Shown here: piece after piece, positions 1 through 38,061 of the stretch | Layout: each line of letters starts with the position of its first letter | Position numbering within the stretch: the first letter of the stretch is position 1 | Assembly (NCBI GenBank): GCA_028869385.1 | Contig: JAGWSR010000018.1 | Location: 1-38,061, forward strand | Origin: a bacterium | GTDB taxonomy: Bacteria > Vulcanimicrobiota > Vulcanimicrobiia > Vulcanimicrobiales > Vulcanimicrobiaceae | Length of the DNA stretch: 38,061 bases | Reading direction: 5' to 3' | Translations under genes and position numbers: made by a program | Notes under the pieces: model-generated | Database searches by the model: none | Seen by the model: the letters and a program-made list of their open reading frames with translations, nothing else | Told to the model about the DNA's origin: nothing

Positions 1-6
1 GAAACC

Positions 7-91
7 TGGGCAGGGCTGGATTCGAACCAGCGTAGCGCTTTCGCGCGCCGAATTTACAGTCCGGTGCCTTTAACCACTCGACCACCTACCC
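7..91 (-). tRNA. tRNA-Tyr (anticodon GTA)
   Basis: On the minus strand this folds as an 85-nt cloverleaf. The 7-bp acceptor stem is GGGTAGG with CCTGCCC, the anticodon loop CTGTAAA gives anticodon GTA, and the T arm is GCTGG-TTCGAAT-CCAGC. A long variable arm is present, which is normal for bacterial tRNA-Tyr. The discriminator base is A. The next bases are GGT, so CCA is not encoded and must be added after transcription. The gene reads toward the left edge of the window. Confidence 0.95.
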
Positions 92-424
92 ATGGAGTCC
101 CGGACGGCTAACCACGGTACGATACCATGGGGCCGGAGTCCTCGCAACTGCTGAAATTGGGTTGGCCGCGTGCGTGCGGCTACCGCGGCGCAGCGTTGCG
201 CGGTGAGATTGTCGGCAGCGGTCTCCGAGAACATGCCGACCGCTTCGATCTCGCGTGCGAAATCGCTCGCCGCGGCAAGCGGCGCGCGATGAAGATCGCG
301 CCCGTCTCCTCGCGCAGCATCCGTTCGACGAAGCGCCGCTCCGCCGACGCGTCGTGCGGGTGATGGCGATCATAGGAAGCGGCAACCAGGTCCCTTCGTG
401 GCGGTGCGCGTAGCCGTGACGCAT
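92..424. other. 333-bp gap, possible decayed minus-strand coding remnant
   Basis: I find no intact gene here. On the minus strand two adjoining segments in different frames have coding-like composition. One contains the residues ERRFVERMLREETGAIF and the other, nearer the tRNA, contains SDFAREIEAVGMFSETAADN. This would fit a short gene broken by a frameshift, but I do not recognise the family and the region may be non-coding. No clear promoter or terminator is visible. It separates tRNA-Tyr from the plus-strand flavoprotein gene. Confidence 0.25.
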
Positions 425-2011
425 ATGGCTACGACGTACGACGCAATCATCATCGGCGGCGGACACAACGGTCTCGTCACCGCATGCTATCTCGCCGCAG
501 CGAAGTGGAAAGTCCTCGTGCTCGAGCGGCGCCACATCGTGGGCGGCGCCTGCGTGAGCGAGGAGACCTTCCCGGGATTCAAGGTCTCGACGGCCGCCTA
601 CGTCAACAGCCTCTTTCGCCCCGAGATCGTGCGCGACTTGAATCTGCGCGCCTACGGATTCGAAGCGGTCGAACGCAGCCCAGCCTCGTTCTCGCCCTTC
701 CTCGACGGCCGCTACCTGATGCTCGGTCGCGACCGCGCGAGCGACCTTGCCGAGATCGCGAAGTTCAGCGCGCGCGACGCGCAGGCGTACCCGCAGTATG
801 AAGCGATGCTCGAACGCGTCGCATCGGTGATCGAACCCACGCTCACGCAGATTCCGCCGAACGTGCTCAAGCCGAAGCTCGGCGATCTGCCGAGCGCGCT
901 GAAACTCGGGCGCGCGATGCAAAAGATGGGCCCGGCGATGAACGAGGCGATCGAGATCCTCACCGGCGCGGCGCGACCGATTCTCGACCGCTGGTTCGAG
1001 AGCGAGAACCTCAAGGCCACGCTCGCGACCGATGCGATCATCGGCGCGTTCATGGCGCCCTCGATGCCGGGCACCGCGTACGTGCTCTTCCACCACGTTA
1101 TGGGTGAGACCAACGGCAAGAAGGGCGTGTGGGCCTACATGCGCGGCGGAATGGGCGGCCTCACGCAGTCGCTCGCGAAGGCCGCGCTCGACCTCGGCGT
1201 CGAGATTCGCACCGAGGCTCCCGTCGCGAAGATTCTCACCAAGAACGGTACCGCCACGGGCGTCGCGCTCGAAAACGGCGACGAGTTCTCTGCGCGTACC
1301 GTCGCAAGCGGTGTGGACATGCATCTGACGTTCGAGCGCTTTCTCGCCGACGAGGCGCTGCCCGAAGATTTCCGCGCGGCGCTCAAGCGCATCTCGTACG
1401 ACAGCGCGTCGGTGAAGATCAACGTCGCGCTCGACCGTCTCCCGAGCTTCACCGCGCTGCCCGGTCACGAGCCGGGCCCGCAACATCACGGCACCGTGCA
1501 CCTCTGCGAGACGCAAGACTTCATCGAGCGCGCGTACGACGATGCAAAGTACGGCGCACCGTCGCGCGAGCCGGTCGTCGAGTGCTGCTTGCCGTCGTCG
1601 GTCGATGCGACCGTCGCTCCCGAAGGCAAGCACTTGATGTCGATGTTCGTGCAGTACGCGCCCTACACGCTCAAAGCCGGCCCGTGGACGCAAGCGATCA
1701 AGGACGACTTCGCCGATCGCTGCTTCGAGATCGTCGAGCGCTACGCTCCGGGCTTCAAAAACTCCGTGATCGCGCGTCAGATCTTGAGCCCGGTGGACAT
1801 CGAGGAGACCTTCGGCCTGACCGGAGGGAATATATTCCAAGGAGCGATGCCGCTCCACAGCCTCTACGCATTCCGTCCGGTTCCCGGATACGCCGATTAC
1901 AAGACGCCGATCAAGAACCTCTACATGTGCGGCTCGGCCGCGCATCCCGGCGGCGGCGTGATGGGAGCGCCCGGATGGAACGCCGCACGGGAGATGCTCA
2001 AACGCCGATGA
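425..2011 (+). CDS. PYROXD2/phytoene-dehydrogenase-related FAD oxidoreductase (COG1233)
   Basis: A 528-residue flavoprotein of the phytoene dehydrogenase-related superfamily. The N-terminus MATTYDAIIIGGGHNG carries the GxGxxG dinucleotide-binding motif and is followed by a conserved LERRHIVGGACVSEE block. The C-terminus has the family's FAD signature around NLYMCGSAAHPGGGVMGAPG. Length and both motifs resemble the PYROXD2-like branch more than carotenoid desaturases such as the two near 33 and 36 kb, so I do not assign it to carotenoid synthesis; the substrate is unknown. I chose the ATG at 425 because it starts just before the Rossmann strand. A GTG at 398 would add nine residues, and neither start has a good ribosome binding site. 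The stop overlaps the next start as ATGA, implying translational coupling to the hydrolase. Confidence 0.85.
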   Translation: MATTYDAIIIGGGHNGLVTACYLAAAKWKVLVLERRHIVGGACVSEETFPGFKVSTAAYVNSLFRPEIVRDLNLRAYGFEAVERSPASFSPFLDGRYLMLGRDRASDLAEIAKFSARDAQAYPQYEAMLERVASVIEPTLTQIPPNVLKPKLGDLPSALKLGRAMQKMGPAMNEAIEILTGAARPILDRWFESENLKATLATDAIIGAFMAPSMPGTAYVLFHHVMGETNGKKGVWAYMRGGMGGLTQSLAKAALDLGVEIRTEAPVAKILTKNGTATGVALENGDEFSARTVASGVDMHLTFERFLADEALPEDFRAALKRISYDSASVKINVALDRLPSFTALPGHEPGPQHHGTVHLCETQDFIERAYDDAKYGAPSREPVVECCLPSSVDATVAPEGKHLMSMFVQYAPYTLKAGPWTQAIKDDFADRCFEIVERYAPGFKNSVIARQILSPVDIEETFGLTGGNIFQGAMPLHSLYAFRPVPGYADYKTPIKNLYMCGSAAHPGGGVMGAPGWNAAREMLKRR

Positions 2012-2814
2012 TCGCTTCGCAACGACTCACGATCGCGCTCGACGACGGCGCGCAGACGACCGCCGAGCGCTGGGGTACGAACGGCCCCGTGCTGCTCTGC
2101 GTGCACGGCATGGTCAGTTCGCGCCGCTCGTGGCTGCGCGTCGCGCAACGCTACGCCGATCGATATCAGGTGATCGCTTACGATCAGCGCGGACACGGCG
2201 AGAGCGCCGAGATTCCCGGGCCGATGTCGCTCGAACGCGGCGTGCGCGACCTCGAGAACGTCGTCGCGGCGATCGGCGGCGCGGACGTGCTGCTCGGTCA
2301 CTCGTGGGGCGGCGCGGTGGTGGTGCGCGGCGGATTGCGCGCGCCGGTCAAGCAAGTCGCGGCGATCGATCCCATGATCGTGCAAGTCGACGACGCGTGG
2401 TACGACGAGTACGTCGCCGAACTCGACGAAGCGTTTGCGCGCGTCGGCGCGGAACGCGACGCCGCGATGCGCGCGGAGTACGCGCAGTGGCATCCCGACG
2501 ACGTCGAAGGCAAAGTCCACGCCGTGCACGCGATGACGAGCGCACCCATCCGCGCCCTGCGCGACGAGAATCGCGACGGACGGTGGGACTTGCGCCCGGA
2601 GATCGCGGCGTACGACAAGCCGCTCTTGCTCGTGATGGCCGGGCGCGACGGAAGTATCGTGCCGGGCGCGGTGCTCGACCAGATCGAAAGCGACCACTCG
2701 GCGGAGGTTGAAATCGTCACGTTCGAAGATCGGGGGCACAATCTGCACCGCACCGATTTCGAGAGCTTCGCGACCGCGCTCGACACGTTTCTCGCCGGGC
2801 ATCCGATCGCGTAG
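2008..2814 (+). CDS. alpha/beta-fold hydrolase
   Basis: A 268-residue alpha/beta hydrolase. The CVHGM segment near residues 31-35 supplies the oxyanion-hole region, YDQRGHGES around residues 58-65 is typical of the fold, GHSWGG gives the nucleophile elbow with Ser99, AGRDG near the C-terminal third is the likely acid, and DRGHNLH holds the catalytic histidine. The substrate cannot be told from sequence. The start is fixed by a 4-base ATGA overlap with the upstream flavoprotein gene, so the two are probably one operon and may act on related substrates. The frame continues far upstream inside the flavoprotein gene, but that extension is a high-GC artefact. Confidence 0.85.
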   Translation: MIASQRLTIALDDGAQTTAERWGTNGPVLLCVHGMVSSRRSWLRVAQRYADRYQVIAYDQRGHGESAEIPGPMSLERGVRDLENVVAAIGGADVLLGHSWGGAVVVRGGLRAPVKQVAAIDPMIVQVDDAWYDEYVAELDEAFARVGAERDAAMRAEYAQWHPDDVEGKVHAVHAMTSAPIRALRDENRDGRWDLRPEIAAYDKPLLLVMAGRDGSIVPGAVLDQIESDHSAEVEIVTFEDRGHNLHRTDFESFATALDTFLAGHPIA

Positions 2815-2862
2815 CCCGACCAGGATGCGCGGCGCCCCCGTGGAAGCCGGGGATGCCTCCGC

Positions 2863-2944
2863 GCCGACGTGGCTGAGTGGTTGAAGGCACCGCACTTGTA
2901 ATGCGGTCCGAAAGGCATCGCCGGTTCGAATCCGGCCGTCGGCT
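2863..2944 (+). tRNA. tRNA-Thr (anticodon TGT) with long variable region
   Basis: An 82-nt cloverleaf. The acceptor stem is GCCGACG with CGTCGGC, the anticodon stem is CCGCA with TGCGG, the loop is CTTGTAA giving anticodon TGT, and the T arm is GCCGG-TTCGAAT-CCGGC. The discriminator is T and CCA is not encoded. The acceptor start GCC and the anticodon loop are threonine-like. The D arm (GCT...GGC, three base pairs, with GAGTGGTTGAA in the loop) and a roughly 13-nt variable region (TCCGAAAGGCATC) look like a class II serine tRNA. Threonine tRNAs are normally class I, so decoding is clear but charging identity deserves a check. Confidence 0.85.
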
Positions 2945-2966
2945 CACTTCGCTCATCGAGGTTTCC

Positions 2967-3305
2967 GTGCAACCCGTCAAACCCAAGTGGCTCCAAAGCG
3001 GCCTGGTGCTCGTCTGCGAGCGATGCTCGAAGGAGCGTATCCCCGAGGAGGCTCCCGAGATCGCGGCGCGCATCGGCGACTTCGACCTGCGCGATTGGCT
3101 GAAGGCCGAACTCAAGGCGCACGGCGAGTGGGGCCCGATTCGCGTCATCTCGACGAGCTGCATGGACGTCTGCGCCAAGGGGCGCGTAACCGTCTGCATC
3201 GATCCCAAGGACGGCCAGGCGCCCGAGGTGATGGTCGTCGATCCCCTCGACGAGCGCGAGGCGGTGTACGAGACGATCGTGGGGCGGCTCGGCGCAAAAT
3301 CCTGA
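2967..3305 (+). CDS. (2Fe-2S) ferredoxin-like / small metal-binding protein
   Basis: A 112-residue soluble protein with five cysteines: Cys17 and Cys20 (VCERC), Cys65 and Cys69 (SCMDVC) and Cys77. A C-x2-C pair plus a later C-x3-C pair in a thioredoxin-like fold resembles thioredoxin-type [2Fe-2S] ferredoxins and related predicted metal-binding proteins. I infer an iron-sulfur or metal-binding redox role; no partner is visible. The GTG start at 2967 is preceded by GAGG at 2958-2961, a good Shine-Dalgarno. Longer starts would run into the tRNA-Thr gene, which ends 22 bases upstream. The stop codon lies inside a near-palindrome. Confidence 0.6.
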   Translation: MQPVKPKWLQSGLVLVCERCSKERIPEEAPEIAARIGDFDLRDWLKAELKAHGEWGPIRVISTSCMDVCAKGRVTVCIDPKDGQAPEVMVVDPLDEREAVYETIVGRLGAKS

Positions 3306-3319
3306 CGGCAGCTGTCAGG
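3301..3319. promoter_or_regulatory. 19-bp near-palindrome, possible operator
   Basis: The sequence CCTGACGGCAGCTGTCAGG reads almost the same on both strands. It overlaps the stop codon of the ferredoxin-like gene and ends 22 bp before the start of the VOC gene. No T-tract follows, so it is a poor intrinsic terminator. It has the shape of a binding site for a dimeric repressor, but that is inference. Confidence 0.3.
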
Positions 3320-3341
3320 ATTTCCGAGGTACACTCCATCC

Positions 3342-3716
3342 ATGAAGAGCAGCGACGCCATCACCCTTCGCGGCATCGATTTCGTCATGTTTCAAGTGAC
3401 CGATATGCCGCGCGCCCGCGCGTTCTGGGAGACGCTCCTCGGACTGAATCCGGGCGCGTTCGACTCTGAGTATTACGTGGAGTATGACCTCCCCGACGGC
3501 AGCACGTTCGCGCTCGGAAAGCATCCGACGCAACCGCACGTCGCCATGGGCGGCATCATGTTCGGCGTCGAGCACGCGGAGCACGGTGCGGAGCGGGTCA
3601 CCGAACTCGGCGGCACGTTTCACGCGAACTTCGGCGGCGAGATCTGCGCCACGGCCTGGTGCAGCGATCCCGACGGCAATTTCTTCGGCCTCCATCAGCG
3701 CCGCGCCACGACGTGA
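3342..3716 (+). CDS. VOC (glyoxalase/bleomycin-resistance) superfamily protein
   Basis: A 124-residue single-domain VOC protein. It opens with GIDFVMFQVTDMPRARAFWETLLGL, the typical first beta-alpha unit. The C-terminal module has the usual ending, with WCSDPDGNFFGLHQ supplying the DPDGN turn and the second conserved strand. Such proteins usually bind a metal and act as dimeric isomerases, dioxygenases or resistance proteins. The exact reaction is not predictable. A GAGG at 3326-3329 lies 12 bases before the ATG, somewhat far. A strong hairpin terminator follows at 3747-3778. Confidence 0.85.
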   Translation: MKSSDAITLRGIDFVMFQVTDMPRARAFWETLLGLNPGAFDSEYYVEYDLPDGSTFALGKHPTQPHVAMGGIMFGVEHAEHGAERVTELGGTFHANFGGEICATAWCSDPDGNFFGLHQRRATT

Positions 3717-3746
3717 ACGGCCTCGTCGCGGCGGAGCGCGAATAAG

Positions 3747-3778
3747 AAAAACGGGACCGCTATGTGCGGTCCCGTTTT
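3747..3778. terminator. bidirectional intrinsic terminator
   Basis: A perfect 13-bp stem (3747-3759 pairs with 3766-3778) with core ACGGGACCGC and a 5-6-base loop is flanked by A residues on the left and T residues on the right. It can therefore end transcription of the VOC gene on the plus strand and may catch readthrough from sigH on the minus strand. Confidence 0.88.
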
Positions 3779-3800
3779 CGTTGCTGCTGCGCTTCGACAG

Positions 3801-3867
3801 GCTCAGCGTGACACATGCGGCTCAGCGTGACACATGCGGCTCAGCGTGACACATGCGGCTCAGCGTG
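3801..3867. repeat. 19-bp tandem repeat, about 3.5 copies
   Basis: The unit GCTCAGCGTGACACATGCG occurs at 3801-3819, 3820-3838 and 3839-3857, with a partial copy at 3858-3867. The copies are identical. The array is preceded by CTTCGACAG and lies between the terminator and the end of sigH, so it would be in the 3' untranslated region of sigH. The absence of spacers excludes a CRISPR. Confidence 0.95.
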
Positions 3868-3875
3868 GCGCGGGT

Positions 3876-4523
3876 TTATTGGAACTCGAACTCCGCGAGG
3901 TTCTTTTCGATCTTCCGCTTCACGCGCTGGAGCGCGTTGTCGATGGACTTCACGTGACGACCGAGGTCGCGCGCCATCTCTTGATAGCTCTTGCCCTCGA
4001 GGTACGACTCGAGCACCTGCGATTCGAGCTCCGAGAGATTCTGGCGGATGCGCTGACGGATATCGTCGGAGACTTCTTGCGTGACCACGAGCTCTTCGGG
4101 GTCCGAGGTCTTCTGCGACGCCATCACGTCGAGCAGCGTGCGCTCGCTGTCCTCATCGTAGATCGGCTTGTTCAGCGAGATGTACTGGTTGAGCGGAATG
4201 TGCTTCTGACGCGTCGCCGTCTTGATCGCGGTGATGATCTGACGCGTGATGCACAGCTCGGCGAACGCACGGAAGCTCGAGAGCTTGTCGGCCTTGAAGT
4301 CGCGCACGGCCTTATAGAGACCGATCATCCCTTCTTGGATGATATCCTCGCGATCGGCGCCGATGAGGAAGTAGCTCTTCGCTTTGATGCGGACGAAATT
4401 CTTATACTTGTTGAGGAGGTACTCCATCGCCAGGTTGTCGCCCGACTTCGCGATGGCCACGAGATCCTCGTCCACTCTCTCGTGGTATTCCAAACCATCC
4501 GACACGGGATGGGTCATAGCCAT
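3876..4523 (-). CDS. sigH: SigH-type RNA polymerase sigma factor
   Basis: A sigma-70 family factor of about 215 residues that resembles the SigH (sigma-30) group of Firmicutes. Region 2 contains GADREDIIQEGMIGLYKAVR and SSFRAFAELCITRQIITAIK, used in core binding and -10 recognition. Region 4 near the C-terminus contains the helix-turn-helix segment SYQEMARDLGRHVKSIDNAL. Position supports the assignment, because rlmB precedes sigH in Firmicutes too, although here a divergent gene intervenes. I use the ATG at 4523; a TTG at 4529 has a better-spaced GAGG upstream and would add two residues. A near-consensus promoter lies about 75 bp upstream. No sporulation gene is visible, so the regulon is unknown. 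Confidence 0.9.
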   Translation of the reverse strand: MAMTHPVSDGLEYHERVDEDLVAIAKSGDNLAMEYLLNKYKNFVRIKAKSYFLIGADREDIIQEGMIGLYKAVRDFKADKLSSFRAFAELCITRQIITAIKTATRQKHIPLNQYISLNKPIYDEDSERTLLDVMASQKTSDPEELVVTQEVSDDIRQRIRQNLSELESQVLESYLEGKSYQEMARDLGRHVKSIDNALQRVKRKIEKNLAEFEFQ

Positions 4524-4598
4524 AGTCAATTGTCGCCTCGTGGGATCGATGCGCCGCAAGACGTGGCCGGAGCCGATCGAGCGCGACGCATCCGCCTG

Positions 4599-4627
4599 AT
4601 TATAGGAGGGGGTCCTCCTCCCGTCAA
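4599..4627 (-). promoter_or_regulatory. sigma-70-type promoter of sigH
   Basis: On the minus strand a TTGACG -35 box (4627-4622) and a perfect TATAAT -10 box (4604-4599) are separated by exactly 17 bp. The spacer contains an imperfect inverted repeat, GGAGG...CCTCC. Transcription would start near 4592, leaving a leader of roughly 70 nt before sigH. Confidence 0.85.
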
Positions 4628-4742
4628 GGACGATTCAAGCGTCTCGGCGGCAATCGCTCGGCAGGCTGACGAGGATGTTCTTCCAGCCTTCCCGTCATGG
4701 GAACGCCTCCGCGCTACCCTCGGAGATGAGGAGGGAGACACC

Positions 4743-5207
4743 ATGAAACGCACGATCGTCGCCGCCGCGGCGGCCCTGGCGCTCGCCACGGCAGTCGCTC
4801 CGGCGGCCACGCGAACGATTTCCGGAACCCTGGTCAACGTCGCGAGCTACGTGACCGGAAACGCCGACGCGGTGACCTACGGCATGGGCAGCATGATGGC
4901 GGGCTACGGTCACATGACCGGCGCCAACGGTTCGATGATGAGCGGTACGAACGGCTCAATGATGGGCGGTTCGAACGGTTCGATGATGGGCGGTTCGACC
5001 GGCCAAGGCTGGATGCGAGCCTGCGCCGGAAGCGTGGGGCTCGTCACCAAGCAAGGAAAGCTCTATCTGCTCGTCACCCAGGCCGGAACGGGCACCGCGT
5101 ACGGGGGGCACGGGCTCTGCTCGCGGATCGGATCGAGCGCCACCGTGAGCGGGGAGACCTTCGAGCGCGGCGGTATCGAGGTGCTTGAGGTCGAGAGCCT
5201 GCAGTAA
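4743..5207 (+). CDS. secreted methionine-rich repeat protein, function unknown
   Basis: A 154-residue protein with an N-terminal signal peptide (MKRTIVAAAAALALATAVAPAA, likely cut after an Ala near residue 22). A low-complexity region follows that is rich in Gly, Ser, Asn and paired Met, with three 8-residue NGSMM repeats. The C-terminal half holds two cysteines (RACAGS and GLCSR) and hydrophobic strands suggesting a small beta domain. Methionine pairs in exported proteins often bind Cu(I) or Ag(I), which is a possibility only. GGAGG directly upstream is a strong ribosome binding site. The gene is divergent from sigH and ends next to the rlmB stop. I do not recognise a family. Confidence 0.75.
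   Translation: MKRTIVAAAAALALATAVAPAATRTISGTLVNVASYVTGNADAVTYGMGSMMAGYGHMTGANGSMMSGTNGSMMGGSNGSMMGGSTGQGWMRACAGSVGLVTKQGKLYLLVTQAGTGTAYGGHGLCSRIGSSATVSGETFERGGIEVLEVESLQ
4926..4997 (+). repeat. 24-bp in-frame tandem repeat, 3 copies
   Basis: Units at 4926-4949, 4950-4973 and 4974-4997 encode NGSMMSGT, NGSMMGGS and NGSMMGGS. The differences between copies are few single-base changes. Copy number could vary between strains by slippage, changing the number of Met-Met pairs in the exported protein. Confidence 0.9.
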
Positions 5208-5208
5208 G

Positions 5209-6009
5209 CTACCCGCGCCGCTGGCGCAGGACTTCGTACATGAGGACGCCGGCCGCGACCGAAGCGTTCAGTGACTCGGTGATGCCGGGCATCGGCACCC
5301 GCACGAGGTAATCGCATTCGCGCGCGACGAGGGGCGCGAGACCCGCCCCCTCGGCGCCGATCACGAGCGCGAGGTCGCGGTCAAAGTCGGCCTCGTACAT
5401 CAGCACCGACCCCTCGCCCGCATCCGCCCCAGCGACCCACACGCCGGCTTTCTTCAGCGTGCGAATCGCCTCGTTGACGTTGCCGATGCGTACGATCGGC
5501 AGATGTTCCGCGGCACCCGCCGCGGCCTTGCGAACGGTCGCGTTCACCCCCGCCGAACGACGCTCCGGGAGAATCACGGCATCGGCACCGGCGCACTCGG
5601 CCGTGCGGATGATCGCGCCGACGTTGTGCGGATCGGTCAGATGATCGAGGATCACGATGAACGCATGCTTACCGCGACGCTGCCCTATCACGTCGTGCAA
5701 CTGCGCGTACTCGAACGGCGGCGCGATCGCGATCACGCCTTGGTGCACCTTGAACGGCAACTGCGCGAAGAAGGCGCGGTCTTCGAAACGCACGAGAATC
5801 TCGCGCTCTTTCGCGGCGGCGATCAGGGCACGCAGTTGCGGGTCGCGTTTGCGGTCGTCCGCGACGTGAATGGCGCGCAGGCGTTCGCCGGCGGCGAGCG
5901 CCTCCTCGACCACGTGAATGCCGTACATCACATCGTCGAAATCGAGTTTACGCTCGCGCGCGGGCCTCGCGTGCGACGGCTTGCCCTTCCCTACCCGGCG
6001 ACGGTCCAC
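5209..6009 (-). CDS. rlmB: 23S rRNA (guanosine-2'-O-)-methyltransferase RlmB / TrmH family
   Basis: A 266-residue SPOUT-class rRNA methyltransferase. An N-terminal substrate-binding domain begins at MYGIHVVEEAL and ends near the PPFEYA segment. The catalytic SpoU domain follows with VILDHLTDPHNVGAIIRTAE, then VIGAEGAGL, then VPMPGITESLNASVAAGVLM; these are the three SPOUT knot motifs that bind S-adenosylmethionine. In E. coli the enzyme methylates G2251 of 23S rRNA. I chose the GTG at 6009, which has AGAAGG upstream, and which gives a basic N-terminal tail; a later ATG at 5928 has no ribosome binding site. The gene overlaps the cysS stop by 19 bases. The mrnC gene found between cysS and rlmB in Firmicutes is absent. 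Confidence 0.9.
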   Translation of the reverse strand: MDRRRVGKGKPSHARPARERKLDFDDVMYGIHVVEEALAAGERLRAIHVADDRKRDPQLRALIAAAKEREILVRFEDRAFFAQLPFKVHQGVIAIAPPFEYAQLHDVIGQRRGKHAFIVILDHLTDPHNVGAIIRTAECAGADAVILPERRSAGVNATVRKAAAGAAEHLPIVRIGNVNEAIRTLKKAGVWVAGADAGEGSVLMYEADFDRDLALVIGAEGAGLAPLVARECDYLVRVPMPGITESLNASVAAGVLMYEVLRQRRG

Positions 6010-7430
6010 GTGGTGCCTTCTTTCGAATCCTTGATCGCGATGCCGCAGCGCGCGAGCGCGTCGCGCAGGCGATCCGATGCGGCCCAGTCTTTGTTCGCGC
6101 GCGCCGCGGTGCGATGCGCGATCGCGCGCGCGATCGCCTCTTCGGGCGCGACGCCGTCGAGCGCGAGTTCGTCGCCGAGTTCGCTCTGCAGACGCGCGGT
6201 GAGATCGCTCGGGAGCTCGAGCTTCGGCTCTTCGAGCCAGGCGGGCGTCGGTTCGATGCCGAGCAGCCATAGCGCGCGCTCGAACTCGTAGCGCGCGTGC
6301 GCGCTCGGCTCGGGCGCCCACGAGAGCAACTCCGCGAGCGCGACCGCGGTGTTCATGTCGTTACAGAGTGCCGCTTCGACCTTCGGCAGCAGCACGCGCG
6401 CATCCGCGGCGGGTTCGCGCGCTTCGACCGTCGCCAGCCGACGGTAGGTCTTCTTCAGACGCGCGAGCGTCACGTTCGACGCAGCGAGCGACTCTTCGGT
6501 GAAGTTCATCACCTTGCTGTAGCCGGTCGGCAAGAACGTGAGGCGAACGGCCTGCGGATCGTGCCGCGCGAGCAGATCGGTGAGCGGCTCGAAGTTGCCG
6601 AGCGACTTCGACATCTTTCGGCCGTCGAAGTTGAGCAATCCGCCGTGCAGCCACACGTTGGCCATCGGCGGGTGCGCCATCAGCGGTTCGCTCTGCGCGA
6701 TTTCGTTCTCGTGGTGCGGAAAGATCAGGTCGGCGCCGCCGCCGTGGATGTCGAAGCCGACACCTTCGGGATCGAGCAGCGCGTGCGACATCGCCGAGCA
6801 TTCGATGTGCCAACCCGGCCGTCCGTCGCCGTACGGCTCGAACGCCCACTTGGGCTCGCCGGGCTTGGCGAACTTCCACAGCGCGAAGTCGAGTGGATCG
6901 TCTTTGTGCTCGTCCACGTCGATCCGTGCCCCGGCCTGCAATTCCTCGACGTTGCGATTGCTCAGCTTGCCGTAATCGGGAAAGCTGCTCACGCGATAGT
7001 AGATACCGTCTTCGACCGCGTAGGCGTGCCCGCGTTCGATCAACGCGCGAATCATCGCTTGAATCTGCGGGATGAACTTCGTCGCGTAGGGTTCCGCATC
7101 GGGCTCCATCACGCCGAGCCGACGCATCGCCGATTTAAAATCCGCGTAATACCCGGAGACGATCGCGTACCAATCTTCGCCCGTCTCGCGCGCCCGATTG
7201 ATGCTGCGATCGTCGATGTCGGTGACGTTCTGCACGTAAGTGACGGCGTACCCGAGATGCGTCAGCAGTCGACGCAGCAAGTCGAAGAAGAGAAACGAAC
7301 GCGCGTGCCCGAGATGCGCTTGCGCCGAAGGCGTGAGGCCGCACACGTAGATGCGAACCTGGCGCTCGCGCAAGGGAACGAAACGTTCGAGCGCGCGCGT
7401 GCGGGTATTGTAGAGGTTCAGATCACCCAC
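5991..7430 (-). CDS. cysS: cysteinyl-tRNA synthetase
   Basis: A complete 479-residue class I synthetase that charges tRNA-Cys. The HIGH motif appears as HLGH at residues 39-42 and KMSKS at 272-276. Zinc ligands characteristic of the enzyme are present: Cys30 (YVCGLT), Cys211 (HIECSA) and the HHENE block at 239-243. The DALR anticodon-binding region and a C-terminal helical domain follow, ending in the usual basic segment DRLRDALARCGI. The GTG start overlaps the end of cysE by 13 bases, consistent with one operon with cysE and rlmB. Confidence 0.97.
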   Translation of the reverse strand: MGDLNLYNTRTRALERFVPLRERQVRIYVCGLTPSAQAHLGHARSFLFFDLLRRLLTHLGYAVTYVQNVTDIDDRSINRARETGEDWYAIVSGYYADFKSAMRRLGVMEPDAEPYATKFIPQIQAMIRALIERGHAYAVEDGIYYRVSSFPDYGKLSNRNVEELQAGARIDVDEHKDDPLDFALWKFAKPGEPKWAFEPYGDGRPGWHIECSAMSHALLDPEGVGFDIHGGGADLIFPHHENEIAQSEPLMAHPPMANVWLHGGLLNFDGRKMSKSLGNFEPLTDLLARHDPQAVRLTFLPTGYSKVMNFTEESLAASNVTLARLKKTYRRLATVEAREPAADARVLLPKVEAALCNDMNTAVALAELLSWAPEPSAHARYEFERALWLLGIEPTPAWLEEPKLELPSDLTARLQSELGDELALDGVAPEEAIARAIAHRTAARANKDWAASDRLRDALARCGIAIKDSKEGTTWTVAG

Positions 7431-8101
7431 GACCAGGTCTCTTCGTGCTCCTTGCGTTCGACATCGTCGAGACGCGCTTCGAGTTGCGCGATGCGGCGCT
7501 GCAACTGATTGATGGCGTCGGCGTTGGGATCGGGCATCTCGACCTGCGGGCGATCGGGCACGAGGCGCACCGGTTTCCCGTCCTGGGCGACGACGTGCGC
7601 GGGAATGCCGACGACGGTCGCGTTGGCCGGAACGTCGCGTACGACGACGGATCCGCTGCCGATGCGCGCGTTATCGCCCACGACGATCGCGCCGAGGACG
7701 CTCGCGTTCGCTCCGACGATCACGTTCTTCCCCAACGTCGGATGGCGCTTCTTGCGCGCGAGCGACGTACCGCCGAGCGTCACGCCCTGATAGATCGTGC
7801 AGCCGTCACCGACTTCGGCCGTCTCACCGACGACGACGCCCATGCCGTGGTCGATGAAGACGCGCTCTCCGATCGTCGCGCCCGGATGAATCTCGATTCC
7901 GGTCAAAAAGCGCGCGACGTGCGAGAGCCAACGCGGCAGCAACGGCACGCCATGGGTGTGGAGCCAGTGCGTGACGCGATAGGCCGCGATCGCGTGGAAG
8001 CCCGGATACGAAAGCACGACGTCGAGCCAGCCGCGAGCGGCGGGATCGCGCTCGAGCGGGGCCTTCAGATCGCTGAGCAGTGTCTGCATCGGATTGGGCA
8101 T
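7418..8101 (-). CDS. cysE: serine O-acetyltransferase
   Basis: A 227-residue left-handed beta-helix acetyltransferase that makes O-acetylserine from serine and acetyl-CoA, the first step of cysteine synthesis. The hexapeptide core starts at GIEIHPGATIGERVFIDHG, which includes the catalytic Asp-His pair, continues through VVVGETAEVGDGCTIYQG and GGTSLARKKRHPTL, and ends at VVGIPAHVV. It is the short form without the long N-terminal helical domain of E. coli CysE. A roughly 30-residue C-terminal coiled coil rich in Arg, Glu and Leu follows. It sits directly before cysS, so cysteine synthesis and charging are linked, as in Bacillus. Confidence 0.95.
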   Translation of the reverse strand: MPNPMQTLLSDLKAPLERDPAARGWLDVVLSYPGFHAIAAYRVTHWLHTHGVPLLPRWLSHVARFLTGIEIHPGATIGERVFIDHGMGVVVGETAEVGDGCTIYQGVTLGGTSLARKKRHPTLGKNVIVGANASVLGAIVVGDNARIGSGSVVVRDVPANATVVGIPAHVVAQDGKPVRLVPDRPQVEMPDPNADAINQLQRRIAQLEARLDDVERKEHEETWSWVI

Positions 8102-8136
8102 GTTCGTCTAGTGTAACGCGCGGCGTCAAGGCAGGG

Positions 8137-8706
8137 TTACGACCCGCGCGCCTCACCCTCGTCCTGCGGTTTTGCCGACGCGATCGGCTCGAAGGGCTTG
8201 CCGTCGGGACCGTAGGCGATCGGTTCGAGCCCCCGACCGTGCAGCAGCCGCGAACTCACCGCACCGATGCGAATCAGGATGCGGTCGTGCCCGAGCAGCG
8301 GAAAGAGCAGCTCTAACGGCGGCCCCGTGCGCTCGCCGGTGAGCGCCATCCGCGCCGCGTGCAGCCCGTCTTCGGGAGCGATGCCGAACTCGGCCGCGAT
8401 CGCGGGCAGGTCGTGCGCGAGGGGAAGCCCGCGCAATTCCGGCTGATGGTCCACGTACTGTCCCACGGCGTCGAGAAAGAACAGCACGTTGCGCGTACGC
8501 AAGCGCTCGAGTTCGAGTGCCGGGATCACGCACGCCTCGGCGCGCAGCGCGGCGACGCGCGAGAAGGCGTCGTCGGCTGACGGCAATTCGGGTCCGTAGG
8601 CTTCGAGAAACGTCTCGATCCAGCGCAGCGCCGCATCGGGCGCGGGGCTCTCGAGAAAACCCCAGCGCTGCATCGCCGTCATCAGGTGCGCCGCGTTCAC
8701 GCTCAT
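8137..8706 (-). CDS. stand-alone GltX anticodon-binding-domain-like protein (gltX remnant)
   Basis: A 189-residue protein resembling only the C-terminal, all-helical anticodon-binding half of bacterial glutamyl-tRNA synthetase. The best landmark is the segment AARMALTGERTGPPLELLF followed by LLGHDRILIRI, which matches the end of GltX where RVALTG and the final helix occur. The catalytic Rossmann domain with HIGH and KMSKS motifs is missing. The start lies only 24 bp after the ispF stop, so nothing was missed upstream. The gene occupies exactly the gltX position of the Firmicutes cluster. A polar tail (PDGKPFEPIASAKPQ) extends past the domain. A catalytic GltX must exist elsewhere. This protein may be a tRNA-binding accessory or a fossil. 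Confidence 0.7.
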   Translation of the reverse strand: MSVNAAHLMTAMQRWGFLESPAPDAALRWIETFLEAYGPELPSADDAFSRVAALRAEACVIPALELERLRTRNVLFFLDAVGQYVDHQPELRGLPLAHDLPAIAAEFGIAPEDGLHAARMALTGERTGPPLELLFPLLGHDRILIRIGAVSSRLLHGRGLEPIAYGPDGKPFEPIASAKPQDEGEARGS

Positions 8707-8730
8707 GGTATCGATCTCTTCTCCTGTCGC

Positions 8731-9204
8731 TTAGCGCTCGATCGCGCAGACCGCGTGCGCCGCGATCCCGCTGCCGTCGCCGGTGTAGCCCATGCCCTCG
8801 CTCGTCTTCGCCTTCACGCTCACGCATTCGAGGTCGAGTGCGAGCACGGCCGCGATGCGCGCGCGCATGTCGGGGATGTAGCGCGCGAGCTTCGGTCGAT
8901 CGACGACGATCGTGCCGTCGACGTTGACGAGTTCGTAGCCCGCCTCGCGAACCAGGCGCGCGCACGCGCCGAGCAGCTTCATCGAGTCGGCATCTTTCCA
9001 TTGCGGATCGATGTCGGGAAAGTGCCCGCCCAAGTCGCCGAGCGCCGCCGCGCCGAGCAGCGCGTCGCAGAGCGCGTGCGCGAGGACGTCGGCATCGGAG
9101 TGTCCGAGCGCGCCGCGTTCGAACGGCACCTCGACGCCGCCGAGCACCAGGCGCCGCCCCTCGACCAAGCGATGCGCGTCGAAGCCGTGACCGACTCGCG
9201 TCAT
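8731..9204 (-). CDS. ispF: 2-C-methyl-D-erythritol 2,4-cyclodiphosphate synthase
   Basis: A full-length 157-residue trimeric enzyme of the MEP isoprenoid pathway that cyclises CDP-methylerythritol 2-phosphate, releasing CMP. The zinc site is visible as Asp9 and His11 (GFDAH) with His35 (LGHSDADV). The conserved FPDIDPQWKDADSM segment and the C-terminal KAKTSEGMGYTGDGSG block complete the family pattern. Its ATG overlaps the ispD stop as ATGA. It feeds isoprenoid precursors to, among others, the polyprenyl synthase and carotenoid genes further right in the window. Confidence 0.97.
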   Translation of the reverse strand: MTRVGHGFDAHRLVEGRRLVLGGVEVPFERGALGHSDADVLAHALCDALLGAAALGDLGGHFPDIDPQWKDADSMKLLGACARLVREAGYELVNVDGTIVVDRPKLARYIPDMRARIAAVLALDLECVSVKAKTSEGMGYTGDGSGIAAHAVCAIER

Positions 9205-10157
9205 CCGCGCGCACCCGCTTCGCTCGCGCCCGCGTAGTGCGAAAAGCGCGTCGTGAACGTGGCGCTGCCGTCGGCGAAGGCTTCGAAGCGTTCGCTGAAG
9301 CCGCGCAGCGACTCGGCACGCACGAACGCGCGCACCGTGACGCCCTGCGGCAGGTCGCGCTCGACGGCGTCGATGCGCGCACCGCGCGCCTCGAATTCGC
9401 GCTCGATCGCGGCGACGAGCGATTCGTCGGCAAAGACTTCCACGAGCAGGATCTCCTCATCGAGCGGCACGTGCTCCGCACGCTCCCGCAGCAACAACTC
9501 GGCGTGCGCGAGATCGTGCGGGTGCGTCACCTTAAAATTCTCGCCGCTCGCCGGTACGATCGCGACTTCGACACCGATCGCTTCGAGCAGGGCGACATCG
9601 TCGGTCGCTTCGAGCGATCCGCGCTGCGCGTGCGCGTGAGCACGCTCGAGATCACGACGCCATGCGAACTGCGGCGTCTGCGCCGCCCAAAGCGTGCCGC
9701 GATCGAGCGTGTGCCGCACCGTCATCGTGGCGGGATCCACGACCTTCACCGTGTCGACGACGGGCGCCGCGAGCACCGCGCCGCGTCCCGGCCGCACCTC
9801 GCGCATACCGGCGCGCACGTCCTGCGCGAGCACGAGCGGGCGCGCGCCGTCGTGCACGAAGAGCGCGTTGCATGCATCGGAGAGCGCGCGCAGGCCGTTC
9901 GAGACGCTCCCCTGACGCGTCGCCCCGCCCGCGACCACGCGCGCACGCTGCGGCGCCTCGAGCGCTGCGACGAGCTCGCGCATGGGCTCGAGCCACGCCT
10001 CTTCCGTGACGACGACGAGTTCGACGATCTCGGGCATCCGCGCGAAGGTTCGCAGCGACCACGCGACCATCGGCACGCCCGCGATCTCCACCAATTGCTT
10101 GGGACGACCGAAACGCGTTCCGCGCCCCGCTGCGACGACGACCGCTCCCCATCTCAT
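9201..10157 (-). CDS. ispD: IspD cytidylyltransferase fused to an EF-G domain V-like C-terminal domain
   Basis: Residues 1 to about 228 form a normal IspD, which couples CTP to methylerythritol 4-phosphate. The nucleotide-binding loop is VVAAGRGTRFGRPKQL, with VHDGARPL and TDDVALLEAIG further on. Residues about 229-318 are extra: IspD normally ends near 230. This extension matches the C-terminal domain (domain V, EFG_C) of elongation factor G along its length, with VEVFADESL, then EARGARIDAVE, then VRAFV, then ADGSATFTTRFSHY as counterparts of conserved EF-G blocks. Domain V alone has a ferredoxin-like fold. Its role here is unknown; possibilities are oligomerisation or regulation. The gene overlaps both the yacL-like gene and ispF by 4 bases. 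Confidence 0.92.
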   Translation of the reverse strand: MRWGAVVVAAGRGTRFGRPKQLVEIAGVPMVAWSLRTFARMPEIVELVVVTEEAWLEPMRELVAALEAPQRARVVAGGATRQGSVSNGLRALSDACNALFVHDGARPLVLAQDVRAGMREVRPGRGAVLAAPVVDTVKVVDPATMTVRHTLDRGTLWAAQTPQFAWRRDLERAHAHAQRGSLEATDDVALLEAIGVEVAIVPASGENFKVTHPHDLAHAELLLRERAEHVPLDEEILLVEVFADESLVAAIEREFEARGARIDAVERDLPQGVTVRAFVRAESLRGFSERFEAFADGSATFTTRFSHYAGASEAGARG

Positions 10158-11239
10158 CGTGCCGGGATGCTCCCCTTCGGACGCGCGAAGATCATGCGTC
10201 CCGCCGCCGTCTGGAGCACGCTCGTCACCACGACGTCGGCCTGCTCCCCGATCAAGCGGCGTCCGTGTTCGACCACGATCATCGTTCCGTCGTCCAGATA
10301 CCCGACACCCTGCTGCGGCTCCTTACCCTCACGTATCACGGCTACATGGAGTTCTTCCCCGGGAAGCACGACGGGACGCACGGCGCCGCTCAGTTCGTTG
10401 ATATTGAGCACCTCCACGCCTTCGACGTGCGCGACGCGATTGAGGTTGTAGTCGTTGGTCAGGAGTTTTCCCGCACGATCCTGCGCGAGCCGCACGAGTT
10501 TCGCGTCCACGCTGCCGGGCGGCAAGTCGTCGTAGTCGCGTTCGTCGATATCGAGCGTGCGCAGCTCCTGAAGGCGGCTGAGCACGTCGAGTCCGCGGCG
10601 TCCGCGCGTGCGCTTGAGCGGATCGAGCGAGTCGGCAATCGCCTGCAACTCGCGCAGCACGAAGCGCGGCACCACGAGCGCGCCTTCGAGAAATCCACTC
10701 TCGACGATCTCCACGATCCGGCCGTCCACGATGACCGACGTGTCCACGATCTTCACCGATGCCTGTGAGCCTCGCTCGTCGGCGATCGGAAGAAAGCGCG
10801 TCTTCGCGCCGACGCGTGCGCCCAAGTAGGCGCAGAAGACCGCGACGATCAGATAGACGACGATCGCCACGTAGCTTCCGGCGCGTCCGGTGAGCGAGAG
10901 AAACTCGAAGAGGATGCTCTTGATGAGCAACGCGATGCCGAGCCCCGCGATCAGGCCGATCGCGCCGCCCGCGATCTCACCCGGCGCGAGGCGCTCGATC
11001 GCTCCCTCGGCGAGGTTCAGTTCGTCCTCGAAGAGGCTCTGCGCGAGGGGCGAGAGCAGCACGCCGATGAGCGCGCCGACCACGGGAGAGGCGATCAAGA
11101 ACGTCCATTGCAACGCTTCGCTCGCGAAATGCAGCGAAAACAGATTGATATACGCCTCGCGCCCGAGCAAGAAGCCCGTGACGGCGAACACGATCGCGAA
11201 GAGCGCGCGTAAGACCGCACCGGAAAAGTTCGTATTCAC
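10154..11239 (-). CDS. YacL-like membrane PIN/TRAM domain protein
   Basis: A 361-residue protein with about four N-terminal transmembrane segments (residues roughly 8-25, 45-65, 90-112 and 122-142). A PIN nuclease domain starts at VKIVDTSVIVDGRI, with acidic residues Asp166 and Asp172, and includes LLTNDYNLNRVA. A C-terminal TRAM RNA-binding domain (VVLPGEELHVAVIREGKE onward) completes the family. Known relatives are Bacillus YacL and its homologues, placed just before ispD as here. They are predicted membrane-tethered ribonucleases. The GTG start at 11239 overlaps the hemW stop as GTGA. Longer starts would lie within hemW and add no family sequence. Confidence 0.92.
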   Translation of the reverse strand: MNTNFSGAVLRALFAIVFAVTGFLLGREAYINLFSLHFASEALQWTFLIASPVVGALIGVLLSPLAQSLFEDELNLAEGAIERLAPGEIAGGAIGLIAGLGIALLIKSILFEFLSLTGRAGSYVAIVVYLIVAVFCAYLGARVGAKTRFLPIADERGSQASVKIVDTSVIVDGRIVEIVESGFLEGALVVPRFVLRELQAIADSLDPLKRTRGRRGLDVLSRLQELRTLDIDERDYDDLPPGSVDAKLVRLAQDRAGKLLTNDYNLNRVAHVEGVEVLNINELSGAVRPVVLPGEELHVAVIREGKEPQQGVGYLDDGTMIVVEHGRRLIGEQADVVVTSVLQTAAGRMIFARPKGSIPAR

Positions 11240-12369
11240 GCGAAGACCACGAATGCTCCACAGACGTCGTTGGCGACAAAACGGCCGCGCCGAGTGAGAC
11301 GCATGTACCCGTCGTTGAGATCGAGTACGCCCGCGTCGCGATAGGTTGCGACGACCGGCGCATAGCGCTCGAGGACGTCGACCCCATATCGCTCTTTGAA
11401 CGCGGCGAGCTCGACCCCTTGCGCCGTGCGAAGCGCGAGCATGATCGCCTCGCCGAGCGCGGCGAGTCCTTCGAGGCGCTCGGCCTCGCTCGGAATCGGC
11501 CGCCCCGCCGTGACGGCTTCGAGATAGGTCGCAAGCTCGCGCGTGTGCACGCTGCGCACGCCCTCGCGATACGAGGCCGCACCGACGCCGAGACCGATGT
11601 ACTCGCCGTTGGCCCAATAGTTCGCATTATGGCGCGAACGGTGCCCCGGCCGCGCGAAATTGCTGATCTCGTAGTGCTCGAATCCCGCGGACTCGAGTGT
11701 GGCGATCGCGATCTCGTAGAGTTCGGCCTCGCGCGCATCGTCGAGGAATGCACTCGGTTCGCGCGCCTGCCAACCTTCGTACGGCGTGCCCGCCTCGACC
11801 GTCAGCCCGTAGGTCGAGCAGTGATCGATGTCGAGCGCGAGCGCGGCATCGAGCGACGAGCGCCAACTCTGCGCGCTCTGTCCGGGTACCGCGAAGATCA
11901 GGTCGAGCGAAACGCTGCGAATCCCCGCGGCGCGCGCCGCGACGACCGCGCGCTCCACGTCGGCGGGCGTGTGCTTGCGACCGAGCGTCGCGATCTCACT
12001 CGGAACGAAACTCTGCACGCCGATCGAGACACGATCGATCCCCGCGGCGGCGTACGCCTCGAAATCCCCCGCGCGCACGAGCTCGGGATTGATCTCGATC
12101 GAGATCTCCTGCGATGCTCCCGGCGGCGGCGCGAACCGCTCGCGCAACGCCGCGACCAGCGCGGCGATCGTCGATGCATCGTACGCGTTCGGCGTACCGC
12201 CGCCGAGAAAGATCGTGCTCGCCGTCGCCGGAGCCTCGCGCGCGAGCTCGGCGCGCAGCGCATCGAGGTAGGCGCTCGCCGCGCTGCGTCGCATCGGCCA
12301 TTTCGCAAAGTCGCAGTACGGGCAAACGTACGGACAGAACGGCAGATGGACGTAGATTCCGAGCGCCAT
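11236..12369 (-). CDS. hemW: HemW-like radical SAM protein
   Basis: A 377-residue radical SAM protein of the oxygen-independent coproporphyrinogen oxidase-like HemW family. The [4Fe-4S] motif is CPYVCPYC (Cys12, Cys16, Cys19) in the CxxxCxxC spacing and is followed by FAKW. LGGGTPNA is the SAM-binding GGE-like motif, and INPELV, RVSIGVQSF and SLDLIFAVPGQS are family blocks. The C-terminal HemN domain includes the ANYWANGEYIGLGVGA segment. HemW proteins are heme chaperones rather than true HemN enzymes; the absence of the extra N-terminal Cys favours HemW. It lies between degV and the yacL-like gene. Confidence 0.92.
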   Translation of the reverse strand: MALGIYVHLPFCPYVCPYCDFAKWPMRRSAASAYLDALRAELAREAPATASTIFLGGGTPNAYDASTIAALVAALRERFAPPPGASQEISIEINPELVRAGDFEAYAAAGIDRVSIGVQSFVPSEIATLGRKHTPADVERAVVAARAAGIRSVSLDLIFAVPGQSAQSWRSSLDAALALDIDHCSTYGLTVEAGTPYEGWQAREPSAFLDDAREAELYEIAIATLESAGFEHYEISNFARPGHRSRHNANYWANGEYIGLGVGAASYREGVRSVHTRELATYLEAVTAGRPIPSEAERLEGLAALGEAIMLALRTAQGVELAAFKERYGVDVLERYAPVVATYRDAGVLDLNDGYMRLTRRGRFVANDVCGAFVVFA

Positions 12370-12383
12370 GCGAACGCGTGCCC

Positions 12384-13229
12384 CTACGGCACGATCGCGA
12401 AGATTCCCACCGCGCCCGGACCCATGTTCGCCGCGATCGAAGGCGTCGTTTCGTTCACGCGCTCCTCCATCGGCGCGTGGCCGAGCTTGGCGGTGATCGT
12501 CCGCGAGAGCATCGCGGCCGTCTCCTCGTTCTGTGCGTGGCTGATCGCGACGCGAATGTTCGGGGCGTGATTGACGGCGCGGAGCAGCGATTCGACGAGC
12601 AGATCGCACGTCTTATCGAACGAACGACTCTGACCCGCGAGCCCAATCTCGCCGACGTCGTTGAACTTGAGCACGAGGCTCACGCCGAGCATCCCGCCGA
12701 GCGCGACGAGCGCCTTCGGCAGGCGACCCGTGCGCCCGAGATGCGTCACATCCCACACGGCAAAGAAGCTCGCGCGCTTGAGCGATGACGGCTGCAGCTT
12801 GGCCGCGATGGTCGCCGCGTTGTTCCCGGCCTTCGCGAGCTCCATCGCGTAGATCGCGAGCAGCGATTCGCCGCCCGACGCGCAGAGCGAGTCCACCACC
12901 TCCACCGCGCCCGCGAAGGCGGCGGCGGCGGCCTTGGCATTCTCGAACGACTTCGAAATCTTCGCCGAGACCGTGAGCAAAACGACCTGGTTGCCGGCCT
13001 TCACGGCCCGATCGAACGCCTGCCGGTAATCCTCGACGCTCGGCGGCTCGGTCGTCGGGAGCTCGCCCGCCGCAATACGTTTGGCGAACGCGCGTCGGTC
13101 GAGATCGACCCCGTCGCGCAGCCGCTCGGAGCCGAAAATGATGGTGATCGGAACGACGACGATTCCGGCGCGCGCGGTCTCCTCGGGCGTCATGTCGCCG
13201 CCGCTGTCGGTCATCACGGTTACGCCCAT
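12384..13229 (-). CDS. DegV family fatty-acid-binding protein (FakB-like) 1
   Basis: A 281-residue DegV protein. The N-terminus VMTDSGGDMTPEE matches the TDS motif that binds the fatty acid carboxylate, the middle contains LTVSAKISKSFENAK and GRLPKALVALGG, and the end has GPGAVGIFAI. In characterised systems FakB presents a fatty acid to FakA for phosphorylation. GGAGG lies seven bases before the ATG. This copy ends 14 bases before hemW. It differs from the second copy in the central segment (SLCASGGESLL here, SQTAAGGLGMM there), suggesting different fatty-acid preference. Confidence 0.9.
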   Translation of the reverse strand: MGVTVMTDSGGDMTPEETARAGIVVVPITIIFGSERLRDGVDLDRRAFAKRIAAGELPTTEPPSVEDYRQAFDRAVKAGNQVVLLTVSAKISKSFENAKAAAAAFAGAVEVVDSLCASGGESLLAIYAMELAKAGNNAATIAAKLQPSSLKRASFFAVWDVTHLGRTGRLPKALVALGGMLGVSLVLKFNDVGEIGLAGQSRSFDKTCDLLVESLLRAVNHAPNIRVAISHAQNEETAAMLSRTITAKLGHAPMEERVNETTPSIAANMGPGAVGIFAIVP

Positions 13230-13263
13230 TCATGTCCTCCACACATGAGCGAAACGCCGCGCA

Positions 13264-14118
13264 TTACGGATCCTGCGCGACGAAAATTCCGACCGCTCCC
13301 GGTCCGCCGTGGGTCGCGATCGCGGGCCCGGCCTCCAGAATATCGAGCAGTCGGGGTACCACCCCACCGAGACGCGTTCGCAGTTTTTCGAGCGCGGCCT
13401 GCGCGACCTCGGGTGCATTGGTGTGCATGACGAGAAAACGCGCCTTGGCCGGATCGGTGACCGCTTTGAAGGCGAGGTCCAGCATCGTCTCCTGCGCGCG
13501 CGCGAACGTGCGCACCTGCGCCTCCGCAGCAACCTCACCGTCTTTGAGGACGAGAACGGGCACGATCTTCATGAGCGTCCCGAGCACCGCTTGCGCCTTG
13601 CCGATGCGGCCGGTGCGCTGCAGGTGCGAGAGGTCGGCGATGCAGGCGTAGAGGCGCTGCGTCTCGCGCTCGTGCTCGAGCGCGGCGAGAATCTCCGGCA
13701 TGCTCTTGTCTTGCTGCGCGAGTTCGTTCGCGCGGAGCACCATCATGCCGAGTCCGCCCGCAGCCGTCTGCGAATCGAAGATCTCGATACCCGCGTCGGG
13801 GAAGCGCTGCGCACCCGCGCGCGCGGCGTTGATCGTTCCCGAGAGCTTCGACGATACCGTGATGCAGAGAATCTGGTGCCCGGCCGCGACGAGCGGCGCA
13901 TAGGCATCTTCGAACATCTGCGCCGTCGGCTGCGACGTGATCGGCAGGACTTTTTCCGTCGCGAGCTTCTGAAAAAACTCGGCACGCGTGAGATCGACGT
14001 AATCCTTGTAGCTCGTGTCGCCGAAGACGACGAAGAGCGGAACGACCACGATGCCGAGCGCTTGCGCGCGTTGCGGCTCGATATCCGACGTGCTGTCGGT
14101 GACGATGACGATGGACAA
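13264..14118 (-). CDS. DegV family fatty-acid-binding protein (FakB-like) 2
   Basis: A 284-residue DegV protein directly after plsX. Landmarks are VTDSTSDIEPQ at the start, ITSQPTAQMFEDAY, ITVSSKLSGTINAAR, GRIGKAQAVLG and the C-terminal HGGPGAVGIFV. The start is a TTG at 14118 with AAGGA about seven bases upstream. Together with fakA and plsX it forms an acyl-phosphate module. A 34-bp gap separates it from the other degV gene, so the two may be a tandem duplication that has diverged well beyond easy DNA similarity. Confidence 0.9.
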   Translation of the reverse strand: MSIVIVTDSTSDIEPQRAQALGIVVVPLFVVFGDTSYKDYVDLTRAEFFQKLATEKVLPITSQPTAQMFEDAYAPLVAAGHQILCITVSSKLSGTINAARAGAQRFPDAGIEIFDSQTAAGGLGMMVLRANELAQQDKSMPEILAALEHERETQRLYACIADLSHLQRTGRIGKAQAVLGTLMKIVPVLVLKDGEVAAEAQVRTFARAQETMLDLAFKAVTDPAKARFLVMHTNAPEVAQAALEKLRTRLGGVVPRLLDILEAGPAIATHGGPGAVGIFVAQDP

Positions 14119-14129
14119 ACGGGTTTCCT

Positions 14130-15143
14130 TTACGAGCGCGCGGCGAGGTGCGGAGCGACGAGTTCGGTGATCTTGCCGATCACATCGTGCTCGACTTCGG
14201 CGATCGCGGCGCCGACCGCATATTTGATCGCGTTGCGGCTCGCACGGCCGTGGGTCACGATGCAGTTGCCGCGCAGGCCGAGCAGCGGCGCGCCGCCGTA
14301 ACGCTCCCAGTCGAACCGGCGGCGCAATCCGCGCAGCGCCGGAGCGAGCATCGCCGTGCCGAGCTTGGTGAGGAGATTACCGCCGAGCAGCGTCTCCTTC
14401 ATTACCGTACCGATCGCGGAGCTCAGACCTTCCGCCGTTTTGAGTACGACGTTGCCGACGAAACCATCGGCGACGACCACGTCCGCGCCGCTCTGAAAGA
14501 CGTCGCGTCCCTCGACGTTGCCGACGAAATGCACCGGCGCATTCTCGAGCAGCGCCGCGGCCTCGAGCACGAGCGCGTTGCCCTTGGTTCGCTCCTCACC
14601 GACCGAGAGCGTCGCGACGCGCGGGCGCTCGACGCCGAGCACGGTCGTCGCGTAGGCCGAGCCCATGATGCCGAACTGTTCGAGCCACTCCGGACGACAG
14701 TCCACGTTCGCGCCCGAGTCGAGCAAGACGGTCGGTCCTTTGAGTCCGGGCAGAATCGTCGCGATCGCCGGTCGCGCGATCCCTTCGATCGTGCGCAGAC
14801 GAATGAGCGCGATCGCGAGAAACGCACCGCTGTTGCCGGCGGAGACGACGGCATCGGCTTCGCCGCGCTTCACGAGATTGACCGCGACGCCGAGCGAGGT
14901 GCGGTCCGCCGAGCGAAGCGCCTGCGATGCGTGCTGATCCATCGGCACCGATTCGGGCGCATGCACGATGGCGATGCGCTCGGCGCCGGGCCCGGTGAGG
15001 AGCGAACGAACCCGCGCTTCGTCGCCGACGAGCGTGATATCCGCGTCGGGGAAGGCTTGCGCGGCGAGCAACGCGCCCGCCACGATCTCTTCGGGTGCGT
15101 GATCGCCGCCCATGGCGTCTATGGCGATACGAGGCCTACTCAT
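14130..15143 (-). CDS. plsX: phosphate acyltransferase PlsX
   Basis: A 337-residue enzyme that interconverts acyl-ACP and acyl-phosphate for phospholipid synthesis. The start RIAIDAMGGDHAPEEIV is the family signature, followed by DQHASQALR, AVVSAGNSGAFLA, GPTVLLDSGANVDC and the C-terminal YGGAPLLGLRGNCIVTHG block. It overlaps fakA by 8 bases and is followed after 11 bases by a degV gene. PlsX plus FakA and FakB-type proteins lets a cell use both its own and external fatty acids. In Firmicutes plsX follows fapR; no such regulator is present here. Confidence 0.96.
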   Translation of the reverse strand: MSRPRIAIDAMGGDHAPEEIVAGALLAAQAFPDADITLVGDEARVRSLLTGPGAERIAIVHAPESVPMDQHASQALRSADRTSLGVAVNLVKRGEADAVVSAGNSGAFLAIALIRLRTIEGIARPAIATILPGLKGPTVLLDSGANVDCRPEWLEQFGIMGSAYATTVLGVERPRVATLSVGEERTKGNALVLEAAALLENAPVHFVGNVEGRDVFQSGADVVVADGFVGNVVLKTAEGLSSAIGTVMKETLLGGNLLTKLGTAMLAPALRGLRRRFDWERYGGAPLLGLRGNCIVTHGRASRNAIKYAVGAAIAEVEHDVIGKITELVAPHLAARS

Positions 15144-16728
15144 CGAGCGACATCCAATACTCCGCGTTTTTCATACCGCCGTAGTAATACTCGACCTCGG
15201 CGGCCGGGAAGACGGTAGCAAGCTCTTCGCTCAGGCGCTGCGCATCCTTTTCCTTTTGCGCGCCGCCGTAGTAGAGGGTGATGAGTCCACCGCCCTCGGC
15301 GCCCATCGCGCGCAACACCGCGGTCGCCGTTTCGAGCACGCTCTCGCCGCCCACGAGCGCACCCGCGTGCGTCGCCGCGGGCTGCCCTTTGCTCACGCTC
15401 ACGCCGCCGACGCTCGCATCCTTGCCGGCGATGAAGAGCTGCGCGCTCTGCACGCGCGATACCGCGGCGAAGACTTCGTCGACGCTCGGGGTCGCGTCCT
15501 CGCCCATGCCGCGCAACGCGAAGAGCCCGGCGATGCCGCCGACGATATCCACGGTCGGCACGACGTGCAGACGCTTGTCGGTGAGCTTGGCGACCTCTTT
15601 GGCCGCGAGCGCCACGTTCTTGTCGTTGACGAAGAGATAGATCTCGGTGCCGAGCGTCTTGTTGACCGCGAGCAAGAGGTCGCGCACGCTCGGATTCTTC
15701 TCGCCGCCCACCGTCACTTCGGCGCCGAGCTCGCGAGCGATGCGTTCGAATCCGGGCCCCGGCACGACGGCGATCGCGGAGCGCGCGACCTGCGGCGCGT
15801 CCACCACCAGCACGTTGTGCTGCTGCTCCATGTTATCGACTTTCACGCGCGTCAGACGTCCGTGCTTGCCCGCGAGCGACTGCACGCGGTCGGGATCGTC
15901 GGTATGGATATGCACCTTGATCGTCGGCGGCGCACCGATGACGAGCAGCGATTCACCGCGCGGTTCGAGCAATTCGCGCAGATCGAGCACGCTCGTCGTC
16001 GCGTCTTCGAGGATGAACTCGGTGCAGTACTTGTTCTCGCCGACCACCTGCGTCTGCGTGAAGACCTTCTGTCGCACCGGGCGCCGGGGAAACGCCGTCG
16101 CGCGCACCTTGACATCGGGGAGAAAGCGCAGGATGCCTTCGAGAAAATAGACGAAGCCCGCTCCGCCCGAATCCACCACGCCCGCCTCTTTGAGCGCCGC
16201 CAACTGCTCCGGCGTCCGCTCCAGCGCTTCGTTCGCGGCGCGGAGCACGCCGCTCGCGAGCCGGTAAAAGTCGCGCTCGTGCAGCGCGAGGTGGTACGCC
16301 GAATCCGCGGCGGCCTGCGCGACGGAGATGATCGTTCCTTCGACCGGGCGCAGGAGCGCCTGACGCGCGGCCGTCACCGCTTCGCGCATCGCGGTCGCGA
16401 GCATGAACGTGTCGATCTCCCGGCGATGGCGCACGTGATGGGCGAAGCCGCGCAGCATCTGCGAGATGATGACCCCGGAATTGCCGCGCGCGCCCATGAG
16501 GCTGCCGGCGGCGGCGGCCGCGGCCACCTCCGAGAGCGGGGCATCGTGCAGCTTGCCTGCTTCGAGCATCGCCGCGCGGACCGTCAGATACATATTCGTC
16601 CCGGTGTCGCCGTCGGGCACCGGAAAGACGTTGAGGTCGTTGAGGACCTGGCGGTACTTTCTGAGGAAGTAGGTACCGGCCGCGATGAACTTGGCATACG
16701 CGCGGCCGTCGAGAGCGATCACGTCCAC
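15136..16728 (-). CDS. fakA: DAK2-domain fatty acid kinase FakA-like
   Basis: A 530-residue protein of the DAK2/DegV-fused kinase family (Bacillus YloV). The N-terminal DhaK-like ATP-binding domain has [16 protein letters not shown] with the Mg-binding Asp39 and Asp41, then [32 protein letters not shown] closes this part. The central domain holds the conserved Cys and acidic residues in [10 protein letters not shown] and [10 protein letters not shown], and the C-terminal third resembles a degenerate DegV domain. It phosphorylates fatty acids held by FakB. The start is GTG at 16728 with no strong ribosome binding site. The asp23 (yloU) gene usual between rpmB and fakA is absent and fakA is divergent from rpmB. 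Confidence 0.92.
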
Positions 16729-16764
16729 GGGGGGACCGATTGCCGCGAGGCTCGCGTGGAATCC

Positions 16765-16794
16765 TTGTCATGGCCGGGGGCCGCGTGGTATTAT
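16765..16794 (+). promoter_or_regulatory. sigma-70-type promoter of rpmB
   Basis: A TTGTCA -35 box (16765-16770) and a TATTAT -10 box (16789-16794) are separated by 18 bp. Transcription would start near 16801, giving a leader of about 70 nt before rpmB. No comparable promoter is seen for the divergent fakA. Confidence 0.7.
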
Positions 16795-16871
16795 CTGCGG
16801 GTTGTGCGCACCGGCCTCACCTCCGATGCGATTTTTGTCTCAAAACTAGTCGAGAAAAGGGAACTCATTCG

Positions 16872-17063
16872 ATGGCGAAGCGCTGTGAAGTTTGTGGCAA
16901 GGGCCCGAAGGCCGGCAACAATGTCAGCCACGCGATGAACAAGACGAAGCGCCGCTGGCTGCCGAACCTGCAGTCGGTCAAGGTTGATGTTCGCGGCACG
17001 CACCGCACGGCGCGCGTCTGCACGCAGTGCCTGCGCTCGAAGCGCGTCACCCGCGCCGTCTAG
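16872..17063 (+). CDS. rpmB: 50S ribosomal protein L28
   Basis: A 63-residue ribosomal protein. It begins [16 protein letters not shown] and continues with [17 protein letters not shown], the standard L28 pattern. Two CxxC pairs (RCEVC and RVCTQC) show that it is the zinc-ribbon form. I use the ATG at 16872; a longer reading from further upstream would cross the promoter. AAAAGGG lies about ten bases before the start. It is monocistronic, with its own promoter and a strong terminator. Confidence 0.97.
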
Positions 17064-17089
17064 TTCGCGCTCAATCCTCAGTCCTCGGA

Positions 17090-17121
17090 GAACCGCCCGC
17101 TCGGGCGGTTCTTCTTTTTTT
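17090..17121 (+). terminator. intrinsic terminator after rpmB
   Basis: A 9-bp GC-rich stem, GAACCGCCC (17090-17098) with GGGCGGTTC (17103-17111), has a 4-base loop and is followed by a run of nine T residues broken by one C. It lies 27 bases after the rpmB stop. Confidence 0.95.
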
Positions 17122-17145
17122 GCTCCGGGCGACGCGCCGCTGAGA

Positions 17146-17562
17146 TCAACGAATCGAGAAAGGCGCATCCTCCTCGACGGCTACGCCGGCGGTATTGCGC
17201 GCGATGATGCGCAGGCTGTAGCGCCGCAGAAACTCGGCCGGCAGATCGTAGACGTTCACGCTGAAGGAAAAGACGCCGAACGTCGGCCGGGGGACGTTCA
17301 GCGAGAATTGATTGGTGCGCAGCTCGACGCTCGCGACGTTGCTCGTGGTGACGATCGTTCCCGACCACACCGCGGGGTGGACGACGTCGAGCGTATTGAA
17401 GCGCGCGGCGAGAATGCGCGGAGGCGCATCGGCCGCCGCGGACTCGGGCGAGGCGGGCATACCGCTGCCGATCGAAACGTTCGCCGGCATGCGCGTAGGA
17501 GTCGGTGCACACGCACTCAGGAACGCGAGGGCGAGCAGCGCGCCGCGGACCGTTCGAACCAT
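17146..17562 (-). CDS. small lipoprotein with Ig-like beta domain, function unknown
   Basis: A 138-residue exported protein. The N-terminus MVRTVRGALLALAFLSACAP is a lipoprotein signal with lipobox LSAC, so the mature protein would start at Cys18 and be lipid anchored. A Pro/Ala/Ser-rich linker follows. The C-terminal about 85 residues alternate hydrophobic and polar residues (for example SGTIVTTSNVASVEL and FGVFSFSVNVYDLPAEF) and end in RIIARNTAGVAVEEDAPFSI. This is the look of an immunoglobulin-like bacterial domain. I use the ATG at 17562, since earlier starts add a basic, non-hydrophobic extension. It lies convergent to rpmB and has no clear partner. Confidence 0.7.
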   Translation of the reverse strand: MVRTVRGALLALAFLSACAPTPTRMPANVSIGSGMPASPESAAADAPPRILAARFNTLDVVHPAVWSGTIVTTSNVASVELRTNQFSLNVPRPTFGVFSFSVNVYDLPAEFLRRYSLRIIARNTAGVAVEEDAPFSIR

Positions 17563-17624
17563 CGTTAGGCCACATACGCTTTTCGCGGGAGGCGCCCTGC
17601 GGCGCCGAGCGTAAAGCATCCCCG

Positions 17625-18635
17625 ATGTTCACGCGCACCGCTCGCAATCCGCGGCTCGATCTTCTCGTCGGGGCCGCGTCGCTCTGGATCTCGTGGGCGT
17701 TCTTCATCGACGCGTGGTCGCACGAAAATCTCCCCTACGAAACCTTCTTCACCTGGGCGCACGGGCTCATCTACGGCGGCATGGTCGTGCTCGTCGCCGT
17801 GCTTGCGATCATGCGCAAGGAGATTCCGGCGGCGTACCGCGTGCCGCTCATCGGCGTGCCGATCTTTCTGCTCGGCGGCATGCTCGATCTCGGCTGGCAC
17901 AGCCTCTTCGGCATCGAGGAGGGCGTGGATATCATCTTGAGCCCGACGCACGAGACGATCGGGCTCGGCCTCATGCTCGTGTCGAGCGCGCCGCTCTTCT
18001 CGGCGCTGCGCTACCGATCCGAAATGCGGACGCTGCGCGATCACTTGCCGATGATCTTCTCGCTCGCGTCGTGGCTCGTGATGGTGCACTTCGCGACCGC
18101 CTACGCGACCGACCCCGCCGCCGGCATCGTCAATGCGCCGCCCGATGCGAGCGCGTTCTCGGCGAACTACTTCACGGCGACGGCCATCTCGTACTATAAA
18201 CTCGTCGGCGGCGTGGTCATCTTGCTGCTGCAGAGCTTCATCATGGCGAGCTTCGTGCTCTTCATCGCCTCGCGCTTCGAGACGCGCCCCGGGGCGCTCA
18301 CGCTCTTGCTCGTGCTCGGAAACACGCTGCCCGCGCTTCCGTTCACCGACGAATCGCCGCTGCTCGTATCGGTCTTCGCGATGAGCGCGCTCGCGGGCAT
18401 CGTCGGCGACGCGTTGATCGCCTGGATGGGCCCGTTTCCGCGGGCCGCGTGGCGCTTTCGCATCTACGCGGCGGCCGTTCCGGCGACGTACATCGCGACG
18501 TACATGGTCGCGATCGCCCTCACCGGCGGCTCGTGGTGGGATTGGAGCGTTCGCACGAGTCTCGTGCTCTTCGCAGGCGTCATCGGCCTCGGTCTCTCGC
18601 TCGTGATGCTCCCAAGCGACAACGTGCCCGCGTGA
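17625..18635 (+). CDS. multi-spanning membrane protein, unknown family
   Basis: A 336-residue very hydrophobic protein with about eight to nine predicted transmembrane helices, the first near residues 12-28 and others around 45-62, 73-90, 104-122, 140-160, 200-225, 230-250, 258-275 and 285-330. Several short polar loops carry conserved-looking Asp, Glu and His residues, such as DAWSHENLPYETFFTWAHG and SPTHETIG, which could bind a metal or haem. No catalytic signature is known to me. The ATG at 17625 has no obvious ribosome binding site. Its stop overlaps the next glycosyltransferase start as GTGA, so the two are likely one operon. Confidence 0.7.
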   Translation: MFTRTARNPRLDLLVGAASLWISWAFFIDAWSHENLPYETFFTWAHGLIYGGMVVLVAVLAIMRKEIPAAYRVPLIGVPIFLLGGMLDLGWHSLFGIEEGVDIILSPTHETIGLGLMLVSSAPLFSALRYRSEMRTLRDHLPMIFSLASWLVMVHFATAYATDPAAGIVNAPPDASAFSANYFTATAISYYKLVGGVVILLLQSFIMASFVLFIASRFETRPGALTLLLVLGNTLPALPFTDESPLLVSVFAMSALAGIVGDALIAWMGPFPRAAWRFRIYAAAVPATYIATYMVAIALTGGSWWDWSVRTSLVLFAGVIGLGLSLVMLPSDNVPA

Positions 18636-20155
18636 TCGGACTCTGGACGGCGCTCGCGACGTTCGCGCTGCACGCGAGCGCGTTGCACAACTACGGGCTC
18701 GTCAGCGACGAGCTCTACTTCATCGCCTGCTCGCAGCATCTCGCCTGGGGTTACGTCGATCAGCCGCCGCTCGTCGCCATCGTCGCGCGTCTGAGCGCGC
18801 CGTTCGGCTACAACCCGATCGCGCTGCGCTTGTTGCCGGCGCTTAGCGCCGCGCTCGCCGCGTGGCTCGCGGCCGCGATTGCGGGCGAACTCGGCGGCGG
18901 ACGTTTCGCTCGCGGGCTCGCCGCCGTCGCGACCGCGCTCGTACCGGCGTACTTGTTGCTCGGCAACCTGCTCGTCACCACCTCGTTCGAGCCGCTCTCC
19001 TGGTCGCTCGTCATCTACTTCACGATTCGCGCGATCAAGACGGGAAAATCCGCATACTGGTATGCGATCGCCGCCGCGTTCACGTTCGGCATGTACGGCA
19101 AGTACTCGATGCTGCTGCTGGGCGCGGCGGTCGCGATCGGCTTGCTGCTCACGCCCGAGCGCCGCATCTTCCGCACGCGCGCCTTTCCCATTGCGGCCGC
19201 GCTCGCGCTGCTCGCGATCGCGCCGAACCTCGCGTGGCAATGGTCGCACGGGTTTCCGTTCCTCGGCGTACTGCACGGCGATTTTCAACACCGGCATCCC
19301 TTCCAGAGCGGCATGATGCTGGAGTACAAGAGCTTCGGCGTCAACGCGCTCGCCTTCATCGCCGAACAACTCCTCTACACGAGCCCCGCGATCGCCGCGA
19401 TCTGGATCTGGGGCGCGATCGCACTCGCGCGCTCCGAACGCCTGCGTGCATTCCGTTGGATCGCGATCGCGTTCGTGCTGTTGATCGCGGCGGCGATCGC
19501 GCTCGAAGGCAAGGGCTACTACGTGATCGCCATCTACGTGCCGCTCATTGCGGCGGGCTGCGTGGCGATCGAGGGCGCATGGCAGCGCACGGGAGCGCGC
19601 TCGGCGGCGACCGCCGTGCTGCTCGCGACCACGCTTCCGCTCGTGCCGTTCGCGTTGCCGGTGCTGCCCATCGAGAGCTTCCTCTCCTACTCGCAGGCGC
19701 TCGGCCTCACCGGCGCGCACGGCACGCCGCCGCACGTCGTGCAGCCGCTCTACGCGCAAGAGTTTGGGTGGGACCAGTTCGCGCAACGCGTCGCGCAGGT
19801 GTACGCCGCGCTCCCTCCGCGGGTTCGCGCGCGCACCGCGGTCTTCGCCGACACGTACGGAGAGGCGGGAGCGCTCGCGCTCTACGGCCCGAAGTATCAC
19901 TTGCCGACGATCATCGGCTCGCAGAACAACTTCTATCTCTGGGGCCCGAACGGTTACGACGGCAGCTCCATGATCGTCGTCGGCGCGACGCAACAAGAAA
20001 CGATTCGGCGCCTGTTTCGTCACGTCACGCTGGTGACGACGATCGCGAATCCCTACGAGTGGGTGTTGCAGGGCCCAGACCCCGTGTACTACTGCACCGA
20101 TCCGATCGCGCCGCTCGCACAGATCTGGCCGCAACTCGGCTGGTACGGCGCCTAG
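18632..20155 (+). CDS. GT-C glycosyltransferase, ArnT/PMT-like (GT39/GT83 type)
   Basis: A 507-residue membrane glycosyltransferase. The first periplasmic loop has the GT-C acidic pair in VSDELYF (Asp26, Glu27), followed by the family landmark YVDQPPLVAIVARL, corresponding to the HPPL block of ArnT and PMT enzymes. About ten or more hydrophobic helices follow, and a C-terminal soluble domain begins near PPHVVQPLYAQEFGW. Such enzymes transfer a sugar from a polyprenyl-phosphate carrier to a lipid or protein on the outer face of the membrane. Donor and acceptor are not predictable. The GTG start is fixed by the GTGA overlap with the upstream membrane protein. Confidence 0.85.
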   Translation: MIGLWTALATFALHASALHNYGLVSDELYFIACSQHLAWGYVDQPPLVAIVARLSAPFGYNPIALRLLPALSAALAAWLAAAIAGELGGGRFARGLAAVATALVPAYLLLGNLLVTTSFEPLSWSLVIYFTIRAIKTGKSAYWYAIAAAFTFGMYGKYSMLLLGAAVAIGLLLTPERRIFRTRAFPIAAALALLAIAPNLAWQWSHGFPFLGVLHGDFQHRHPFQSGMMLEYKSFGVNALAFIAEQLLYTSPAIAAIWIWGAIALARSERLRAFRWIAIAFVLLIAAAIALEGKGYYVIAIYVPLIAAGCVAIEGAWQRTGARSAATAVLLATTLPLVPFALPVLPIESFLSYSQALGLTGAHGTPPHVVQPLYAQEFGWDQFAQRVAQVYAALPPRVRARTAVFADTYGEAGALALYGPKYHLPTIIGSQNNFYLWGPNGYDGSSMIVVGATQQETIRRLFRHVTLVTTIANPYEWVLQGPDPVYYCTDPIAPLAQIWPQLGWYGA

Positions 20156-20174
20156 CGCGCGACGCGCTCAGGCG
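20149..20174. terminator. hairpin between convergent genes
   Basis: CGCCTAGCGCG at 20149-20159 pairs with CGCGCTCAGGCG at 20163-20174, forming an 11-bp stem with one bulged C and a 3-base loop. Both convergent stop codons lie inside it. There is no T-tract on either side, so termination efficiency is uncertain. Confidence 0.45.
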
Positions 20175-20584
20175 ATCGCGTGGAGTTCGCGTAGCACGCG
20201 CGAGATGCTCTCGGGTTCGAGCGTCACGAGAAACTCGAGTCGCAAGTGCGCGGCGTCGATGCTCTTGAGCTGCACCGCGCAGAGAATCGGCCCGCGGCGG
20301 CTCGGCGCGAACGCGAGCGAAAAGAGGCCGCCCGCGAAAGCGAAGCTCTCCGCGGGGCCGTTGCCCGAGTTGATCGTCGCGAGATACTCGCGCAGTTCCA
20401 CGAGCTCTTCGACGCGGATCGCGAGCGGAAACGCCGCGGCGACGGGTGGCGCCGCCGCATGCACGCGACAGGCGAGCAGATCGAGGCCCTGCGGCTCGGC
20501 GACCTCGGGGTGGGCGAAGCCTTCGACCTCGATGCGTACGTGAGCGCTCGGCTCGTCGCCGAGGCGAATCGAACCGGCGGTCAT
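20168..20584 (-). CDS. small protein of unknown function
   Basis: A 138-residue soluble protein without signal peptide or membrane segment. It looks like a mixed alpha/beta domain with strands such as VRIEVEGFAH, SFAFAGGLFSLAFAP and LRLEFLVTLEPES, and a helix LAIRVEELVELREYLATI. The pattern faintly recalls small WapI-type/DUF6228-type domains, but I cannot assign it. The ATG shares one base with the stop of the upstream pyridoxal-kinase-like gene (TGATG), which implies coupled translation. It is the last gene of the long minus-strand run. Confidence 0.65.
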   Translation of the reverse strand: MTAGSIRLGDEPSAHVRIEVEGFAHPEVAEPQGLDLLACRVHAAAPPVAAAFPLAIRVEELVELREYLATINSGNGPAESFAFAGGLFSLAFAPSRRGPILCAVQLKSIDAAHLRLEFLVTLEPESISRVLRELHAIA

Positions 20585-21537
20585 CAGCCGTAGATGATCT
20601 TGTGCTTGGGCGGAGCGAATTTCAAGCGCGCGCTGTCCTCCGACGTCGCCTTGAGCTGCTGCGACTCCACGCTCGTCCGTTCGCAGAAGCGAATCGTGCG
20701 GTCGTCGTCGACTTGATAGCCGAGCGGATTCCACTTCGTGAGCGCGGCGACGGGGTCGGTCGTGGCGCCGCCGTAGGGCGTCGTGCTCGCCACCGCGCGC
20801 GAGGCGAGCGCCGTCGCGAGCAACGACGCCGCGAACGGCGAGCCGCCCAAACCGATGAAGACGCTCATCGCCGCCGCGAAGACGTCGCCGACGCCGTGCG
20901 CGGGATAGCGCGGAAAGTACGGGCCGCTGATGCGATAGTAGCTATAGCCGTTGGTGAAGAGCGAGATCGAGCGATGCTTCTCGGGGTCGCGCGTGAAGGA
21001 GGTGATGATCACCGCCTGCGGGCCGAGATCGAAGACGCCGTTTAAGTACTTGTACTCCGACATCGATTCGTCGCCCGCGCCGATCAGCACCTCGGCTTCA
21101 AAGCGGTTCGGCGTGACGATCTGCGCGAGCGGCAGCAGGCGCTCTTTGATCGCACGCGCGGTCTCCTCGCTGACGAAGAGCCCCTTTTTGTAATCGCCGA
21201 TGATCGGGTCGAGCAGCACGATGCCCTTATAGTCGGCAAGGGCGTTCGCCACCGTGTCCACGTGCATGGGCTTGGGCAGATAGCCGATGTGCAGAATGCC
21301 CGGCCGTTGCGCCACCACGAAATTGACGTCGCGGCGAAACTGGGCGAGATCGGCGATCACGCTCGTGCGACCGGCGACACCGCCGTGCGCGTTCGAAAAC
21401 TGCGACTGAGCGTGGACGACGCGCGCGCCGAGGGCGTTGGCGATCGCCATCGTCGCCTGGTTGCCGAGAAAGCCCATGCCGACGCTGTTCTGAATGCTGC
21501 CGATCAGCGGAAAGGCGGTTACGTCGTCGTCGAACAC
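20584..21537 (-). CDS. pyridoxal-kinase-like (PfkB/ribokinase superfamily) protein
   Basis: A 317-residue sugar/vitamin kinase of the ribokinase fold resembling PdxK/PdxY. GSIQNSVGMGFLGNQA at the start corresponds to the pyridoxal-kinase substrate segment, AQSQFSNAHGG follows, DPIIGDYKKGLF matches the family's DPVxGD block, TPNRFEAEVL the TPN motif, and HGVGDVFAA supplies the GxGD anion hole with catalytic Asp218. It probably phosphorylates pyridoxal or a related compound. A C-terminal tail of about 40 residues after VAALTKWNPLG is longer than usual. GTG start with GAGG five bases upstream. It follows thiL, so two vitamin kinases are adjacent. Confidence 0.8.
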   Translation of the reverse strand: MFDDDVTAFPLIGSIQNSVGMGFLGNQATMAIANALGARVVHAQSQFSNAHGGVAGRTSVIADLAQFRRDVNFVVAQRPGILHIGYLPKPMHVDTVANALADYKGIVLLDPIIGDYKKGLFVSEETARAIKERLLPLAQIVTPNRFEAEVLIGAGDESMSEYKYLNGVFDLGPQAVIITSFTRDPEKHRSISLFTNGYSYYRISGPYFPRYPAHGVGDVFAAAMSVFIGLGGSPFAASLLATALASRAVASTTPYGGATTDPVAALTKWNPLGYQVDDDRTIRFCERTSVESQQLKATSEDSARLKFAPPKHKIIYG

Positions 21538-21559
21538 GCTACCTCGGTCCTCGGGTTGG

Positions 21560-22537
21560 CTACGAGAAGTGATCCCATCCGCTACGCTGCAGCGGCTGCG
21601 CTTCCCCCTGGTTCACCACGACGAGAGCTTCGTCCGCCTGCACCACCCCGACGCGGTGGAGCTCGCGGCCGAGGTGCGCGCGATAGCGCGCGGCCAGGTG
21701 CGAGTACGCGCGCGCGTCGATCGCGATCAGCAGTTCGAAGTCTTCACCCCCCGCGAGCGCGTACTCGTTCGGGTCGGCGCCGAGCGCACGGGCGGCGGCA
21801 TGCGCGCTCGAAGCGACGGGAACGCTCTCGATCCTCGCCCCGACGCGGCTGCGCGCGCAGAGGCGCGCGAGGTCGGTCGAGAGCCCGTCGGAGCAGTCCA
21901 TCATCGCGTGCACGTGCGCGCTCGCCCCGAGGAAGCGCGCCTCGCGCAATCGCGGCTGCGGGCGCACGTGCGCCTCGATCGCCGCCGCCGCAAGCGCGGG
22001 ATCGAGGGCGATCTCTCCACGCAGCGCCGCAAGGCCGGCGCGGCTCGCCCCGAGCGGCCCGGTGACCGCAAGCACGTCGCCCGGTCGTGCGCCCGAGCGC
22101 AACTTGCAATTCGTCGTCCGCACTTCGCCCACGAGCGTGACCGCGATCGTCATCACCGGCGCGCGCGAGAGGTCGCCGCCCACGATCTCGAAGCCGAACG
22201 CCTCGGCGCAAGCCTGCATTCCGGTGTAGAGTTCGAGCACGTCGCCCTGCGTCGTGCCCTCAGCGATCCCGAGCGCGACGGTCGCAAGCACGGGGCGCGC
22301 CGCCATCGCCGCACAATCGCTCGCGTTCGCGGCCATCGCGCGCCAGCCGATGTCGCGCGACGACATCCACCGACGCGAAAAGTGAACGTCCTCGATCAAC
22401 GCATCGGTCGTGATCACGCTGCGGTGCGAGCGCGAAGGCTGCCACACCGCCGCATCGTCACCGATGCCGACGAGCACGCGCGAGTGCGGAGCGCGCACGA
22501 GCGCGTCGATCGCGGCGACCAGATCGTCTTCGCGCAT
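21560..22537 (-). CDS. thiL: thiamine-monophosphate kinase
   Basis: A 325-residue ATP-grasp-independent kinase of the PurM/ThiL family that makes thiamine diphosphate from the monophosphate. The first landmark VGIGDDAAVW is the Mg-ATP site. TTDALIEDVHF, ANASDCAAMAARPVLATVALG, VGGDLSRAP and MDCSDGLSTDLARL follow in family order, and ALAGGEDFELLIAI closes the catalytic part. The gene starts 6 bases after the rpe stop. In Firmicutes the same neighbourhood holds thiN, a different thiamine kinase, so the pathway step is conserved while the enzyme differs. I see no TPP riboswitch upstream. Confidence 0.95.
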   Translation of the reverse strand: MREDDLVAAIDALVRAPHSRVLVGIGDDAAVWQPSRSHRSVITTDALIEDVHFSRRWMSSRDIGWRAMAANASDCAAMAARPVLATVALGIAEGTTQGDVLELYTGMQACAEAFGFEIVGGDLSRAPVMTIAVTLVGEVRTTNCKLRSGARPGDVLAVTGPLGASRAGLAALRGEIALDPALAAAAIEAHVRPQPRLREARFLGASAHVHAMMDCSDGLSTDLARLCARSRVGARIESVPVASSAHAAARALGADPNEYALAGGEDFELLIAIDARAYSHLAARYRAHLGRELHRVGVVQADEALVVVNQGEAQPLQRSGWDHFS

Positions 22538-22543
22538 GTGCCC

Positions 22544-23206
22544 CTAGCTGTTCGAAAGCAACGCGCGCATCTCGCGCAGCGTCGCGGCGGGCGCATCGGT
22601 GCCGAACACGCTCGACCCCATCACGATCGCGCGCGCGCCCGCATCGACGACCGCGCGCAGGTTCTCCTTGCCCACGCCGCCATCGACTTCGAGGATGCAG
22701 GCGGGATTGCGCGCGTCGATCAGCGCGCGCGCCTCGCGCAATTTTTCATACGAGCGCGGGATGAACTTCTGGCCGCCGAAGCCGGGATTGACGCTCATCA
22801 CGAGCACGAGGTCGCAATCCTCGATGATATCTTGCAGCATCGCGACCGGCGTCTGCGGACAGATCGAGATGCCCGCCTTGGCGCCGAGCGAGCGGATGTG
22901 CGCGAGCAGGCGCTGGGCGTGCGGCGTCGCTTCGTAATGAAAGGTGATGATATCGGCGCCCGCAGCGCGAAAGTCGTCGACGTAGCGCTCGGGCTCGACG
23001 ATCATCAGGTGGCAATCGAACGGGCGCTGCGAGAGCTTGCGCAGGTCGCCGATGATCTTCGGACCCCACGTGAGGTTCGGGACGAAGCGCCCGTCCATCA
23101 CGTCGAGGTGCAGAAAGTCGGCGCCGCCCGCTTCGATCTCGGCGATCTGGTCGGCGATGCGCGCAAAATCGGCGGAGAGCAGCGACGGGGCGAAGATGAC
23201 GCTCAC
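22544..23206 (-). CDS. rpe: ribulose-phosphate 3-epimerase
   Basis: A 220-residue TIM-barrel enzyme of the pentose phosphate pathway that interconverts ribulose 5-phosphate and xylulose 5-phosphate. Landmarks are FAPSLLSADFARI, HLDVMDGRFVPNLTWGP (catalytic Asp and metal-binding His), FDCHLMIVEPE, VMSVNPGFGGQKF and LEVDGGVGKEN with the second catalytic Asp. The GTG start overlaps the stop of the PASTA gene as GTGA. The PASTA-rpe neighbourhood recalls prkC-rsgA-rpe of Firmicutes, although rsgA is missing here. Confidence 0.97.
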   Translation of the reverse strand: MSVIFAPSLLSADFARIADQIAEIEAGGADFLHLDVMDGRFVPNLTWGPKIIGDLRKLSQRPFDCHLMIVEPERYVDDFRAAGADIITFHYEATPHAQRLLAHIRSLGAKAGISICPQTPVAMLQDIIEDCDLVLVMSVNPGFGGQKFIPRSYEKLREARALIDARNPACILEVDGGVGKENLRAVVDAGARAIVMGSSVFGTDAPAATLREMRALLSNS

Positions 23207-24231
23207 GGTGTAGCTCCCGGTGAGGGCGAGGTTTTCGGACGTCGATCGTACACGGCGGCCGGCTCGTTTCCGAGGCGCGTCTCGCCCACGAGCACGTCGT
23301 CGACAAAGAAATCGACGACCGACGTTCCGAGCGCCGCAACGGTAAAGTCGAGTTTTTGCCCCGGCTGCGCGTAGGCGCGATAGATATCGTACTGACCGGT
23401 GGCGTCGCGCATGCGCAGCACGACCTTGACCGATTGCCCCGGTCCGATACCTTGCGGCACGGGAACCGAGACGAGCAGATGTACCTGACGCAGTAGATAG
23501 CCCGACTCGTTCGGGCCCGCGCTGACCTGCAGCGAGACGGGGTCGTACGGTGCGACCTTGGTTCCCGGCGCGACCGACTGACGCGCGATGACGCCGTGCG
23601 CGGGGCCGTGCGCGCCGAGCGGCGTCCAGACGAGCTGGCCGAGTTTGACGCCGAGTTTGTGCGCCAGGGTGCGTGCGTCGTCGACCTTCATGCCGACGAA
23701 GCTCGGTAACGTGATCTCGGCGATGCCGCCCTTGCTTACCGTGAGATTCACGGTGCCGCCTTCATACACGTTCGCGAGCGGCTGCGGATCTTGCGCGATC
23801 ACGTGCCCCTCGGGAACGACGTCGCTCTTGACCGAGGTCACTTTGCCGAGTTGCAGGTGCGCTCGCGAGAGATCGAGTTCGACCTCGCGCATCGATTGAT
23901 AGCGCAGATCGGGCATGAGGCGCGAGACCATGCCGTCGCTCACCACGAAGCTCACCTGACGTCCCTCGCGCACCTTCGTGCCGGCCTCGGGGCGTTGCGT
24001 GACGACCACTCCCTTTGGATAGCGATCGCTCGTCGCGTGATCGACCTCGACCGCGGTCAGGTGCATGCGCTGCGCCGACGACGACGCGTCGCCGAAGCTC
24101 TGCCCGACGAACGAGGGCACCGTCACCGTGTCGCTCGGCGGCGAGAGAAAGCCGTGGATCTCGTGCGCGAACCAGACGACGACGCCGACGAAGCACGCGA
24201 AGACGATCGGGAAGACCCAATCGCGCGGCAC
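23203..24231 (-). CDS. membrane-anchored PASTA-domain protein without kinase domain
   Basis: A protein of at least 342 residues with one N-terminal transmembrane helix (WVFPIVFACFVGVVVWFA) and three extracellular PASTA domains: about residues 35-100 (TVTVPSFVGQSF...), 101-168 (LMPDLRYQSMREV...) and 170-240 (ITLPSFVGMKVDDA...). A C-terminal beta-rich region of about 100 residues follows. PASTA domains bind peptidoglycan or lipid II fragments and are usually attached to a Ser/Thr kinase (PrkC) or a penicillin-binding protein; neither is present. The first listed start is GTG 24231. A CTG at 24273, in frame and seven bases after GGAGG, would add 14 residues, including DWREIVHEY. Confidence 0.85.
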   Translation of the reverse strand: MPRDWVFPIVFACFVGVVVWFAHEIHGFLSPPSDTVTVPSFVGQSFGDASSSAQRMHLTAVEVDHATSDRYPKGVVVTQRPEAGTKVREGRQVSFVVSDGMVSRLMPDLRYQSMREVELDLSRAHLQLGKVTSVKSDVVPEGHVIAQDPQPLANVYEGGTVNLTVSKGGIAEITLPSFVGMKVDDARTLAHKLGVKLGQLVWTPLGAHGPAHGVIARQSVAPGTKVAPYDPVSLQVSAGPNESGYLLRQVHLLVSVPVPQGIGPGQSVKVVLRMRDATGQYDIYRAYAQPGQKLDFTVAALGTSVVDFFVDDVLVGETRLGNEPAAVYDRRPKTSPSPGATP

Positions 24232-24269
24232 GTACTCGTGGACGATCTCTCGCCAATCGCTCGAAGAGT

Positions 24270-25010
24270 TCAGGCGAGGGCCTCCATCGCGGCATCGCTC
24301 ACGTCGAGATTGCTGAAGACGCGCGCGGCATCTTCGTGATCTTCGAGCGCTTCGAGAAAGGCGAGCACGTCGCGCAGTTGCGCGCCCTCGGGCGCGACCT
24401 TCTGCTTGGCGCGAACGCCGAGATATGCATCTTTCACGACGAGCCCGGCGGAGCGCAGCGCATCACGCGCAGCGGCAAGCTGCGTTGGTTCCGTATACAC
24501 GAACGAGACCGGTTCCTCGAACTCGAGATCCACCACCCCGTCCACGAGCGCCGCTTCGGTGAGCGCATCCTCGTCGCGGCCGCCCGGATCGATCTCGACG
24601 ATGCCGACCGGATCGAACATCCACGCAACCGAGCCGCTCTCGCCGAGGGTGCCGCCGTGCTTCGAAAAGAGAAAGCGGAACTCACCCGCGGTGCGGTTGC
24701 GATTGTCGGTCTGCGAATCGACGATGACGGCGATGCCGTGCGGGCCGTAGCCCTCGTAGCGCAGCTCCTCGATCTCTTTCTCGCCGCCCGCGCCCGACCC
24801 GCGCCCGATCGCGCGTTTGATATTGTCCTGGGGCATATTGTGCTCGCGCGCCTTCTCGACCGCGAGCTTCAGGCGGTGATTGGACTCCGGATCGGGCGAA
24901 CCACCCTTCGCCGCGAGCGTGATCTCTTTGCTCAGCTTGGTGAAGAGCGCGCCGCGCTGCGCGTCGGACTTGCCCTTATCGAGCTTGATGTTTTGCCACT
25001 TACGACCCAT
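24270..25010 (-). CDS. yebC: YebC/PmpR family regulatory protein
   Basis: A full-length 246-residue YebC. It begins GRKWQNIKLDKGKSDAQRG, close to the classical AGHSKWANIKHRK start, and continues with GRGSGAGGEKEIEELRYEGYGPHGIAVIV and NRNRTAGEFRFLFSKHGG, the family core. Members act as transcription regulators or, for one branch, assist translation of proline-rich stretches. Three-domain alpha/beta layout, no membrane segments. It lies between the large glycosyltransferase gene and the PASTA gene and probably belongs to the same transcript. Confidence 0.95.
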   Translation of the reverse strand: MGRKWQNIKLDKGKSDAQRGALFTKLSKEITLAAKGGSPDPESNHRLKLAVEKAREHNMPQDNIKRAIGRGSGAGGEKEIEELRYEGYGPHGIAVIVDSQTDNRNRTAGEFRFLFSKHGGTLGESGSVAWMFDPVGIVEIDPGGRDEDALTEAALVDGVVDLEFEEPVSFVYTEPTQLAAARDALRSAGLVVKDAYLGVRAKQKVAPEGAQLRDVLAFLEALEDHEDAARVFSNLDVSDAAMEALA

Positions 25011-25043
25011 ATGTTCGAACCATTTCCTCGCGTACTCTCTTCG

Positions 25044-28000
25044 CTATCCGGGCCCGACGATCCACTTCTCGATCCACATCCGGCTGTGCCACGCATTCCA
25101 CGTGATCGGCTGCGCCGAGAGGATGGGGTAGAAAAAGACGAAGCAGAGCCCGATCGCGAGCACGACCCCGCCGACCGCGGCGATGCCGACCCAGCGCCCG
25201 TTCGGGCCGCGGCTCTTCGCCCACTCCCAGATGCGCTGCAGCACGATCGCGTTGCAGAGACAGATCAGCGGGATGTCCACGTAAAAGTGGTAGGCGAAGG
25301 TGATGCGCGGCGACTTCATCCACGGCAGCCACTGCAAGAGGTAGGTGAGTACGATCAGCGCGTAGGCTTTGCGCCGCTCCCTCCATGCGAGGAAGCCGAC
25401 GATCGGGACCGCGAGCAGCCCGAACCACATGTTGAACGGATTCGGCATCGAGGTGATCTCCTCGACGCAACAGCCGTTATTATCGCTCTTGTTCGTGCGG
25501 CCGTCTTGGTAGTAGTACGCGATCGGCACGTAGTCGAGCGGCCACTCCCACCACTGCGAGGAGTACGGATGCGTGGCTTTGAGCGTGTCGTGATACTCGA
25601 ACATCGAGTACTGGCGATAGACCACGTCGTTGAAGTTGTGGATCTCGGCCGGATCGGGCGAGTGACGCACGAGATCCGGCACCCACACGAGCCCGTACAC
25701 CGTCGCCGCGATGAAGACGATCGTCGCGAGCGCGCCGTCGAGACGGAAGCCGCGCGGATTGCCCCAGAGCATCGGGCGGCGCTCGCGTACGACGCGCTGC
25801 AGCCAGACGAAGATCAACGCCGTGAAGCTCACGCCGAAGCCCATGACGCCGTACCACTTCGAGCTCACCAAGAGTCCGAGCGCGACGGTGAAGATCACGA
25901 GCCAGAGCGTGGCCGAGGACCCGCGCTCGCGTTCGTTCTCGGTACGAATCTCGTTCTGCGCGTAGGTGGCGCTGCCCGCGGGCGTCGCGTACGTGACGCT
26001 CGCGTCGGGGCGATAGGTGATCGTTACCTCGCCGTCATTCGCCACGAGGGCGCCCGAGCGGTTGCCCGAGATATCCCCCGCACCGATCTTGGCCTTGCCG
26101 CCGTTGCCGCTCTCGATCGTTCCGCCGTCGGGCGCATGAAGCGAGGTGCCGCTCGCGGAGCGCAGCGCGTACGAGCCGTCGGGGAAGGTGAGTTCGCGCG
26201 AACCGTCGCCGAAGAGCCGCGTGAAGAGCACGTAGCGCGCGAGCAGATAGAAGCCGAGCGCCGCGTAGAGCGCGACGATGATCATCGACGCCTTGTCGAG
26301 CGGAGGCCACGCGAACTTCCACGCGCCGACGACCGCCGCGCCGAGTAGGAGCGAGACCCCGGCCGCGACGCCGAAGGCGAGCGGCGGCACGACGACGTGC
26401 GCGCGCTCCTCGACCTGCGAGGCGATAAGAAAGCGGTAGAACGCATAGACGGCCGCAAGCGAGAACACGACGACGAAACCTTCCGGCGTCGCGATTCGCG
26501 ACTGCACGAAGTGCATGCCGTCGAAGATGAGCAGCGTCGATGCGATCGCGGCGAAGAGCGTCGAGCCGGTGACGCGCTTGGCGAACGCGTAGAGCAGCAT
26601 TACGACGAGCGCGCCGAAGAGCACGTCGAGGAAGCGCCAGCCCATCGCGTTGTCGCCGTGCTGCAGGCCGCCGAAGAGCATGACGGAGAGCGTCACCAGC
26701 AGCTTCGAGAGCGGCGGATGCGTGTTCTCGTAGATGCGCATGTTCTTCAGATACTCTTCGGCCGCGCGCGCGAAGTAGATTTCGTCGAAGATCTTCGTTC
26801 CCGGCAGCCAATAGTTGACGTACGAGAGTACGAAGCTCGCGACGCCGAGCGCGCCCATCACGAGGTAGTCGAGCGGCGCGCGCAGTCGCGCGAGCCCTTC
26901 GGTCGGATCGAACCACTCCCGCGCGCGCGCCGAGAATTGCGCGAAGAAGGCCTCGGCTTCTAACGAGGCGGCGCTCGGTTTCGCATCCGGTGCGCGCTCT
27001 TCGGCATCGACGCCGAGATAGAGATAGCCGAGCACGAAGAACGTGCCGACCGCGAGGAGCGCGTAGAAGATCGTGATCGGGCCCCAGAGGTTGAGCGGAT
27101 TGGCGCCCGGCGTCTGCGACGAGACCGCGCTCAAATACTGCAGCGAGTACACGAGGTTGGCATAGAGCACGAGCGAGAGCACGAGCGCGCCCCACAGGTA
27201 GCGGCGCGCGAGCGGCACGCACGCGACCGCGAAGAGCAGCGCGTCGAACGAGTACCGCTCGTGCATGCGCGTCGCCAGGATGAAGAACGCGAGGAGCGCG
27301 AGCGTGCAGGCTTCGAGCAGCGCCGCCGCGGTGCGCGCCTGCACGTAGCGCCAGACGATGAGCGCGAGCGCCGCGATGACGAGGCCGATACCCCACACGT
27401 ACTGCGGCGCGCGCAGAAAGAGAAAGCCGGTGGTCGCATCGTCGCGCTGCCAAAACGCGCCGTGCAACGCCCACAGGTTGAAGGCGTTGACCGTGTTGTA
27501 CGGATAGACGTTCGAGCCGAAGTGGTATTGGCCGAGCAGCCAGGTCAGCGCCGCGATCGGATTGCTTGGGTGGAACGGCTCGGTCAGCAAAATCGTGAAT
27601 GCGAACGCCCCGACGATGCCGAGCAGCGTTCCCATGATGCGCGCGCGACGGCGCTGTGCATCGACGAACGCGAAGGCGAGAAAGATCGGGATCACCGCCG
27701 CCGCCTGCGGCTTGATCAAGAGCGAGTAGGCGAGCGCGATCCACGCGACCGGAATCTCCCACCCGAGCGAACCCACCGGGCGATCGTCGGAGCGCAGCAG
27801 CAGATACGCCGCGAGCAGCACGAAGAGCCCGGCGAAGGCGTCCACCTGCCCCCAGTTGGCCGAGATGTAGATCGTCGCAGGATTCAGCACGTAGAGCGCC
27901 GCCGCGCCGAAGGCAACGACGGGGCGCGCGAAGCGGCAGCCGATGCGATAGATCAGCGCGCCGATCGCGAGATCGGCGAAGATCGCGGGCAACTTCGTGA

Positions 28001-28304
28001 GCAGCATCAGGATGCCGAAGCCCGGATCGTGCGAACGCAGCGGCGCCCAGAGATGCCCGATGAGGGCGAGCACGTAGAAATATCCCGGCGGATAATCGGC
28101 GAAGCCCGTCTGGCTGTAGAAGTTCGCGAAGCCGTGGTCGAGGAGCGAGATCGCCCACGCTTCAAACGTGGCGACGTCGTTGCGGAACCCCTGATCGCCG
28201 ACGAAGAGCAGCCGAATCAAGAAGCCCACGATGAGCAAGGCAGGCATGCCCCACGGGAGCATGCGCTCCCAGACGGACGTGCGGACGTTCGTCCCCGAAT
28301 TCAC
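25044..28304 (-). CDS. giant fusion of two GT-C glycosyltransferases (Gpi18-like + PMT/GT39-like)
   Basis: A 1086-residue polytopic membrane protein. The N-terminal half (to about residue 420) has its own first-loop acidic residues (GDQGFRNDVATFEAW), the FADYPPGYFY segment and roughly ten helices, like the mannosyltransferase/Gpi18-type GT-C family. A soluble linker rich in Ala and Glu (about 425-470) follows. The C-terminal half is a protein-O-mannosyltransferase (PMT, GT39): DEIYFARAAEEYL with Asp507-Glu508, and NTHPPLSKLLV, then another set of helices. A beta-rich, non-hydrophobic insert occupies about residues 697-798. Two catalytic units in one chain could add successive sugars to a lipid or protein. 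The GTG start at 28304 follows an AGAGGA about eleven bases upstream; a longer frame reaches into the polyprenyl synthase and is spurious. Confidence 0.82.
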   Translation of the reverse strand: MNSGTNVRTSVWERMLPWGMPALLIVGFLIRLLFVGDQGFRNDVATFEAWAISLLDHGFANFYSQTGFADYPPGYFYVLALIGHLWAPLRSHDPGFGILMLLTKLPAIFADLAIGALIYRIGCRFARPVVAFGAAALYVLNPATIYISANWGQVDAFAGLFVLLAAYLLLRSDDRPVGSLGWEIPVAWIALAYSLLIKPQAAAVIPIFLAFAFVDAQRRRARIMGTLLGIVGAFAFTILLTEPFHPSNPIAALTWLLGQYHFGSNVYPYNTVNAFNLWALHGAFWQRDDATTGFLFLRAPQYVWGIGLVIAALALIVWRYVQARTAAALLEACTLALLAFFILATRMHERYSFDALLFAVACVPLARRYLWGALVLSLVLYANLVYSLQYLSAVSSQTPGANPLNLWGPITIFYALLAVGTFFVLGYLYLGVDAEERAPDAKPSAASLEAEAFFAQFSARAREWFDPTEGLARLRAPLDYLVMGALGVASFVLSYVNYWLPGTKIFDEIYFARAAEEYLKNMRIYENTHPPLSKLLVTLSVMLFGGLQHGDNAMGWRFLDVLFGALVVMLLYAFAKRVTGSTLFAAIASTLLIFDGMHFVQSRIATPEGFVVVFSLAAVYAFYRFLIASQVEERAHVVVPPLAFGVAAGVSLLLGAAVVGAWKFAWPPLDKASMIIVALYAALGFYLLARYVLFTRLFGDGSRELTFPDGSYALRSASGTSLHAPDGGTIESGNGGKAKIGAGDISGNRSGALVANDGEVTITYRPDASVTYATPAGSATYAQNEIRTENERERGSSATLWLVIFTVALGLLVSSKWYGVMGFGVSFTALIFVWLQRVVRERRPMLWGNPRGFRLDGALATIVFIAATVYGLVWVPDLVRHSPDPAEIHNFNDVVYRQYSMFEYHDTLKATHPYSSQWWEWPLDYVPIAYYYQDGRTNKSDNNGCCVEEITSMPNPFNMWFGLLAVPIVGFLAWRERRKAYALIVLTYLLQWLPWMKSPRITFAYHFYVDIPLICLCNAIVLQRIWEWAKSRGPNGRWVGIAAVGGVVLAIGLCFVFFYPILSAQPITWNAWHSRMWIEKWIVGPG

Positions 28305-28321
28305 GAAGCGGTGATCCTCTC

Positions 28322-29221
28322 TTAAACGAGGGTGCCGAGCAGGTACTCGCGCAGCGCCGCGCTCGGGTGGCGCTCCACGACTGCCATAGGTTCTGCGATG
28401 GCACGCGCCGCCGCCTGTTGCGCCCCGAGCGAGACCAGGGCCTCCACGACCCGCTCCACCTCGGTCGGCTCGAGGGCCCGCCCCGCGGCGTACGCCGTGG
28501 CGACCACGCTGCGGGCCGGCGAGGCCGGCTGCGCGAGCGCCCAGACGACGGGAAAGGTCCACTTGCGCCGGGCGAGATCGTTGCCGCTCACCTTGCCCGT
28601 CGCATCGCTCGAGGCCCAGATGCCGAGCACGTCGTCGCGAATTTGAAAGGCCCGGCCATAGGCGCGCCCGAGCTCGGCGTAGCCCTCGACGGCCCGATCG
28701 GTGGCCCCGGCCGCCTGCGCGCCGAGCACGAACGAGGCCTCGAAGAGCGCCCCGGTCTTGCACGCGATCATGTGGTGGTACGCATCGAGATCCACGTGCG
28801 TCGCGCCCTCGAACTGCAGGTCGAGCGCTTGACCCTCGCACATCACGCGATGCGCCTCATGGAGCGTACGCACCATCTCCAGCACGCGCGCGCCTTCCAG
28901 GTGCTCGCTCGCGCGCGCGAGCGTGAGGAAGCTGATCGCGCACATCGCATCGCCCGCGTTGATCGCCTGCGCGACGCCGTACACGTTCCAGAGCGTCCGC
29001 CGACCGTGACGCAACTCGTCGCGATCCTCGATGTCGTCGTGCACGAGCGAGTAGTTATGCAGAATCTCCACCGCCGCGGCGGCGTCGAGCACGCGTTCGA
29101 GCGGTGCGGCCTCGGCGAGCGCGGTGCGCATCGCGATCTGCGGGCGCAGGCGCTTGCCGCGGCGGATCGTCGCGCGATCCTCGCCGTAGCCGAAATGGTA
29201 GAGCAGCATATCGGCGACCAA
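28322..29221 (-). CDS. polyprenyl (FPP/GGPP-type) diphosphate synthase
   Basis: A trans-isoprenyl diphosphate synthase. RRGKRLRP binds diphosphate, LVHDDIED holds the first aspartate-rich motif, and QIRDDVLGIW the second, in the DDxxG form seen in some GGPP/squalene-linked synthases. KTGALFEAS and ARRKWTFPVVWAL are further family blocks. It makes the C15-C20 precursor needed by the carotenoid genes. From the TTG at 29221, GKRLRP falls at residue 22, whereas the family usually has about 45 before it. In-frame sequence with family-like composition (IERFEAHLEDRIRGYRGSS) continues upstream to position 29278 or further but offers no ATG, GTG or TTG. The true start may be a rare ATT or ATC. Confidence 0.9.
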   Translation of the reverse strand: MVADMLLYHFGYGEDRATIRRGKRLRPQIAMRTALAEAAPLERVLDAAAAVEILHNYSLVHDDIEDRDELRHGRRTLWNVYGVAQAINAGDAMCAISFLTLARASEHLEGARVLEMVRTLHEAHRVMCEGQALDLQFEGATHVDLDAYHHMIACKTGALFEASFVLGAQAAGATDRAVEGYAELGRAYGRAFQIRDDVLGIWASSDATGKVSGNDLARRKWTFPVVWALAQPASPARSVVATAYAAGRALEPTEVERVVEALVSLGAQQAAARAIAEPMAVVERHPSAALREYLLGTLV

Positions 29222-29273
29222 CGACGATCCCCGATACCCTCGGATGCGGTCTTCTAGGTGCGCTTCGAAGCGC

Positions 29274-29885
29274 TCAATCGGCTCGACGATCGTTCTCCTT
29301 CTGCAGCGCGTCGATCGCGTTCATCACCAACTCCGTATAGCTCGCCAACGACTCCTTGGTTGCCTTTCCACCACCCGGCGGGGGCGGGATCGATGGGCCG
29401 AACGCGAGCCGAACGCGCGTGCGAAAGGGCTTCGCATCGCGTGTCCCGGCAATCGCGCACGGCACGACCGGTACCTGTGCGGCATTCGCGAGCCACGCAA
29501 CGCCCAACCGCGCATCCTGCTCGCCGTCGAGATTCCGGCGTCCCTCCGGAAAGAGCCCGACGCTCTGCCCGGCACGCAAGAGCTTCAACGATGCCATCAA
29601 CGGACCGCGCGCGCTGCCTTCGCGGTTCACGGGAAACGCATTGACGACCGGCAGCAACCAGCGGAGGATCGGCTTCGAGAAGAGTTCTTGCTTCGCCATG
29701 AAGTGCACGTCGCGACCGTTCGCAAACGCGCCGAATACCGGCGGATCGAGATACGACACGTGATTGCCCGCTAGGATGAACGCTCCCGTGCGCGGCACGT
29801 TCTCGCGACCGACGGCGCGTGCGCGGTAGAACACGCGGCCTCCGAGGCGCACCCAGAACGCGAAGAAGCGAAAGCCGAGCGTCAC
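29274..29885 (-). CDS. PlsC-like 1-acylglycerol-phosphate acyltransferase 1
   Basis: A 203-residue membrane-associated acyltransferase of the LPLAT/PlsC family. The catalytic HxxxxD motif is NHVSYLDPP (His42, Asp47), VNREGSARG follows, and FPEGRRNLDG is the acceptor-phosphate motif. An N-terminal hydrophobic segment (FRFFAFWVRLG) anchors it. Such enzymes acylate lysophosphatidate or related lipids. The GTG start overlaps the second acyltransferase stop by 4 bases. The pairing with cmk follows a pattern seen in Firmicutes. An additional role in acylating a glycosyl-carotenoid cannot be ruled out. Confidence 0.92.
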   Translation of the reverse strand: MTLGFRFFAFWVRLGGRVFYRARAVGRENVPRTGAFILAGNHVSYLDPPVFGAFANGRDVHFMAKQELFSKPILRWLLPVVNAFPVNREGSARGPLMASLKLLRAGQSVGLFPEGRRNLDGEQDARLGVAWLANAAQVPVVPCAIAGTRDAKPFRTRVRLAFGPSIPPPPGGGKATKESLASYTELVMNAIDALQKENDRRAD

Positions 29886-30505
29886 GGCGTTTCGCGCAGG
29901 GCTGCGATCGCGGCCATGATCTCATCGGTGAATCGCAGCAGGTCCTCGCGCGTCGCCTTGCGATCGGTCGGGAGCGCGAGCGGCTTGCCGTAGATCACGC
30001 GCACGGGCGGGCGCGGACGCTCCTTGGCGCGATCGCTGTTGATGATCGCGGCGGGAACCACCGGCGCGCCGCTCATCGCCGCGAGCATCGCCACGCCCAT
30101 CTGCGCCTGCTTATCGCCTTCGACGTTGCGCCCGCCCTCGGGAAAGATGCCGACGCAGCCGCCGCGCTTCAGGATTTCGAGTGCATGCTTGATTGCGGCG
30201 CGCGCGCTGCCCTCGCGATCGACCGGAAACGCCCCCATCGTCGCGATCATCGGCCCGAGGATGCGAATCTCGAAGAGTTCCTTTTTGGCCATGTACGCGA
30301 TGCGACGCGGAAAGTACGCACCGACGAGCGGCGGATCGAGCCAAGAGATATGATTGGCCGCAAGGATGACCGGGCCGCTGCGCGGGGCGTTCTCGATGCC
30401 GTAGGTGCGCAGACGGTAATCTTTCCATGCGACGAAGCGCGTGACGAGCCGCCAAAAATAGAACGACGGAATGACGATGAAATCGGGAAAGGTGATGAAC
30501 TTCAT
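29882..30505 (-). CDS. PlsC-like 1-acylglycerol-phosphate acyltransferase 2
   Basis: A 207-residue paralogue of the next acyltransferase downstream. NHISWLDPPLVG carries the HxxxxD motif (His52, Asp57), VDREGSARAAIKHALEIL the second block and IFPEGGRNVEG the third. An N-terminal amphipathic or membrane segment (FPDFIVIPSFYFWRLV) is present. The two are clearly related but their C-termini differ, so they may prefer different acceptors. Its ATG overlaps the cmk stop as ATGA. Confidence 0.92.
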   Translation of the reverse strand: MKFITFPDFIVIPSFYFWRLVTRFVAWKDYRLRTYGIENAPRSGPVILAANHISWLDPPLVGAYFPRRIAYMAKKELFEIRILGPMIATMGAFPVDREGSARAAIKHALEILKRGGCVGIFPEGGRNVEGDKQAQMGVAMLAAMSGAPVVPAAIINSDRAKERPRPPVRVIYGKPLALPTDRKATREDLLRFTDEIMAAIAALRETP

Positions 30506-31194
30506 CGGCGCGCGCCTCGCGCGATGGTCTCGATCTCGGCGACCACGGCCGCAGCGTCAACCGCGCTCGAGTCGATCACGTGCGCGTCGGGCGCGGCGAC
30601 GAGGGGCGAGACCGCGCGCTCGCGGTCGAGGCGGTCGCGTTCTTCGATCTCGCGCGCGAGTTGATGCAGACTCACGTCGATGCCGGCCGCCTGTAACTGC
30701 GCGGCGCGGCGTTCGACGCGCGCGTTCACCGAGGCGGTGAGAAAGATCTTGACCGGCGCGAACGGCAGCACGACGGTGCCGATATCGCGCCCAGCCATCA
30801 CCACCGGACCGTCTTGCGCGATGCGGCGCTGACTCTCGACCATCGCCTCGCGCACCCGCGGATGCGCGGCGATGGTGGAGACGATCGCGGTGACTTGCTT
30901 CGAGTGCAGGGTCGCTTCATCGAGTTCGCGCCCATCGGCGGCGATGCGAAAGCCGAGCGGTGCCGCGTCATCGAGCGCGATCGCCACGTGCGCGTGCTCC
31001 CAGAGGCGCACGAGCGCGTCTTCGTTGTCGGCGTCGGTGCCCGACTGCAGCGCGAGGTGCGCGAGCGTGCGATACATCGCCCCCGTGTCGAGATAGAGAA
31101 TCTTCAATCGCTGCGCGAGCAGATGCGCGACGGTCGTCTTGCCCGAAGCGGCCGGACCGTCGATGGCGATCTGCAAGTGGGTTGGAACGCTCAT
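30502..31194 (-). CDS. cmk: cytidylate kinase
   Basis: A 230-residue nucleotide kinase that phosphorylates CMP and dCMP. The P-loop is DGPAASGKTT, followed by YLDTGAMYRTLA, the CMP-binding segment ending in VVMAGRDIGTVVLP, the lid with EIEERDRLDRERAVSPL, and the C-terminal VIDSSAVD block. Its ATG overlaps the stop of the glycosyltransferase gene by 4 bases. In Firmicutes cmk is also followed by a plsC-type gene. The presence of an essential gene between carotenoid-type and lipid genes ties them to constitutive expression. Confidence 0.96.
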   Translation of the reverse strand: MSVPTHLQIAIDGPAASGKTTVAHLLAQRLKILYLDTGAMYRTLAHLALQSGTDADNEDALVRLWEHAHVAIALDDAAPLGFRIAADGRELDEATLHSKQVTAIVSTIAAHPRVREAMVESQRRIAQDGPVVMAGRDIGTVVLPFAPVKIFLTASVNARVERRAAQLQAAGIDVSLHQLAREIEERDRLDRERAVSPLVAAPDAHVIDSSAVDAAAVVAEIETIARGARR

Positions 31195-32237
31195 GACCGC
31201 TCGCCCGTTTCGCCGAGCGCGAGCGATCTACCCCGCCATCCAATCCGCCCTCGCGCGCCCTCCCAAGCGGCGAGCAGCGCCGCACCCGCGGCCGCGAGCG
31301 CGCCGAGCGGCGCGAGCACGACCGAGAGCGACGTTTCCCGCAGGCGCCGCGCCGTGATGATGCGCGCGGCCCAGAGCGGGAGGGGCGCGCATGCGAGCAG
31401 CAGTTGCCAGATCGCGAAAAGCACGCAGCCGAGCGCGCCCGTGCCGTAGTAGAGCGAGCGCCCGAGGCCGCGCGCGTTCTGCGCGAGCGTCTCGTACCCG
31501 CAAACCGTCGCGATCTCGGCACCCGAGGCGAGCGCGACGCGATGCCCAGCCGCCTTGAGCGCACGCGCGAGCGCCACATCTTCGACCACCGCATCGAGCG
31601 CGGCGTGGCCGCCGCACGCCGCGTATGCATCGGCGCGCACGAGAAAGCACTGCCCGTTGCCCGCGGCAAAGCGCGGATCGCTGCCGCGCGCAAGCCGCAT
31701 CGGCAGCGCCTGCAGCAGAAAGAGCGTGACGGCGGGCGCGAGCAAGGCCGACGCGAGCGACTGCGGCGCGACGCGCAGCCACGCCGTCGCCGCCGCTGCC
31801 TGCATCTGCCGCGCGTAGGCGACGAGCGTTGCCGCGCACGCCGGCGCGATGCGCACGTCCGCGTCGAGAAAGAGCAGCCACGGCGTACCCGGCGGATGCG
31901 CCTCGACGGCGCGGGCGAGCATCGCCGACTTGCCGCCGCGCGCGCCGCCCGTCACCACGTGCACGCGCGCGTCGCGTCGCGCGTAAGCGTCGAGAATCGC
32001 GGGCGTGGCGTCGCTCGACCCGTCGTCTCCGACGACGACCGACGCGACATCATCCGACGCGAGCACGGCGTCGAGAAACGCGGCCGCGTTCTCGCCTTCA
32101 TCGCGCATCGCGACGTACACGTCCACGCGCTCGTGCGCATCGCGCGTCGGCTTTAGGCGTGGAAAGCACGCGAGATTGGCGACCTCCATCGCGAGGCCCC
32201 CGAGCGCGACGCCGTTAGCGAGGAGCCAGAGCCACAC
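31191..32237 (-). CDS. GT2 family glycosyltransferase, CrtQ-like
   Basis: A 348-residue membrane-associated family 2 glycosyltransferase. GDDGSSDAT is the nucleotide-sugar motif, FLDADVRI the DxD motif, GNGQCFLVRADAYAACGG the acceptor segment and VEDVALARAL the catalytic ED motif. N-terminal (WLWLLANGVALGGLAMEVAN) and C-terminal hydrophobic helices anchor it. The arrangement resembles CrtQ, which glycosylates a carotenoid acid in staphyloxanthin synthesis, and the gene sits beside a desaturase-like oxidase and an acyltransferase. The similarity is to the wider family, so carotenoid specificity is inferred from context. It overlaps the acyltransferase gene by 23 bases. Confidence 0.85.
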   Translation of the reverse strand: MWLWLLANGVALGGLAMEVANLACFPRLKPTRDAHERVDVYVAMRDEGENAAAFLDAVLASDDVASVVVGDDGSSDATPAILDAYARRDARVHVVTGGARGGKSAMLARAVEAHPPGTPWLLFLDADVRIAPACAATLVAYARQMQAAAATAWLRVAPQSLASALLAPAVTLFLLQALPMRLARGSDPRFAAGNGQCFLVRADAYAACGGHAALDAVVEDVALARALKAAGHRVALASGAEIATVCGYETLAQNARGLGRSLYYGTGALGCVLFAIWQLLLACAPLPLWAARIITARRLRETSLSVVLAPLGALAAAGAALLAAWEGARGRIGWRGRSLALGETGERS

Positions 32238-32913
32238 GATCGTCCACTCCGGCGCGTCCGCTCACCGCGATGCGAAAGCGTTGCTCGATCTGTCCGTCGG
32301 CGAGCAGACGATCGATCTCGGCAAGCATCGCGGCGACGCACGCTTGCGTGCGCTCGCGCGCGCCGCGCAGCGCGACGATCGGCTCACCGTAGCGCACGAA
32401 GATCTCGGGGCGCTGGCGATCGCGAAAGACGAAACGCATCGCCGCCGGCACGATCGGTACGCCCGCCTCGCGCGCGACGTGCTCGAACCCGCTCGTGAAC
32501 GCGAGCGGCGCACTCGGCGCGTGCAGCACGCCGTCGGGAAAGATCCACACCGCGGCCCCGGCACGCGCCTCGTCGGCCGCATAGCGCACCGCATCGCGCG
32601 CGGCGCGCACCGAACGCGCATCCACCGAGAACGCCCCGCCGAAGCGAAAGAATGGAAAGCGACGCAGTTCGGCGTCGCTCATCATCACGGCGAAGGGCCG
32701 CTCGCGCTCGCGTTCGTGATGGAGCAGATAGGGGATCAACCCGTCCCACCACGAGTGGTGATTGGCGACCGCCACGTAGCCGCCGTGCGCGGGTAACGAC
32801 TCGACACCCGCGACCCAAACGCGCGCGAAGTTGCCGCGCACGAGTCGTCGCGTGTACCACACGAAGAACGAGTCGAACCCGGCGACGCGCCGCGCGCGCT
32901 GCCACCCGCTCAC
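32215..32913 (-). CDS. PlsC-like acyltransferase in the carotenoid cluster
   Basis: A 232-residue LPLAT-family acyltransferase. NHHSWWDGLIPYLL gives the HxxxxD motif (His52, Asp57), GGAFSVDARSVRAARDAV the second block, and WIFPDGVLHAP a variant of FPEG with Asp for Glu. The start is GTG 32913, which overlaps the desaturase-like stop as GTGA. Context suggests esterification of a sugar on a glycosyl-carotenoid, the step done by CrtO in staphyloxanthin synthesis, although CrtO of Staphylococcus belongs to a different, smaller family. A phospholipid role is the main alternative. Confidence 0.85.
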   Translation of the reverse strand: MSGWQRARRVAGFDSFFVWYTRRLVRGNFARVWVAGVESLPAHGGYVAVANHHSWWDGLIPYLLHHERERERPFAVMMSDAELRRFPFFRFGGAFSVDARSVRAARDAVRYAADEARAGAAVWIFPDGVLHAPSAPLAFTSGFEHVAREAGVPIVPAAMRFVFRDRQRPEIFVRYGEPIVALRGARERTQACVAAMLAEIDRLLADGQIEQRFRIAVSGRAGVDDRVALAPR

Positions 32914-34337
32914 GCGAGCAAAGCGTCGGCCGCGAGACGTCCCGAGATGACGACCATCGGCACGCCCGATCCCGGGCGCGTGCCGCTCCCCGCGAAGACG
33001 ACGTTGCGCAGGCGCGGATGGCGGATGGCCGGGCGGAACGGACCCATCTGATCGAGCGTGTGATCGGGGCCGAAGGCTGCACCGTGCATGAGGCCGAGTT
33101 CGCGCTCGAACTCCTCGGGTCCGCGTCGCCGCTCGACGACGATCCGACCGCGCAACGGTCCCGCCTGCGCTTCGAGCGCGTCGAGCACGCGCTCGCGCAT
33201 GGCGTCGAGATCGAGCGACGGCGCGAGCGCGCGGTTCGGCACCGGTGCGAGCACGAGCAGCGCGCTTCCGCCGGGCGGTGCGACGCTCGGATCGGTGGCG
33301 GCGGGATTGCAGACGTAGAGCATCGTTTCGTCGGGCACGCGCCCCGCGTCGAGGTGCGCGTACGCCCCCCACGGATCGCGCGGGAGCATGACCGTGTGGT
33401 GATCGAGCGCGACCGGCGCATCGAGGCCGAAGTACCACACGCACGCGGTGTGTCCGTAGCGCGGCGAACGTCCGCGCGGCGCCTCGTCGCCGAACAACCC
33501 GAGGGACGGTTCACGATCGGCGGCGACGACGAGCGCGTCGGCATCGTAGCTCGTCGCGCCGGCATGGACGCGCACGCCGCCGTCGGCGCGCATCTCCACG
33601 CGCTCGGCGCGCGTGTCGAACGCAAACTCCGCTCCGCGTCGCTGCGCCTCGCGCACGAATGCATCCACCACGGCACCCGTGCCGCCGCGCGCGTACCACA
33701 CGCCGCCCACCATCTCTTCTACCGGCAAGAGTGCGTACATCGCGGGCGAGCGCAACGGCGACGTGCCGAGGTAGAGCGGTTGGAACGTGAGCGCCTGCAC
33801 CACGCGCGGATCGTGAAAGTATCGCTCGGTGAAGGCGCGCAGCGAGCCCGCGATCCACGGGCGAATGCGCCCCGGCGAGAGGATCGTACGCGCAAACGAC
33901 GCGAGCGTGTGATCGCGTTCGAGGATGCGCGAACGCGCGTCCACGTGCGCGCCGTGCACGTCGGCCAGATAGCGTAGCGCGCGGCTCGCGCGCCCGGGTT
34001 CGAAACGCGCGAACTCCTGGAGCACGAGCGCGATATCGGACTGCATCGCGAACGACGCGCCGTCGGCGAAACGCACGCGATAGCCCGGCTCGAGGCGCTG
34101 CAGAGCGAGCGCGTCGAAGGCCTCATCGCCGAGCGCGGAGCGCAGCAGATCGGTCATCACGAGCAGCGTGGGGCCGAGATCGAAACGATACCCGGCGGCG
34201 CTCCATGACTGCGCGCGCCCGCCGGGGCGATCGGCGGCTTCGAGCACGCGCACGGCGACCCCGCGCCGCTGCAGTTCGAGCGTGGCGGAGAGTCCGGCGA
34301 AACCGGAACCGATGACAATGGCGGAACGCACGCTCAT
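32910..34337 (-). CDS. CrtI/CrtP-type carotenoid desaturase or oxidase
   Basis: A 475-residue FAD enzyme of the phytoene desaturase family. The N-terminus AIVIGSGFAGLSATLELQRRG holds GxGxxG, followed by EAADRPGGRAQSW and YRFDLGPTLLVM. The C-terminus has FAGSGTRPGSGVPMVVISG, the usual CrtI ending. It is a paralogue of the other desaturase at 35611-37083. With GT2 and acyltransferase genes directly downstream in coupled order, it may do the later oxidation step (as CrtP/CrtNb does) while the other makes the chromophore; that split is inference. I use the ATG at 34337; an earlier ATG at 34379 lies inside the opposite-strand DUF2269 gene. Confidence 0.88.
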   Translation of the reverse strand: MSVRSAIVIGSGFAGLSATLELQRRGVAVRVLEAADRPGGRAQSWSAAGYRFDLGPTLLVMTDLLRSALGDEAFDALALQRLEPGYRVRFADGASFAMQSDIALVLQEFARFEPGRASRALRYLADVHGAHVDARSRILERDHTLASFARTILSPGRIRPWIAGSLRAFTERYFHDPRVVQALTFQPLYLGTSPLRSPAMYALLPVEEMVGGVWYARGGTGAVVDAFVREAQRRGAEFAFDTRAERVEMRADGGVRVHAGATSYDADALVVAADREPSLGLFGDEAPRGRSPRYGHTACVWYFGLDAPVALDHHTVMLPRDPWGAYAHLDAGRVPDETMLYVCNPAATDPSVAPPGGSALLVLAPVPNRALAPSLDLDAMRERVLDALEAQAGPLRGRIVVERRRGPEEFERELGLMHGAAFGPDHTLDQMGPFRPAIRHPRLRNVVFAGSGTRPGSGVPMVVISGRLAADALLA

Positions 34338-34355
34338 CGCTGCGAAGCTCCGCTC

Positions 34356-34802
34356 ATGCTGCTCGTGAAGACGCTGCACGTCATCTGCGCGGTGCTGTGG
34401 CTTGGAAACTTCGTCGTGACCGGCGTGTGGAGTCTGCGCGCCTTCGCGCTGCGCGATGCGGCGCTCGCGCGCTTCGCGACGCGCGAGATCCTCTTCACCG
34501 ATCTGCTCTTCACCTTCGTCGGCGGCTCCGCGGTCGTGATGAGCGGCCTCGGACTCGCCGCGCTCGAAGGTATCTCGCCGTGGGCGACCGCGTGGACGCG
34601 CGGCGCGCTGCTCACCTCGATCGCAAGCGGCATCGCGTGGATCGCGCTGCTGCTGCCGATCGAACTGCGCATGCGGCGCCTCGCCGAAGGCGGCGACGAC
34701 CTCGCGCTGCGCAAAGTGTTCGTGTGGTGGAACGTCGTTGGGTGGGCGATCACGGTCGCGCTCTTCTCCATCATCTATTTGATGGTCGCAAAGCCCGTGT
34801 AG
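34356..34802 (+). CDS. DUF2269-like integral membrane protein
   Basis: A 148-residue protein with four predicted transmembrane helices (about 4-24, 48-72, 84-104 and 124-145). The segment LHVICAVLWLGNFVVTG near the start, with a conserved His and Trp-Leu-Gly, and the later WNVVGWAITVALFSIIYLM match the DUF2269 (predicted integral membrane, YjfL/CopD-like) pattern. The function of the family is unknown. It is the only plus-strand gene in this region: its start lies 18 bp from the divergent desaturase start and its end overlaps the convergent crtB by 28 bases. Confidence 0.78.
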   Translation: MLLVKTLHVICAVLWLGNFVVTGVWSLRAFALRDAALARFATREILFTDLLFTFVGGSAVVMSGLGLAALEGISPWATAWTRGALLTSIASGIAWIALLLPIELRMRRLAEGGDDLALRKVFVWWNVVGWAITVALFSIIYLMVAKPV

Positions 34803-35614
34803 GCTTCGACCACACAGTACAGCGCTCGGCGCAGCTTCTCACCGGTCGGAACGTACGCGCGCCCCTGCGCCGTGTCGAAATCACGCGCCTCGAGCCGATC
34901 CACGATGCCGCCGTAGATGGCGCTGGTCATCAAGAGCGCAGCGCGCGAGCCGTCATTCGGCACGCGGGCGGCGAGCACGCGCCCCTCGCGGTAGTACTCG
35001 CGCGCGATACGCGCGATCTCGCGCATTACCTCGCGCTCCGCGGCGTGCGCGAGCATCTCGCTCGGAAGATAGGTGCGCCCCATCGCACGATCCTCTTCAA
35101 CGTCGCGCAGCACGTTGGTATATTGCATCGCGATGCCCAAGCGCTCGCCGCGATCGAGCGAATCGCGGTCGCTCGCGCCGAGTATCGGCATCGAGCAGCG
35201 CCCGACCGTGCCCGCGACGGCGGCGGAGTAGCGATAGAGATCGTCGAGGGTGCGAATCGGCGCGGGATCGAGATCGCTGCGGCAGCCCTCGACCAAGCGT
35301 CGCGCGTCGGCCACATCAATAGCGAAGCGTTCGAAGGCGCGCCGCACCGCCGGATACCACGGTGCGCCGCCGCTGCCCGCCGCATCGCGCACGGTGTCGA
35401 GTTCGCGCAGGATGTGTTCCAGCCCACGCTCGCGCTCCTCGCGCGTGAAGCCGGGCTCGTCGGCGAGATCGTCGGCGCTACGAAAGAGCCCGTAGAGCGC
35501 CTCGACCGCTTCGCGCTTGCGGCGCGGCAGGATGCGCGTGGAGAAAAAGAAGCTCTTCGCGTGCTCGCGCATCACGTTCGCGCACCACGCTTGCGAACGC
35601 TCGACGTCGCTCAC
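34775..35614 (-). CDS. crtB: phytoene or dehydrosqualene synthase (CrtB/CrtM type)
   Basis: A 279-residue squalene/phytoene synthase that joins two prenyl diphosphates head to head. The first aspartate motif is LFRSADDLADE and the second is NVLRDVEEDRAMGRTYLP; KSFFFSTRILPRRKREAV near the start is the substrate-binding block. Length is nearer CrtM (C30, from FPP) than many CrtB enzymes (C40, from GGPP), but chain length cannot be decided by eye. The GTG start at 35614 overlaps the desaturase stop as GTGA. The frame runs on far upstream, which is an artefact. Confidence 0.92.
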   Translation of the reverse strand: MSDVERSQAWCANVMREHAKSFFFSTRILPRRKREAVEALYGLFRSADDLADEPGFTREERERGLEHILRELDTVRDAAGSGGAPWYPAVRRAFERFAIDVADARRLVEGCRSDLDPAPIRTLDDLYRYSAAVAGTVGRCSMPILGASDRDSLDRGERLGIAMQYTNVLRDVEEDRAMGRTYLPSEMLAHAAEREVMREIARIAREYYREGRVLAARVPNDGSRAALLMTSAIYGGIVDRLEARDFDTAQGRAYVPTGEKLRRALYCVVEAYTGFATIK

Positions 35615-37083
35615 GCGGGCATCTCCTCGCAGATGCGCTCGACGGTCTGCATGGCGCTCATCGTGACGAGCGGCACGCCCGTTGCCGGGCGCGTGGAGGC
35701 ACCGGCAAAGTAGCAGTTCTCGATCGTCGCGTGACGGTTGTCGGGGCGCATCGGGCCGATCTGCAGCACGTCGTGCGAGAGGCCGAAGGCCGCGCCGATG
35801 TTGAGATTGAGCTCGTCGTGAAAGTCGAGCGGCGTGCGCGTCTTGTAAAAGCGAATGCGCGCGCGCAGACCAGGCAGACGGCGCGCCTCGATCATACCGA
35901 GGATCCGTTCGGCGAGTTCGGTGGTCTGCGTGGCCCAGTCGGTGATGCCGCTCAAGTTGGGCGCGGGCACGAGCACGTAGAGCGACTCTCCGCCCGGCGG
36001 CGCGATCGTGGGATCGGTGCCGCTCGGCGCGCAGAGGTAGATCGCCGGATCGTCGGGGATCGCGCCGCGATCGAAGATGTCGTTGCACGTGGCGCGCAGG
36101 TCGGCCGGCATTAGGAACTCGTGATGTAGCAGATCGTCGTAGCGACGGTCGAGCGCGGCGTAGATGAGCAGCGCCGAGGGCGTGTGGCGCATGCGCAGCG
36201 AGCGGTGGTTCGGTTCGCCGAGCAGCGTGCCGTACACGTAGGGGAGATCGGCATTCATTACCACGAGGTCGGCCTCGTAGCGCCGGTCGGCCGTGCGCAC
36301 CGCCGTGATGCGGTCGCCTTCGCGCTCCACGCTCGTCACCGTTTCATCATAGTGAATCGCGCCGCCGTTTGCGCGCACCGCGCGGTCGAGCGCGCGCGGG
36401 AGCGCCCCGATGCCGCCCATCGGGTAGTGGATGCCCTCGCCGAGCTCGGTGAAGAGCAGCAAGCGATAGAGCAGCGGCGAGGTGAAGGGCGACATCCCCA
36501 GATACATGGATTGAAACGAGAAGGCCCCGGCGATGCGCGGCGATTTGAACGCCTGCTGCGCGCGGCGCGCGAGCGTTTTGAACGCGCCCGTTTCGAAGAG
36601 ACCCTTGATCTTGCTCGGGGTGAGAAAGTCACCGAACGAACGGATGCGTTCGCCGACGAACTCGCGGCGCGAGATTTCGTACGCTTCGGCGGCCTCGGCA
36701 AAATACTCGAGGAAGCCGCGACTCGAGCCGGGGCTCATGCGCTCGAGCGAGGCGAGCGTCTCGGAGAGCACCGAGGAGACGAGCAGCGTGCCGCCGTCGG
36801 GATAGTGCAGCTTGTAGTTCGGACGCAGACGCACGCTCGGCACCTCGGCGTCGAAATCGCCGCCCCACGTGGCGAAGGCCGTGCGATAGACGTCGAGCAT
36901 GAAGAGCAGCGTCGGACCGAGGTCAAAGGTGTAGCCGTCCCACGTTGCCTGTGCGGCGCGCCCGCCGGGCGAGGATTGGCGCTCGAGCACGGTCACGCCG
37001 TACCCGCGATGCGCCAATTGCGCGGCGGTCACGAGACCCGCCACGCCCGCTCCAACCACGACCGCCTGTCGCTTCGCCTTCAT
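35611..37083 (-). CDS. crtI: CrtI/CrtN-type phytoene or dehydrosqualene desaturase
   Basis: A 490-residue desaturase. VVVGAGVAGLVTAAQLAHRGY holds the FAD-binding GxGxxG; SSPGGRAAQATWDGYTFDLGPTLLF follows. YPMGGIGALPRAL is in the central part, and FAGASTRPATGVPLVTMSA is the CrtI signature at the C-terminus. It should introduce the conjugated double bonds into the product of the adjacent crtB, with which it is translationally coupled. The ATG at 37083 is about 80 bp from the divergent radA, and an inverted repeat lies between them. No light- or redox-responsive regulator gene is nearby. Confidence 0.92.
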   Translation of the reverse strand: MKAKRQAVVVGAGVAGLVTAAQLAHRGYGVTVLERQSSPGGRAAQATWDGYTFDLGPTLLFMLDVYRTAFATWGGDFDAEVPSVRLRPNYKLHYPDGGTLLVSSVLSETLASLERMSPGSSRGFLEYFAEAAEAYEISRREFVGERIRSFGDFLTPSKIKGLFETGAFKTLARRAQQAFKSPRIAGAFSFQSMYLGMSPFTSPLLYRLLLFTELGEGIHYPMGGIGALPRALDRAVRANGGAIHYDETVTSVEREGDRITAVRTADRRYEADLVVMNADLPYVYGTLLGEPNHRSLRMRHTPSALLIYAALDRRYDDLLHHEFLMPADLRATCNDIFDRGAIPDDPAIYLCAPSGTDPTIAPPGGESLYVLVPAPNLSGITDWATQTTELAERILGMIEARRLPGLRARIRFYKTRTPLDFHDELNLNIGAAFGLSHDVLQIGPMRPDNRHATIENCYFAGASTRPATGVPLVTMSAMQTVERICEEMPA

Positions 37084-37121
37084 CGCACGCTACCAACACG
37101 CGCGCTCGGCGAAGGGTTGAG

Positions 37122-37155
37122 GGGATAGGCGCACGGAGGCGCAGCGCCTAATCCC
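37122..37155. promoter_or_regulatory. inverted repeat between crtI and radA
   Basis: GGGATAGGCGC at 37122-37132 pairs with GCGCCTAATCCC at 37144-37155 with a single bulged base, leaving an 11-base loop. The loop contains GGAGG (37135-37139), the only good Shine-Dalgarno before radA. It may be an operator for the divergent genes, or an RNA hairpin controlling radA translation. Confidence 0.45.
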
Positions 37156-37161
37156 GTGCTC

Positions 37162-38061
37162 GTGGCCAAAGCGCGCTCCGTCTACTTTTGTAATGCCTGC
37201 GGGTTCGAATCGCCGCGCTGGCTCGGGCGCTGTCCGCAGTGCGAGGCGTGGAACTCGTTCGACGAGCGCCCCTTCGCCGTGAACGCCAAGAGCGTTAAGG
37301 CCGCGAGCGCACGCGCCACGCCGCTGCGCGGCGGACCGGTGGCGCTCCAAGATATTGACGGCGGCAGCATCGCGCGCGTGCGCACCGCCATGCCCGAGTT
37401 CGACGCGCTGCTCGGCGGCGGCATCGTGCCGGGGAGCCTCACGCTCGTCGGCGGCCCGCCGGGCGCGGGCAAATCCACGCTGCTGCTGCAGATCGCCGCG
37501 CGCCTGGCGGCGCTCGGGCCCACGGTGTACGTGTGCGGCGAGGAGTCGGCCGCGCAGGTGAAGCTGCGCGCGGAGCGGTTGCGCGTGGACGCACCGCTGC
37601 TCGTGCACGCCGAGACCAACCTGCGCGTCGTGCTCGACGAGTTGGAGCGCGCGCGTCCGCTCGCGCTGATCGTGGACTCGATCCAAACGGTCTGGCTGCC
37701 CGAGTCGGAATCCTACGCTGGCTCGGTCACGCAGATTCGCGACTGCACGCAAGCGCTGATGGAGTTCGCCAAGCGCACCGGCTGCGCCACCTTCATCGTG
37801 GGACACGTCACCAAGGACGGCGCGATCGCCGGGCCGCGCCTGCTCGAGCACCTGGTGGACACGGTGCTCTACTTCGAGGGCGAGTCGAACGGTGACTATC
37901 GCATCCTGCGCGCGTACAAGAACCGCTTCGGTTCGATCGACGAAATCTGCGTCTTCGCGATGCACGACACCGGGCTCGACGAGGTGGCGAATCCCTCGGA
38001 ACTCTTCCTCGCGGGACGCGACGAGCGCCCGAGCGGCAGTTGCGTGGTCGCCTCGATCGTC
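37162..38061 (+). CDS. radA: DNA repair protein RadA, 3' end cut by window
   Basis: The first 300 residues of RadA, open to the last base of the window. It starts VAKARSVYFCNACGFESPRW, with a C4 zinc finger (Cys10, Cys13, Cys24, Cys27). The RecA-like ATPase follows: Walker A GGPPGAGKST with Lys104, IVDSIQT as Walker B region, and the RadA-specific KNRFG motif at residues 253-257. The Lon-like C-terminal domain would begin beyond about residue 280 and is mostly missing. RadA drives branch migration in recombination. I chose the GTG at 37162; a GTG at 37156 would add two residues. Confidence 0.95.
   Translation, partial: MAKARSVYFCNACGFESPRWLGRCPQCEAWNSFDERPFAVNAKSVKAASARATPLRGGPVALQDIDGGSIARVRTAMPEFDALLGGGIVPGSLTLVGGPPGAGKSTLLLQIAARLAALGPTVYVCGEESAAQVKLRAERLRVDAPLLVHAETNLRVVLDELERARPLALIVDSIQTVWLPESESYAGSVTQIRDCTQALMEFAKRTGCATFIVGHVTKDGAIAGPRLLEHLVDTVLYFEGESNGDYRILRAYKNRFGSIDEICVFAMHDTGLDEVANPSELFLAGRDERPSGSCVVASIV

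Follow-up and report, generated by a model that had tools for sequence, protein, structure and literature searches.

The minus strand of a 38,061-nucleotide stretch of DNA from a member of the Vulcanimicrobiaceae, a family of soil bacteria that has received little study (the window, meaning this whole stretch), carries, between ispF and cysE, the gene of a free-standing anticodon-binding domain (ABD) of the glutamyl-tRNA synthetase (GluRS) type. Judged by its structure model the 189-residue product, ORF189 (8137–8706), consists of one complete bacterial GluRS ABD, followed only by a short tail. Its identity as the ABD of the synthetase that relatives encode in the same slot (GltX-A), and its descent from that enzyme, are virtually beyond doubt.

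Genomic context and identity of ORF189

The frame begins with an ATG at 8706 and runs over 189 codons to a stop codon at 8137–8139. Upstream of it lie ispD (9201–10157) and ispF (8731–9204), the latter ending 24 bp before the ORF189 start; cysE (7418–8101) follows directly downstream, then cysS (5991–7430) and rlmB (5209–6321), all on the minus strand. All five neighbours scored above their NCBIfam cut-offs in the order IspD-IspF-ORF189-CysE-CysS-RlmB. An initial annotation, made from the sequence of the window, had described a 189-residue frame at this place in a conserved ispD-ispF-gltX-cysE-cysS-rlmB order, and both observations hold, the strand being minus. The rlmB frame overlaps cysS and starts about 130 codons beyond the RlmB model, which covers residues 130–368 only; translation probably begins near 5940. 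Another frame of the window (3834–5207) has a C-terminal part rich in Met-Gly-Ser repeats (GSMMGG) and perhaps encodes a small secreted protein.

Pfam matched residues 76–148 of ORF189 (8263–8481, minus strand) to Anticodon_2 (PF19269) with 25.3 bits against a gathering cut-off of 23.6. When the whole genome was searched the match scored 25.7 bits, and the only other PF19269 match was the ABD of a complete gltX. Pfam and NCBIfam detected the ABD only, with no catalytic Rossmann domain (HIGH, KMSKS), and the score for the full gltX model (TIGR00464, NCBIfam) was far under the cut-off. In PDB searches, by phmmer and with a profile, the best matches were the C-termini of GluRS structures. An AlphaFold2 model built with 45 relatives reached a pLDDT of 89.3 and a pTM of 0.83. 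With this model the best 41 Foldseek matches were all GluRS, as were the best 25 matches of VIA-align (Z 16.0 to 8.8, the next match having 3.7). The top VIA-align match was 2cfo_B, the ABD of the Thermosynechococcus GluRS (Z 16.0, rmsd 2.7 over 158 residues), which aligned with residues 2–161 of the model.

The initial annotation had seen similarity to the tRNA-binding half alone; the Pfam score agrees with this, and the structure extends the match to the whole ABD. Membership in an unrelated family, which had been named as the result that would overturn the assignment, is ruled out by the PF19269 score, Foldseek and VIA-align, the homology to the GluRS ABD lying above a curated cut-off. ORF189 is neither a new fold nor a new domain family; its novelty lies in the architecture, which is of a known kind. 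It shares the ABD fold with class I GluRS (gltX, TIGR00464) and stands in the slot of the full gltX of its relatives, but it lacks the catalytic domain, so that no charging is expected, it is acidic, and it has a conserved extra tail.

GluRS genes of the window genome and its relatives

A full gltX elsewhere in the genome, which the initial annotation had suggested looking for, does exist. The window genome (3.08 Mb in 152 contigs) contains one, of 497 aa, on contig C20. This gene (L001:282) begins at the edge of C20 and its first ~35–36 codons are repeated where contig C17 ends (L002:2-109); it is probably one gene across the contig break C17/C20. A catalytic-domain search of the genome, which would also catch GlnRS, returned only this gltX and no GlnRS. 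As GatB is present, the indirect route presumably supplies the cell with Gln-tRNA(Gln).

We surveyed the ispF-cysE slot in 60 relatives and distinguished three kinds of GluRS: GltX-A, the full GluRS located in the slot; GltX-B, a second GluRS located elsewhere; and GltX-C, a third kind with 66–93% identity to the gltX of the window genome and ~37–47% to GltX-A/B in the catalytic domain. Full GltX-A lies between ispF and cysE in genomes of two related families outside the window's own family (f2 and f3), and inside the family in five genomes (G006, G007, G024, G028 and G034; in G028 the slot spans two contigs). All five also carry GltX-B elsewhere, and their slot copies keep the HIGH-type and KLSKR motifs (KLSKR seen by eye in G007 and G028). 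The G007 copy is without the same insertion region that is missing from the decayed copies of genus g9 described below. The G034 copy shows a frameshift inside the ABD (L062:2412-2932), seen as two overlapping matches in different frames.

Since relatives carry a full gltX in this slot, ORF189 descended from a full synthetase. The initial annotation had assumed a clean loss of the catalytic domain 24 bp after ispF, and the full genes of the relatives as well as the 24-bp gap bear this out. It had also listed relatives with a fused catalytic domain at the same locus as a finding that would count against it. Such relatives were found; they establish the descent of the short gene and leave the proposal of a retained role, in tRNA-Glu binding or in regulation, standing as a possibility. 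We infer that the ancestor of this class of the Eremiobacterota (Vulcanimicrobiota) had two GluRS, GltX-A being one of them.

GltX-C sequences form a clade of their own (support 100/100). Their best relatives in the PDB are the GluRS of Pseudomonas, Moraxella and Chlamydia, and 31 of the 32 sequences examined have the motif HV[GA]T, the remaining one having HVGL. According to PMC3927822, H-phi-G-T is the motif of a horizontally acquired group of alpha/gamma-proteobacterial GluRS. Clade, PDB relatives and motif together make a horizontal origin of GltX-C likely. GltX-C has its own complete ABD, and the idea that ORF189 supplies a domain missing from it was rejected for this reason. In genomes with GltX-C no GltX-B is left apart from a single divergent fragment in G004, and GltX-A is either missing, kept with a decayed catalytic half or reduced to the ABD; in most family genomes GltX-C is the only intact GluRS found. 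The G004 fragment (L116, G004:C13:1-762) is a divergent GluRS at a contig end in the same MAG as a GltX-C, and represents either contamination or a further paralogue.

Distribution, selection and loss of the catalytic half

At E ≤ 0.01 ORF189 matched 71 of 99 family genomes, including the five with full GltX-A and one weak match in G108 that we dropped as spurious, its frame showing no GltX feature. Among the 94 genomes without full GltX-A the ABD is kept in 65, free-standing in 57 and on a decayed catalytic half in eight. A GltX-C match was present in 91 of these 94, the exceptions being G065, G083 and G086 (61–84% complete). The 57 genomes with a free-standing ABD contained no second, slot-type catalytic match, and G083 and G086 gave no catalytic match whatever; N-termini were inspected in 40 of the 57. 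The set of ABD carriers spans some 30 genera. The domain is absent from 29 of the 94 genomes (18 of genus g51, eight of g19 including G108, and G016, G023 and G121) and is therefore not essential; it was lost later in some genera. In 13 ABD-less slots examined, ispF and cysE are adjacent or at most ~1.4 kb apart, and no match to the ABD reached E ≤ 0.001.

In many genomes the start codon of the ABD gene overlaps the ispF stop codon by 4 nt (ATGA/GTGA). In G010 ~3.4 kb lie between ispF and the ABD and the slot cysE is gone, and the ABD persists; in G031 it is ~1.8 kb from cysE. The G010 interval holds a large frame on the opposite strand (L158:2541-5612), by eye a LuxR-type ATPase regulator, and L161 has a similar frame upstream of its slot. 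The G010 assembly, one contig of 3,508,363 bp, carries the free-standing ABD and is taken as the isolate Vulcanimicrobium alpinus WC8-2 (PMC9758169).

The initial annotation had also proposed that the frame is intact and under constraint, rather than in random decay, and had suggested a dN/dS comparison across related genomes. We calculated dN/dS (Nei-Gojobori, own script) for 18 chosen pairs, 15 of free-standing ABDs, one of full copies from the family and two from f2. The 15 free-standing pairs gave 0.058–0.198, and IspF, CysE and IspD gave 0.03–0.29 in the same pairs. In f2 the ABD, there part of a full GltX-A, changes faster (0.32 and 0.33 in the two pairs); dS of ORF189 was not estimable for the pair L018/L062, and very long branches lead to the G024 and G007 ABDs. 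The free-standing ABD is under strong purifying selection like its housekeeping neighbours. Together with the matches across the family, these values rule out an open frame that arose by chance and agree with the proposed constraint, and ORF189 very probably has a selected function.

Genus g9 preserves intermediate states. Eight of its genomes have in the slot an open frame of ~480–530 codons (stop to stop) that still joins a catalytic half to the ABD. This half falls in the GltX-A clade (97/90 within the family) and is without query residues ~106–155; in all eight frames, as read, the HIGH region has lost its PTG and KLSK its second lysine. Over 28 pairs of these genes median pN was 0.112 in the ABD versus 0.218 in the catalytic half, with pS of 0.400 versus 0.442 and identity of 0.81 versus 0.65; the ABD thus changes at half the rate of the catalytic part attached to it. 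Three further g9 genomes (G010, G117 and G119) have the ABD only. The decayed copies (L161-L166, L168 and L170) are without an intact KLSK. L168, the sole one tested, passes the NCBIfam gltX cut-off (329 versus 290 bits) and would therefore be annotated as an active glutamate--tRNA ligase.

In the ABD tree all ABDs of GltX-C genomes are united (99/97), and the eight decayed g9 enzymes are nested among the free-standing ones. The tree of the operon genes speaks strongly against a single clade of GltX-C genomes (p-AU 1.5e-59, from a quick tree and for a group named after an earlier tree had been inspected). It scatters the genomes with full GltX-A, placing G007 beside the ABD-only G090, and G006 and G034 beside the ABD-only G035. 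If the loss of a catalytic half is irreversible, this would mean several independent losses, about six on the ABD tree to eight on the operon tree when counted by eye. Plain parsimony on the ABD tree needs only two changes, and transfer of the short ABD gene inside the family is the alternative to several losses. Alignment A1 omits near-duplicate or additional loci (L033, L035, L039, L042, L045, L047 and L049-L052); because of long branches the ABD tree was built without G024 and the operon-gene test without G056, and G034 entered the ABD tree with only the piece before the frameshift.

Thirteen chosen N-termini were compared with the start of GltX-A for a leftover peptide. The fraction of shuffles reaching the observed score was 0.007 for G117, 0.017 for G005 and 0.029 for G010, and at least 0.06 for the other ten, all uncorrected for 13 tests. 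The GltX-A-like start peptide before the G117 ABD is suggestive of a separate in-frame deletion.

Two readings would deny the short gene a role. A slowly decaying relic without function would fit the absence of the ABD from g51, g19, G016, G023 and G121, but dN/dS of ~0.1 over ~30 genera, the open frames, the persistence of the gene when its neighbourhood changes, and the g9 genes, in which the catalytic half decays and the attached ABD much less, make it very improbable. Most of the genomes are draft MAGs, which might suggest an assembly or binning artefact; as the same arrangement is found in the single contig of G010 and in dozens of independent MAGs, we give this next to no weight.

Possible role of the retained domain

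Two conserved elements of the short protein bear on its function. Residues 119–131 (8314–8352, minus strand) form an R-x-A-L-T-G-x4-P-P-L motif aligned with R435..L447 of the Thermus GluRS, which we take to be the anticodon-contacting stretch, with roles for R435, P445 and L447. The motif, as R-x-A-L-T-G-x4-P-x-L, is largely kept in free-standing ABDs, and the arginine aligned with R435 is not invariant. The most rigid new feature in the alignment of free-standing copies is the C-terminal tail LHGRGLEPIAYGPDGKPF (residues 155–172; 8191–8244, minus strand) with the pattern L-H-G-R-G-L...G-P-x-G-x-P-F. LHGRGL (155–160), G166, P167 and G169 show no variation among the 38 aligned free-standing copies that extend this far. 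Full GltX-A already has the tail in G006 and G028 and part of it in the f2 genome G040, while G037 and G038 are without it; the tail is therefore older than the loss of the catalytic half. In charge the free-standing ABDs are acidic (median net charge -9, pI 5.06 in 40 genomes) and GltX-C ABDs basic (+1, pI 8.2 in 31 sequences). This acidity argues against RNA binding.

The horizontal arrival of GltX-C may have made catalysis by GltX-A and GltX-B redundant. The ABD of GltX-A with its tail would have had a second job with no need of catalysis, and the free-standing domain would continue it in trans, as a small cofactor binding the anticodon arm of tRNA-Glu or tRNA-Gln in a cell that makes Gln-tRNA(Gln) by the indirect route. 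The tail may contact a partner such as GltX-C or GatCAB. We favour such a protein acting in trans, whether it binds the tRNA-Glu/Gln anticodon arm or the charging machinery, over its main rival, a protein-only scaffold, at about even odds. That ORF189 acts by tRNA binding in trans is a claim we would hold and doubt in equal measure. Arc1p and Trbp111 are stand-alone tRNA-binding cofactors of synthetases, with folds unrelated to the GluRS ABD and not derived from it; they would work like ORF189 if the trans-acting reading is true.

Besides the acidity, the variable arginine and the absence of the ABD from 29 of the 94 genomes, what speaks against a cofactor in trans is that GltX-C, with a complete ABD, needs no such help. 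If the fold was kept and RNA binding lost, ORF189 would be a protein-binding scaffold or regulator working through the tail and the conserved 57–91 stretch. The acidic shift and the invariant tail residues, already there in full GltX-A, favour this, but the anticodon motif is also largely kept, and we regard it as a real though less probable possibility. The widely kept gene position and translational coupling to ispF would also suit a protein that binds RNA to regulate the operon it belongs to (ispDF-cysE-cysS-rlmB) instead of tRNA charging. This is unlikely, given that the ABD persists in G010 despite the distance to ispF and the missing cysE, and in G031 away from cysE. For the history as a whole we lean slightly towards parallel reduction to a regulatory or scaffold protein, in which, after takeover by a foreign GluRS, the catalytic half decayed and was deleted several times independently and the ABD kept each time, with intermediate states surviving in the genus to which the cultured V. 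alpinus belongs.

Half a GluRS kept as a stand-alone protein is also seen in YadB/GluQ-RS, an isolated N-terminal GluRS domain that PMC3927822 calls rampant in bacteria. GluQ-RS keeps the catalytic half without the ABD, whereas ORF189 keeps the ABD only; given this opposite architecture, we rejected an assignment of ORF189 to GluQ-RS. PMC3927822 also describes GluRS2 of Thermotoga maritima, an additional GluRS retained although it does not charge tRNA; it is full-length, whereas in ORF189 the catalytic half is gone, and in g9 decayed. The literature searched held no description of a free-standing GluRS ABD, which is weak evidence as most subscription journals lie outside its coverage.

A GluRS has here been cut down to its ABD and kept by selection over dozens of genera, in what looks like the mirror image of GluQ-RS. 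The living series of full enzyme, decayed enzyme, ABD only and nothing is an unusually clear record of its origin. It raises a testable question about the jobs of synthetase domains beyond charging, and about what retains them after replacement by horizontal transfer, and V. alpinus offers a carrier that is in culture and has a closed genome.

Follow-up and report, generated by a model that had tools for sequence, protein, structure and literature searches.

The window analysed here, a stretch of 38,061 nucleotides, contains a minus-strand gene of 1086 codons at 25044..28304 (-). The reading frame starts with GTG at 28304, ends with a stop at 25044 and has no stop codon inside, and the region around the start is homologous in relatives. 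Just 5' of the GTG there is a purine-rich stretch resembling a ribosome-binding site (GAGAGGAT, 28321-28314). Read on the plus strand, the same interval contains stops and no gene. The gene just upstream, at 28322..29221 (-), encodes a polyprenyl diphosphate synthase (PF00348, 195.9 bits); its stop codon lies at 28324-28322, leaving a gap of 17 nt. Just downstream, at 24270..25010 (-), is a gene of the YebC/TACO1 family. An open reading frame at 29254-29925 was considered as a neighbour and is probably spurious: it is Arg-rich, without a Pfam match, and no homologue of it was seen in the related loci.

Both neighbours are conserved. The polyprenyl synthetase gene was immediately upstream in 28 of 39 loci carrying the 1086-codon gene or a relative of it, and yebC was immediately downstream in 31 of the 39. 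The conserved order is cytidylate kinase, acyltransferase, polyprenyl synthetase, the gene described here, YebC, a PASTA protein, ribulose-phosphate epimerase and ThiL, and is often completed by FakA and PlsX. We do not think that YebC/TACO1 is part of the function of its neighbour. Five copies are located outside this neighbourhood (L035, L064, L066, L067 and L071), and three genomes (G108, G089 and G038) have an additional copy in the conserved place.

The protein is a true fusion of two complete GT-C modules. The sequence-only reading had described two such glycosyltransferases in one chain of 1086 residues, and had named a frameshift joining two genes, or a single half scoring as a glycosyltransferase, as the outcomes that would speak against it. 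We found one open frame, and each half scored as GT-C by Pfam, profile and fold comparison. We searched 149 genomes of the phylum. The class (families f1-f3) accounts for 117 of them, and in at least 96 of these both halves shared one open reading frame, a lower bound counted by hand from the result table. Intact fusions were present in class genomes of one to eight contigs (G101, G105, G108 and G118), and many of the remaining class genomes had fragments only. This conservation of a single frame, together with the fusions in other phyla described below, rules out a frameshift or assembly join. Other classes of the phylum gave weak matches only, the best at 1.4e-26. The named records are metagenome-assembled genomes (MAGs) of Candidatus Eremiobacterota, placed in Vulcanimicrobiota, and the class is a group of little-studied soil bacteria.

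The C-terminal half (residues 466-1086; 25047..26909 (-)) is a PMT/GT39 module. It passed the gathering scores of both PMT (PF02366, residues 486-652; 74.7 bits, cut-off 22.7) and PMT_4TMC (PF16192, residues 892-1081; 78.7 bits, cut-off 32.4), and its score against the NCBIfam PMT equivalog (NF058602) was 59.8 bits, far under the curated 800 bits. A C-half profile built from 40 class members matched Pmt4, Pmt1 and Pmt2, finding fungal Pmt4 at 1e-20. In a fold search with an AlphaFold model of the full protein (pLDDT 86, pTM 0.62), Pmt4 and Pmt1-Pmt2 ranked first, with ArnT far behind.

The catalytic motifs of this half align with those of characterized enzymes, as expected from its earlier description as a protein O-mannosyltransferase type with DE and HPP motifs. 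The profile alignment with yeast Pmt4 and Pmt1/2 pairs FDE, HPP and Rx2F, and places R-x4-E opposite the R-x4-D of yeast Pmt4. In the window these are the invariant catalytic doublet D507-E508 (26781..26786 (-); D74-E75 of the M. tuberculosis enzyme, MtPMT), H529-P-P (26712..26720 (-)), R603-x4-E608 (26481..26498 (-)) and R1000-x2-F1003 (25296..25307 (-); R441/Y444 of MtPMT, R649/F652 of ScPMT1). MtPMT requires D74, D176, R441 and Y444, and its D176E mutant retains little activity (PMC12331936). The corresponding residues here, all conserved in the class, are D507, E608, R1000 and F1003; thus, two of the four tested residues are kept, one is exchanged as in yeast Pmt1 (Tyr to Phe), and one is changed from Asp to Glu. 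From the alignment, E608 in place of D176 is the sole deviation that might reduce activity.

The N-terminal half (residues 12-438; 26991..28271 (-)) has 12 predicted transmembrane helices and was assigned from the Pfam matches of its relatives, profile comparison, hydropathy, and model and fold searches. A Pfam search with this half of the window sequence alone gave no match, and by its own sequence it falls into no single CAZy or Pfam family. Among 41 class members, the N half matched PMT_2 in 18 (best 2.8e-12), GT87 in 11 (best 1.3e-6), Alg6_Alg8 in 10 (best 5.3e-5) and PIG-U in one. Two distant fusions passed the 25-bit cut-off of GT87 (PF09594), with 27.5 bits (L146) and 28.8 bits (L148). 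The best match of an N-half profile among solved structures was PIG-M (GPI mannosyltransferase 1; E 1.3e-5), and a model of the N half alone (pLDDT 92, pTM 0.92) matched the folds of ALG6, ALG3, OST, PIG-U and ArnT.

We found the features that mark the GT-C superfamily in this half: a fold with multiple transmembrane helices, an Asp in an external loop, and relatives that use polyprenyl-phosphate sugars. The sequence-only reading had called it a Gpi18/mannosyltransferase-type GT-C enzyme. The general GT-C assignment held, but Gpi18 itself (PIG-V) was absent from the Pfam matches of the 41 class members, and ALG6, ALG3, PIG-M and GT87 are closer. The conserved positions are D43, the first external-loop Asp (28176..28178 (-)); the D70-Y-P-P-G74 motif (28083..28097 (-)), at a position matching the HPP of the PMT half; WGQxD in the second external loop (residues 151-155; 27840..27854 (-)), in the place of the PMT R-x4-D/E; and TRMHERY (residues 345-351; 27252..27272 (-)), in the place of the PMT Rx2F/Y. 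Little or no variation is seen within the class in D43, DYPPGY, WGQxD155, KP198-199, D288 and TRxHERY; D43, D70, D155, K198, D288 and RxHERY are invariant in 40 members; and D43, D70, D155 and HERY are kept through most remote relatives, including fused and split versions. Elsewhere in the same genome, another membrane protein (L174 1-978 (-), G000:C25), encoded next to a GT2 gene, has a SYPPLWGY stretch resembling DYPPGY and did not match the N-half profile.

Each half therefore has its own set of acidic residues, as first proposed, and the motifs of both are invariant among the 40 class members and kept in remote relatives. Mean column identity was about equal (47% vs 44%), indicating that neither half is decaying. 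A helix-by-helix match of the two halves, derived from the models, would pair D43 with D507, YPP with HPP, D155 with E608, K198 with K816, and HERY with Rx2F. A hydropathy-based assignment gave the N half 12 transmembrane helices and the C half 13, about 25 in total, and the positive-inside rule was used to orient them. The N terminus and the linker are predicted to be cytosolic and both active sites periplasmic. A count of 11 helices for the N half was rejected, since the PMT active site would then face the cytosol, whereas 12 helices agree with the positive-inside rule. The linker (residues 432-477; 26874..27011 (-)) is soluble, as had been anticipated, and cytosolic by the same rule, with low AlphaFold confidence at residues 433-451.

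The PMT half contains a class-specific insert, at about residues 640-795, that the sequence-only reading did not include. Alignment, model and hydropathy delimit a pair of transmembrane helices at residues 641-698 (26211..26384 (-)) that fungal Pmt4 lacks in the alignment and that is missing in three members (L060, L061 and L062). It is followed by a domain at residues 699-794 (25923..26210 (-)) that is all-beta by its AlphaFold strands, is predicted to be cytosolic and resembles the CPAP G-box in fold and profile matches. All aligned class members have sequence in the place of the beta region; in the more distant members it is reduced in length and has diverged. CPAP was the best profile match of the insert (E 0.0011) and a fold match with a probability of 0.97 and an E of 0.4. 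Seven of 28 members matched Tcp10_C, the best of them below the cut-off, and the insert scored 17.3 bits against the CPAP G-box model (PF07202; cut-off 36). These fold, profile and Pfam signals are weak and not fully independent, and we take the likeness as a lead only. Like the CPAP/TCP10 G-box, the insert is predicted to be a single-sheet beta repeat with PDG-type turns. However, CPAP/TCP10 is a centriole protein of animals, and the resemblance may be convergent.

The search for the same fusion in other genomes found it class-wide and also in other phyla. Fused forms with 29-36% identity occur in Sericytochromatia (whose fusions lack the insert), a Tanganyikabacteria MAG, Chloroflexota, Nitrospirota, Bacillota, Binatota and Myxococcota, with taxon names as given in the deposited MAG labels. 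The two halves are adjacent separate genes in some Dehalococcoidia (L149 and L150) and Bathyarchaeota (L156), suggesting that they act in a shared pathway. Nearly all of these remote forms keep the motifs, with few changes. For both halves, the class fusions formed one clade. Standalone PMTs of the class, which lack the insert and include one in the window's genome (G000:C106), were nested among the fused ones, and therefore look like later derivatives; the C half can apparently act without the N half. These were quick trees with a midpoint root and weak deep branching, and one or several origins of the fusion are possible.

Several variants were observed among these genes. PMTs without the N half or the insert are encoded at L072 2-1366 (on G000:C106), at L042 7609-9465, where the gene is directly behind the fusion, and at L134, L136, L138, L140 and L142. 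In five remote fusions (L143, L145, L147, L148 and L157), the first PMT helix is separated from the [FW]DE motif by a soluble segment of some 130-170 residues, expected on the periplasmic side; Pfam gave no match to this segment in L143, L145, L148 and L157. Three others (L146, L152 and L153) have about 270 extra N-terminal residues. An upstream fusion to a DPM synthase was considered for L146 and L153 and rejected, as the extension has no Pfam match and opens with a signal-like helix, after which it is soluble. In a Methanoperedens locus (L151 3039-6197), an N half is fused with part of another protein with multiple transmembrane helices; this part is about 680 residues long and gave no Pfam match, and a PMT gene adjoins on the opposite strand.

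A plausible source of donor is encoded in the same genome. A gene at G000:C131 encodes a protein of 242 residues related to dolichol-phosphate-mannose synthase (5mlz, E 8e-53), which makes polyprenyl-phosphate-mannose a plausible donor. Relatives of this synthase are single-copy in most class genomes and are found across the phylum, including in classes that lack the fusion, and so the synthase does not single out the fusion.

We propose that the protein is a bifunctional enzyme whose PMT half initiates O-mannosylation of proteins and whose N half lengthens the resulting glycan, and we give this proposal about an even chance of being correct. It would be an inner-membrane glycosyltransferase of about 25 transmembrane helices with two GT-C sites facing the periplasm. 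From its family and residues, the C-terminal PMT/GT39 half would first attach mannose, supplied as polyprenyl-phosphate-mannose, to Ser/Thr of secreted proteins. The N half would then lengthen this protein-linked sugar by a second one, most likely mannose supplied by a donor of the same type. In mycobacteria, the GT87 enzyme PimE extends the first mannose added by PMT, using the same donor (review, PMC12757957). Joining the sites would thus couple initiation and first extension, which are split in actinobacteria between PMT and a GT87 such as PimE. Because the fusion holds one module of each general kind, the simplest interpretation is that a single chain carries out both initiation and extension. 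We infer the activity, the identity of the sugars, the acceptor and the order of transfer. A fuller version, a single-chain, two-site O-mannosyltransferase encoded by a core gene of a class in which protein O-mannosylation was not known, with the G-box-like sheet organising or regulating it from the cytosol, is offered tentatively and is less likely than not.

Known systems resemble parts of this arrangement. Like bacterial PMTs of GT39 such as that of M. tuberculosis, the fusion has PMT and PMT_4TMC domains, DE, HPP and Rx2-aromatic motifs and a predicted periplasmic site, but it has a second GT-C module in front, Glu for D176, and the inserted helix pair and beta-sheet domain. The fungal enzymes Pmt4 and Pmt1-Pmt2, its best C-half fold and profile matches with aligned catalytic motifs, have a MIR domain in the ER lumen, whereas the fusion has no MIR domain and carries a predicted cytosolic beta insert. 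The N half has the same proposed job as PimE, extending a first mannose with a polyprenyl-phosphate donor; PimE, however, is a separate protein, and the N half of the window falls below GT87 in its own sequence. ALG6 and ALG3, the best N-half folds, and PIG-M, the best profile match among solved structures, differ in being single-module ER enzymes that act on lipid-linked glycans or glycolipids.

The acceptors of the last three enzymes speak for a possible though rather unlikely alternative, in which both halves are active on different acceptors, the PMT half on proteins and the N half on a lipid-linked or envelope glycan, with the fusion serving to share polyprenyl-phosphate donors. The polyprenyl diphosphate synthase gene directly upstream is consistent with this arrangement. 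The adjacent separate gene pairs in other phyla argue instead for coupling in one pathway, although donor sharing is still compatible with them. It is improbable that the C half, while having the PMT fold, is an ArnT-like modifier of lipid or polysaccharide that makes an envelope glycan. Its low equivalog score and the exchange of the second catalytic Asp for Glu would fit such a role, but PMT_4TMC, FDE, HPP and Rx2F align with true fungal protein O-mannosyltransferases, and the fold ranking puts ArnT far behind them. Still less probable is an N half that is non-catalytic, binding polyprenyl-phosphate sugars or partners and regulating the PMT half much as PIG-U does in GPI transamidase. PIG-U is among the N-half fold matches and its Pfam model matched one class member; against this, the invariant residues of the N half are conserved as for an active site, and nearly all of its motif residues survive in remote fusions and split versions. 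An artefact of assembly or frameshift fusing two separate genes has a negligible probability, given the single frame across the class, in some cases in genomes of very few contigs, and the conserved gene neighbours.

Bacterial O-mannosylation had seemed restricted to Actinomycetota (2025 paper, PMC12331936). If the fusion both initiates and extends O-mannosylation as proposed, protein O-mannosylation would reach well beyond that phylum, as a conserved, near-core trait of the class, and initiation and extension, divided between enzymes in known bacteria, would be built into one. With two GT-C sites per chain, the fusion would be a natural system in which to ask whether a glycan is handed over directly between membrane active sites, and the split neighbouring genes of Chloroflexota and Bathyarchaeota would serve as natural controls. 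We found no published account of the fusion in the open-access literature that we searched.

Near the polyprenyl synthetase gene, the window also contains a carotenoid gene cluster (31191-37083 (-)). It encodes two CrtI-like desaturases, a squalene/phytoene synthase, a CruG-like GT2 glycosyltransferase and an acyltransferase, which suggests that glycosylated, acylated carotenoids are made. Among related loci, L038 has the cluster in common with the window, and L063 has the GT2 gene.
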